Source of the DNA: Halorubrum sp. 48-1-W
GTDB taxonomy: Archaea > Halobacteriota > Halobacteria > Halobacteriales > Haloferacaceae
DNA length: 48,094 nt
Reading direction: 5' to 3'
Assembly: GCF_003287355.1 (NCBI RefSeq)
Contig: NZ_QMIM01000036.1
Coordinates: 1-48,094 of the forward strand
Shown here: piece after piece, positions 1 to 48,094 of the stretch
How the letters are laid out: each line of letters begins with the position of its first letter
Position numbering within the stretch: position 1 is the stretch's first letter
Notes under the pieces: generated by a model
The model's input: the letters and a program-made list of their open reading frames with translations, nothing else
Database searches by the model: none
Told to the model about the DNA's origin: nothing
Position numbers and translations under genes: made by a program

Positions 1-26
1 CCGTGGAACTCAGGCTTCAGAAACAG

Positions 27-503
27 CTAGCCGAGGATGCTTTGTGAGGTACTGAATCTTGATTTCGACTGATTTGCTGACACCGCGTATCCGACACAAT
101 TCGGATATTGTTCAGTGAAGGTCTCCAGCCACTCTACATCACCGTTGTAGATACTGGCTCGGTCGAATTTCCATTCAATAATTGACATGGGCGGAACGGT
201 TGGCTCCTGATTCTCATCCCAACAGGTCATGCGGGGTTCAGGCCAAATGACCACGTCCTTACACACCTGATTCTTTTTATTATCGCCGTTCTCGCTATCC
301 ATTGTGACCTGTGGTACAGGCACCTCCAGTCCAATCTGTTTTGAGTCCGTTATCGCCCCTCCAGAATGTGCTTGTTCTACCAGATGACCGAAGGCGAAAA
401 GACTGACAGCCTCACGCTCTCTTCTGCCGTTCCAAGAGCCATCTAATTCTTCGTCCGCAAAATCAGTCAAAACAGATCGCACAGTTTCATCAAGAGGATC
501 CAT
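27..503 (-). CDS. Hypothetical protein with a possible PD-(D/E)XK nuclease-like core
   Basis: This 158-residue acidic protein is not recognised by family. An early helix (about residues 28-43, RREREAVSLF...) is followed by a segment with Asp83 (KDVVIW) and then Glu110-x-Lys112 (SIIEWKF). That order and spacing match the D...(D/E)xK signature of PD-(D/E)XK nuclease folds, often seen in restriction and repair enzymes. The later stretch LETFTEQYPNCVGYAV would fit the beta-strand after the active site. No partner methyltransferase is next to it. Base composition is AT-richer than the core genome, so it looks acquired. The start is an ATG at 501-503. The fold assignment is inference from three residues and could be wrong; a nuclease activity is not shown. 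Confidence 0.6.
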   Translation of the reverse strand: MDPLDETVRSVLTDFADEELDGSWNGRREREAVSLFAFGHLVEQAHSGGAITDSKQIGLEVPVPQVTMDSENGDNKKNQVCKDVVIWPEPRMTCWDENQEPTVPPMSIIEWKFDRASIYNGDVEWLETFTEQYPNCVGYAVSANQSKSRFSTSQSILG

Positions 504-615
504 ATACTCTGTCTATGACTGTCTGTAATAACTCGTTTGCTGGATGGCTTATATCCGGAGACTGATTCGCTGTTTTATTTTATAACTCTGAGATGTCTGA
601 CTCCGAATTTCGTAA

Positions 616-873
616 TTAGTCCCAATCCTGCCATCGTTCAAAGAAATCTTTGTTCTCTCGCCAGAGTTGCGACTTGAGAAGTTGATTCGAAGCAGTGGCT
701 GGATGATCTCGATCCAGTGTACAATTCTCCGACACCCAATCCCGATACGCAGGAACCGTCTGAGGCTTTGTCTGTTTGTGAGTACCCATGTGGGCCGTAT
801 TGAGATAGCTCTTAGAGTCTCAACAGACCATACACGGTAGCGTCCTGACGTTTGGCTCCTTCTTTTTGCCCAT
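616..873 (-). pseudogene. C2H2-type zinc-finger small protein interrupted by an in-frame TGA
   Basis: Reading from the ATG at 873 gives 17 codons starting MGKKKEP and ending PCMVC, then TGA at 820-822. The same frame then stays open for 67 more codons (DSKSYLNTAHMGTHKQ...) to a TAA at 616-618. The joined reading has Cys-x2-Cys followed by His-x3-His (CMVC and HMGTH), so the stop falls inside a zinc finger, between its Cys pair and its His pair. The downstream half could also be translated alone from an internal ATG at 789 as a 57-residue protein rich in Trp and charged residues. The simplest reading is a gene killed by a nonsense mutation. A sequencing error is the main alternative. Confidence 0.55.
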
Positions 874-1004
874 GCTCCTGATGCGTTGTATCACCATTGG
901 ATAACTCTACCCACAAGCGAAAACCTCACAGATCTAATCTCCGGACGCATCTTTTATACAGAATACTATACCGGAGGCGTCCTCACTTTGTGTGAGAGAA
1001 CAGC

Positions 1005-1691
1005 CTACAAATCGGCTTCTTGGTTATCGTCCTGACCTGGATGAAGATTTAACAACTGCCGATACTCTCTCCATTCTCTGTTCTTGTCTACATCTGGAGC
1101 GAGAATATAGAGATATTGAACAGAGTATGTGACCGTCTCAAGTCCTCTCTTATCGATCTGTAGTGGTTTTAGCACTCCTTTGAACGGATACGGATCAACT
1201 GTCCTCATCGCTGTCAAAGCATGACTTCTTGAACCCCAATTGTCCCAAGATGTTGTTCCTCTAAACTCCACGTCGTCTTGTAACCCAACCACCTCTACGT
1301 ACTTTCTATCGTCAAATGCGTCGTCAGTGGGCAACAACTGTAGAGGACAGTCAAAATGATACAGTCCTGTCGGAGACGGCTCTACCTCTTTGAGAGCTGA
1401 AATCGGATATACCCCATCAGAAGTCGAGAGCATATTGACCGCCTTCTTCACTTGGAGAAATGAGTCATTGAAATTGAGCTCGTGAATCTCTTCTGTACCA
1501 ATTTCACCAGAGAACTCTGAGTTCAACTTCGCAAACCAGTCCACACCAATCTCAAACGATGAGCCAGAATTCTCTGATTCGGAGACTACTATCCGATCCG
1601 ATTCAGAAATATTCTCCACGAAGAACTGATTAATATGTGACTTTGAGGCATACATGACGTGATTATATCGGTCGATCTCTTGTTCATCCAT
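1005..1691 (-). CDS. Hypothetical protein, accessory region
   Basis: This 228-residue protein belongs to no family I can name. It has no signal peptide or membrane segment and looks soluble and acidic. The N-terminal third (YASKSHINQFF, then GVDWFAKLNSEFSGEIG) and a central part rich in aromatic and Pro residues suggest a folded cytoplasmic protein. The C-terminus is polar (NLHPGQDDNQEADL). A TATA-like AT-rich stretch (ttaaaatatactta, about 1718-1731) lies upstream of the ATG, so it is probably transcribed on its own. Its base composition is well below that of the core, and its neighbours are a broken zinc-finger gene and a broken integrase, which places it in horizontally acquired DNA. Confidence 0.6.
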   Translation of the reverse strand: MDEQEIDRYNHVMYASKSHINQFFVENISESDRIVVSESENSGSSFEIGVDWFAKLNSEFSGEIGTEEIHELNFNDSFLQVKKAVNMLSTSDGVYPISALKEVEPSPTGLYHFDCPLQLLPTDDAFDDRKYVEVVGLQDDVEFRGTTSWDNWGSRSHALTAMRTVDPYPFKGVLKPLQIDKRGLETVTYSVQYLYILAPDVDKNREWREYRQLLNLHPGQDDNQEADL

Positions 1692-1816
1692 CGTGTTCGT
1701 TCACTCCCTGTGTTTACTTAAAATATACTTAGAGACTGATAAGACGGTTAGATACTCTGTCGGTGTTTGTCTCTGTTCGGCATGTACGCCTGTCCACCTT
1801 GTCTCCCCCACCACCC

Positions 1817-2236
1817 TCACTGTGTGATGGTGCGAAAAATGCCAGACGAGGGAACGACAAGATCTACGATGTTGTTGAGATACGTGGTCGAGTATTCGTC
1901 CTCGGCGAGGACCATATGGCGGATGTATGTGTCAGCGTCTTCGTGGTCGAGGTCGAGAGTGTATCCGCCGCCGCGTTCCCACGCCCATCGGTGGAACTTG
2001 TCGAGGATGTTTGCGTAAACCTTGGCGGTGTCGTGGGCGGACCCTTCGAGTTTGTCGGGGGATTTCCCCATGCGCGCAAGCCATGAGGGTTCTCTTCGGT
2101 GGTTTTCGTAGGCGACCAGTTGTCGTTCGTTGAGTGAACCTCGGGATAGGGCACTCATAAGAACGATACCTTCAACTTTGTCGGGATTATTCATCGGGAC
2201 ATACCCCATGACGGTGGATTTCGGCTGTTCCGACAC
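1817..2236 (-). pseudogene. Truncated tyrosine recombinase (integrase), N-terminal part only
   Basis: Residues 60-125 (DTAKVYANILDKFHRWAWE ... DADTYIRHMVLAEDEYSTTYLNNIVDLV) look like the SAM-like core-binding domain of haloarchaeal phage-type integrases. An intact enzyme would continue for roughly 200 more residues with the catalytic Arg...His-x-x-Arg...Tyr set. Here the reading ends 12-15 residues after the core-binding domain (VPSSGIFRTITQ), so no catalytic domain is present. The start is GTG at 2234-2236. It lies about 100 bp from the 5' end of tRNA-Ser. It is the remnant of an integrative element or provirus and cannot recombine by itself. Confidence 0.65.
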
Positions 2237-2334
2237 GGTTCATTCGTGCGTGGAATGGCTGGTGTTTCATCGTTTATTTCGTCTTGAGGAGTCTGAAATA
2301 GCATGACTGCGTCGGGGTACCCAACACAATATAG

Positions 2335-2417
2335 GTGGGATGGCAGAGTGGCCCATTGCGCCGGTCTTGAAAACCGGTAGCCTCACGGCTTCCTGGGTTC
2401 GAATCCCAGTCCCACCG
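2335..2417 (+). tRNA. tRNA-Ser (anticodon TGA)
   Basis: The 5' acceptor strand GGTGGGA pairs perfectly with TCCCACC at 2410-2416. The anticodon arm is CCGGT / CTTGAAA / ACCGG, giving anticodon TGA, which reads UCA serine codons. A long variable arm (about 2380-2392) and a T-arm CTGGG-TTCGAAT-CCCAG are present, both as expected for a class II tRNA-Ser. The discriminator base is G and no CCA is encoded. There is no intron. The 3' end is part of a 48-bp direct repeat, see next entries. Confidence 0.96.
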
Positions 2418-2443
2418 TCCGAGCGCGGCGCAGGGTCGCGCCG
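2396..2443 (+). repeat. 48-bp direct repeat, copy 1 (tRNA-Ser 3' end)
   Basis: The last 22 bases of tRNA-Ser plus the following 26 bases are repeated exactly at 2540-2587. Duplication of a tRNA 3' end is typical of integrase attachment sites (attL/attR). The short 96-bp interior argues either for a tandem duplication or for a nearly completely deleted element. Confidence 0.85.
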
Positions 2444-2539
2444 CGCGAGCGTCGTGTGCGGATTCGAAGCCTGCGAGTCGTAGCGCTCGAGCGAAGCGAG
2501 CGGCGACGCCGCGAGCAGCGAGAGCGACCGTCTCGATTC

Positions 2540-2587
2540 GGTTCGAATCCCAGTCCCACCGTCCGAGCGCGGCGCAGGGTCGCGCCG
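2540..2587 (+). repeat. 48-bp direct repeat, copy 2 (att-like)
   Basis: This is an exact copy of 2396-2443, offset by 144 bp, beginning GGTTCGAATCCC and ending GTCGCGCCG. It contains the T-arm 3' half and acceptor 3' strand of tRNA-Ser but no 5' half, so it is not a second tRNA gene. The 96 bp between copies contains only the GAGCGAAGCGAGC type of simple palindromic sequence. Confidence 0.85.
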
Positions 2588-2808
2588 TCCTGCGCTTCTC
2601 CCATTGTCGTAACCAATACCGATTACGCCCCGACGGCGAACCGATCGTCTCGCTCCCGTCCGCCGATCGACCGTTTCAGCCTGAACCGCGAGCATACCGT
2701 TCGCGTTCGGAGTTACTCGGTAACATTCACTTCCAATGACGTATGGTATCACGTACCGCATTATCTTTAACAGGTTTCCTCACCATGTTGGTGACAGGTG
2801 ATACAGTC

Positions 2809-3408
2809 ATGAGCTACGAACTCGATCCGCTTCCGTACGATTACGACGCGCTGGAACCGCACATCTCCGAACAGGTGCTCGAATGGCACCACGACACCCA
2901 CCATCAGGGGTACGTAAACGGCTGGAACTCGGCCGAGGAGACGCTCGAGGCCAACCGCGAGGAGCACGACTTCTCCTCGTCGAGTGGCGCGATCCGCAAC
3001 GTGACCCACAACTCCTCGGGTCACATCCTCCACGACCTGTTCTGGCAGAACATGTCGCCGGAGGGCGGCGACGAGCCCGAGGGCGACCTCGCCGACCGCA
3101 TCGAGGAGGACTTCGGCTCGTACGAGGCCTGGAAGGGCGAGTTCGAGGCGGCGGCCTCCGCGGCGAGCGGGTGGGCGCTCCTCGTCTACGACACGTTCTC
3201 GAACCAGCTCCGCAACGTCGTGGTCGACAAACACGACCAGGGAGCGATCTGGGGCGGTCACCCGGTCCTCGCGCTGGACGTCTGGGAACACTCCTACTAC
3301 CACGACTACGGCCCGGCCCGCGGCGAGTTCGTCGACAACTTCTTCGAGGTCGTCGACTGGGAGGAGCCGTCCGCCCGCTACGAGCAGGCCGTCGAGCTGT
3401 TCGAGTAA
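2809..3408 (+). CDS. sod: Superoxide dismutase (Mn/Fe family)
   Basis: This enzyme converts superoxide to oxygen and hydrogen peroxide in the cytoplasm. It is 199 residues, the normal haloarchaeal length, with the two-domain Fe/Mn-SOD layout: helical hairpin with His27 (WHHDTHH) and His75 (HILHDLFW), then alpha/beta domain with Asp157 and His161 (LDVWEHSYY), which together are the four metal ligands. The active-site position that is Gln in E. coli MnSOD is probably His142 here (DKHDQG), as in other archaeal SODs. I chose ATG 2809 because SOD family proteins begin MSYEL; an in-frame ATG at 2743 would add 22 residues with no family counterpart and overlaps the promoter. A TATA-like TTATCTTTAA lies at 2761-2770. 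It is monocistronic. Confidence 0.95.
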   Translation: MSYELDPLPYDYDALEPHISEQVLEWHHDTHHQGYVNGWNSAEETLEANREEHDFSSSSGAIRNVTHNSSGHILHDLFWQNMSPEGGDEPEGDLADRIEEDFGSYEAWKGEFEAAASAASGWALLVYDTFSNQLRNVVVDKHDQGAIWGGHPVLALDVWEHSYYHDYGPARGEFVDNFFEVVDWEEPSARYEQAVELFE

Positions 3409-3449
3409 CCCGACAGCCGACACGCGCATCCGCGCGTCGAACCCCGACG

Positions 3450-3455
3450 TTTTTT
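3450..3455 (+). terminator. T-tract terminator after sod
   Basis: A run of six T follows the sod stop by about 40 bp in otherwise GC-rich DNA. Archaeal RNA polymerase terminates at such T-tracts; no strong hairpin is needed. Confidence 0.5.
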
Positions 3456-3579
3456 GCGACGCTGTGCCCGTGAGCTACGGCCACCCGATCGCGCCGATCG
3501 AACGAGCGCAAGCCGTCGACCGGGACAGCTGTGACGCACATCGCCAGCGTTTACCGAACCACGCCCCTGATCGTCGGAC

Positions 3580-3885
3580 ATGCCGGAACCGAGATCCGCC
3601 TTCGAGGAGACGTACCCGTGTGACTTCTACGAGCCCGCCGAGCTGTTCGATCCGGACCTGCTGTACACGATCCCGGAGATCGGGCGGCTGCTCCAGGGGC
3701 TCGATCCCGACGCCGAGATCGACGCCGACACCGAGGCCGTGCTGATCGACTGGGCGATCCCGTGGGTGATGGTCCACGCCGACGACATGGTCGTCGCCGA
3801 GCCGCCGACCGACGACAGCCCCGGCTACTACGGACTCGCCGAGGACGTGGAGGACGTCGACGCCGACGAGGAGGCCGACGAATAG
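3580..3885 (+). CDS. Conserved haloarchaeal protein (DUF5827-like)
   Basis: This acidic protein of 101 residues looks like the small haloarchaeal family DUF5827, recognised by PCDFY..AEL, LYTIPEIGRLLQGLDP and the WAIPWVMVHADD core. The C-terminal 20 residues are almost all Asp, Glu and Ala and are probably unstructured. The function is unknown. A TATA-like CGTTTACCG at about 3549-3557 lies some 27 bp upstream of the ATG, consistent with a leaderless message. It is convergent with aspS, with 49 bp between the stops. Codon use matches the core genome. Confidence 0.85.
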   Translation: MPEPRSAFEETYPCDFYEPAELFDPDLLYTIPEIGRLLQGLDPDAEIDADTEAVLIDWAIPWVMVHADDMVVAEPPTDDSPGYYGLAEDVEDVDADEEADE

Positions 3886-3934
3886 CGGGGACGAACGGAC
3901 GCGGCGGCTCGAACGAACGGAGACGACTCGCGTT

Positions 3935-5239
3935 CTACGGCTCCAGCCGGTTCGGGTCGCGCGGGAACATGATCGCCTCCTTGATGTTGTCCAGGCCCGC
4001 GACCTGCTGGACGAGCCGGTCGATGCCGAGGCCGTAGCCGCCGTGCGGGGGCGTCCCGAAGCTCAGCGCCTCGATGTAGAACTCGAAGTTCGCCTGTTCG
4101 ACGCCCTCCGCCTCCATGACCTCGACCATGCGGTCGACGTCGTGTTCGCGCTGGCCGCCCGAGGAGAGTTCCTGGCCTCGGTAGATGAGGTCGAACTTCC
4201 GGGAGGCGATGTCGTCGCCCTCGACGTCCTGCATGTAGTAGAACTTCTCGTCGGGGTAGCCGACGACGAAGAACGCGGGGTGCCCCTGCTCCGAGAAGTG
4301 CTCGCCGAGCAGCTTCTCGCCTTTGGTGTCGAGGTCGGTCGGGTCCTCGGGGAAGTGGCCGAACTCGGTCTCGAGGAGGTCGAGCGCCTCGTCGAAGGTG
4401 ATCCGCGGGAAGTCCTCCTCGGGGACCGTCAGGTCGACGTCGAGCAGATCGAGTTCGCGTTCCGCCCCCTCGGCGACCGCCCGGATCGCGTGTCGGAGCG
4501 ACTCCTCCTGGACGTCCATCACGTCGTGGTGGTCCTCGATGTAGGCCACCTCGACGTCGAACATCGCGATCTCGGAGACGTGCCGGGAGGTCGCGAAGTC
4601 CTCGGCGCGGAAGGCGGTTCCGGTCTCGTAGACGGCCTCGTAGCCGGCGGCCATCAAGATCTGTTTGTACAGCTGCGGACTCTGTGAGAGGAACGCGTCG
4701 CGGTCGTAGTAGAGGATCGGGAACAGCTCCGCGCCGCCCTCTGCGCCGCCCTTCGAGATCAGCGGCGTCTTGATGTCGACGAACCCCTCCTCGTCGAACC
4801 ACTCCTCCATCGCGGTCATCAGCTTCGAGCGCAGCGAGAACACCGCGAGCGTCTCCGGCTTGCGGAGGTCGAGCGCCCGGTTGTCGAGGCGGGTCGAGAG
4901 GTCGACATCGACGTCCTTCGAGATCTCGAGCGGGAGCGGCGAGTCCGCCGTATCGAGCACCTCGTATTCCGTCGGCGCGAGTTCGACCCCGCCCGGCGCC
5001 TGGTCGCTCTCGAGGGGTTCGCCGACGATCCGGACGACGTCCTCGGAGTTCGCGTCCTGGACGGCCTCGAACAGCTCCGGCTCACGTTCCTCCTTGAAGA
5101 CGACCTGGATGAGCCCCTCGCGGTCGCGCACGATGAGGAACACCAGCCCGCCGAGGTCCCGGATCTCGTGGACGTGGCCCGCGATCGCGACCTCGTCCGC
5201 GTCCGGGTCGACCTCCGACGTGTGGATACGCTCGATCAT
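3935..5239 (-). CDS. aspS: Aspartyl-tRNA synthetase (archaeal type)
   Basis: This class II synthetase charges tRNA-Asp. Its 434 residues equal the short archaeal form without the bacterial insertion domain. Residues 1-100 form the OB-fold anticodon-binding domain ([20 protein letters not shown]). The catalytic domain carries motif 2 ([14 protein letters not shown]) and motif 3 ([13 protein letters not shown]), and ends in the family tail [16 protein letters not shown]. Many archaeal enzymes of this type also charge tRNA-Asn, depending on whether the genome has AsnRS or the GatCAB amidotransferase; the window does not settle this. The start ATG at 5237-5239 lies about 30 bp from a TATA-like element on the complementary strand near 5268-5277. 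It appears monocistronic. Confidence 0.97.
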
Positions 5240-5421
5240 AGGGTAGCTTACCTCCGAGTGGCCGGGCGTCGGTCATAGGCCTGTCGTCTTCGCGTCGACG
5301 GCCCGGCGTCCTCGCGTCCTGACCCGGATGTACCCGCGGATCCGGGCCACGGTTCGGACCACCGCCCGCGAGCCCGACCGACCGCACCGTCGATCCACGC
5401 GTTCCTCGTCTGCCGGCCCGG

Positions 5422-7008
5422 TCACTCGTCGGCGTCGGCGTCCGGGTCGACGGCGGCGTCCCCCCCGACGGGGGCGTCCGGGTCGACGGCGGCGAGTTCG
5501 TTCCGCACGCTCGCCTCTGCCCGGCGGAGCACGTCGCGGACCGGGACCCCGGTCTCGGTAGCGACGTTTGCCGCCTCGTCGTACTCGGCACTCACGTCGT
5601 AGACGTCGCCGTCGGCGGTCGCAGCCACCTTCACCGACACCTCGTGGTCGGCTCCATCGATCCGAAGGGTCGCGGTCTCGAAGGAGCGCTCGGCGATCCA
5701 CCGGTGGGTCGCACTGCCCTGCCGCACGCCGAGGGTGCCGGTCTCCCTGGCGAGTCGGTCGGCCACCGCCGCCGCGTCCGCCGGCTTACAGATCACCTTC
5801 ACGAGGTGACCCGGTCGGGACTTCTTCATCGTCGTCGGCACGATCGTCACGTCGCGAGCGCCCGCCTCCGCGAGCGAGTCTTGGAGGCTGCCGAGGACCT
5901 CCGGCGCGGCGTCGTCGAGGTTGGTCTCGAGGACCGTGATCTCGTCGTGAACGAGTCCCCCGGAGCCGAAACGGACATCGCCCCCGCGGATCGACTCCGC
6001 CTCATCGGCGACGTCACCGCCGCCCTCGCCGACGATCGCCCGGAGCACGTTCGGGTACCGATCGAAGGTCGCGTCGCCGGCCCCGTACCCCGCGTCGTCG
6101 ACCCGGAGTTCGGGAAGCGCGTCGACGCCCTCGGCGACTGCCCCGAGGATCGCCGCGCCGGTCGGCGTCAGGAGCTCGCGGTCGATCGGGCCGCCGACCA
6201 GCGTGAGGCCGGCGCGTTCGGCGATCCCGACGACCGCCGGCGCCGGGATGGGGTAGACGCCGTGGCTCATCTCGACCTCGCCACTGCCCGCTGCCAGGGG
6301 CGTGGTGACGATGCGGTCGACGTCGAGGTCGTCGAGAAGCAACGCTGTGCCGACGACGTCGGCGATCGCGTCGTCCGCACCCACCTCGTGGAACGCCGTG
6401 TCCTCGAGGTCGGTCCCGTGCGTCGACGCCTCGGCCCGGCCGAGCAGTTCGAAGGCGTCGAACGCGGTCGTCTCGACCGCCTCGGGTAGATCCATCGACT
6501 CGACGATCGCGACGACCTCCGGGTAGGTCCGGTGGACGCCGGCTCCCTCCGCGTGCGAGTGATCGTGTCCGTCGTCGTGTGAGTGGCCGTGCGAGTGATC
6601 GTGTCCGTCGTCGTGTGAGTGGCCGTGTGAGTGATCGTGGCCGTCGTCGTGTGAGTGGTCGTGCGAGTGATCGTGCGAGTGGTCGTGCGAGTGATCGTGG
6701 CCGTCGTCGTGTGAGTGGTCGTGCGAGTGATCGTGGCCGTCGTCGTGTGAGTGATCGTGAGAGCGGCTATGGGCGTCGTCGCGAGCGCGAGCGTCGGCAT
6801 CGGCACCGCCCCCTTCTCCCTCCTCGAGGAGCACGTCGACCGTCGTCGCTCGGATCCCGTTTTTCACCGTCTCGCCGACCTCGTAGCGGACCGGGAGCCG
6901 TTCCTCGACCGGATCGAGCACCGCGGGGTCGGCGCCGACAGCGATCAGCACAGCACAGATCATGTCGCCGGCCGCGCCGGTCCGACCGTCGAAAGCGAGG
7001 GTACGCAT
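5422..7008 (-). CDS. larC: Nickel pincer cofactor biosynthesis protein LarC, with a long His-rich insert
   Basis: LarC inserts nickel into the pyridinium bis-thiocarboxylate mononucleotide cofactor of lactate racemase and related enzymes. The family start MRTLAFDGRTGAAGDM and blocks FHEVGADDAIADVVG, PAPAV and TNLDDAAPEVLG are present. I start at ATG 7006-7008 rather than 13 codons upstream, because the family begins with MRTLAFDG. The 528-residue length is about 100 above normal, owing to a tract at residues 80-152 made of His-Asp-His-Ser-His and Asp-Asp-Gly-His units, a likely nickel store. No larA, larB or larE lies in the window. The C-terminus (about 505-528) is a low-complexity Asp/Pro/Ala tail. 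Divergent from the amylase gene. Confidence 0.92.
   Translation of the reverse strand: MRTLAFDGRTGAAGDMICAVLIAVGADPAVLDPVEERLPVRYEVGETVKNGIRATTVDVLLEEGEGGGADADARARDDAHSRSHDHSHDDGHDHSHDHSHDDGHDHSHDHSHDHSHDHSHDDGHDHSHGHSHDDGHDHSHGHSHDDGHDHSHAEGAGVHRTYPEVVAIVESMDLPEAVETTAFDAFELLGRAEASTHGTDLEDTAFHEVGADDAIADVVGTALLLDDLDVDRIVTTPLAAGSGEVEMSHGVYPIPAPAVVGIAERAGLTLVGGPIDRELLTPTGAAILGAVAEGVDALPELRVDDAGYGAGDATFDRYPNVLRAIVGEGGGDVADEAESIRGGDVRFGSGGLVHDEITVLETNLDDAAPEVLGSLQDSLAEAGARDVTIVPTTMKKSRPGHLVKVICKPADAAAVADRLARETGTLGVRQGSATHRWIAERSFETATLRIDGADHEVSVKVAATADGDVYDVSAEYDEAANVATETGVPVRDVLRRAEASVRNELAAVDPDAPVGGDAAVDPDADADE
6553..6771 (-). repeat. larC: In-frame tandem repeat encoding the LarC histidine tract
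   Basis: About 220 bp of imperfect tandem units built from 12-bp and 24-bp blocks (gtgagtgatcgt, ggccgtcgtcgt). The repeats stay in frame and encode alternating HDHSH and DDGH motifs. Copy number is likely to vary between strains by slippage. Confidence 0.85.
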
Positions 7009-7152
7009 GGGATCACGAACGCGGTCGATCATAAAGAGCCGTTCCACTCGGCGACGCCGGCGGGAACCGATCGTCGGCGCGGGATTCGAACGGATCGGGG
7101 GCCACTACACCGGATATTAATCAACTACCAAGAACGAATCCAGTTTCGTGAA

Positions 7153-7184
7153 CGGCGATGAAACGCCGAAAGGGGCCCCTTTCG
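7153..7184. promoter_or_regulatory. Two overlapping palindromes between larC and the amylase gene
   Basis: A perfect 18-bp palindrome CGAAAGGGGCCCCTTTCG occupies 7167-7184. Immediately before it, CGGCG-ATGAAA-CGCCG (7153-7168) forms a second, interrupted inverted repeat. They lie about 90 bp before the amylase start and 145 bp before the larC start, in the shared divergent promoter region. Such perfect dyads are typical operators; the bound regulator is unknown. Confidence 0.5.
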
Positions 7185-7273
7185 ACGCGTCCATCTATCA
7201 GGGACGTTCAGTATGTCTACCTGCTGTGGTTTCCGAAGACCTAAGCCCGAAGTGGACGAGTCGGGACATAACA

Positions 7274-9268
7274 ATGGACCATCCAGGCCCGCCGCAGTTC
7301 GCCGCCGTCGGCGACGTGGTACAGCTCGCACCGCGCGACCCGGACCCCGACGCCACCTACCGGTGGTCGGTCACGGAAGCACCGATCGCGAGCGAGGCGA
7401 GCGTCGACGACGAGGCAGTCGAGGCGTTCGTTCCGGACGCGCCCGGACGATACAGGGTCACGCTCGAGACCCCCGAGGAACGTCATCACCTGACGGTCCG
7501 GGTCTTCCCGGGCGATCGCCGACCGACCGGCGAGGGTTCCGGGACCGCCGGTATCGCCGGGCGAAGCGGGTACAGCGGACGGAGCGGATACAGCGGACAG
7601 AGCGGGTCGGCCCGACCGTACGGGAGCGGCGGCGAAAGCGGCCTCGTCTCGGGCTCCGGGTCGGGCGCGAGATCGGAGCCGGCGGAGCGCGAGGACGGCC
7701 GGCCGCGCGTCCGCCTCGACGCCGAGATCGAAGGCGAGGAAGCGGTCGTCCGCGCGACGCCGACGCCACATCCGGATTCGACGCGGGACCCGGCCGACCT
7801 CGACGTGGAGTTCCTCCTCGACGACCGCGACGGCGTGACCCGCGGCGACGTGACGGTCGACGACCGGGAGCTTCGCGTTCCGCTCACAGCGATCGGCGAC
7901 CGGGTTCGCGTCCACGGGGTCGCCGTCGGCGCGAGTTACAGCGTCGCCGACGCGGTGAGCATCGGTCGGCTGGGCGACGGCGGGGACGTCGGCGTCACCC
8001 GCCTCAACGAGCCGCCGGCGTGGGCGACGGACGCCACGCTCTACGAGGTCTACGTCCGCGGGTACGCGGCCGACGACGACGAGGCCGAGACCACCTTCGA
8101 GGCGCTCGAAAAGCGGCTCGACTACCTCGACGACCTCGGCGTGGACACGCTGTGGCTCACCCCCGTCCTCCAACACGACGGCGCGCCCCACGGGTACAAC
8201 ATCACGGACTTCTTCTCGATCGCCGACGACCTCGGCGACCGCGACGACTACGAGGCGTTCGTCGACGCGGCTCACGACCGCGGCATGCGGGTGCTCTTCG
8301 ACCTCGTCTTGAACCACTCCGCGCGCGACCACGAGTGGTTCCAGGACGCCTACCGGAACCCCGACTCGCCGTACCGCGACCGCTACGAGTGGCAGGCGTC
8401 GGGCGAGCCGGGAACCTACTTCGACTGGGAGCTGATCGCCAACTTCGATTTCACCAGCCTCGATGTCCGCCGACACCTCCTCGACGCGGCCGACACGTGG
8501 GCTACGGTCGCCGACGGCTTCCGGTGTGACATGGCGTGGGCGGTGCCCGAATCGTTCTGGAAGGAACTCAGGGAGCGGCTCAAGGCGCGTGACCCCGAGT
8601 TCCTGCTCCTCGACGAGACGATCCCGTACATCGCCGACTTCCACGAGGGGATGTTCGACGTCCACTTCGACACCACGCTGTATTTCACCCTCCGGCAGGT
8701 CGGCCGCGGCCACGAACCGGCCGACGCCGTCCTCGACGCGGTCGAGGGCCGGGCGCGCTCCGGCTTCCCCGACCACGCCGCGTTCATGCTCTACTTGGAG
8801 AACCACGACGAGACGCGGTACATCGTCGAGTGCGGCGACGACGCCGCCAAGGCCGCCGCCGGCGCGCTGTTCACCCTCCCAGGGGTCCCGATGCTGTACG
8901 GCGGCCAGGAGCTCGGACAGCGGGGGAACCGCGACCCGCTCGCGTGGGATCACGCCCGCGACGACGTCCGATCCCACTACGACGACCTGCTCGCGCTCAA
9001 AGAGGAGCATCCGGCGCTCGGGTTCCACAGCGACCTCGTTCGCGTCGAGTACGAGACGGCGGGCGCGGGCGACGCCGACGAGGTCGTCGCCTTCGGCCGC
9101 GAGGGCGAGGACGCGAGCTACGTGGTCCTGCTCAACTTCGGGCCCGAACGAGCCACCGTCGGGATCGGCGAGACGGTCGACGCGACCGACCTCGTCTCCG
9201 GGGAGTCGCGGGCGGCGGAGGGAGGGCTGACTGTCGAGGACGTCGCAGTCTTCGAGGTCGCAGACTGA
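7274..9268 (+). CDS. Alpha-amylase family glycoside hydrolase (GH13)
   Basis: This enzyme cleaves alpha-glucosidic bonds of starch-like glucans or maltodextrins. Domains in order: a PKD/Ig-like N-terminal module (about 1-85), a Gly/Ser/Tyr-rich linker with GRSGYSG repeats (about 95-150), a small beta module (about 155-245), the GH13 barrel (about 250-565) and a C-terminal beta domain. The four GH13 regions are present: DLVLNHS (Asp343), GFRCDMAW (nucleophile Asp419), LLDET (acid/base Glu448) and ENHDE (Asp512). There is no signal peptide or twin-arginine motif, so it is probably cytoplasmic. I chose ATG 7274 because the upstream 42 codons overlap the palindromic promoter region and lack family similarity. 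Exact specificity (amylase, maltogenic amylase, debranching) cannot be read from motifs. Confidence 0.9.
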   Translation: MDHPGPPQFAAVGDVVQLAPRDPDPDATYRWSVTEAPIASEASVDDEAVEAFVPDAPGRYRVTLETPEERHHLTVRVFPGDRRPTGEGSGTAGIAGRSGYSGRSGYSGQSGSARPYGSGGESGLVSGSGSGARSEPAEREDGRPRVRLDAEIEGEEAVVRATPTPHPDSTRDPADLDVEFLLDDRDGVTRGDVTVDDRELRVPLTAIGDRVRVHGVAVGASYSVADAVSIGRLGDGGDVGVTRLNEPPAWATDATLYEVYVRGYAADDDEAETTFEALEKRLDYLDDLGVDTLWLTPVLQHDGAPHGYNITDFFSIADDLGDRDDYEAFVDAAHDRGMRVLFDLVLNHSARDHEWFQDAYRNPDSPYRDRYEWQASGEPGTYFDWELIANFDFTSLDVRRHLLDAADTWATVADGFRCDMAWAVPESFWKELRERLKARDPEFLLLDETIPYIADFHEGMFDVHFDTTLYFTLRQVGRGHEPADAVLDAVEGRARSGFPDHAAFMLYLENHDETRYIVECGDDAAKAAAGALFTLPGVPMLYGGQELGQRGNRDPLAWDHARDDVRSHYDDLLALKEEHPALGFHSDLVRVEYETAGAGDADEVVAFGREGEDASYVVLLNFGPERATVGIGETVDATDLVSGESRAAEGGLTVEDVAVFEVAD

Positions 9269-9372
9269 GACCGTCCCCCCGGATACCGACCCGCTCGACC
9301 GAACTCTCCCGTCTCCCGACAGTTGACCGTCTCTCGACGGTCCACCCGACGAAAACGCACGGTTGCGACGGG

Positions 9373-9380
9373 GTTTTAAA
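9373..9380 (+). promoter_or_regulatory. TATA box of the CDC48 transcript
   Basis: The sequence GTTTTAAA is centred about 29 bp upstream of the ATG at 9406. This is the spacing of a leaderless haloarchaeal promoter, and would make position 9406, not the CDC48 start, the first codon of the message. Confidence 0.5.
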
Positions 9381-9405
9381 CGAGGGAATCGTACCGTGAG
9401 ATAAG

Positions 9406-9525
9406 ATGACATACCACAATTCGGGCGGAGGACGGACCGCCCGACCGGTGGAGCGGACCCCTCGGAGCAACAGGCTTATTCCCGAACCGAGTACAGGTAC
9501 GACCATCCCCCGCGAGGAATCATGA
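9406..9525 (+). CDS. Candidate 39-residue leader ORF overlapping the CDC48 start
   Basis: The ATG at 9406 opens 39 codons ([17 protein letters not shown]...) that end in TGA at 9523-9525. The stop overlaps the CDC48 ATG in an ATGA junction, the usual arrangement of translationally coupled haloarchaeal genes. The predicted TATA box places transcription start at this ATG. The peptide is basic and rich in Arg, Pro, Ser and Thr, unlike the acidic cytoplasmic proteome, so it may work by being translated rather than as a protein. It could also be chance. Conservation of frame in related genomes would settle it. Confidence 0.35.
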
Positions 9526-11744
9526 ACGAAGTCCAACTCGAAGTGGCGAAGGCGTACCCGAACGACTCGGGACGCGGCATCGCACGACTCGACCCCGACA
9601 CCCTGCTCCATCTCAAGCTCTCGCCCGGCGACATCATCGAGATCGACGGTGCGGAGACGACCGCCGCGAAGGTGTGGCGTGCGGACCGGCAGGACTGGAA
9701 CACCGACACGGTCCGCGTCGACGGGTTCACCCGCCAGAACGCCGACGTCGGGATCGGCGAGCGCGTCACCATCCGGAAGGCCGAAGCCGAGAAGGCCGAC
9801 AAGCTCGTGTTGGCCCCGCCGGAGGAGGCGTCGGTCCAGTTCGGGTCGGACGCTGCGGGCATGGTGAAACGCCAGATCCTCAAGCGGCCGGTCGTCGAGC
9901 GCGACATCGTGCCCGTGATGTCCTCGACGAACCACCCGTTCATGCGCTCGCCGGGCCAGGCGATCCCGCTCATCGCGGTTGAGACCGAGCCCGACGGCGT
10001 CTGTCTGATCACCGAAGACACCGAGGTCGAACTCCGCGAGGAGCCGATCTCCGGGTTCGAAAAGACCGGGAGCGGGATCACCTACGAGGACATCGGCGGG
10101 CTCCAAAACGAGATCCAGCGCGTCCGCGAGATGGTCGAGCTCCCGATGAAACACCCGCAGATCTTCTCGAAACTCGGGATCGAGCCCCCGCAGGGCGTCC
10201 TGTTACACGGCCCGCCGGGAACCGGGAAGACGCTACTCGCGAAGGCGGTCGCCAACGAGACGAGCGCGTCGTTCTTCTCGATCGCCGGCCCGGAGATCAT
10301 CTCGAAGTACTACGGCGAGTCCGAACAACAGCTCCGCGAGATCTTCGAGGACGCCAAAGAGGAGTCGCCCTCGATCGTCTTCATCGACGAGCTCGACTCC
10401 ATCGCGCCGAAACGCGAGGACGTCACCGGCGAGGTCGAACGTCGCGTCGTCGCCCAGTTGCTGACGATGATGGACGGCCTGGAGACTCGCGGACAGGTGG
10501 TCGTCATCGGCGCGACCAACCGGGTCGACAGCGTCGACCCCGCGCTCCGTCGCCCGGGGCGGTTCGACCGCGAGATCGAGATCGGCGTCCCGGACGAGGT
10601 CGGCAGAAAGGAGATACTCCAGATCCACACCCGCGGCATGCCGCTCTCGGACGACGTCTCGCTCGATCACCTCGCCGACGAGACGCACGGTTTCGTCGGG
10701 GCCGACGTGGAGAGCCTCACCAAGGAGGCCGCGATGAAGGCGCTCCGCCGGTACCTCCCCGAGATCGACCTCGACGAGGAGGAGGTCCCGCCGAGCCTCA
10801 TCGACCGAATGATCGTCAAACGCGACGACTTCGCTGGCGCGCTCACGGAGGTCGAACCCTCCGCGATGCGGGAGGTACTCGTCGAGCTACCGAAGGTCTC
10901 CTGGGAGGACGTCGGCGGGTTGACCGACGCGAAACAGCAGGTCAAAGAGTCCGTCGAGTGGCCGCTCACGTCCCCCGAGAAGTTCGAACGGATGGGTGTG
11001 GAGGCGCCGAAGGGCGTGTTGTTGTACGGGCCGCCGGGGACCGGAAAGACGCTGATGGCGAAGGCGGTCGCCAACGAGACGAACGCGAACTTCATCTCCG
11101 TTCGCGGCCCGCAACTGCTCTCGAAGTGGGTCGGCGAGTCGGAGAAGGCGATCCGCCAGACCTTCCGGAAGGCCCGGCAGGTGAGCCCGACCGTGATCTT
11201 CTTCGACGAGCTCGACAGCCTCGCGCCCTCGCGCGGCCAGGAGATGGGCAACAACGTCTCCGAACGCGTCGTCAACCAGCTACTGACCGAACTGGACGGA
11301 TTGGAGGACATGGGTAACGTCATGGTGATCGGTGCGACCAACCGGCCGGACATGATCGACCCGGCGTTGATCCGCTCCGGCCGGTTCGACCGGCTCGTCA
11401 TGATCGGCCAGCCCGACCAGGAGGGTCGCGAGCGGATCCTCGAGATCCACACGGCCGAAACCCCGCTCGCGCCCGACGTGAGTCTCCGTGAGGTCGCGGA
11501 GATCACCGATGGCTACGTCGGCTCCGACCTCGAGGGGATCGCTCGCGAGGCCGCCATCGAGGCGCTCCGGGACGACGACGACGCCGAGGAGGTCGAAATG
11601 AAACACTTCCGGCGGGCGATGGAGTCGGTCCGGCCGACCATCACCGACGACATCCTGTCCTACTACGAGGAGGTCGAACGCGAGTTCAAAGGCGGCGGCC
11701 GCGACGCGCTCCGAGACACCGGCGGACGGGTCGGCTTCCAGTAA
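9522..11744 (+). CDS. cdc48: CDC48/VAT-type AAA+ ATPase
   Basis: This hexameric unfoldase extracts and unfolds proteins, commonly feeding the archaeal 20S proteasome. The 740 residues hold the CDC48 N-domain (double-psi barrel about 1-90, four-stranded part about 100-180) and two AAA+ modules. D1 has Walker A GPPGTGKT at 230-237 and Walker B with Asp289-Glu290 ([10 protein letters not shown]). D2 has Walker A GPPGTGKT at 503-510 and Walker B with Asp562-Glu563 ([10 protein letters not shown]). Arginine-finger regions ([25 protein letters not shown]) are intact, so both rings should hydrolyse ATP. The C-terminal [13 protein letters not shown] lacks the eukaryotic tail. The start is coupled to an upstream short ORF. 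Confidence 0.96.
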
Positions 11745-11829
11745 CGGCCGACGTGGCACGCGATCGGGTCGCCGACGCGGTCGGGCCTGGTTCCGCGCCT
11801 TTTAACCGCCACAACGGCCAAGACGTACC

Positions 11830-12363
11830 ATGTCCCAGCCGCGCGTCCCCGGCGACGACGACCACACGCTGGAACTGTCGTGTGGCGAGACCGTCGGCCT
11901 CGGCGAGTTGGACCTCGGCATGCGGGAGTTCGAGTGCGATTGCGGCGACACGCACGCGGTCGTGATGGACGTTCACCCGCCCGAGCGCTTCCTCCCCGAC
12001 TTCCTCGTCGATGTCCTCCGGGAGGCCATCGAGACGACCAGCGAGGAGATGCCCGAGTTCGACACGCCCCACCTCCTCGGGGTCGTCTTAGAGGAGTTTC
12101 CGGAGTCAGTCGTCACACACGACGCCAGCGGCGACGGGGACGTCGGCTACGCGATGGTATGGGTAGCGGAGTTCGACTCGCGTCGACTCCACGAGGTGAT
12201 AGTCGAACTCGTCGTCGAGCTGATGGAACACGCCGTGAGCCACGCCGACGACGACGACGCTCTCTCGCGGTTCGAACGGGACATGATGGAGTTCGACGTC
12301 GAGGCGTTCGTCGAGCAGTACCGCGCGAACCGCGACCTCGAGGCCGAGGACCCGTACGCCTGA
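11830..12363 (+). CDS. Conserved haloarchaeal protein (DUF5815-like)
   Basis: This acidic 177-residue protein resembles the haloarchaeal family DUF5815. A short N-terminal segment contains Cys-x-Cys (ECDCGDTHAVVMDVHPPERFLP) and an earlier Cys (LSCGETVGLGE), which could bind a metal. It is followed by helical segments (RLHEVIVELVVELMEHAVSHADD) and ends EAFVEQYRANRDLEAEDPYA. No membrane segment is seen. The TATA-like CTTTTAAC at 11798-11805 is centred about 28 bp upstream of the ATG, consistent with leaderless transcription separate from CDC48. The function is unknown. Confidence 0.85.
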   Translation: MSQPRVPGDDDHTLELSCGETVGLGELDLGMREFECDCGDTHAVVMDVHPPERFLPDFLVDVLREAIETTSEEMPEFDTPHLLGVVLEEFPESVVTHDASGDGDVGYAMVWVAEFDSRRLHEVIVELVVELMEHAVSHADDDDALSRFERDMMEFDVEAFVEQYRANRDLEAEDPYA

Positions 12364-12474
12364 CTCGGGCGCCGGTCCGATCCGGGATCGGCCGGTAGCG
12401 AACCGCTCTGTCCGACACACGTCGGACTCCTGTCTCACTGAAACCTATACCGTCGGCGGCCGTACGTAAGACAC

Positions 12475-12681
12475 ATGCACACCCACGAGTACGAACGGAT
12501 CCGCGGTGTGCTCGCCGACGCCGAGGAGCCGCTGACGGCGCGGGAGATCCTGGCGCTGTTAGAGGAGACCGAAGGGATCGACAGCCCGCATCGGGTCGCG
12601 ACCGTGTTGGGACGGTGGGCCAAACGCGGGGAGGTAGACGTGATCGCCGGGCGACCGTACCGCTACGAGTTGAACACCTAG
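12475..12681 (+). CDS. Small winged-helix-like protein
   Basis: A 68-residue protein whose helix-turn-helix pattern is readable: YERIRGVLADAEEPLTAREILALLEE, then SPHRVATVLGRWAKRGEVDVIAGRPYRYEL, with a recognition-helix-like middle and a two-strand wing at the end. Most winged-helix proteins bind DNA, but at this size it could also be a protein-protein adaptor. A TATA-like AACCTATACC near 12442-12451 precedes the ATG by about 28 bp. It lies just upstream of carB in the same direction, with 230 bp between, so it has its own promoter. A role in carB control is only a guess from position. Confidence 0.8.
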   Translation: MHTHEYERIRGVLADAEEPLTAREILALLEETEGIDSPHRVATVLGRWAKRGEVDVIAGRPYRYELNT

Positions 12682-12833
12682 CGTTCCCTTCCTCTCGGGT
12701 GTCCCTTGGACCACATCGACGGGATCGAACCGTCACGGAGAGCGCCGCGTGGGGCTCGGTCGCTACGGGCCCGTACGGGCTGGGTCCGGTCTGCCCGTTC
12801 GAGTCGATACCATGCCGTGTGTCGACGAGTGTC

Positions 12834-12848
12834 TTGCGAAAATCGCAA
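12834..12848. promoter_or_regulatory. Inverted repeat upstream of carB
   Basis: The sequence TTGCGA-AAA-TCGCAA is a perfect dyad with a 3-bp centre. It lies about 25 bp upstream of a TATA-like ACTTTATCG (12866-12874) and 64 bp before the carB start, the position of an activator or repressor site. The binding protein is unknown; Lrp/AsnC-type regulators bind sites of this form. Confidence 0.45.
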
Positions 12849-12911
12849 ATCAACTGCGAGATTCGTACTTTATCGTCGACCTTATTACGATGAGCGTACT
12901 CCCTCGCGACA

Positions 12912-16136
<3,225 letters not shown>

Positions 16137-16357
16137 CGCCGCTGGAACGGCACGAACGTAGCGAACAGGCGGCGATATCGCTTCCACGACAGTTCGCCGC
16201 ACACCCGCCTCGGCTGCCGTGGGACCGTTCTCAGGTCACGGCGGGTGTGGCTCGCCATGGCTTTTGAATCGTTGGGCCATCTTCGCAGCCGGAGCCGCCG
16301 CGAGACCGACTGGGACGGAACACAACGTTTAGTCCGGACGCCGTCACAGACCCGGGC

Positions 16358-17188
16358 ATGCGCTTCTTCGAACGACTCGCAGACCGGATCGAACGGGTCG
16401 ACAGCGTCGTCTCGGTCGGGCTCGACCCGGACCCGAACCGGATCCCGGAGTTCCTCGCCGATGCCGACCTCCCACGGTGGGCGTTCAATCGACGCGTCAT
16501 CGACGCGACACACGAGCACGCCGCTTGCTACAAACCGAACGCGGCGTTCTACGAGGACGCCGACGGCTGGCACGCGCTCGAAGAAACCGTCGCCTACGCC
16601 GCCGGCAAGGACGTTCCAGTGCTTCTCGACGCCAAACGTGCCGACATCGGCAACACCACCCGACAGTACGCCGAGGTCTTAGAGTGGGTCGACGCGATCA
16701 CCGTGAACCCGTACATGGGTCGCGACTCGCTTCAGCCGTTTCTCGATCGGGAGGAAAAGGGCGTGTTCGTGCTCTGTCGGACGTCAAATCCCGGCGGAAG
16801 CGACCTCCAGGACCTCGAACTCGCCTCCGGCGAGCCGGTATACGAGCGGGTCGCCGCGCTCGCGGACGTCTGGAACGCGAACGGCAACGTCGGCCTCGTC
16901 GTCGGCGCGACGACACCCGACGAACTCGCGGCGGTCAGAGAGCTCGTTCCCGAGATCCCGTTTCTCGTCCCCGGCGTCGGCGCACAGGGCGGCGACGCCG
17001 AGACGGCGGTCGAACACGGGCTCGCGGCGTATCCGAACACGGATGTCGACGTCGGGCTCGTGAACTCCTCACGGGGGATCGTCTTCGCGGGCGAGGAGGC
17101 GCCCCGTCCCGACGAAGAGGCGACGTACTTCGGTGCCGCCGGCGACGCGGCGAAGCGGCTCAAGCGACGACTGAATCGACACCGGTAG
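16358..17188 (+). CDS. pyrF: Orotidine 5'-phosphate decarboxylase
   Basis: PyrF performs the last step of UMP synthesis, decarboxylating OMP. The 276-residue length and order of motifs fit the longer subfamily (PyrF type 2). The start is MRFFERLADRIERVDSVVSVGLDPDP. The catalytic Asp-x-Lys-x-x-Asp is in LLDAKRADIGNTTRQYA, and the phosphate-binding end reads VNSSRGIVFAG. It lies 222 bp after carB in the same direction. A TATA-like CTTTTGAA lies at 16260-16267 but too far from the ATG for a leaderless message, and a second candidate AACGTTTAGTC lies at 16324-16334 with the right spacing. Together with carB and pyrC in this window it shows clustering, though not a single operon, of pyrimidine genes. 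Confidence 0.96.
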   Translation: MRFFERLADRIERVDSVVSVGLDPDPNRIPEFLADADLPRWAFNRRVIDATHEHAACYKPNAAFYEDADGWHALEETVAYAAGKDVPVLLDAKRADIGNTTRQYAEVLEWVDAITVNPYMGRDSLQPFLDREEKGVFVLCRTSNPGGSDLQDLELASGEPVYERVAALADVWNANGNVGLVVGATTPDELAAVRELVPEIPFLVPGVGAQGGDAETAVEHGLAAYPNTDVDVGLVNSSRGIVFAGEEAPRPDEEATYFGAAGDAAKRLKRRLNRHR

Positions 17189-17202
17189 TCCCCGCTCCGC
17201 GG

Positions 17203-17409
17203 TCAGTCGAGCCGGGACCCATCCGGGTGGTCGTCGTCGAAGCTGTCGGGCGTGTCGCCGTCGGTGTCTCCGCCGACCGCCTCCGCACAGGCGGTACACG
17301 CACCGACCGTCTCGTTCCAGTGGTCCCGGCAGACCTGTCGTCCACAGTATCGACAGGTATGTCGGGCGAGAGCGTTCTCACAGAGTTGACAGAGTCCGGC
17401 CACGCTCAT
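17203..17409 (-). CDS. HIT-type zinc finger protein
   Basis: This is a 68-residue protein with eight metal-type residues in the first 40: CQLC, then CRYC, then CRDHW and finally CTAC. The order C-x2-C...C-x2-C...C-x2-H...C-x2-C matches the interleaved HIT-type zinc finger, which binds two zinc ions. The last 20 residues are acidic and probably disordered. In eukaryotes HIT fingers occur in snoRNP assembly and chromatin remodelling factors; the archaeal role is not known. The start ATG at 17407-17409 is chosen because everything upstream reads as arginine-rich noise. It is divergent from trmY with a 50-bp shared promoter region. Confidence 0.85.
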   Translation of the reverse strand: MSVAGLCQLCENALARHTCRYCGRQVCRDHWNETVGACTACAEAVGGDTDGDTPDSFDDDHPDGSRLD

Positions 17410-17459
17410 GTACGATCGTCGGTCGGGTCGCTTATCACGGTTCGGGCGGACCGACGCGT

Positions 17460-18074
17460 ATGCGCCAGTTCGTCGTCGTCGGCCACGACGTCCCCACGGA
17501 GCCGGACGCGATCTCGCTCTCGGACATCCCCGGTGCGGGCCGGCTCGACCTCCTCTGTCGGTGCGTGTCGACGGGAGTCTTCCTCTCACACGGCATCCGC
17601 GAGGACGTCAGGGTCCACCTCGTTTGTGCCGACGAACTCACCGTCACGTTCGACGCCGCGACCCTTCGGCACCTCCACCCCGACGAGCGGAACGTCGCTG
17701 TGCGGGTTCGGGACGCGCTCGACGCCCGGGAGGACGCGATCGGCCACATGCCCGCGGACGTCTCCCCGGGCGTCGAGCTACGACGGATGGGGTTCGAGAC
17801 GACGCTCGACCGGCTCGTCGGCGAGGAGGGCTACGGTCCGGACGGGACGCTCGTCCAGCTCCACGAGCAGGGCGACCCCCTCGTCGACGCGGAGCCGCCG
17901 AACGACCCGGTGTTCGTCCTCTCGGACCATCACGACTTCACACCCGCGGAGGCTGACGCCATCGGATCGCACGCCGGGCGTCGCCTGCGGGTCGGGCCCG
18001 AAGTGCTCCACGCGGACCACACGATCACGGTGGTCCACAACTGGCTCGACACCGACGGGTACGCAAGCTACTGA
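17460..18074 (+). CDS. trmY: tRNA (pseudouridine(54)-N(1))-methyltransferase
   Basis: TrmY uses S-adenosylmethionine to methylate pseudouridine 54 in the T-loop of archaeal tRNAs, giving m1-psi54. The 204-residue size and the start MRQFVVVGHDVPT, the block LPGAGRLDLLCRCVS-like motif near residue 24-40 and the C-terminal SPOUT knot (VFVLSDHHDFTPAEADAI, then RLRVGPEVLHADHTITVVHNWLD) are typical. Cys-type SAM-binding knot residues near the C-terminus are preserved. It begins a two-gene unit with the following zinc ribbon protein (10-bp gap). Confidence 0.94.
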   Translation: MRQFVVVGHDVPTEPDAISLSDIPGAGRLDLLCRCVSTGVFLSHGIREDVRVHLVCADELTVTFDAATLRHLHPDERNVAVRVRDALDAREDAIGHMPADVSPGVELRRMGFETTLDRLVGEEGYGPDGTLVQLHEQGDPLVDAEPPNDPVFVLSDHHDFTPAEADAIGSHAGRRLRVGPEVLHADHTITVVHNWLDTDGYASY

Positions 18075-18084
18075 TTACGAAACG

Positions 18085-18303
18085 ATGACGACGCCACCGA
18101 CCGACCGGGAGACGACGATCGCGCCCGCCACGGACCCGCGATTCGACGTGCCCGCGGTGCTGTGTGGCGTCTGCAGTGAGACCCTGTCGGCCCGGACGTA
18201 CCTCGACGGCGACGACGCCTGCCCCGCGTGCGGCGCCGCGTTCAATCCTGGCTGCCGAGCACACCGTGACCGGTACTTCGGGACCGGCGACGACGCGAAG
18301 TGA
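18085..18303 (+). CDS. Zinc ribbon protein downstream of trmY
   Basis: A 72-residue protein with an N-terminal polar tail and a Cys-rich core: CGVC at residues 27-30, CPAC at 46-49, then Cys57 and His60 (PGCRAH). This is a zinc-binding module of the type in which two Cys pairs are followed by a Cys/His pair. It is translated only 10 bp after trmY and is probably co-transcribed, suggesting an RNA-related role. The ATG at 18085 is the only suitable start before the first Cys. Codon use is typical of the core genome. Confidence 0.85.
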   Translation: MTTPPTDRETTIAPATDPRFDVPAVLCGVCSETLSARTYLDGDDACPACGAAFNPGCRAHRDRYFGTGDDAK

Positions 18304-18484
18304 CCGGGGCTTCGGCGGTCGTGTTCCGATAGCTCACGGAAACGGAGTGGATCGTATCGGGTTGGCCAGGGACGGTCACCACGCTTCTCGGGTGATACCG
18401 ACGCTGACGACCGCGCACCCGGTGACGCCGCCGACCCCCAGCTTTCGGAAGGATTAAAAGAGCGAACGGCCTTCGTTCAGGTGC

Positions 18485-18557
18485 GGGCCGGTGGGGTAGC
18501 TTGGTATCCTTCGGCCTTCGGGTGGCCGTAACCACGATTCAAATTCGTGCCGGCCCA
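18485..18557 (+). tRNA. tRNA-Pro (anticodon CGG)
   Basis: Acceptor strands GGGCCGG and CCGGCCC pair perfectly, with discriminator A at 18557 and no encoded CCA. The anticodon arm CGGCC / TTCGGGT / GGCCG gives anticodon CGG for CCG proline codons. The T-arm is CACGA-TTCAAAT-TCGTG. A TATA-like ATTAAAAG lies about 30 bp upstream. There is no intron. The accessory island begins right after its 3' end, but I see no second copy of the tRNA 3' end that would mark the other boundary. Confidence 0.96.
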
Positions 18558-18618
18558 TAGGATACATATACCTTTTCCACCTTTTTCTTCCACTTAGCGA
18601 CGCTCTCGTGCTGTCTCA

Positions 18619-18625
18619 GGAGGTG
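18619..18625 (+). promoter_or_regulatory. Strong Shine-Dalgarno before the methyltransferase remnant
   Basis: GGAGGTG lies 5 bp before the ATG at 18631, complementary to the 16S rRNA 3' end. Most genes here lack such a site. It supports 18631 as a real ancestral start of the following broken gene, or at least of a translated fragment. Confidence 0.5.
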
Positions 18626-18630
18626 AAGAT

Positions 18631-19530
18631 ATGAGCAGCGTCGAGCGGCAGATCGACGTCGATCTCGACGACTGGCGACCCGCGGCGGAGATCATCGACT
18701 GGAGCGACGTCGGCGGGTCCGTCTGGTCCCGCTCACGACCGCTCTCGAACAACACGATCGACGGATCGCGAAGGGGATCCGCGACCACTGCGCGGACGAG
18801 CTCGAGCCCTACGCGGAGATCATCGCGAACATCAGCCCGGACGATGTCGCGTCGCTCCAGGAGGATGTCCTCGCGCTCGAGGAGCTGGAGGACGCGGCAG
18901 CCGACCGCGACGAACCCTTCCTCGTGGAAGGGCCGGCACGTGTCGAAGTCGACGGCGGGACGCCGATGGTGATGGGGCAACACTCGAACGCGAGAGCGCT
19001 CGACGCCGAGTCGGAGCCGCTACCGACGATCGCGACGCGTGGAGCGATCCACTACATCAAGGCGCAGCCGTTCGTGAAGCCGAAGAACGGCCCGGCTCGC
19101 GGACTCCACAGCTACGCGACGTACACGGCCGACGATCAGCCGCTCCACACGGTGACCGCGAGCAACACCGACGGACACCTCGTCTCTCCGTTCCTCGTCG
19201 AGTACTACGGGAACAGCGACACCGCTGATGTCGACGAACCACTCCCAACGGTGACGACGAAGGACTGGCACGCGCTCTGCGTTCCGGATCTGCTCCCATG
19301 GGAGACTCCACCTCCGGTATCGGATGCTCCAGCCGCGTGAACTCGCCGCAACACAGGGGTTCCCGCCGGACTACGGGTTCGCCGGGAACAAAGGCGAGAC
19401 GACCGAGCAGATCGGGAACGCGGTGCCGGTGAACCTCGCGAGAGCACTCGTGAAGGAGGCACTGACGGGGACCGAGCCGAGTCTTCAGACGTTTACTCCG
19501 GGGGAGGAGGTGAGCACTACCGATGACTGA
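18631..19530 (+). pseudogene. Decayed DNA (cytosine-5-)-methyltransferase, C-terminal part
   Basis: Fragments in two frames join into the target-recognition and C-terminal region of a phage-type C5 methyltransferase. They are WRPAAEIIDWSDVGGSVW...PLSNNT (frame 1), RIAKGIRDHCADELEPYAEII...ALCVPDLLPWETPP (next frame, to 19340) and RMLQPRELAATQGFPPDY...TTEQIGNAVPVNLARAL (frame 1 again, to 19530). The first shift looks like a lost C near 18761-18763 (GACGG where GACCGG would restore the frame); the second is near 19310-19320. The catalytic Pro-Cys loop (motif IV) and SAM-binding motifs, which would be upstream, are absent. So the gene is dead even if the shifts were sequence errors. It probably derives from a provirus integrated at tRNA-Pro. 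Confidence 0.8.
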
Positions 19531-19588
19531 AGAAGAGGGTCATACGAAGCGAGTCAGACCACGAGAGGAGTACGACGAGCGCGTTTAA
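19523..19588 (+). other. 21-codon ORF overlapping the end of the methyltransferase remnant
   Basis: An ATGA overlap with the methyltransferase stop leads into 21 codons (MTEEEGHTKRVRPREEYDERV), then TAA. The coupling suggests it was the next gene in the ancestral operon and has been cut short. No function can be assigned. Confidence 0.3.
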
Positions 19589-19795
19589 AAAGTAAGGACC
19601 AGATCACCGTTTTAGATCCAGCCGATATTATCCGGCGGTCGCTACCCTTCTGAATCCTCCCGAAAAGATATATGGTATCGGGTGATACATGATAATACGA
19701 CGGCGACATGGCCGATGGGGACGTCGTACTCGACCGTCACTTCGAGGTCGATGTCGAGGAGGGGACGGAAGTCGAGTTGTTCGCCGTGGAGGACT

Positions 19796-19915
19796 CGAGT
19801 AAACTCTCGCCTCAAACGCAAGTACGGTGCGTTCGTCCGCTCACGGCACTGGTGGAAGCAGTTCCGTGAACTCGTTGTCGGCTGTCTCACTCACAACATC
19901 GACAAGGCACTCTGA
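19796..19915 (+). pseudogene. Transposase C-terminal remnant (DDE type)
   Basis: The reading RLKRKYGAFVRSRHWWKQF followed by RELVVGCLTHNIDKAL and a TGA resembles the C-terminal helix region of haloarchaeal IS4/IS5-superfamily DDE transposases (Lys-rich, Arg-Ser-Arg-x-Trp-Trp, then HNID). No N-terminal part, DDE residues or terminal inverted repeats are visible. An overlapping frame from ATG 19708 (MADGDVVLDRHFEV..., 53 codons) is also open, and I cannot tell whether it is an independent remnant. Confidence 0.45.
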
Positions 19916-19940
19916 ACGTTAGATATAGAGAGTCTACCGG

Positions 19941-20438
19941 TCACGTTTCATCGAACGACCACTCTCCGTTAACGCGGTGTATTGAGAGACCAGCGTTGGT
20001 GGTTTTCGAGGCGGTCACGCGGTCGTGGACTTGAACGCGATTGAAATCTTCTCGACCTACACTCGCATTGTAACAGCCTGTCGTCCCCTCGTCCTCACCC
20101 CACGATGGGCTACAAACTCCGACGACATAACGTACCTCTTCGTAGACTTGTTGGAGCTCATTATATAACGATTCAGAAACTACGGGAGTAGAAGGGGATT
20201 CAAACCGGTCCTGCCAATCATCGTGTAGCCAGTTGATTTGAGGCGAGTCGGAGCCGGGTGGATTGCTGAGAGTGACGGTTATAACCGATTCACTACGTAA
20301 TTGGTTCCCTTCTCGGTATCTTGCCTCGATCGATTTCTCTTGGACGTATCCTGTTGCGGGAGTTAACCACAACCAAGCACCGAGTCCACCCAAAGCGGCA
20401 ACTCCAAGTGACCCAATGACAGTACGGCGGGAGGGCAT
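19941..20438 (-). CDS. Secreted or membrane-anchored hypothetical protein
   Basis: This 165-residue protein starts MPSRRTVIGSLGVAALGGLG, a twin-arginine start with one hydrophobic segment (about 7-26), so it is exported or N-terminally anchored. The rest has a beta-rich look and two Cys (VCSPSW and GCYNAS) that could form a disulfide. I chose ATG 20436-20438 because 21 upstream codons lack hydrophobic or charged features and would bury the signal. No family is recognised. The base composition is low, in line with the island. It is transcribed alone. Confidence 0.65.
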   Translation of the reverse strand: MPSRRTVIGSLGVAALGGLGAWLWLTPATGYVQEKSIEARYREGNQLRSESVITVTLSNPPGSDSPQINWLHDDWQDRFESPSTPVVSESLYNELQQVYEEVRYVVGVCSPSWGEDEGTTGCYNASVGREDFNRVQVHDRVTASKTTNAGLSIHRVNGEWSFDET

Positions 20439-20798
20439 ATTTGTACCGTATTTTCTATAGACATTTGTGGACTCTGATCGACAACTCTGGTGAATACGCA
20501 CACCTACCTAACGGCTATTCCAGCGAGACAAATGTTGGAACGATAGGATTTCAACAGAGTCGACGAGTTCTAATCGGTGTTCGAATAGAACCTATACGGT
20601 TTGGATTCGTAGACCTCTGTTCCGTGTACTCACTACAATGACTCCGTTGAAATCATCAATAGATGATCGGTTTCAGCAACTATTCTGAATACAGGGCGCA
20701 AATGAGTCATTGATCCGTCCTAATCTATCGAGGAGATAGTTTTGATGTCTTTAGGCTTAGTGCGATTGAATTTAGCCACTACCCGAACTGTAGCGACG
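20439..20798. other. Gene-free AT-rich spacer with one weak hairpin
   Basis: No coding region is supported here. The only structure is an imperfect hairpin at 20646-20680 with arms TCATC/GATGA around AATA, flanked by a second pair TGAAA/TTTCA. It lies downstream of the small zinc ribbon gene on the minus strand and might mark its end. Confidence 0.4.
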
Positions 20799-20951
20799 CT
20801 ATTCAGGGCTATGCTTCGGTTTCATCCATGTCCCACACCGGTCATCTGTTTTCTGTTTCGAACACTGGATGAACTCTACACCCTCATTGTTTGTATAGAT
20901 CGTCGCCTTCTGATTCTCACAAAACTTACACGTTCCAATTCTGCTTTTCAT
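20799..20951 (-). CDS. 50-residue zinc ribbon protein
   Basis: The frame from ATG 20949-20951 gives MKSRIGTCKFCENQKATIYT... and ends ...RCGTWMKPKHSPE with TAG at 20799. It carries CKFC near the start and Cys-x8-Cys (CSKQKTDDRC) about 20 residues later, a plausible four-Cys zinc site. The short length, basic charge and intact Cys spacing argue for a real gene, in an otherwise gene-poor AT-rich stretch. Such micro-proteins in haloarchaea often regulate neighbouring genes, but nothing here shows a target. Confidence 0.5.
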   Translation of the reverse strand: MKSRIGTCKFCENQKATIYTNNEGVEFIQCSKQKTDDRCGTWMKPKHSPE

Positions 20952-21117
20952 TTGGTACACTCCGAGGCCCGGCGCGGTCTCAGTTTAGCGTCCACGCGGA
21001 TCCTAAGATGGCATTGTTTCTGTGAGTAATAAATCATGATGATAGTTGGAACTTCTATTCATAACCTTACATGAGTAGATACTACATACTTAATGACTTG
21101 TCTCATCATATTGAGTC

Positions 21118-21315
21118 GTGTCGCGTAAAAACAGCAACGTCCTTCAGAGGTGTACTGTGTGTGATCACCAACAAGAGACTATAGTTGAAGGAAGGGTTGA
21201 TCTCAGTGAGGGCCAATTGGTCCCCGATGTATGCGTAGGACCAAGTCAATGCGGGCGCACAGAACACAAGGTTCTCTCTGTATTCACGACAGACCGGTCA
21301 CCGTATGATAATTAA
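21118..21315 (+). CDS. 65-residue Cys-containing small protein
   Basis: The reading begins at GTG 21118 (no ATG in frame) and gives MSRKNSNVLQRCTVCDHQQ, a middle without Cys, then CVGPSQCGRTEH. The four Cys (C-x2-C, then C-x5-C) could form a zinc ribbon, matching in layout the small protein at 20799-20951 on the other strand. The C-terminus (VFTTDRSPYDN) is polar. An AT-rich stretch before the start could hold a promoter. The GTG start and lack of a known family keep confidence moderate. Confidence 0.5.
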   Translation: MSRKNSNVLQRCTVCDHQQETIVEGRVDLSEGQLVPDVCVGPSQCGRTEHKVLSVFTTDRSPYDN

Positions 21316-21339
21316 ATTCGAGTGATGATTCTTCTGATG

Positions 21340-21972
21340 TCAAAACAGTTCGGGTTCCTCTAGTAGCATCTCAATGCCAGTGAGCCGCACGTCAGCAAGT
21401 GCTGGCATAGTCTCGGCAAAGTCCTGTAGTTTACGTGTTAATTTTGTATTACAATCTAACCACTCAAGAAGCACACCAAAGCACGAATGTGAGAATGGAT
21501 TATTAAGTGCGGTTGCCAGGTCTTCCGGTGTCCGAAACTTTGCCCACTCCATGTCCAATGGATACTGATAACGGTCGCCGGCATATTCTTCCCAACTACA
21601 GCAAACTGACGGAGACAGGTTGCGAATTGACTGCTTATTTGTAAATCGGAGATGTGCCTGTACGACAAACGTTCGGAAATCCACTCCATCCAGCACGTGT
21701 ATCGCTTTACGACCAATACACGGCCAATAGCCGCTCCAATCACCGGTTGCAGACATCGTCTCCCAGACTATCCGTGGCCGAACATGTAGCGTTCGGTTGT
21801 ATGTCATATCATACAGCTCAATCCCATGCTCATCAGGGTCTGTCCGAATCACGTACGACGCTATATATTCTGGAACAGTCTGTACGATTATATCTCCTGA
21901 GTATATTGAAAGACTCCGCTCATACACGGGTTTACACAGCATAGGCTGACCTCTCGAGCGTTCACAGGACAT
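21340..21972 (-). CDS. Hypothetical protein, accessory island
   Basis: This 210-residue soluble protein is not recognised. It contains many aromatic and Cys residues, unusual for a haloarchaeal cytoplasmic protein, for example SVCCSWEEYAGDRYQYPLDMEWAKF. It ends with a leucine-rich acidic segment (VRLTGIEMLLEEPELF). There is no signal or transmembrane helix. The start ATG lies at 21970-21972; a Met ten residues later is an alternative. Base composition is low and charge is less acidic than in core proteins, so it is likely a recent acquisition. No operon partner is close: the next minus-strand gene upstream starts 190 bp away. Confidence 0.6.
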   Translation of the reverse strand: MSCERSRGQPMLCKPVYERSLSIYSGDIIVQTVPEYIASYVIRTDPDEHGIELYDMTYNRTLHVRPRIVWETMSATGDWSGYWPCIGRKAIHVLDGVDFRTFVVQAHLRFTNKQSIRNLSPSVCCSWEEYAGDRYQYPLDMEWAKFRTPEDLATALNNPFSHSCFGVLLEWLDCNTKLTRKLQDFAETMPALADVRLTGIEMLLEEPELF

Positions 21973-22161
21973 CTAGTATTGTGTTCGACTTGTAGAAAGA
22001 TAACTTGTGCTAATTTTCAAACCGTGAACGCCATCGAGTATTGATTTCGTTCGCCCTGGATCTAAGGTACTAGACTCTCCTTTTTATATTTCGGTACACA
22101 TCCTCTGTATCCAGTCCGCTAACTCTGTCAGATACTGAGGATTTCAGCAGAGCCATGACAA

Positions 22162-23160
22162 TCAGAGTCCGACGTGATCGTTCAACTCCGTCAGGACCTC
22201 TTCTTCAAACGTGTTGAGTCGTGGTGTAGCTATTCCTTGGAACTTGTTCCCCCAGTACAACTGTCCTCGCATCACTAACCTCTCAGAATTTCCATCGTCT
22301 GCGATTACTTTGACACTGGTATTCCCTTCGTTGAATGCGATACTGTAGTCGTAGGTAGCAAGCTCAGTAAAGTAGCCCGTTGGATCTTTTGTTCGGACAG
22401 TGTGGTCCTGCTTATTTGCGTAGTAGACCCGGTAGTTTGCCAGTACAGATTCGAGTTCATCGACCTGAATCGACCAGTGTTGTTTTATTTGTGAATGCGT
22501 GTGTTGTCCTGCGATTATTAGCAGAATGAACTTCCGAATGTTGTCCTGATTCTGGGGACAGCTTTCGAGATGATCTAGGTACGACAATCGTTCTTTAGTG
22601 TCTCGTTCGTGGATATTACGAACAATTTCTGCGGCCAACTGCTCGTCATCGGTCGGGTTGCCTTCTAATATCTCACGTGCCTTAGGATAGGTATTCCGCG
22701 TGATGTCAAGCACGTTCTTGATGTGACCGGCTTTCTCCTCTCTGTCACCACGGTTCCCCGGATAATCAAATCGGTCCAGTTCGTTATTAACCCACTGTGA
22801 GTGATTCCGTCGATCTCGGAACTTTGTCCATGAGATTGCTCCTTCGAACAAACCGAATTCAGTAAGCACATTGCCACCCAAGTTTGAGAGCGTTCCAGTA
22901 CCTGATTCGACTGATTTGACCTCGGCAAACACTTCACGATCCCCGGTGTTGACGACAATATCTCCGACGCTGGCGTATGAATTCCCGACATGCCGTGCCT
23001 CATGGATACGATTGAAATCTTCTTCAATACTCTGAGCAAGGAGTTCTCCCATCTCCATGTCAGCAGCCTCTTGAACTTCCGGAGGCGTTGGATCGCTGTT
23101 TAATTCGTTTACGACAACCTGTTCAGTTGCTTCGGCTCGCCCTCTATGATATCTCGACAT
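22162..23160 (-). CDS. Putative PD-(D/E)XK nuclease-like protein
   Basis: A 332-residue protein. Near the N-terminus, a helix (GELLAQSIEEDFNRIHEARH, 38-57) is followed by Asp67 (VGDIVV), then Glu80-x-Lys82 (EVFAEVKSVES). This is the standard layout of a PD-(D/E)XK active site: helix, Asp at a beta-hairpin, then ExK. A Gly-rich loop and an aromatic segment come next (LSNLGGNVLTEFGLFEGAISW). The central part (about 130-230) is helical and rich in charged residues. The C-terminus has a beta-rich segment (TSVKVIADDGNSERLVMRGQLYWG). It could be a restriction or defence nuclease or a sensor with the fold only. It is third in a cassette with the phosphodiesterase and the membrane protein, 42 bp after the phosphodiesterase stop. 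Confidence 0.6.
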   Translation of the reverse strand: MSRYHRGRAEATEQVVVNELNSDPTPPEVQEAADMEMGELLAQSIEEDFNRIHEARHVGNSYASVGDIVVNTGDREVFAEVKSVESGTGTLSNLGGNVLTEFGLFEGAISWTKFRDRRNHSQWVNNELDRFDYPGNRGDREEKAGHIKNVLDITRNTYPKAREILEGNPTDDEQLAAEIVRNIHERDTKERLSYLDHLESCPQNQDNIRKFILLIIAGQHTHSQIKQHWSIQVDELESVLANYRVYYANKQDHTVRTKDPTGYFTELATYDYSIAFNEGNTSVKVIADDGNSERLVMRGQLYWGNKFQGIATPRLNTFEEEVLTELNDHVGL

Positions 23161-23202
23161 GACTAGATGTTTTCTCGAATTATAATAAAATTTCTGATAA
23201 AA

Positions 23203-23718
23203 TTAGAACTCATACTCCGCGATCGTCTCCCAATCTTTGGCGTCTCCCGTGGTCTCCACGACGGCTACCGTGTCAAACAGAGCCGCTTCAGGTAGCGACT
23301 CCGACTCGATCTCTTCGACGAGTTCCAATCGTTCCTCGAGGCTCATATCGCTGTAAATGAGGCTTAGGTGTGGTACGTACATCTCACCAGCGGTTTCGAA
23401 CGCCTCTACTCCACTCTCGTGTAGGGACAGAAGCTCCAGAGTCGGCTCTACCAACAGGAAGACGCACTGGTACCTCGTCGTTGAGCAGTGGGTATGAGGG
23501 AATGAGACTTCGAACGAATCACGCTCTTGAGTGAGCGTCTGTGTGGTTCCGGTGATGGTGTCCTGCTCGCCAGATAGCCCGCCGAGAAGAGTGATGTGTG
23601 GATCGAAGACCGGCGCATCGTCGTATCGGTGTGAGTAGTCGTCGATCAATCCACTCAGCCGACGATATTCCGTAGAATCATGATCCGGTTGAAGCCAGAT
23701 CGAGTAGACATCGGACAT
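23203..23718 (-). CDS. 2H-family cyclic phosphodiesterase (plant/yeast CPDase type)
   Basis: The 171-residue protein has the two His-x-Thr/Ser-x signatures of the 2H superfamily, PHITLLGG and PHLSLIYS, symmetrically placed in the two halves. The context around them, YSIWLQP at the start, FDPHITLLGG, YQCVFLLVEPT and YVPHLSLIYSD, fits the cyclic phosphodiesterase subfamily, known in plants and yeast to open ADP-ribose 1'',2''-cyclic phosphate and nucleoside 2',3'-cyclic phosphates. Start ATG 23716-23718 gives the family's N-terminal SDVYSIW; an upstream ATG at 23743-23745 is possible. It is the middle gene of a three-gene cassette. The natural substrate here is unknown: RNA ends, tRNA-splicing by-products or signalling nucleotides are all conceivable. 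Confidence 0.75.
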   Translation of the reverse strand: MSDVYSIWLQPDHDSTEYRRLSGLIDDYSHRYDDAPVFDPHITLLGGLSGEQDTITGTTQTLTQERDSFEVSFPHTHCSTTRYQCVFLLVEPTLELLSLHESGVEAFETAGEMYVPHLSLIYSDMSLEERLELVEEIESESLPEAALFDTVAVVETTGDAKDWETIAEYEF

Positions 23719-23758
23719 GGATGTCGTTTCACGAAGAGCTAGCATAATGCTTCAGCTT

Positions 23759-24496
23759 TCAGCTCTCGTCAGAATCCCGATTCAAATGTAGTTCTTCCAT
23801 GTTTCCCTTGAGGTCCTCTTTATAAGCGTCTCTGACACGTGTACTCAAGACATCTCGGTGGTTCCCGTACGCATTCCAGGCACCACGAATCGGACACCAA
23901 AACAGATAGGCTTGAGTTAGGAGAACGAGAGCGGCCAAGTAGGTCGCTTTCGAGAACAAGAGCCATGAAGGGACCTCAAACCCGATCTCCGGAAGCCCCT
24001 GAGTCAAGAGAATATAGGAACCACCTAAGGCAGCGCCGAGATAGGCGACAACAGCGAGCCACTTCATCGTATTTCGAACGTGTGACTGTACCGTCTCCTG
24101 AAGCTCCGCCTGATCGTAATCAACTCCGTCAACACTTTCGAATCGAGGACTCGTGTCGATATCGAGTCCACCGTGGTAGTACTCGTATTCCGCGCCGGGA
24201 ACGTCGATCTGCGTTTCGATCAGCGCGAGGAGAGCGGCCAACTGGATCACGTAGTTCACCGAAGAGATGTGTGCTAAATACAGAAATGCGAGCACGTACG
24301 GGACGAGAACGAGGACACGCCCATCCCCGTTGCTGGTGAAAATGTACCCCACGATAAGCCCGATGACGGTGAAGGAACCGAGGTTTCGCCGGGTCTTTCG
24401 CTTCCCGTGAGCTCGAACTTCCTGTCGTAGCTGGTCGTACATCGAGAGGAGAGCGCTTTGATCAGGATCGTCCGATTCCGCGACCTCCTCAGACAT
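23759..24496 (-). CDS. Polytopic membrane protein of the phosphodiesterase cassette
   Basis: A 245-residue protein with an N-terminal cytoplasmic charged segment (SMYDQLRQEVRAHGKRKTRRN, about 19-39). Hydrophobic segments follow at about 41-55, 62-80 and 83-95 (TVIGLIVGYIF, VLVLVPYVLAFLYLA, VIQLAALLALI). Then comes a soluble acidic loop (about 95-140), two more membrane helices (about 142-165 and 175-200) and a charged C-terminus. No transporter family is recognised. The basic stretch before the first helix fixes the N-terminus inside. It is the first gene of the cassette (40 bp before the phosphodiesterase start) and could be a membrane-acting effector or anchor, but this is speculation. Confidence 0.65.
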   Translation of the reverse strand: MSEEVAESDDPDQSALLSMYDQLRQEVRAHGKRKTRRNLGSFTVIGLIVGYIFTSNGDGRVLVLVPYVLAFLYLAHISSVNYVIQLAALLALIETQIDVPGAEYEYYHGGLDIDTSPRFESVDGVDYDQAELQETVQSHVRNTMKWLAVVAYLGAALGGSYILLTQGLPEIGFEVPSWLLFSKATYLAALVLLTQAYLFWCPIRGAWNAYGNHRDVLSTRVRDAYKEDLKGNMEELHLNRDSDES

Positions 24497-24617
24497 ATCC
24501 TACTCCTGTGAACAGCAGTACATAGTAGTTTCCGCTCGGAATCGAAGGGAAACGAGACCTATCGCTTCCAGCTTCGGAGAGAAGCCACCGACTCCAGGGC
24601 GTGGCCGGGAGCGGTAG

Positions 24618-24800
24618 TCACGAACTGACGGCTCTTTCTCGGCGCGTGTTGCGGCGCTGAGAGCGTTTGGAGAGAGACGAGTGGTTTCCTTCGATTATCT
24701 CACGGACTCTTACACCCGACTTCCAACCATCGACCCATACCCGGCGTTCGATATCTTGTGTCGGTGATCGCTCCGTCACCTCGAACAACGCGACCCCCAT
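24618..24800 (-). CDS. Possible small protein at the island edge
   Basis: A 60-codon frame starts MGVALFEVTERSPTQDIERR and becomes very basic (SLSKRSQRRNTRRERAVSS). The first half looks protein-like, but the second looks like non-coding GC-biased sequence. The rest of the 24497-24881 interval holds no other gene; an AT-rich promoter-like stretch (agaatattaatgg, about 24866-24878) lies just before the lipoprotein gene at 24882. I list this as a weak candidate or gene remnant. Confidence 0.25.
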   Translation of the reverse strand: MGVALFEVTERSPTQDIERRVWVDGWKSGVRVREIIEGNHSSLSKRSQRRNTRRERAVSS

Positions 24801-24881
24801 CGAAGAAGCGATCGTGAACTAGATCAATGTGATGCGTTAACAGATCCACACCTCTTTGTCCGTGTAGAATATTAATGGAAT

Positions 24882-26339
24882 ATGAAATTACCGGGAGGCA
24901 AGCTACAGGTCCTCCTGACGGTGGGGATCGTCCTCCTCGCGGGCTGTGTGGGAGCAGTACCAGGGGAACAGACATCGACAGAACCGGACGCGGGCGACGG
25001 ATCGACGGTCGAAACGGCGAACGGCACCCTCGAAGTCCACTACATCAACGTCGGTCAATCGGTCAGTACGCTCATCGTCGGTCCGGAGGGAGAGACGATG
25101 CTCGTCGATACGGGTCACTACAACGACGACGGCGAGCACATGTTACAGTACCTCCAGCGGCACGATATCACTCGAATCGATCACCTCGTCGCCTCGCACA
25201 ACGACGCGGATCACATCGGCGGAAACGCGGAGGTCATCGACTACTACGAGACGGAAGCGGAGGGGATCGGCGCGATCTACGATCCGGGTATCGCCGCGAC
25301 CACACAGACCTACGACGAGTACCTCGACGCCGTCGAAGAACACGACGTGACGTTGTACGAGACGCGCGAGGGCGACGCGATCTCGTTCGGTGACGTCGAC
25401 GTCGACGTGTTCGGACCACCCGAGCCGTACCTCGAGAACGAAGCGCGCAACGAGAACAGCATCGTGCTCAAGCTCACACACGGAGAGACGAGTTTCCTGC
25501 TCTCCGGCGACGCCGAGGACGATCAAGAAGCGTACCTGATCGACACGTACGGCACGGAGCTACGGTCGACCGTGCTGAAGGCCGGCCATCACGGTTCGTC
25601 GAGCTCGACGAGCGGGCCGTTCATCGACGCGGTAGGGCCGCGGGCGGTCGTCGTTTCGAGTGCGTACGACTCGCAGTACGGACACCCGCACGAGGAGGTC
25701 CTCCAGCGGCTGTCGAATCGGTCCATCCCGACGTACTGGACCGCGACGCACGGCGACGTCGTGTTCGTGACCGACGGGAGCGGCGTCTCCGTACGGACGC
25801 AACGTGACGCACCCACCGACCCGCTCTCGATCCGCGATGGCGACCCGATCGAGCCGGGAACGAGCGACGACGTCGTCGAACGCGCTCGGCTCGGGGGCGA
25901 GCCGGTTACGGGCGATTCCGAGAGTGACAGCGACGAGACCGAGGACGACGGCAACGAGACGAGCGACACGGACGAGGAGAACGAGACGACGTCGACAGAG
26001 GCCGGTGCGGCGCTGGAGGTCGCCACGATCAACGCGGACGCCGAGGGCGACGACCGCGAGAACCTCAACGACGAGTACGTCGTTTTCGAGAACACTGGCG
26101 ACGAGCCGATCGACCTGTCCGGGTGGACCGTGAAAGACGAGGCGGATCAGAGCTACGAGTTCCCGGAGGGGTTCACGCTCGATGCCGGCGAGACGGTGAC
26201 GCTTCGGACCGGAAGCGGCACGGACACCGAGACCGAGCTGTACTGGGAGTCGGGGTCGCCGATATGGAACAACGACGGCGACACAGTGATAGTCTCGAAC
26301 GGAGAGGGGGAACGTATCCTCGAGGCGAGCTACGAATGA
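24882..26339 (+). CDS. Lipoprotein metallo-beta-lactamase (ComEC-like) with C-terminal lamin-tail domain
   Basis: The N-terminus MKLPGGKLQVLLTVGIVLLAGC is a lipoprotein signal with Cys22 as lipidation site. Residues about 48-300 form the ComEC/Rec2-type MBL domain: HYINVGQSVSTLIVGPEG, the metal motif His106-x-Asp108-x-Asp110-His111 (HNDADHIGG), LLSGDAEDD, AGHHGSS and YGHPHEEVL. An acidic linker (about 330-375) leads to a lamin-tail domain (about 383-485: EYVVFENTGDEPIDLSGWTVKD...). Unlike true ComEC it lacks the membrane channel domain. It is outside the cell, tethered to the membrane, and probably cleaves nucleic acids or other phosphodiesters. It is followed by a DUF3006 protein with ATGA overlap. 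Confidence 0.9.
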   Translation: MKLPGGKLQVLLTVGIVLLAGCVGAVPGEQTSTEPDAGDGSTVETANGTLEVHYINVGQSVSTLIVGPEGETMLVDTGHYNDDGEHMLQYLQRHDITRIDHLVASHNDADHIGGNAEVIDYYETEAEGIGAIYDPGIAATTQTYDEYLDAVEEHDVTLYETREGDAISFGDVDVDVFGPPEPYLENEARNENSIVLKLTHGETSFLLSGDAEDDQEAYLIDTYGTELRSTVLKAGHHGSSSSTSGPFIDAVGPRAVVVSSAYDSQYGHPHEEVLQRLSNRSIPTYWTATHGDVVFVTDGSGVSVRTQRDAPTDPLSIRDGDPIEPGTSDDVVERARLGGEPVTGDSESDSDETEDDGNETSDTDEENETTSTEAGAALEVATINADAEGDDRENLNDEYVVFENTGDEPIDLSGWTVKDEADQSYEFPEGFTLDAGETVTLRTGSGTDTETELYWESGSPIWNNDGDTVIVSNGEGERILEASYE

Positions 26340-26632
26340 ACGATATCGAACTTCCGGACGGCGAGTACACCGCGGTCGTCGACAACGCCGAGGACGGGCT
26401 CGCGACCGTGTTCTTCGAACGGGACGGCGAGGAGGTCGGGAACGCGGTTCTGGAGGCGTCACGGCTCCCCTCGGACGCACGGCACGCCGACGCCATCCTC
26501 TCCGTGACGCTCCGCGAGGGGCACATCGAGTCCGCTGTGTACGAACCCGAGCGGACGGCGAGCCGAGCGGAGGCGGCACAGGACCGATTCGACCGGCTCT
26601 CGAAGCGACCGCCGTCCGACGAGGAGGCGTAG
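26336..26632 (+). CDS. DUF3006 domain protein
   Basis: This 98-residue protein has the beta-barrel-like pattern of DUF3006 (YTAVVDNAEDGLATVFFERDGEEVGNAVLEASRLP, then LSVTLREGHIESAVYEPE), ending in a charged helical tail. DUF3006 proteins commonly sit directly beside ComEC-like MBL hydrolases in bacteria and archaea. The start overlaps the MBL stop (ATGA at 26336-26339), so the two are co-translated. No signal peptide is seen, so it would be cytoplasmic while its partner is exported, which makes the linkage puzzling. The role is unknown. Confidence 0.88.
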   Translation: MNDIELPDGEYTAVVDNAEDGLATVFFERDGEEVGNAVLEASRLPSDARHADAILSVTLREGHIESAVYEPERTASRAEAAQDRFDRLSKRPPSDEEA

Positions 26633-26766
26633 GCCGACGCGAAGTACAAGCGCGAGCAGATCGAGACCGACCTGATCGGCGCGCGCACTGGTTCGCGACT
26701 GAGCGGGCACCGCGGGACCAGTTGTGATCGGGTTCAGAGAAGGCTACCCAAATTAGAGTCTCGTTC

Positions 26767-28953
26767 TCAAAAACTCGCTAACGTCTCGTCGTTCGTCCCA
26801 CTGAGGTACTGCCGGATCTCACTCTCACGCCAGCCGACCGGTGCCAGTACGCTCTCGACGGCGCGCACAGCGGCGTCCTCGTACCACGCAGTGTCGTACC
26901 GCCCTAGGTCCTCAAACGCTAATCGGACTCGCGACGCGCCTCGTGCGTCCGCATCAACGACCACGTACCGCACGATCTGGCCTGGAGCCAGTCTCGCCCC
27001 CTCGATCTGCGCTCGTTTCAATGCGGCGACGGTGAGCGTCTCCATCGAGTAATCATCCACGTCCTTCGAGACCCGGTTGTCGACGACAAGCGCGCTGGGA
27101 TCCACCCTCCCCTCTCGTAACTCACGGAGACGCCGCCGCAGCACGTCACATACCGCCTCGGGCAACCGCGTCTCATCGAACACGCGAAGCGCCTCGCTCT
27201 GGACGTCTTCGACCCACGCCGGCGTTGAGCGCTGTCGCCCTTCGATACCGCGTGTCTTGATCGCGTCGCCGAGTCCTGCCTCGGGATACGTCTCACCACG
27301 GCGCTTTCCGAAGTACCGGGTCAGCGCTCCCGACTCGGAGTTTCGCATCGGGCAGAACGCCACCCAATCGAACGCGCATTCGTACTCCAGCTCGATACCC
27401 GCTTCCTCGCTGATCTCGGCTGTAACCACTTCTAGCGGGCGTTGGTCGCGATCGTCGGCGGGAGTCACCCAAACGGAGTCGACGATGCCGTGTACGACGC
27501 GCCAGCCGGCCTCCTCCAGTGCGGTCTTCGCGTCGAGGAGGATCTCGCGAGCGTAGGCGTTGATCGCTTCGTGACACTCGATACGGCCGAATTTAGCGTT
27601 CGAGAAGCCCTGATACCCGAAGCAGGACACGAGGATCCACTTGATCGCTGTGGAGGCTGCTTCCAGCCGCTCGCGCTCCTCGTCGTCAGCATCGGGAATC
27701 CGCTCTTTGATCTCACTCCGGGCATCGATTAGCGGACCGAGGACCTCCGGCAGGTAGCCGTCTCGATCGCAGATGGAGTAGCCCACCCCCGGCACGTCCT
27801 CGCTGTCACAACACCCGCATCGGACGGTCTCGGGGGAAACGTTGCGAGTCCGGATGATGTTGGGATACAGGGATGCGAAGTCGAGTTCGTGGACGTCCTC
27901 GTGGACGCCGACATCGGGGGCGAACGTCGTCCCCCCCCGATCAGCATCATCGAGCGTCGAGGCCGGTTTGAACAGTTCCGGACGCCACGCTCGCCACGGA
28001 ACGAGTACGTCACGACGCCGAGCCTCGCGGATCTGCATCGCCGTCAAGACCCGTCCGATGGAGGCCCATCCGAGTTCTTGTAGCGGGAGTCCGGAGCGCT
28101 CGACGAGGTCGAGACAGCCCTCCAGCCCGGACTCGTGATAGAAGAACGAGTTGGACTCATCGACGATGGTGCGTCCGGGAACCGTGTACCGGGCAGGAGA
28201 GTGTCCCACGGTGCCGTAGGAGGTGTACGTCGACTCGCCGGCGAGCTTGGTGTAGCCCGGTCGCCGGCCGAACTCGAACTCGACACCGTACGCGTCGGCT
28301 GTCTCGAACAGCAACGGGACCAGGTCCGCGGTCGATAGGACTAGGAGGTCGGGATCGCGTTCGTCGAGAGCCGATCGAACGCCGGAAACGACCTCGTGCG
28401 GTGATGACCCGACCCGGTCGCCGTCGACGGAGAGCTGCGGCAACGACTCGACGCCCGACACGTGGCTCGGGAAGTCGAGGTACAGCGTTCGTAGGTCACG
28501 CACCGATCGGTCGGGGCCGGCCGGCGTGTCCGTTTCGAGGCAGAACCGCAGTTGTCGCGTGAAATCGACGTTGTAACAGGTGTAGGTGTCCGGCTGTCCG
28601 AACTGCCGGACTCGCCCCGCGATCGTCCTGACTGCCTCGATCGACGTAGCGTCGACGCGGAGCAGCGGGCGTGCGTCCGTCCGGAACGTCTGCCGATGTG
28701 CCTCGACGTCGAGTCCAGTGACCGCGTTCTGGCCATCGAGAACGGATCGGAGCTCGCTCAGTGTGTCCGAGAGCCCGTTCCGTGGCGGTGGCGTCGGATC
28801 AGGCCCGCCCGCTCGTCCGTAGAGGTCGCCCGCTGTATCACCCACGAACAGCGTCGGCCGATAGTCCTCGTGAACCTCGCGAGCGACGCCGTCCGGGGTG
28901 AGCGTCCATCGGGCGACGCGACCGTCGCCGAGATGATCCACAGTGAGCGTCAC
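26767..28953 (-). CDS. polB2: Family B DNA polymerase, PolB2 type, with altered active sites
   Basis: The 728-residue protein has the PolB palm motifs in order: motif A HELDFASLYPNII (Asp358), motif B AIKWILVSCFGYQG (Lys438) and motif C HGIVDSVW, where the usual Tyr-Gly-Asp-Thr-Asp-Ser keeps only the second Asp (Asp492). The exonuclease I position reads LYLDFPS (Asp160) without the Glu of the usual Asp-x-Glu, so proofreading is probably absent. A Cys cluster (CGCC, then Cys395) follows motif A and may bind zinc. The start is GTG at 28951-28953, 3 bp after the preceding gene. It is the last gene of an operon with a RecA-like and a coiled-coil protein. Archaeal PolB2 of Sulfolobus is linked to damage tolerance; here that role is inferred from family and operon. 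Confidence 0.88.
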   Translation of the reverse strand: MTLTVDHLGDGRVARWTLTPDGVAREVHEDYRPTLFVGDTAGDLYGRAGGPDPTPPPRNGLSDTLSELRSVLDGQNAVTGLDVEAHRQTFRTDARPLLRVDATSIEAVRTIAGRVRQFGQPDTYTCYNVDFTRQLRFCLETDTPAGPDRSVRDLRTLYLDFPSHVSGVESLPQLSVDGDRVGSSPHEVVSGVRSALDERDPDLLVLSTADLVPLLFETADAYGVEFEFGRRPGYTKLAGESTYTSYGTVGHSPARYTVPGRTIVDESNSFFYHESGLEGCLDLVERSGLPLQELGWASIGRVLTAMQIREARRRDVLVPWRAWRPELFKPASTLDDADRGGTTFAPDVGVHEDVHELDFASLYPNIIRTRNVSPETVRCGCCDSEDVPGVGYSICDRDGYLPEVLGPLIDARSEIKERIPDADDEERERLEAASTAIKWILVSCFGYQGFSNAKFGRIECHEAINAYAREILLDAKTALEEAGWRVVHGIVDSVWVTPADDRDQRPLEVVTAEISEEAGIELEYECAFDWVAFCPMRNSESGALTRYFGKRRGETYPEAGLGDAIKTRGIEGRQRSTPAWVEDVQSEALRVFDETRLPEAVCDVLRRRLRELREGRVDPSALVVDNRVSKDVDDYSMETLTVAALKRAQIEGARLAPGQIVRYVVVDADARGASRVRLAFEDLGRYDTAWYEDAAVRAVESVLAPVGWRESEIRQYLSGTNDETLASF

Positions 28954-28956
28954 GGA

Positions 28957-29214
28957 CTACGCGTCGGCGAGCGATTCGACCTGAGACTCCAGTTCGGCGA
29001 TCCGGCGCTCCTGTTCGAGGGCGATCGCCATCCACACGGGTGCCAACGGGTCCGAGTGGTTGAGATTGCCGGCCGCGTCGGCGTGATCGCGAGCGTAGAC
29101 GAACAAGTGGTCGAATCGGGATCGATCCCTACGGCGTAGTGTTCGTCTGAAGGCGCTCCACTCGTCTTCGATCGCTCCTAACTGGTCTCGATACGTCGGG
29201 TTCGTCCGACCCAT
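28957..29214 (-). CDS. Small coiled-coil protein between RecA-like and PolB2
   Basis: This 85-residue protein reads MGRTNPTYRDQLGAIEDEWS... with basic first half (FRRTLRRRDRSRFDHLFVYARDHADAAG) and a C-terminal coiled-coil-like heptad region (ALEQERRIAELESQVESLADA). The ATG overlaps the stop of the RecA-like gene (TAATG at 29212-29216) and its stop is 3 bp before the PolB2 GTG, so all three are translated together. The family is conserved beside PolB2 in haloarchaea as I recall, but no function is known. By analogy with bacterial mutasomes it may bridge the other two proteins. Confidence 0.85.
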   Translation of the reverse strand: MGRTNPTYRDQLGAIEDEWSAFRRTLRRRDRSRFDHLFVYARDHADAAGNLNHSDPLAPVWMAIALEQERRIAELESQVESLADA

Positions 29215-29912
29215 TACCGCATCCCCGGCGTAGCCGTTGTGCGTTCGACCGTCGACGCCTCGTGCATCCGGGCGCGGTGTTCGAGGACCTCACGCCAGTA
29301 CGCGAGCGTCGTCTGCATCCAACCGTCCTCGGTGTGGTAGACGAGCGTCTCCGTGTCGCCCGAGGCGTCCTCGAAGCGAGGTCCGAAGGGCGTCTTCCGG
29401 CACTGGAGGTGCGTCCTCGCGGACCGGCGGAGCGGCTTCGAGAACTCGTCCTCGCGACACCGCGTCACGATGACCGGTACGCCGTGGACTCGAGCGACAC
29501 GGGCGACCGATGCGATCGCGCGGATGAACATCCGCTTCGCGAGTTCCCCGTCGACGTCGCCGGCGCGGTACGTTCCGTCGAGACCGGTCGCGACGACGAC
29601 CGACGGCGACTCTCGGACGGCCAGCCGGCCGGCCAGCCGATCGAGGAGCGAGGTGTGCTGGTGGGACGTGAACCCGCGAGCCACCTCGATCCGATCGAGC
29701 ACGCGATCGGCCGGTGCGAGCTCGCGGAGGTGGGTCGTGTTCGCTCTGTTCGCGCCGTCGACCCAGAACGCCGGCCCGTCGCTACCGAGAACCCGATCGA
29801 GAAGGAGCGCCTGTACGGGTGTGACTCCGAGTTCGTCGTCGACGTCGACGAGCGTGACGCCCGGCGCGAGTTCCGGGAGATCGGCGGTGGGTCGTCGGGA
29901 ACGAGTGTACAT
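29214..29912 (-). CDS. RecA/RadA-like protein without a Walker A motif (ImuA-like position)
   Basis: A 232-residue protein with a RecA-fold outline: PELAPGVTLVDVDDELG, a region where Walker A should be (GPAFWVDGANRANTTHL), a Walker-B-like strand (SPSVVVATGLDGTY), and RVHGVPVIVTRCRED near the sensor position. The P-loop Gly-x4-Gly-Lys-Thr is missing, so ATP binding is doubtful. The start ATG at 29910-29912 agrees with a TATA-like CCTTTTACA on the minus strand (29935-29943), which lies at about -25. It is the first gene of the PolB2 operon. Bacterial ImuA proteins are also degenerate RecA paralogues located next to DnaE2, which suggests an equivalent role. The match is by arrangement and fold, not by detailed similarity. 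Confidence 0.8.
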   Translation of the reverse strand: MYTRSRRPTADLPELAPGVTLVDVDDELGVTPVQALLLDRVLGSDGPAFWVDGANRANTTHLRELAPADRVLDRIEVARGFTSHQHTSLLDRLAGRLAVRESPSVVVATGLDGTYRAGDVDGELAKRMFIRAIASVARVARVHGVPVIVTRCREDEFSKPLRRSARTHLQCRKTPFGPRFEDASGDTETLVYHTEDGWMQTTLAYWREVLEHRARMHEASTVERTTATPGMR

Positions 29913-29974
29913 GGTAGCGTGGATGGGCAGACGTGTAAAAGGGGTGAGCCATGGACGGACGGTGAAAGTGGAAG

Positions 29975-29995
29975 TGGTATCCACTGTGGAATCCA
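29975..29995 (-). promoter_or_regulatory. Repeated TGG-(T/A)-ATCCA motif upstream of the PolB2 operon
   Basis: On the given strand TGGTATCCA (29975-29983) and TGGAATCCA (29987-29995) are repeated with a 12-bp phase, just upstream of the TATA box of the operon (29935-29943). The first copy also lies in a near-palindrome GTGGTATCCAC. This is the place and form of an operator. The regulator is unknown. Confidence 0.35.
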
Positions 29996-30057
29996 GTCGC
30001 TATCGGAGGAATGTAGTATAATCTAAATCATGTTCCTACGAGTTACCATTCCGCAAC

Positions 30058-30288
30058 TTGGAAACGATAGTACTGAGCGATACACCAAACGGTAGTGGTG
30101 AAAACCAAGGTCAGAACGATACGAAGAAACAAGATCCACTCAAGCAATTACATCAAAATCCGGAACTCATGTTCCGAGCGGAACGATCCATCTACTCTGG
30201 CGGTTCCAGACATCGCGAAATTATCGATTCGGCATGGGGTAGAAATCGACAACGGTGGCTAGCCAACTGGTTCGCGGGCGACGCTTGA
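30058..30288 (+). CDS. Possible small protein (TTG start)
   Basis: A 76-codon frame opens at TTG 30058 and reads as a polar, basic protein (SDTPNGSGENQGQND..., ending SIYSGGSRHREIIDSAWGRN). It has no known family and a rare start codon; another short frame begins at the ATG at 30030. The rest of the 29913-30337 gap holds the promoter of the divergent PolB2 operon and the poly-A run noted below. I consider this gene possible but not shown. Confidence 0.3.
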   Translation: METIVLSDTPNGSGENQGQNDTKKQDPLKQLHQNPELMFRAERSIYSGGSRHREIIDSAWGRNRQRWLANWFAGDA

Positions 30289-30310
30289 ACCTCCCATCCG
30301 GCTCCGTCGC

Positions 30311-30320
30311 AAAAAAAAAA
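30311..30320 (-). terminator. Ten-base T-tract (minus strand) after the Tat-exported protein gene
   Basis: Ten consecutive A on the given strand read as T10 in the transcript of the minus-strand gene that stops at 30338. This lies 18 bp after the stop codon, a good archaeal terminator. Confidence 0.6.
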
Positions 30321-30337
30321 TCTATCTAAGATTACGC

Positions 30338-31588
30338 TTATTCTTCACAGTTCTCGTTCAGTTCGAACGTCCCACACGTCGCGAGGTCGGTGTACTGCTT
30401 GGTCGTCGCGACCACGTCGCTCACCTCACCGGTCGCTGGGTCGACGGTCCGCCACTCGCCGTCACCCGCGTCGTGTGCCCAGAGGGTCTCGGTATCGTCG
30501 AATGCGAGCTGGCTGAGAACCGCGTAGCTGTCACGGTCACTCTCGCCGGAGACGATGACTTCGTCGTTGGCCGAATCGGCCAGATCGACTTTGAAGAACG
30601 CTCCGTTCACACTGAAGTACAGCACTCCGTTGTCATCAGCAGCGATGTCACCGAACGTGTTGCCGGTGATTGGTAGCGTACGAACGTTCTCCGCCGTCAC
30701 ACTCCCGCTGTCTTCCACGACACTTCCGTCGCTATTCAATTCGACTTTGAACAGGGCGTCGCCGCCTTGCGGAGTGAAGTAGTATGCACCGTCGTAGACC
30801 GTCGCACCTGCGATGTCGCCTCCGCCGGAGATACCGTTGTACACCTTGATCCCGAGACAGCCGTCCTCGTTCATCGTCTTGAGGAGGCCACCTTTTTCGG
30901 CGAAGTACCAGACCTCGGTGGCCGGATCGAACGCGAGTCCATTCGGGTAGTTCGCATCGGAACTGTTGTCCGGAATGTCCCCGACGACGGCTTCGACGAG
31001 CTCGCCTTCATCAGCGTCGTATCGGATACTCCAGATGTCGACTTTGCCCTCTTCGCCTCCAACCCGTGACGTTCCGTACATCGGACAGTCCGGGAACGGC
31101 GTCTCTTCGAGGCAGAACTGGAGGTTGCTGATAGCAGCCGTGTTCCCCCCGTTGTTCTCGAGGCCCGACATATAGACGGTGCCCGGGTCATCCACAGTGT
31201 CACAGTCGCCACCGCCGAAGGCCATCACCGTCGTCGCGACGTATCCGTCCGCCTCCCATTCGACGGAGACTGGTTCGCACTCCTCTCCATCTTTGCTGTC
31301 CCAGTCCGTGATTTCGACGAGTCCAGTGTCCGTCTCCTCCTGGAAATAGCAGTCGGTGATGTTCCCATCCTCATCCGTCTCAGTAACGAACTCGAATTTG
31401 ACGTAGGCATCACCTTCAGTACACTCGAAGGCCTTGTGGCAGGGTTTCCCGCCTCCCTTGGCTGCGGCCACGCCACTGAACGAGACTCCGACAAGCGCTG
31501 TACCAGAGGCCACCCCCGCGCTCTTCAGTACGGTTCGCCGGTTTATGCTCCGCGCTTGTTTGAACTCTTCGTTTGTCATGGTAGTCAC
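30338..31588 (-). CDS. Tat-exported beta-propeller-like protein
   Basis: The N-terminus contains INRRTVLKSAGVASGTALVG, a twin-arginine signal ending before Ala-Ala-Ala-Lys, so the folded protein is exported. The mature part (about 380 residues) is very acidic and has repeated segments of the kind WYFAEKGGLLKTMNEDG, YYFTPQGGDALFKVELN, LYFSVNGAFFKVDLAD and LWAHDAGDGEWRTVDP, spaced about 45 residues apart. This suggests blades of a beta-propeller. Several Cys (PCHKAFEC, DCYFQ, FCLEE, DCPMYG) could pair as disulfides outside the cell. No catalytic residues are recognisable. It is monocistronic, with a TATA-like TTTATATTATC about 90 bp upstream, so it may have a leader. Confidence 0.8.
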   Translation of the reverse strand: MTTMTNEEFKQARSINRRTVLKSAGVASGTALVGVSFSGVAAAKGGGKPCHKAFECTEGDAYVKFEFVTETDEDGNITDCYFQEETDTGLVEITDWDSKDGEECEPVSVEWEADGYVATTVMAFGGGDCDTVDDPGTVYMSGLENNGGNTAAISNLQFCLEETPFPDCPMYGTSRVGGEEGKVDIWSIRYDADEGELVEAVVGDIPDNSSDANYPNGLAFDPATEVWYFAEKGGLLKTMNEDGCLGIKVYNGISGGGDIAGATVYDGAYYFTPQGGDALFKVELNSDGSVVEDSGSVTAENVRTLPITGNTFGDIAADDNGVLYFSVNGAFFKVDLADSANDEVIVSGESDRDSYAVLSQLAFDDTETLWAHDAGDGEWRTVDPATGEVSDVVATTKQYTDLATCGTFELNENCEE

Positions 31589-31858
31589 TCGACTTTGAGA
31601 GCGTCAGGTTCCAACGCGTGAGAAATCTATTCCTACTGCGAGGTACGCGCTCTTCATGTTATACTCTACCGCAGATAATATAAACCTATGTGTTATCCAA
31701 CATGTGCTAACACAGAGCTATGTGCTCGCCAGTATTGCTTCAATCAGGGAACGTACACTACACGGACAACTGCCAAACTGCTGTATCCATCCTCTGTATC
31801 TCGCACACCGTTTCGATCAGACTCGGGTGATTCAACAGTTCTACCGCAGTGTCAGTTA

Positions 31859-31878
31859 CCCACGACTAAAGTCGTGGG
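31859..31878. mobile_element. Orphan IS200/IS605-type terminal hairpin
   Basis: CCCACGAC-TAAA-GTCGTGGG forms an 8-bp hairpin, followed by GCTTCTGCCCTCGC. This combination marks the ends of haloarchaeal IS1341/IS605-type elements. No tnpA or tnpB is present nearby, so it is a solo end or a small non-autonomous derivative. The rest of the gap 31589-32013 contains only the promoter region of the exported protein gene and no other gene I can support. Confidence 0.5.
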
Positions 31879-32013
31879 CTTCTGCCCTCGCAATCAATGT
31901 GAAACGGCCGCCGGGGGAATTTGAGTCAGGGAGCAATTCTTCGATTCGCGGCCGTGGTTCAAGGTTCGTTCCGGCCCACCTCTCCCGTGTTCTCACCGTC
32001 GAAGCGGCAGCTA

Positions 32014-32568
32014 TCACTCGAGTTCGATCGTTCGATCGGCCCAGGCCCGGAGACGCCGAAGGACCGCCCGCTCGCGTCGGGACACGGCGTTGTCGCTCCC
32101 GAACTCGTCCCCCTCGTAGGCGTTGACCACGACGCGGTCCGCACCGTCACAGTACGCGAGGAAGCCCTCGAGCGCTCCCGATTCGTGCTGGAAGGCGATC
32201 GTGGCGTCGTTGACGAAGACGGCTGTGGGGTCCGGCGGCGCGGCGTCGAACCGCCGGTTCGCCCGCTCGGCGTTTTCGCGGGCGAGGGCGAGAACGTCGG
32301 CCGGCGTCTCTCCCTGAGAACGTGGGGCGTTGGCGTCGACGCGGCCGACCCAGACGTCGTCGGGTATCGACATAAATCGGTCGAGCCGACCGCCGACGAC
32401 GCGACCGTCCCGCTCCAGTTCGGGACCGAACTCGAAGACCACCGTGTCGCGCGGGCCGCGCTCGTCGAGCCAGTCTTCGAGCGCCCGTGCGGTCGCCCTC
32501 GTCTTGCCGGCCCCTGACGGCCCGACGATCAGCGTGGAGCCGACCGGAGTGATCCGCGGATCGGTCAC
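32014..32568 (-). CDS. P-loop ATPase of the tenA operon
   Basis: This 184-residue protein begins with Walker A GPSGAGKT (residues about 16-23, LIVGPSGAGKTRATARALEDW) and a Walker-B-like strand further on (PTAVFVNDATIAFQ). It is too short for an ABC ATPase and lacks LSGGQ. It starts with GTG at 32566-32568, overlapping the stop of the transporter gene (GTGA), so it is the third gene of a coupled operon. The C-terminal part (ERAVLRRLRAWADRTIELE) is helical. It may supply ATP-driven control or targeting to the neighbours. I know of no characterised family member. Confidence 0.75.
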   Translation of the reverse strand: MTDPRITPVGSTLIVGPSGAGKTRATARALEDWLDERGPRDTVVFEFGPELERDGRVVGGRLDRFMSIPDDVWVGRVDANAPRSQGETPADVLALARENAERANRRFDAAPPDPTAVFVNDATIAFQHESGALEGFLAYCDGADRVVVNAYEGDEFGSDNAVSRRERAVLRRLRAWADRTIELE

Positions 32569-33890
32569 GCGAACGAGACCTCCTCCCGGACGTACTTGAC
32601 GAACAGGACGAACGTCGCGACGCCGAGCACGATCGCGAACGCGAGAACGGCGCCGGTGAGGGCGTCGATGCCGCCCCCGGCCTGCTCGCGGAGGAAGTTC
32701 GTCGCGAGCGTCCCGGAGACGGCCAACAGGGCGAGCCCGCCGGCGTTCGCGGGCGTGGAGGCCGGCTCGGAAACGGCGCCGCTGTTGAGCAGGAAGAGCA
32801 CGACCGCGACGGCGAACGGCGTCCCAACGGTCCCCAACGCGAGGACGAGCACGAGCTGTCCGATGACCTCGCCGCCGATGAACGCGCCGAGACCGGAGAC
32901 GAGCGCGAACGCGGCGAGCAGGACGCGGTATCGCGCGTCCGCCACGGTCGTCCCCCAGCCGAACTTGTCGGCGACGAGGAACGGCGGCACGATGGTGTTC
33001 CCGCCGAGGGTGGAGACGGCGGCTCCGCCGAGACCCACCAGGAACAGCAACCTCGCATTCTCGCCGACGAGCGGCCCTAGTGCCTCCGCAGCTCCGATGG
33101 TCGTCAGTTGCGGATCGGAGAGGACGCTCGCCGCCACGAGGAAGATCGCGACGCTGTAGACCCCGAACGCGAAAAGCATCGAGACGCCGACGTCGACGGT
33201 GGCGAGCCCGTACTCCCGGGCGGTCCACCCTCTGGCCCGCATCGTGTAGGAGTGCATCGTGATGAGCGTGATGTGGACCGCGCCGCCGAGGATCCCCGCC
33301 GCGAGCAACGCGCCGCCCGGCGGCAACGAGGGGACGAGGCCGCTCGCGGCCGCCCCGTAGTCGACGGGAACGACGAACAGGGAGGCGACGAACGCGAGGA
33401 CGACGGCCGACACGAGCGCCTTCGCGAGGAGTTCGAGGAACCGGTAGCCACGCCCGGCGAGACCGGCGGCGAGAACGACGGCCCAGACCAGCCCCCAGGC
33501 CCGGGCGTCCACCCCGGTCAGCGACGCCGAGACCGACGCGACGGTGTTCATGATCACGAGCTGTGCGACGCCCGCGGCGATGACCACGTCGGCGACGAGG
33601 ACCCAGGCCCACGGCTCGCCGAGGTGCTCTTCGACGACGCTCACGATGCCGCGTTCGGTGAGGAGGCCGAGCCGCATCGCGAGGTACTGCGCGAGCGCGC
33701 CCGCGGCCGCCGACAGGACGACCACCCAGAGGAGGGTGTACTCGAAACTCGCGCCGCCGGCGATCAGGCTGGCCATCGTCGCCGGCCCGGCAGCGATCGC
33801 GCCCGCCACCCACGACGGGCCCGTCCCGGCGAGATACTCGCTGACCGTGCCTCCGGTTACCGTCGAGACGGTGGTCCGGTCGTCGCTCAC
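32565..33890 (-). CDS. Nramp-like membrane transporter lacking the usual metal ligands
   Basis: A 441-residue protein with about 11 hydrophobic helices in the LeuT/Nramp pattern (GPSWVAGAIAAGPATMASLI for helix 1, ILGGAVHITLITMHSYTMR for helix 6). In metal-transporting Nramps helix 1 has Asp-Pro-Gly-Asn and helix 6 has Met-Pro-His. Here the aligned positions read Gly-Pro-Ala-Thr and His-Ile-Thr, so the ligands for Mn/Fe are gone. The substrate is therefore unlikely to be an ordinary divalent metal. The GTG start (33888-33890) overlaps the tenA stop, so it is linked to thiamine metabolism and could move a thiamine precursor. That substrate is inference. Confidence 0.75.
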   Translation of the reverse strand: MSDDRTTVSTVTGGTVSEYLAGTGPSWVAGAIAAGPATMASLIAGGASFEYTLLWVVVLSAAAGALAQYLAMRLGLLTERGIVSVVEEHLGEPWAWVLVADVVIAAGVAQLVIMNTVASVSASLTGVDARAWGLVWAVVLAAGLAGRGYRFLELLAKALVSAVVLAFVASLFVVPVDYGAAASGLVPSLPPGGALLAAGILGGAVHITLITMHSYTMRARGWTAREYGLATVDVGVSMLFAFGVYSVAIFLVAASVLSDPQLTTIGAAEALGPLVGENARLLFLVGLGGAAVSTLGGNTIVPPFLVADKFGWGTTVADARYRVLLAAFALVSGLGAFIGGEVIGQLVLVLALGTVGTPFAVAVVLFLLNSGAVSEPASTPANAGGLALLAVSGTLATNFLREQAGGGIDALTGAVLAFAIVLGVATFVLFVKYVREEVSFA

Positions 33891-34552
33891 ACCGCCCACC
33901 CCTCCCGTCGCCAGGCGGCGTCCCAGAACCGATACTCGTAGCGAGCGGACGTGTGGAACAGCTCCCGGTAGCGCTCCCGTCGTTCGGGAGTCGCGTCCGC
34001 CGCCACGTCGTCCATCAGGTCCAGACACCAGTCGGTGAGTTCCGTGAACTCCTCGCCCGAGTACGTCTCGATCCACTCCGCGTAACGGTCGTCGGACGGC
34101 AGGCCCTCGGCAGCGAGTCGGTTGCCCGTCTCGTTGAACCCCCACATACAGGGGAGCAGTGCGGCGACGAGGTCGCCGAACGTGCCCGTCGCGGCGACGC
34201 GCACGAGGAAGTCGGTGTACGCTCGCGTCGTCGGCGACGGCTCCGTCGCTTCGAGGTCCGTCTCGGAAATGCCGAAATCGGCGGCGTACGCCCGGTGGAG
34301 GTCCATCTCCGTGTTGATCGTCGAATCGAGCAACTCCGCGAAGGTCCCCATCCGCCCGAGGTCGGGCGCCTTCGCCGCGCCGTGTGCGAACACCCGCGCG
34401 TACTCCCGCAGGTAGTAGTAGTCCTGTTCGACCCAGTAGCGAAACGGCGCCTCGTCCAGCGTTCCCTCGCCGAGTTCGACGACCATCGGGTGATCGAGGA
34501 TGGCCCGCCAGACGGGTTCGGCAACCTCCTCGAGGTCCTCGGTGAAGCCCAT
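33887..34552 (-). CDS. tenA: TenA family protein (thiaminase II / aminopyrimidine aminohydrolase)
   Basis: TenA recycles damaged thiamine by hydrolysing amino-HMP-type pyrimidines in thiamine salvage. The protein has 221 residues, all-helical, with family blocks HPMVVELGEGTLDEAPFRYW, QDYYYLREYARVFA, DLHRAYAADFGI, ALLPCMWGFNETG (with the catalytic Cys) and the conserved FHTSARYEYRFWDAAW end. It is the first gene of an operon with the Nramp-like transporter and the P-loop protein. The minus-strand TATA box TTATATAT at 34574-34582 is at -25 relative to the ATG at 34550-34552. No THI-box-like riboswitch is visible. Confidence 0.93.
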   Translation of the reverse strand: MGFTEDLEEVAEPVWRAILDHPMVVELGEGTLDEAPFRYWVEQDYYYLREYARVFAHGAAKAPDLGRMGTFAELLDSTINTEMDLHRAYAADFGISETDLEATEPSPTTRAYTDFLVRVAATGTFGDLVAALLPCMWGFNETGNRLAAEGLPSDDRYAEWIETYSGEEFTELTDWCLDLMDDVAADATPERRERYRELFHTSARYEYRFWDAAWRREGWAV

Positions 34553-34572
34553 GTCCGAACGCTGTGTTCGGG

Positions 34573-34608
34573 CGATATATAACTTGGTGATACAACGAGC
34601 TTATATCG
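34573..34608 (-). promoter_or_regulatory. Promoter region of tenA with an inverted repeat
   Basis: CGATATA (34573-34579) and TATATCG (34602-34608) form a dyad with a 22-bp centre around the TATA box of tenA. Archaeal thiamine genes are known to be controlled by ThiR-type repressors. I cannot match a published ThiR motif to this, so it is a candidate only. Confidence 0.35.
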
Positions 34609-34768
34609 TGGAGGATCCGTCACGGACCGGGGCGCGCGAACCGGAGCGAGGCGGGAACTCAGACGTGTCAGAGTGGGCGACGCGGGTCACGTGGGGCTGT
34701 CGCGAGACCGATCGATTCACGGGAAAGGATGACCTCGACACGCACACCTCGGAGTGTATTCATAGCGA

Positions 34769-35164
34769 TCAAAAATATTCTCCGAGCGTCTCGACTGCCT
34801 GATCGAGCGGGGCATCGTAACCGAGCGCAATTACGCCGATAGAGCCGTGTACTTCGACGCCCGCGTCGGAAGCTGCCTCCCGGGCGGCGAGGTCGTCGGT
34901 TAGGAGAACGATGCCCCGTTCTTCAGCGACCGCAATCGCGGCGCGTTCTCCGGCGTCCAGTTCTTCGGCTCCGACTTGGCTTTCATCGGCTTCGACGAGT
35001 TCGTACGAGAGGTCGGCCAATCCGTCGGGAACACCACCGACTTCGACCTCCTGGTAAACTATCTCTGGAACGAGGAATGTGTCAAACGCCGCGAGCAGTT
35101 CGATCGAATCGATTTCGGCGAGGTGAATGAGCGGTCCTGCGTCCGAGACGGCCGCAAGCGTCAC
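34769..35164 (-). CDS. PIN-domain toxin (VapC-like, DUF3368 type)
   Basis: A 131-residue PIN-domain protein with Asp8 (VSDAGPLIHLAEI), the second acidic site (VPEIVYQEV), LDAGERAAIAVAEE with Glu, and Asp pair (LLTDDLAAR). This is the four-acidic-residue RNase site of VapC-type toxins that typically cleave tRNA or rRNA. It overlaps the antitoxin gene stop (ATGA at 35161-35164) and is the second gene of a type II toxin-antitoxin pair. Ends EWGL... are absent; the chain stops with LDQAVETLGEYF. Confidence 0.88.
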   Translation of the reverse strand: MTLAAVSDAGPLIHLAEIDSIELLAAFDTFLVPEIVYQEVEVGGVPDGLADLSYELVEADESQVGAEELDAGERAAIAVAEERGIVLLTDDLAAREAASDAGVEVHGSIGVIALGYDAPLDQAVETLGEYF

Positions 35165-35412
35165 GCGTTCAAACCCCAGTCCACGTCTTCCTCGACGACC
35201 TCACGCTCTCGCTCCGCTCGCTCGACTTTCGTCCGACCAACACGTTCGATTGCTTTCTCGCGGGCGAGTTCGCCGTCGAGGTACCGAGCGAGAACGAGAT
35301 CCTCCCACAGGTCTTCGAGACCGCGTTCGAGTGCCTGTTCGAATACTTCGGACTCCGGAAGGCCGCGGGCTTCAGCGAGTTCTCGAACCCGATCAGAGAT
35401 TTCGGCGGCCAT
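35161..35412 (-). CDS. Antitoxin of the PIN-domain toxin
   Basis: This 83-residue protein has an N-terminal helix-pair region (ISDRVRELAEARGLPESEVFEQALERGLEDL) of the ribbon-helix-helix/UPF0175 kind, then a charged helix that would wrap the toxin (EKAIERVGRTKVERAEREREVVEEDVDWGLNA). The arrangement (small basic/acidic protein, ATGA overlap, then PIN protein) is characteristic. It would neutralise the toxin and repress the operon promoter. Confidence 0.85.
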   Translation of the reverse strand: MAAEISDRVRELAEARGLPESEVFEQALERGLEDLWEDLVLARYLDGELAREKAIERVGRTKVERAEREREVVEEDVDWGLNA

Positions 35413-35656
35413 ATCGGATGATTACTCGGCAACGTTCTTAAATCCGTGTCCGCCTAATCGGTGAGGACCTGACCGGGACCTATGTCTACCGTGGCCATAA
35501 CCAGATTCCCTCAGAGTCGCCCTCTACCGTCAAAAATAGCGGCCTCGGCACTCATAGGGCTCGTCGTCGCCGGGTGCCGAGTCCGGCTCGGAGCGGTGGA
35601 TCGTCATCGGCCACGCGGTGCTACGTCTCGGTTCGGATAAAAGCCGCCGGTCGCGG

Positions 35657-35872
35657 TCACTCCTCGACGTGGAGCGACCCCGCGTACCCGTTCCACTCGT
35701 CGGTCCCGTTCGGGATCCGCCGGGTGTCGGTCGGGTCGAACGTCACTGCCGAACGCGCGACCGCCTCGGCCGCCGTCGGTAGTTCCCGGTCTGTGCCGTC
35801 CGCCTCGTGATCCTCGTCCTCGAAAGGAACCGTGCCCGGCGATCCGGGCTCCGATCGCGGATCAGTCGTGTA
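35657..35872 (-). pseudogene. C-terminal remnant of an unrecognised gene
   Basis: A 71-codon frame (YTTDPRSEPGSPGTVPFEDE ... ending EWNGYAGSLHVEE) has haloarchaeal composition and a natural-looking end but no start codon, and is closed by TAG upstream. Codon choice (many GAC, GAG, GCG) is protein-like. It seems the tail of a deleted gene. Apart from this, the interval 35413-36082 contains only the promoter side of neighbouring genes and nothing else I can support. Confidence 0.35.
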
Positions 35873-36082
35873 CTACGGATGCCACGCTCGACCCTACTCC
35901 GCTATCCTTCATAATTGTTCGTGTTAGTACGGATCGTTGCCGGCAGGACCGGACGGTCGTCGCGTCGCTCCGGAGATGCCGGCGAGTCGCGGGCATCAAT
36001 AAAACTGGAGATCGGGATCGAGGGGACCGCTCCGCCCGGTTCGACCGTCCACTGCTCCGACTCGAGGGGGCGACGCGTCCGA

Positions 36083-37129
36083 TCACTCCTCGGACTCGGG
36101 GGCCGGTTCGGCGGCCTCCGTCGGCTCGGCCGACCCGGCGTCCTCGTCCGCGCCCTCCTCGGAGCGGGCGGCGACCAGCGCGCCGCTCGCGACGCTGTAC
36201 ATCGGCTCGGCGGGCGAGCGGACGTCGCTTATCGAGAACGGGATGTTCGCGTCCGCGAGGTGGTCGGCGAAGAGGTCCTCGAAGCCGTTCGGGCTCGAAG
36301 TACCGCCGGTGACGACGACGGGCACGTCGAGGCCCTCCTCGACGTCCTCCTCGTCGACCTCGCGGGTGATGTTCTCGATCACGTAATCCAGCAGGTTCTC
36401 GTAGTAAATCGCGAGCGCGCCCTCGACGCCGCCGACGTCGGTCCGGAAGTCGAGCTCGAAGTCGTCCTCCTTGATGCTCGTGACCTTGTCGACCGGCGTC
36501 CCCGTCGCCTGGGCGGTCTGCTCGTCGACCCAGTCGCCCCCGCGGGCGATGGAGAACTTCATCACGGGCACGGCGTAGTACGCCAGGCAGACGTTCGTCA
36601 TCCCCGCGCCGAAGCTGATCCCGAGCCCGGTGAAGTTGTTGTCCGCGAGCTCGGAGTAGATGACGGACATCCCCTCGTTGATCGGCTCGGGGTCGTACCC
36701 CATGTCGCCGAGCATCGATTCGAGCGTCTTCTCGTGGTACAGCGTCGTGAGCGGCGAGTCGATCGGGTCCGCCGGACTGGAGTAGAACAGCCGCTCGTTC
36801 GGACGGGAGGGCTCGCCGACCACCTGCTCGGTGATGAGCTTGATCATCGGGATCGCCGAGGACTCGTCGCTCGATAAGATCCCGTGTTGCATCGGCCGGC
36901 GCGTCTCCTTGTTGAAGATGTTCGCGAAGTTGAGCGCGTCGTCCCCGACGACGTACACCTTGTCGTCCTTGCGGATGTGGAGGACCTCGCTTCGGGAGAG
37001 CATCTGCTCGGCCATGTCGCTGTACTCGATCTCGACGAACGAGTTGCGTTGCTGTACGAACACCGTCTCGGAGCCTTCCTGTCGACCCGAGAGGATGTTC
37101 ATCGTACCGACGTCCAGGCCTTTAGCCAT
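36083..37129 (-). CDS. Salactin-like actin family protein
   Basis: This is an actin-fold protein of 348 residues. Phosphate-binding loop 1 is [14 protein letters not shown], loop 2 is [19 protein letters not shown] and the adenosine loop is [17 protein letters not shown]. These features and the N-terminal [24 protein letters not shown] fit salactin, the haloarchaeal actin homologue that forms dynamically unstable filaments growing from the cell poles and helps chromosome distribution. The C-terminal 25 residues are an Asp/Glu/Ala tail and probably disordered. I start at ATG 37127-37129, since a TATA-like ATAAAC at 37155-37160 sits at the leaderless spacing and family proteins begin MAKGLDVG. 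Confidence 0.88.
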
Positions 37130-37220
37130 GATCGGGCTATCCATGGCTCACGTCATAAACGTTGGTGAGACACGGAAACGGGTCGAACCCTTCGAGGTGG
37201 CTCCCGTGTCACCGATGATC

Positions 37221-37303
37221 CGCCCGATCCCACGTCGACACCCCGCCCGATCCCACGTCGACACCCCGCCCGATCCCACCGCGACACCCCGCCCGATCCC
37301 GCG
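37221..37303. repeat. 23-bp tandem repeat, about 3.6 units, upstream of DGGGP synthase
   Basis: The unit CGCCCGATCCCACGTCGAC (19 of 23 bp, followed by ACCC) begins at 37221, 37244, 37267 and 37290; the last copy is partial and diverged. It lies between divergent salactin and DGGGP synthase genes, where the latter's promoter should be. There is no spacer between units, so it is not CRISPR. Confidence 0.85.
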
Positions 37304-37309
37304 CCGTTT

Positions 37310-38173
37310 ATGTCTCGCGCGCCGGTGGACGGAAACGAGTTGCACGACACGTTACGCGGGGGACTGGAGCTGACGCGGCCGGCGAACTGCGTCGCTGCCG
37401 GGGTGTTGACGGCCACGGGCGCGTTCGTCGCCGGGGTTGGGGGTTCCGCCGTCCCGGCAGTGGTGGCGGTCGTGACCACCGCGCTCGCGGTCGCCGCCGG
37501 CAACGCGATAAACGACTACTTCGACCGCGACATCGACGCGATCAACCGCCCCGACCGCCCGATCCCGCGCGGGGCGGTCTCCCCCCGCGGCGCGCTCGGC
37601 TTCTCGGCGGCGCTCTTCGGCCTCGCGATCGGGTTCGCCGTCCTCCTCCCGCTCGTCGCGCTCGCCATCGCCGCGGTCAACCTCGTCGCGCTCGTCACCT
37701 ACACGACGGTGTTCAAGGGGACGCCCGGGCTCGGGAACGCGCTCGTCTCCTACCTCGTCGGCTCGACGTTCCTCTTCGGGGGGGCGGCCGTCGGGAGCCT
37801 CGAGGCCCCGCTCGTGTTGGGCGCGCTGGCGGCGCTCTCGACGTTCACCCGCGAGGTGATAAAGGACGTCGAGGACCTCGCGGGCGACCGCGAGGAGGGA
37901 CTCCGGACGCTCCCCGTCGCGATCGGCGCGCGTCGGTCGCTGTGGGTCGGGGTCGCGACCCTCGCGGTCGCGGTCGGCGTCAGCCCGCTCCCGTACCTGC
38001 TGGGGACGTTCGGGGCGGCCTACCTCGTCCTCGTCGCGGTCGCGGACGCGGTCATGCTGTACGCCGCCTACGAGGCCTTCGCCGACCCGGCCACTGCGCA
38101 GGGTCACTTCAAGTACGGGACGTTCCTCGCAACGGCCGCGTTCGTCGTCGGGCGGGGCGTGCTGGTGGTGTAG
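37310..38173 (+). CDS. Digeranylgeranylglyceryl phosphate synthase (UbiA family)
   Basis: This integral membrane prenyltransferase adds the second geranylgeranyl group to GGGP in archaeal ether lipid synthesis. The 287 residues contain about eight to nine hydrophobic helices and both Asp-rich motifs of the UbiA superfamily: NDYFDRDIDAINRPDRPIPRG and DVEDLAGDREEGLRTLP. Other UbiA enzymes (menaquinone, heme, chlorophyll) differ in the surrounding sequence, and the start ELTRPANCVAAG is typical of the archaeal DGGGP enzyme. The start ATG lies only 7 bp after the tandem repeat. Confidence 0.93.
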   Translation: MSRAPVDGNELHDTLRGGLELTRPANCVAAGVLTATGAFVAGVGGSAVPAVVAVVTTALAVAAGNAINDYFDRDIDAINRPDRPIPRGAVSPRGALGFSAALFGLAIGFAVLLPLVALAIAAVNLVALVTYTTVFKGTPGLGNALVSYLVGSTFLFGGAAVGSLEAPLVLGALAALSTFTREVIKDVEDLAGDREEGLRTLPVAIGARRSLWVGVATLAVAVGVSPLPYLLGTFGAAYLVLVAVADAVMLYAAYEAFADPATAQGHFKYGTFLATAAFVVGRGVLVV

Positions 38174-38268
38174 GCGGTCGGGCGCGGGAGGAGACGACGA
38201 ACGGGCCGGCGGCTCACGGATCTCGAAAAACGACGAGGTGGGCTCGACGGCGGGCGGTCAGGTGACGG

Positions 38269-38736
<468 letters not shown>

Positions 38737-41001
38737 TCACGTCCGCTCGAACAGCCCGCCGACGAGGGGCGTCGACTCCAGAGCGATCCGCCGCACCGTC
38801 CGCCTCACTGCGTCCGCTTCCTCGCTGGTCACGTCCCCGGCGTAGGCCGCCCGTTCGTAGACGTCACCGACCGCGTGGACCCGGTCGTCGACCCCGTGCG
38901 CCCTGAGCCCGTCGAGGTACGCCCGCGGTGTCTCGCCCGCGCGACGCGCCCGGTACCGCCGGGAGAGGATCCGCTCGAGGTCCGCGAACGCGCGCTCCGC
39001 GTCGGCGCGTGGCGTCCGCGAGCGACCCGGCACCCGGAGCCGTGCCGCGTGGTACGCCCGGTCGGTCACGCCGACGTGACGCGCGCCCGCGGTCGCGACG
39101 ATCACCACGAACAGCCAGTAACCGAGGACCTCCCACGATGGGAGCGAGGGTCCGCCCCCGTCCGACGCGGTCGTCGTCGCCGGTGTGTCCGGTCTGAGTT
39201 CCTCGGGAACCGATTCGTTCGCGGTCGAGTTCGAGCCGTTCAAGTCCACGTCCGACCCGTTCGAGTCGGACTCGCTCCCGTTGGTGTCGCCGTCGAGCTC
39301 CGGGGTCGTGGTCGGCTCCTCCTCGACGCCCGGTGAGATGTCGAACTCGGACTGCTCGGTGTCGACGCCCTCGACGCCGTCCGAACGGGCCTCGGCCAGC
39401 CGGATGTCGCGGGCCATGTCGCGCTCGGCGCTCGGGGTCGGGTCGAACTCGACCCAACCGTGCTCGGGGAAGTACACCATCACCCACGCGTGTGCGTTCT
39501 GCCCCCGGACGACGTACTCGTCGTCCGCGACCTGCTGGCCGCTGGTGTAGCCGGTCGCGAGCTGTGCCGGAACGCCCTGCGAGCGCAACATCGCGACCAT
39601 CGTCGTCGCGAAGTACGTACAGTAGCCGGCCGTCATCTCGAAGAGGAACGCGTCGGCGATGTCGCCGTCGGGTCGGTCTATCGTCAGCGAGTAGTCGTAC
39701 TCCTCGATCAGGTACGACTCGATCGTGGCCGCCTGGTCGTAGGGGTTCTCGGCGTCCTCCTCCGCGAGGATCTCCGCGGTGCGTTCTCCCACCCGGTCGG
39801 GTGTACTCTCGGGAAGCTGGGTGTACCGCTCCTCGACCGCCGGGTCGTAGTCGGTGCTCGCGTTCCGGAGCTCCGAGGGCGAGGCGTCGACGACTCGGCT
39901 CTCGACGACGACCTGATCGCCGGGACGGACCGACGAACTCGGCTGGATCGTCCCGCGCTCGTCGACCTGTGCCGCGTCCCCGACGACGCCGCCGACGTCG
40001 ACGGCCTGCCAGGGCGCGGGGAGCGTCTCCATCTCGGTCTCGGCCGTGAGCGTCGATTCGACCGCCCTCGTGTCCCCCGGCGGTCCCGAGAGCGGGCCGT
40101 CGAGCGGGCGTTCCTCGCCGGATCTGACCCATCCGTCGCCGGTGTAGGTGTCGTAGGCGCCGGCGTGCCAGTTGCGCTCGACGGGGCTTTCCATCGTGAA
40201 CCGCACCTCCGGGGAGAGTCGGGTCGTCCCCACGATCTCGATCTCGTCGCCGCCGACGACGGCGGACTCGATCCCGGGTGCGCCGCGGTCGACCCCCCAC
40301 GGCTGGGCCGCGCCCGCCGGCAACACGGTCACGGTCGCGCTCGCGAGCACCATGACGGCGAGAACGGCGGCGAGGGTCCCGCCGTGGCTCCGGATCCCGC
40401 CGGGGACCGACACGGTCGAGAGCCCGACCGCCACCGCGGCACCGATCACGCCGGCCAGCGTCACCGCGTCGCCCGCGTCCCCGGTGAGCACGAAGAACCC
40501 GAGGGTCCCGCCGGCGACCGTGACGGCGGAGACGTGTCGACCCCGTCCAGCGAGGTACGCCACGAGGAACGTCGGGACGGGCACGACCACGAGCACCCAC
40601 ACGTCGACCGACACGAGCCGGAGCACGGAGAGCCCGGTCAGAAGCGAGACCACGTCGATGACGATCGCCCCGACCGACCCGAGCGCGACCCGGCTCCCCG
40701 GGATCGTGAGGTAGTACGCGAAGAGCCCGGCGAGGAAGAGCGCGACCGCCAACCGGACCGCCGTCCGTGGTGGAACGACCCGTGCGAGCGCCGCCCCGCA
40801 GACGGCGGCGACGGCCACCACGACGACCAGACGGGCGGTTCCGCCGACGATGTCGGTGATCGCCGTGAACGCCCGCAGGTACGCGAGGGTCGTGACCGCC
40901 ACGCCGATCACTGCCGGTTCGGTGAATCCGGAGGGAACGACGCCCAACAGACTCGAATCTCGGCTATCGTCCGACCGGCCGACGGCCGAAGAGCCCGTCA
41001 C
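38737..41001 (-). CDS. TgpA-like membrane transglutaminase-domain protein
   Basis: This 754-residue membrane protein starts with about 7-8 hydrophobic helices (residues 30-245, DUF3488-like), then a large extracytoplasmic region (about 250-640) with a transglutaminase-like core. The catalytic Cys is in GYCTYFATTMVAMLRSQGV, the His in NAHAWVMVYF and the Asp in WVEFDPTP. One more membrane helix (about 645-665, WEVLGYWLFVVIVATAGARH) is followed by a cytoplasmic DUF4129-like domain. A Ser/Thr/Asp/Asn-rich linker (about 590-640) may be glycosylated. The GTG start at 40999-41001 overlaps the DUF58 stop. Family proteins cleave or remodel peptide bonds near the membrane. Confidence 0.9.
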   Translation of the reverse strand: MTGSSAVGRSDDSRDSSLLGVVPSGFTEPAVIGVAVTTLAYLRAFTAITDIVGGTARLVVVVAVAAVCGAALARVVPPRTAVRLAVALFLAGLFAYYLTIPGSRVALGSVGAIVIDVVSLLTGLSVLRLVSVDVWVLVVVPVPTFLVAYLAGRGRHVSAVTVAGGTLGFFVLTGDAGDAVTLAGVIGAAVAVGLSTVSVPGGIRSHGGTLAAVLAVMVLASATVTVLPAGAAQPWGVDRGAPGIESAVVGGDEIEIVGTTRLSPEVRFTMESPVERNWHAGAYDTYTGDGWVRSGEERPLDGPLSGPPGDTRAVESTLTAETEMETLPAPWQAVDVGGVVGDAAQVDERGTIQPSSSVRPGDQVVVESRVVDASPSELRNASTDYDPAVEERYTQLPESTPDRVGERTAEILAEEDAENPYDQAATIESYLIEEYDYSLTIDRPDGDIADAFLFEMTAGYCTYFATTMVAMLRSQGVPAQLATGYTSGQQVADDEYVVRGQNAHAWVMVYFPEHGWVEFDPTPSAERDMARDIRLAEARSDGVEGVDTEQSEFDISPGVEEEPTTTPELDGDTNGSESDSNGSDVDLNGSNSTANESVPEELRPDTPATTTASDGGGPSLPSWEVLGYWLFVVIVATAGARHVGVTDRAYHAARLRVPGRSRTPRADAERAFADLERILSRRYRARRAGETPRAYLDGLRAHGVDDRVHAVGDVYERAAYAGDVTSEEADAVRRTVRRIALESTPLVGGLFERT

Positions 41002-42245
41002 CGGCGATTCACCCCGTGCCCGGTCGCCGTTTCCGGCTCCTTCCGCCCCGTCACGTCCGTTGCCCCTCCATCGCCCTCTGTCACGGCTCCCGAGCCGCCG
41101 TCGGTGACGGCCTCCGAGCCGCCGTCGGTGACGGTCACCGAGCCGCCATCGGTGGCGGCACCGACGCCCGTCGCGACCGGCCGATCCCGGTCGACGCCGG
41201 CGTCCGCGGCCGGAATCCCGGATCGTCCCGTCGTCACCGTTTCGAGTTCGGAGAGCCTGACGGTTCGACCCTCGGCGTCGATCCGCGCGTCGTTCCGCTC
41301 CGCGACGACCGAGACGTCGGCGTCGTCCGGGTCCTCGATCGGCCCGGGACCGGTGCGGGCGGCGAGTTCGAGGAGCGCACGTCGCCCGCGCGGTCCCGGT
41401 TCGGCGGCGACCTCGCCGGCCGGGAGGCGAACGTCGACCGGGATCCCGTCGTCGAGCAGCGAGCACCCGAGGCTGGCGACCGCGCTCGCGAGGACGTCGG
41501 CCGCGTCGTCGTCGGCCGAGTAGCGCGTTCCGCCGGCTACCGACACCCGTCGGCGGTCGGTCTCGGCCGCGAACTCCTTGACCACGAGCTCGTCGTGTTT
41601 CGCCGTCGCCGGCCAGTGGACGTCACGGAGCGAGTCGCCGCGGGCGTACTCCCGGAGCCGGTCGAACTCTTCGCGCTGGCGGCTGGCCCCGAGAGCCTCG
41701 TCGGCGTACAACCCGCGTCGGAACCACGCGGGGATCGCGTACAACCGTGGGTACGCGACGACCCGATCGCGTACGTCGACGGTCAGCCGACGGCGAAAGA
41801 GCCCGAGCACGTCGGTCGCCGTCACCTCGACGGGCCCGAGCCGTCGCTCGCCCCGTTCGACGTACCGGAGCCGATACGTCGCCGCCTCGTCGCCGACGGC
41901 GGTCCGGGTTCCCCCGCGCGCGTCGTACTCCGCCTCCAAGCCGTAGTCCAGGCGGTCGCGGACGTCCGCGACGAACCGCCGCTCGACCGGGGACCCGGGA
42001 GCGTCGCCGTGGAAGTCGATCCGGACCGCACGCGCCTCGCCGACGTGTCCACCCGTGATCCCGGAGCGGCGGGCGTTCGGCGGCTCCAGTCGGGAGACCT
42101 GGAGGTAGCCGGCAGCGAGCGCGACGACACCCGGGAGCACGACGGCGTTGAGCGACCGCCCCCCGACTGCGACGGTCATGACCGCGCCGACGAGACAGAC
42201 CCCGAGGACGACCCGGCCGCGACGGGTGAGCGAGGCGTCGAACAT
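40998..42245 (-). CDS. DUF58 domain protein
   Basis: A 415-residue protein with two N-terminal hydrophobic helices (about 10-50: VVLGVCLVGAVMTVAVGG, LNAVVLPGVVALAAGYL). The DUF58 signature GDSLRDVHWPATAKHDELVVKEF comes in the middle, followed by a von Willebrand-like part and a disordered C-terminal tail with repeated DGGS segments. DUF58 proteins act with a MoxR ATPase and a transglutaminase protein, which is the arrangement here (MoxR before it, TgpA-like after it, 4-bp overlaps or gaps). The exact function is unknown in archaea. Confidence 0.9.
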   Translation of the reverse strand: MFDASLTRRGRVVLGVCLVGAVMTVAVGGRSLNAVVLPGVVALAAGYLQVSRLEPPNARRSGITGGHVGEARAVRIDFHGDAPGSPVERRFVADVRDRLDYGLEAEYDARGGTRTAVGDEAATYRLRYVERGERRLGPVEVTATDVLGLFRRRLTVDVRDRVVAYPRLYAIPAWFRRGLYADEALGASRQREEFDRLREYARGDSLRDVHWPATAKHDELVVKEFAAETDRRRVSVAGGTRYSADDDAADVLASAVASLGCSLLDDGIPVDVRLPAGEVAAEPGPRGRRALLELAARTGPGPIEDPDDADVSVVAERNDARIDAEGRTVRLSELETVTTGRSGIPAADAGVDRDRPVATGVGAATDGGSVTVTDGGSEAVTDGGSGAVTEGDGGATDVTGRKEPETATGHGVNRR

Positions 42246-42249
42246 GCGC

Positions 42250-43299
42250 TCACTCCACCGGGACGTTGTCGAGCGCCTCCGCTATGACGTCGGCTCCACC
42301 CGCTGCGCCGGCGTCCGTCCGGATCCGGTGGGCGAGCACCGTCTGGGCCTCGGCTTGGACGTCGTCGGGGATCACGTAGCCGCGGCCGTCGAGGACGGCC
42401 CTGACCTGTGCGGTCCGCAACAGCGCGAGGCTCCCGCGGGGGCTGACGCCGAGCGCCGTGTTTCGGCGCGTGTATTCGGCCAACCGGGCGACGTACGTCC
42501 TGACGGGTTCACGGACCACGACGTCCGCGACGGTCGCGCGGGCCCGCCGGACGTCCTCGAGCGTCGCCACCGGCTCGACCGACTCGATCGGGTGTTCGCC
42601 GACGGTCCGGTCGAGGATCGTCGCCTCGGCGTCGACGTCCGGGTAGCCGAGCCGGATCTTCTTCGTGAAGCGGTCGACCTCCGCGACCGGCAGTTCGTAG
42701 GTTCGACCCGGCTCCACGTCGTTCTGGGTCGCGATCACGCAGAACGGGTCCGGGAGGGCGCGGGTGACCCCGTCCGTCGTCACCTGTCGTTCCTCCATCG
42801 CCTCGAGCAGGGCCGACTGCGTCTTCGGCGGGGCGCGGTTGATCTCGTCGCCGAGCACGACGTTCGCGAACACCGGCCCGGGCCGGAAGTCGAACTCGTC
42901 GGTCCGCTGGTTGAAGACGTTCACGCCGGTGACGTCCGACGGGAGGAGGTCCGGCGTGAACTGAACCCGTTTGAACGAGGCGTCGACGGAGCGAGCGACC
43001 GCCTTCGCGAGGGTGGTCTTGCCGACGCCGGGGACGTCCTCGACGAGCAGGTGTCCGCGCGCGAGCACCGTGACGAGGACGTGCTCGACCGCGTCGCGTT
43101 TCCCGACGATCACCGACTCGACGTTCTCGACGAGCCGATCCACCAACTCGGCCGCAGCGTCGACGTCCAGCGCGGGGCGATCCGACAGGTTCGCGTTCGG
43201 AGCGATCGGGTCGTCGGCTCCGGACGTGTCGTCGACGCCAGAGGTGTCGTCGACGCCAGAGGTGTCATCGACGCCGGTCGCGTCGGGCGAGTCGTTCAT
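42250..43299 (-). CDS. MoxR family AAA+ ATPase
   Basis: This 349-residue chaperone-like ATPase has Walker A in LVEDVPGVGKTTLAKA and Walker B in NVVLGDEINRAPPKTQSALLEAMEERQV, typical of MoxR (with the EINRAPPK signature). The first 45 residues are a low-complexity acidic tail with repeated GVDDTS units encoded by an 18-bp repeat (43228-43275). The start ATG 43297-43299 is the first with acidic haloarchaeal sequence behind it. It is the first gene of the MoxR-DUF58-transglutaminase operon, 4 bp before DUF58. A TATA-like GATATATC lies at about 43370-43378 on the minus strand. Confidence 0.93.
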   Translation of the reverse strand: MNDSPDATGVDDTSGVDDTSGVDDTSGADDPIAPNANLSDRPALDVDAAAELVDRLVENVESVIVGKRDAVEHVLVTVLARGHLLVEDVPGVGKTTLAKAVARSVDASFKRVQFTPDLLPSDVTGVNVFNQRTDEFDFRPGPVFANVVLGDEINRAPPKTQSALLEAMEERQVTTDGVTRALPDPFCVIATQNDVEPGRTYELPVAEVDRFTKKIRLGYPDVDAEATILDRTVGEHPIESVEPVATLEDVRRARATVADVVVREPVRTYVARLAEYTRRNTALGVSPRGSLALLRTAQVRAVLDGRGYVIPDDVQAEAQTVLAHRIRTDAGAAGGADVIAEALDNVPVE

Positions 43300-43462
43300 C
43301 GCCCTCCAGAATCGCCCACGGTCACGACGACTCCCCTTTCCCGACCGCAATGATCTGTGTGAACACGACACATGATATATCTCGTACACGAGGGTAGGGA
43401 CAGCAACGGGATATGCGTTCCGCCACCGGTGTTCCCCGTCCTCGCCCGGTCCGTTTCCGGTG

Positions 43463-44791
43463 CTACCGCTCCCGGACGTTCCGGCCGGTCGGGTCGCCGA
43501 ACTCCTCCGCGCCGGTGACGGGATCGCGTTCGTACACCGGCTCGCCGCGAACAACGGTCAGCTCGGGGAACACGCCGCGGGAGCCCTCGAAAGGCGTCCA
43601 CCCGCACTTCGAGTGGAGCGCGCCCGCCTCGATCTCCCGCGGGCTCGTGAGGTCGACAAGGACGAAGTCGGCGTCGGCATCCGCCGCGATCCGGCCCTTC
43701 CGGTCGAGCCCGAATATCGACGCCGGGTTGGCGGCGACCACGTCGCGGACGCGCTCGAGCGACAGCTCGCCGGTCCGGACCGACTCGAGGAGCAGGGGAT
43801 ACATCGTCTCGACGCCCGGAACCCCGCTCGGCGCGTCCGCGAGCCCGGTACGCTTCTCGTCGACCGTGTGGGGTGCGTGGTCCGTGGCGACGACGTCGAC
43901 GTCGCCGTCGCGGAGGCGCTCGAACACGCCGGCCCGTCGCTCCTCCGAGCGGAGCGGCGGGTTCATCCGGCCGAACGTCCCGAGCCGACCGGCGTTCTCC
44001 CGCGACAGGAAGAGGTGGTGGGGGGTGACCTCGCAGGTGGCGGCCGCGCCCGCAACGGCTGACTCGGCGACCGCGTCGACCCCCTCCGGCGTCGAGGTGT
44101 GGGCGACGTGGATCCGTCCGCCAGCGTCGTCGGCGACCGCCAGGGCGCGCTCGACCGCCGCCGCCTCCGCCTCGGCGGTGCGGTACGCCGACCAGGCGTC
44201 CGCGTTCGCAGTGGTGCCGGCCCCCCCGAGATCGCCCGAGAGCGCCGACTCGTCGAACAGGGTCGCGTCCTCGGCGTGAACCGTCACCGGCACGTCGTGG
44301 GTTACAGCCGTCTCGACCGCCTCGGCGAACAGGTCGGCGTCGATCCCCATCTCGCCGGTGGAGTCCGCGAGGAACACCTCGCCGAGCGCGAACAGGGGCC
44401 GGTCGAACAGCGCCTCCGGCTCCCACTCGGGGGTGACGCCGCCGTTGATCCCGTAGTCGACGTGGGAGGTGACAGCGAGGTCGGCCTTCCTGTCGAAGGC
44501 GTCGCCGTCGACGGTCGGCGGCGAGGTGTTCGGCTGGTCGACCACGGTCGTCACGCCACCCGCGGCCGCACTCTTCGAGCCGGTCTCCCACGTCTCCTTG
44601 TGACTCCCGCCCGGTTCCCGAAAGTGGACGTGGACGTCGATCGCGCCGGGAAGCAGGTGTCTCCCGCGACCGTCGACGACGCGCTCGCCGGCGGTCGGGT
44701 CGAGCCCTTCCTCGACCGCGACGATCCTCCCGTCCCGAGTCCGAACGTCCCGGACCCGCCCGTCGGCCAGTTCCGCACCCGTGATGAGCAT
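43463..44791 (-). CDS. pyrC: Dihydroorotase
   Basis: Converts carbamoyl aspartate to dihydroorotate in pyrimidine synthesis. The 442 residues contain the class I dihydroorotase motifs: metal-binding DVHVHFREPG, the PNTSP segment, GINGGVTPEW, VHAEDATLFDE, HVAHTSTPEG, EVTPHHLFL, NPPLRSE and the DHAPHT loop with its Asp. A TATA-like ATTTAACC (minus, 44813-44820) places a leaderless start at the ATG 44789-44791. It is the third pyrimidine gene in the window but is not linked to carB and pyrF. Confidence 0.96.
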   Translation of the reverse strand: MLITGAELADGRVRDVRTRDGRIVAVEEGLDPTAGERVVDGRGRHLLPGAIDVHVHFREPGGSHKETWETGSKSAAAGGVTTVVDQPNTSPPTVDGDAFDRKADLAVTSHVDYGINGGVTPEWEPEALFDRPLFALGEVFLADSTGEMGIDADLFAEAVETAVTHDVPVTVHAEDATLFDESALSGDLGGAGTTANADAWSAYRTAEAEAAAVERALAVADDAGGRIHVAHTSTPEGVDAVAESAVAGAAATCEVTPHHLFLSRENAGRLGTFGRMNPPLRSEERRAGVFERLRDGDVDVVATDHAPHTVDEKRTGLADAPSGVPGVETMYPLLLESVRTGELSLERVRDVVAANPASIFGLDRKGRIAADADADFVLVDLTSPREIEAGALHSKCGWTPFEGSRGVFPELTVVRGEPVYERDPVTGAEEFGDPTGRNVRER

Positions 44792-44876
44792 GCCTACGCG
44801 CTCGTGGCGCGCCGGTTAAATCGTAGTGGTCCCGGCCGGCCACAAAACGTTTGTTTCGAGCGGTAGCAGTTCGCCC

Positions 44877-45362
44877 ATGGCCCTCCCCTCCCTCGTCGGC
44901 AGTGCCGTCGGCTGGCTCTGGACGCTCGTGCTGTTCGCGGTCCCCGGACTCGTCGCCGCGGTCCTCTGGACCCCGTTCCTGGCTGTGGCGCGATTCCGGG
45001 CACTGATACGCGCGCTACCGCCCCGCGGACGGGTCGGCCCCTCGTACGTCGGCGTCGCGCTCGCGCTCTCGGTCCCGTACCTCGCCGGCGTCCTGCTCAC
45101 GGTCGCGCTCGTCGACAGCGCCGGGCCGGGCTGGAGTAACGGCTTCTTCACGACCGCGCTCGTCGCCAGCGGGGTCGTCGCGCTCGGTGGGCCGGTCGTC
45201 GCCGCGGTCGGACTGCCTCGGCTGGGCGTCGACTGGGACCCGACCGGCTACGGCGTCTCCACGTGGGCGTTGCTCGTCGCCGCCGGACTGTGGTACGCGG
45301 TCGTCGCCACGGTCCCGCTCCTCGCGCTCGCCGTCGTGCTCGCGCTCCCCGGCGGGTACTGA
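44877..45362 (+). CDS. Small polytopic membrane protein
   Basis: A 161-residue protein with four to five hydrophobic helices: near 7-35 (WLWTLVLFAVPGLVAAVLW), 60-80 (VGVALALSVPYLAGVLLTVALV), 90-115 (TTALVASGVVALGGPVVAAVG) and 130-160 (ALLVAAGLWYAVVATVPLLALAVVLAL). The ATG at 44877 precedes a short hydrophilic start (MALPSLVG). No domain or transporter signature is recognised; it looks like a conserved haloarchaeal membrane protein. It is divergent from pyrC. Confidence 0.75.
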   Translation: MALPSLVGSAVGWLWTLVLFAVPGLVAAVLWTPFLAVARFRALIRALPPRGRVGPSYVGVALALSVPYLAGVLLTVALVDSAGPGWSNGFFTTALVASGVVALGGPVVAAVGLPRLGVDWDPTGYGVSTWALLVAAGLWYAVVATVPLLALAVVLALPGGY

Positions 45363-45424
45363 CGGGAGGCTCGGATGATCGGTCGCTCCGTCGTCCGAAC
45401 GTTGTGCGTCTCCTGCCGGACCGG

Positions 45425-46246
45425 TCAGGAGAGCTTCTTCAGCGCCTCGAAGAAGTCGGACTCCGGGCCTGCGATCCGCATCGGCGGCGAGGTCCGTTCG
45501 ACGGTCACCTCGACCGGACCGGGGTGGTCGCAGGCGTTTCGACCGTCGGTGACGACCACGGCGCCGTCGGGGTCCGACACCGACACGGAGACCGTCGCGT
45601 CGACGTCGACCACGAGCGGAGGCATACCCTCCTCGGGGGCCATCTCGTTGACGATCAGGCCGGGGACGTCGGGGTGAACGAGCGGCCCCCGTTCGGAGAG
45701 GTTGTAGGCGGTGGAGCCGGTCGGCGTCGCCACGAGGACGCCGTCGGCGTGACCGCTCGCGTACGGCGAGCCGTCCACGCGAAGCTCGTAGTCGACGCCG
45801 CCGCCGGGTCCGCGGCGGTCGCCCTGAACGACCACCTCGTTGGCGGCGGGGACGGACTCCCAGTCGTCCGTCCGGGCGGCGAGCCGGGGGACCTCCCGGA
45901 CGGCCATCGCACCCTCCCGGAACCCGTCGATCGCCGTGAGAACCGCCTCCTCCGCGATCTCGGGCGGGACGGCGTTGAGGAACCCGACTTCGCCGAGGTT
46001 GACCCCGAGGATCGGCGTGTCGCCCGCGTTGCGCGCGACGAACAGGAACGTCCCGTCGCCGCCGACCGCGACCGCCAGATCGCAGTCGACGAGCGCGTCG
46101 ACCGGCCGTCCCTCGACGTCCAGGTCGCCCGCGGTCTCCTCGTCGATCCAGACGGCTGCCCCGCGGTCCCGTACGGCGTCGCGTATTCCCACTGCGACCG
46201 ACGCAGCCTCCGGGTTCCCCTTCCGAGCCACGATGCCGACTTCCAT
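45425..46246 (-). CDS. nadK: NAD kinase
   Basis: This 273-residue enzyme phosphorylates NAD to NADP. It has the GGDGT motif (VAVGGDGTFLFVARNAG), the NLGEVGFLN segment, NEVVV near residue 130 and the TPTGSTAYNLS segment that forms the substrate pocket. The start ATG 46244-46246 gives MEVGIVARKGNPEA and lies 25 bp from a minus-strand TATA-like CTTTTAGCC at 46268-46276. It shares its upstream region with the divergent KaiC-like gene. Confidence 0.95.
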   Translation of the reverse strand: MEVGIVARKGNPEAASVAVGIRDAVRDRGAAVWIDEETAGDLDVEGRPVDALVDCDLAVAVGGDGTFLFVARNAGDTPILGVNLGEVGFLNAVPPEIAEEAVLTAIDGFREGAMAVREVPRLAARTDDWESVPAANEVVVQGDRRGPGGGVDYELRVDGSPYASGHADGVLVATPTGSTAYNLSERGPLVHPDVPGLIVNEMAPEEGMPPLVVDVDATVSVSVSDPDGAVVVTDGRNACDHPGPVEVTVERTSPPMRIAGPESDFFEALKKLS

Positions 46247-46334
46247 GCCGGCGGATTTCGCCGGCCGGGCTAAAAGCGTGTGGACCTCGCCACAGCCGGA
46301 AAGCTTCAAGCCGGCGGCCCTCGTTGCCCGGTAC

Positions 46335-46367
46335 ATGGCGATCCCCGAGGGACGCCCCGAACCATGA
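46335..46367 (+). other. 10-codon mini-ORF before the KaiC-like gene
   Basis: The ATG at 46335 opens MAIPEGRPEP and ends in TGA at 46365-46367, overlapping the next ATG (ATGA). It is the same arrangement as the leader ORF before CDC48. With 10 codons chance is quite likely. Confidence 0.25.
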
Positions 46368-47677
46368 GCGATGACGACGACTGGTTCGAGCGCGCGCTGC
46401 GGGAACTGGAGGAGGGATCGGACGGAGACGGCGAAACGGACGGAGACGACGAAACGGACGGAGACGACGCCGATAGAGAGCGCGTCGCCGACAGCGACGG
46501 CGATGACGAGGGGTACGTCGACGGCGACGGGAGCGGCGGCGACGACCGGACTGACGGCGAATGGACCGACGACGGTCCCGAACCCGAGGTGAGCCCGGAC
46601 GAACCGGATGAAGGGACCGGATCCGACGGAGACGCCGACCCGTTCGGTGGCTATCGACGTCGGGACGAGGCGGTCGACGAGACCGGCCGCGAGGGCGAAA
46701 CCGACGACGACGATGGGGACGGGAACGACGACCCGCTCGGCGGTGGTGGCGGCTCCTTCGGTCAGGGCGATCCGTTCGGTGGCGGCGGCGGGGGCGGCGA
46801 TTCCTTCAGCGAGGGCGACCCGTTCGGTGGCGGCGGCGGCGGGGGCGGCGGTTCCTTCGGCGAGGGCGACCCGTTCGGCGGTGGATCCTTCGGCGAGGGC
46901 GACCCGTTCGGCGGCGGTGGCGAGACGACGGACGGGCCGACCGGATTCGACGAGGACACAGCCGAGGAGTTCGACTCCGACATCGATCGGACGGACATCG
47001 GGATCGAGGGGCTCGACGAGATGATCCTCGGGGGCGTGCCGAGCCAGTCGCTCCTGGCGGTCATCGGCGGGCCGGGAACCGGGAAGACGACGTTCTCGTT
47101 ACAGTTCCTCAACGAGGCGCTGGCGTCCGACGAACGGGGCGTGTACATCACGCTCGAGCAGAGCCGGGAGTCGATCCTCGCCACCGCCGATGAGAAGGGC
47201 TGGTCGTTCCAGGAGCACGCCGAGGAGGGGCGGCTCGCGGTCGTCTCGCTCGACCCCATCGAGATGGCGAACTCGCTGGCGTCGATCCGCAACGACCTCA
47301 CGCGGCTCATCGCGGACTTCGGCGCTGACAGGCTCGTGCTCGACTCCGTCTCGCTTCTCGAGATGATGTACGACCACCCCGCCAAGCGGCGCTCGGAGGT
47401 GTTCGGGTTCACCCGCCTGCTGAAGGAGGCGGGCGTGACGACGCTCCTCACCTCCGAGGCGAGCGACGAGACGCCGTACGCCTCGCGGTACGGCCTCGTC
47501 GAGTACCTGACCGACGGCGTGTTCGTCCTCCAGTACGTTCGCGGGTCGGATTTCCAGGAGACGCGCCTCGCAGTCGAGATCCAGAAGATCCGCAACGCGA
47601 ACCACTCCCGGGAGACGAAGCCCTACGAGATCACGAACGAGGGGATGTCCGTCTACCGGCAGGCGAACATCTTCTGA
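46364..47677 (+). CDS. KaiC-like RecA-superfamily ATPase with a long low-complexity N-terminus
   Basis: The 437-residue protein has a single KaiC/RadA-type ATPase domain (about 213-437): IDRTDIGIEGLDEMILGGV, Walker A GGPGTGKTT at 235-243, Walker-B-like DRLVLDSVSLLEMM and a C-terminal KIRNANHSRETKPYEITNEGM. The first about 205 residues are unlike any folded domain: an acidic Asp/Glu/Gly part, then repeated Gly-rich (S/D)F(G/S)(E/Q)GDPFGGG units at about 125-195. The family is common in haloarchaea beside ArlH-type ATPases, but its function is not established. The start at 46364 follows a mini-ORF. Confidence 0.88.
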   Translation: MSDDDDWFERALRELEEGSDGDGETDGDDETDGDDADRERVADSDGDDEGYVDGDGSGGDDRTDGEWTDDGPEPEVSPDEPDEGTGSDGDADPFGGYRRRDEAVDETGREGETDDDDGDGNDDPLGGGGGSFGQGDPFGGGGGGGDSFSEGDPFGGGGGGGGGSFGEGDPFGGGSFGEGDPFGGGGETTDGPTGFDEDTAEEFDSDIDRTDIGIEGLDEMILGGVPSQSLLAVIGGPGTGKTTFSLQFLNEALASDERGVYITLEQSRESILATADEKGWSFQEHAEEGRLAVVSLDPIEMANSLASIRNDLTRLIADFGADRLVLDSVSLLEMMYDHPAKRRSEVFGFTRLLKEAGVTTLLTSEASDETPYASRYGLVEYLTDGVFVLQYVRGSDFQETRLAVEIQKIRNANHSRETKPYEITNEGMSVYRQANIF

Positions 47678-47830
47678 AGCGGAGGTTCCGTCGAACCCCT
47701 GTTCTTCGATTGCGTTCTCCGCTGGAAGGATCGGTAGAATTTGACTGCTAGTAGTACGGTTGTTTCGATTGATATTGGTGTGAACAGAGGAGGATCGTTG
47801 CTGGCGAGGTGAACACCTCCAAAGCCCCAG

Positions 47831-47966
47831 CCGCGAGGCGGGCGCAGGCTCGTTGTGCTCCTCAGTCGCTCACTCTGTTCGCTCCCTGCGATGTCGCCGG
47901 CGCTTTGCGCCGGCTGCCCGTGGCGCTCTGCGCCACGCTGCTTACGTCACCTGCGCCCGCCTCGCG
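47831..47966. repeat. Self-complementary repeat element with nested hairpins
   Basis: A 17-bp inverted repeat (CGCGAGGCGGGCGCAGG at 47832-47848 against its exact complement at 47950-47966) encloses two further hairpins: GCCGGCGC/GCGCCGGC (about 47896-47915) and GTGGCGC/GCGCCAC (about 47920-47937). The remaining bases to 48094 are CCTCGC-rich non-coding sequence of the same character. No gene is visible in 47678-48094. It looks like a dispersed palindromic repeat or non-autonomous element. Confidence 0.6.
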
Positions 47967-48094
47967 ACTGCCCCTTTGAGTCCCACCCGCCCCGCACAGC
48001 CCCGCACCTCACGCCTCCCCAGCCTCGTCGGTGGTCCTCCGCTTCGCGTCGGACCACCGACTCCCTCGCGCGGGCTCCTCGCGGCCACCGGCCG

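Follow-up and report, generated by a model that had tools for sequence, protein, structure and literature searches.

A probable PolB2 mutasome operon in Halorubrum sp. 48-1-W, with a candidate promoter box and a linked exonuclease in related haloarchaea

Three tightly packed genes of Halorubrum sp. 48-1-W raise the question of whether they form an unrecognised DNA damage system or belong to one that is already known. The window analyzed here, i.e., the whole stretch of 48,094 nucleotides, lies on the contig labelled C22 of a genome of 3.58 Mb in 69 contigs, and the closest named relatives are Halorubrum species (80-87% identity in PolB2). The three genes follow each other on the minus strand in the order iRadA, PPB2, PolB2. 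The first (29214..29912, ATG at 29912, stop codon TAA at 29216-29214) encodes a RadA/Rad51 paralogue of 232 aa, the second (arCOG07300, 28957..29214) an all-helical PolB2 partner of 85 aa whose MGRT arm is encoded at 29214-29203, and the third (26767..28953) a family B DNA polymerase of 728 aa with an inactive exonuclease domain. The final A of the iRadA TAA is the A of the PPB2 ATG (TAATG overlap at 29214), and a spacer of 3 bp (28956-28954) precedes the GTG start of PolB2 at 28953. These coordinates bear out the single translational unit read in the first-pass annotation. Upstream of the operon, a minus-strand gene (30338-31588) encodes a secreted TAT-signal protein with no confident family match. 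Convergent with PolB2, at 24882-26632 on the plus strand, lies a pair encoding a metallo-beta-lactamase/lamin-tail protein and a DUF3006 protein. We rejected this pair as a component of the system, as just 4 of 80 haloarchaeal loci have it close to PolB2 (a similar pair lies near polB2 on pNRC200).

The assignment of the polymerase is clear. PolB2 matches the NCBIfam model NF004418 (PRK05761.1-4) with 953 bits (1e-286, for a cut-off of 692), PF00136 with 83.9 bits, and family B polymerases of the PDB at 2e-72. None of the Pfam exonuclease-domain models matches it, and in an alignment to the Pyrococcus polymerase the Exo I and Exo II residues are missing. Motif A retains D358. The canonical DxD of motif C, aligned to IDTD in the Pyrococcus enzyme, reads I490-V491-D492 (HGIVDS; 27478..27486, minus strand), so that the first aspartate is replaced by Ile490, a loss that is typical, though not universal, for PolB2 mutasomes. 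Across 30 haloarchaeal PolB2 sequences V491, D492 and S493 are invariant and I490 is found in at least 90%. The same 30 sequences share an invariant D338-R339-G340-G341, where D338-R339 (27937..27942, minus strand) corresponds to the published D(K/R) motif, the contact of the PPB2 arm in structural models. The FKPA segment (residues 328-331; 27972-27961, minus strand) falls within the stretch modelled as a RadA-like oligomerisation element; its F is common without being invariant, and only in Halorubrum is A331 typical. Finally, the C-terminus ends in a predicted PIP-like tail (DETLASF; 26770..26790, minus strand), and the putative motif [LIV]xx[FY] is found at the C-terminus in 28 of the 30 sequences.

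The two partners are more divergent. A lone iRadA sequence matches Rad51 weakly, while a profile built from 28 haloarchaeal iRadAs matches RadA structures, including Pyrococcus RadA, at 1.6e-12. The AlphaFold model of iRadA (pLDDT 87.7, pTM 0.83) matches Dmc1, RadA and RAD51 structures in Foldseek at 2.4e-11. The protein lacks the N-terminal helical domain and the Walker A and B residues, and no Walker A GK[TS] occurs in the iRadA alignment, in agreement with its initial description as a degenerate RecA-like protein. PPB2 starts with MGRTNPTYRD; in 26 diverse haloarchaeal homologues M1, G2, R3 and R9 are invariant and T4 is present in at least 90%. It is predicted to be all-helical, matches none of the known-family models, and has no significant relative in the PDB by sequence or fold (best Foldseek E 2.4). 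A resemblance to Avd of diversity-generating retroelements (TM 0.44) was not credible. The degenerate active-site motifs of PolB2 and iRadA could also be those of a decaying, inactive relic, a reading that we regard as very improbable given the open frames, the invariant residues, and a promoter conserved across distant genera.

The gene order, whose conservation the first-pass annotation had proposed to check, is the third line of evidence. We located the three families by iterated profiles in 80 haloarchaeal loci, 75 of which had enough upstream sequence. Of these, 67 carry the three genes on one strand in the order iRadA>PPB2>PolB2 (51 contiguous, 16 with inserts), and the lack of a conserved order that would have spoken against an operon was not what we observed. 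Four loci, all from Haladaptatus, have an arm-less PPB2 and PolB2 with no iRadA, four have PolB2 alone within the available flank, and none of the 75 shows an alternative order. At the level of sequence, the three-gene arrangement is thus not a product of chance, because PolB2 matches NF004418, the iRadA profile matches RadA, and the order is kept in 67 of 75 loci.

To which system, then, does the operon belong? The bacterial ImuA-ImuB-DnaE2 cassette follows a three-gene logic that includes a degenerate RecA-fold protein, and the locus was at first likened to it. The likeness stands as an analogy of this three-gene logic only: the bacterial system uses a C-family polymerase and the Y-like ImuB, neither of which has a homologue at the locus. 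Membership was ruled out, since the polymerase belongs to family B, homologues of DnaE2 and ImuB are absent, and no family model fits the middle protein. Among the proposed parallels, Escherichia coli Pol V (UmuC, UmuD'2 and RecA) comes closest. It also combines a polymerase, a small oligomeric arm protein and a RecA-fold partner; it differs in having a Y-family polymerase, an active RecA and an unrelated small protein.

The best match is a system that has already been described. An operon of PolB2, arCOG07300 and an inactivated RadA was defined by Makarova in 2014, with haloarchaeal members among the examples and with an adjacent arORC2 gene (PMC4104785). Timinskas in 2025 gave the names PPB2 (arCOG07300) and iRadA, took the MGRT arm as a hallmark, and described the D(K/R) motif, a RadA-like docking element and a model of a PolB2-iRadA-(PPB2)3 heteropentamer (PMC11791011). 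The locus has what these archaeal and bacterial mutasomes share, i.e., the three proteins and their order, the MGRT arm, the D(K/R) motif, the lost DxD aspartate, the inactive exonuclease and the absence of Walker motifs. Its PPB2 has the expected size and shape (about 85-90 aa, all-helical, an N-terminal MGRT with R3 and R9), and its iRadA has a Rad51 core fold from which the N-terminal domain and the ATPase residues are absent. Nothing essential differs from the published system: what is particular here are the haloarchaeal sequences, a lineage-specific promoter block and the PIP-like tail of PolB2. Judged by its sequences, the locus is a genuine operon of the PolB2 mutasome, and it is a new member rather than a new system because all the published sequence-level features that we tested are present. 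The first-pass reading of a mutasome-like three-gene operon is therefore supported by family, motif and gene-order features. The kind of system had been recognised correctly, but the operon was not an unrecognised one, having been defined in 2014 (PMC4104785), with PPB2 named in 2025 (PMC11791011). Likewise, the middle protein does appear to be a partner of PolB2, but it is not a missing adaptor, having already been named and modelled (PMC11791011).

We give a probability of about 0.8 to the reading of the locus as a PolB2 lesion-bypass mutasome operon carried on accessory DNA of a Halorubrum species and working as follows. The three proteins would be made in step from a single transcript, to which the observed overlap and conserved promoter block point. 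A PPB2 trimer probably inserts one MGRT arm into the cleft between PolB2 and iRadA, and PolB2 would dock on iRadA through the RadA-like oligomerisation element, as suggested by published models and conserved residues. By homology with Sulfolobus Dpo2, the complex would extend primers whose ends are mismatched opposite lesions and would not proofread, so that cells survive at the price of mutations. In the weakest step of the proposal, damage probably raises transcription through an Orc1/Cdc6-type protein acting on origin-box-like repeats just upstream of the TATA element. Because the first catalytic aspartate is missing, the expectation of polymerase activity rests on the Sulfolobus precedent. 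Dpo2 of Sulfolobus islandicus belongs to the PolB2 family, has IxD in place of DxD, and is an extender without proofreading (PMC8764526, PMC7390963). Despite its IID motif, in which the first aspartate is missing, the Sulfolobus enzyme is an active, exonuclease-free polymerase that extends mismatched and lesion-opposite ends (PMC8764526), and it is damage-inducible and the source of targeted mutagenesis (PMC7390963). It differs in coming from a hyperthermophile and in being regulated by Orc1-2 via ANTTTC. The complex of the source locus most likely acts like Dpo2. In haloarchaea, polB2 is non-essential in Halobacterium NRC-1 (PMC1906834) and could be deleted in Haloferax (PMC7776575); the literature that we found holds these deletions only, in line with the earlier remark that the haloarchaeal version is biochemically uncharacterised. 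Two published Halobacterium UV transcriptome studies do not, as far as we found, name polB2.

The distribution of the operon bears on who benefits from it. Within a genus, PolB2 is patchy and multi-copy and is missing from several related genomes, and at least 80% of the polymerase is encoded in each of 90 plasmid records. The patchy, multi-copy presence, the plasmid records, and the insertions into the loci, IS605 among them, would all suit a plasmid-maintenance or mobile-element module that mainly serves the large plasmids carrying it, comparable to rumAB or mucAB in bacteria. We consider this improbable as a rival to lesion bypass: some copies are chromosomal, and it is compatible with lesion bypass, differing only in who benefits. 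Several loci show how labile the region is. PPB2 and PolB2 are split in L095, L099, L101 and L085 by insertions that include IS605 TnpB and IS1595-type transposase genes. On pNRC200 of Halobacterium NRC-1 (L280, 283084-297228), remnants of PPB2 and of an exonuclease gene lie upstream of polB2, are broken by an IS200/IS605 transposase gene, and are accompanied by ORB-like repeats flanking orc4. Haladaptatus has many MGRT-less PPB2 copies with the same promoter box (L052, L055, L062, L074; L183-L194), and in at least 4 cases the arm-less PPB2 is directly followed by PolB2 with no iRadA.

The upstream region of the operon holds a conserved promoter block of 42 bp (29936..29977, minus strand), which ends about 24 nt before the iRadA ATG and contains tandem hexamers, CACTTCCACTTTCAC (29976-29962) and CATGGCTCACCCCTTTTA (29953-29936). 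Across 20 dereplicated Halorubrum/Halobaculum promoters its conservation is ungapped and does not extend into the sequence just upstream. The source genome has no second exact copy of either segment. Three exact copies of CASTTYCASTTYCACTSCGC, near-identical to the box of the locus, are found elsewhere in it (L216, L217 and L218, on contigs C11, C39 and C50), at least two of them just upstream of a TATA-like stretch. One stands before a zinc-ribbon-like ORF, another 208 nt ahead of an ilvA-like gene and the third before a short ORF; as these have no obvious role in repair, a repair regulon is not shown in this genome.

The box of the source locus differs from the one common in other haloarchaea, most of which have a tandem YGGAA…YGGAARCGNC at the equivalent position. 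The pattern GGAAn3-7GGAA occurs in 19 of 33 dereplicated promoters; shuffled sequences gave 1.0 on average and the reverse strand 2. These counts are not probabilities, since related promoters share ancestry. Scanning 24 genomes for two forms of the box gave 126 sites, versus 24 for reversed-pattern controls. Among 122 distinct sites inspected closely, 44 directly precede iRadA (24), PPB2 (9), Orc1/Cdc6-like (6), PolB2 (4) or exonuclease (1) genes, with one PolB2 and one Orc case doubtful; as iRadA promoters had served to build the pattern, independent evidence comes only from the 18 clear cases that do not involve iRadA. Where inserts separate PolB2 from iRadA-PPB2, it has a box copy of its own (L198, L200, L211), and a near variant precedes polB2 on Halobacterium pNRC200. 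A YGGAA...YGGAARCG box also precedes Orc1/Cdc6-like genes in L176, L179, L197, L236 and L221, which suggests co-regulation.

Both forms recall replication origins. The origin recognition box of Halobacteriaceae is TT[TC]CACC[GCT]GAAAC[GA][AC][GA]G[GT]G[GT] (PMC4164010), and its halves match TTYCAC[CT], the Halorubrum type, and GGAARC[GA][AC], the type of other haloarchaea. Either half-site is present in 23 of 33 dereplicated promoters versus 3.6 in shuffles, with patterns picked after viewing the promoters, so that the resemblance is suggestive rather than blindly tested. Sulfolobus Dpo2 is activated by Orc1-2, a protein that binds ANTTTC (PMC9738581). Given this precedent and the half-site likeness, control of the haloarchaeal operon by an Orc1/Cdc6-type protein is a reasonable hypothesis. 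The likeness to the origin recognition box, together with orc genes near 47 of the 80 loci and the lost catalytic aspartate, could instead point to a role in replication, as floated in 2014, such as alternative initiation, removal of stalled forks or origin regulation, with PolB2 mainly structural. We find this unlikely, more so than a plasmid module: Dpo2 has lost the same aspartate and is a robust polymerase that drives targeted mutagenesis, and the gene is dispensable (PMC1906834) and absent from several related genomes.

A further gene recurs around the PolB2 operon in other haloarchaea. In a second class of PolB2 operons, where PolB2 is about 54% identical, a stand-alone RNase H-fold exonuclease directly follows PPB2. 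It matches PF13482 with 34.5 bits (cut-off 22), and its invariant residues D10, E12, N93, D102, H181 and D185 form the DEDD nuclease pattern. Such genes recur inside or beside PolB2 operons (L099:1624-2262, L080:4061-4702, L059:5052-5714, L104:8121-8756, and others), at varying positions: L059 has the gene between iRadA and PPB2, L104 immediately behind PolB2, and L048 upstream. In a comparison by eye, the exonuclease is within about 100 bp of PPB2 in about 18 of 78 related genomes. Paralogues that are roughly 50% identical are located elsewhere in genomes, and Halorubrum sp. 48-1-W itself has no stand-alone copy. In L232 a copy of the promoter box stands before the exonuclease gene itself. 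The main texts of the two studies that defined the operon (PMC4104785, PMC11791011) do not mention the exonuclease, and we found neither it nor the promoter box described in the papers that we consulted. These two features may be new.

Tentatively, and at somewhat less than even odds, we propose a small haloarchaeal damage regulon keyed by the half-sites just upstream of the TATA element and comprising iRadA-PPB2(-PolB2), split PolB2, solo arm-less PPB2, Orc1/Cdc6 and DEDD exonuclease genes. Its regulator would be of the Orc1/Cdc6 type, a euryarchaeal counterpart of Orc1-2, and the exonuclease could supply the editing that PolB2 has lost in cis. Its linkage to the operon directly poses the question of proofreading in trans by a translesion polymerase. 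The operon confirms the mutasome in a genetically tractable class of Archaea, where the biochemistry in the literature that we found comes only via Sulfolobus Dpo2. If the promoter box is real, it is a concrete candidate for a DNA damage control site in haloarchaea, and would suggest that damage responses are under replication-initiator proteins on either side of the archaeal tree.
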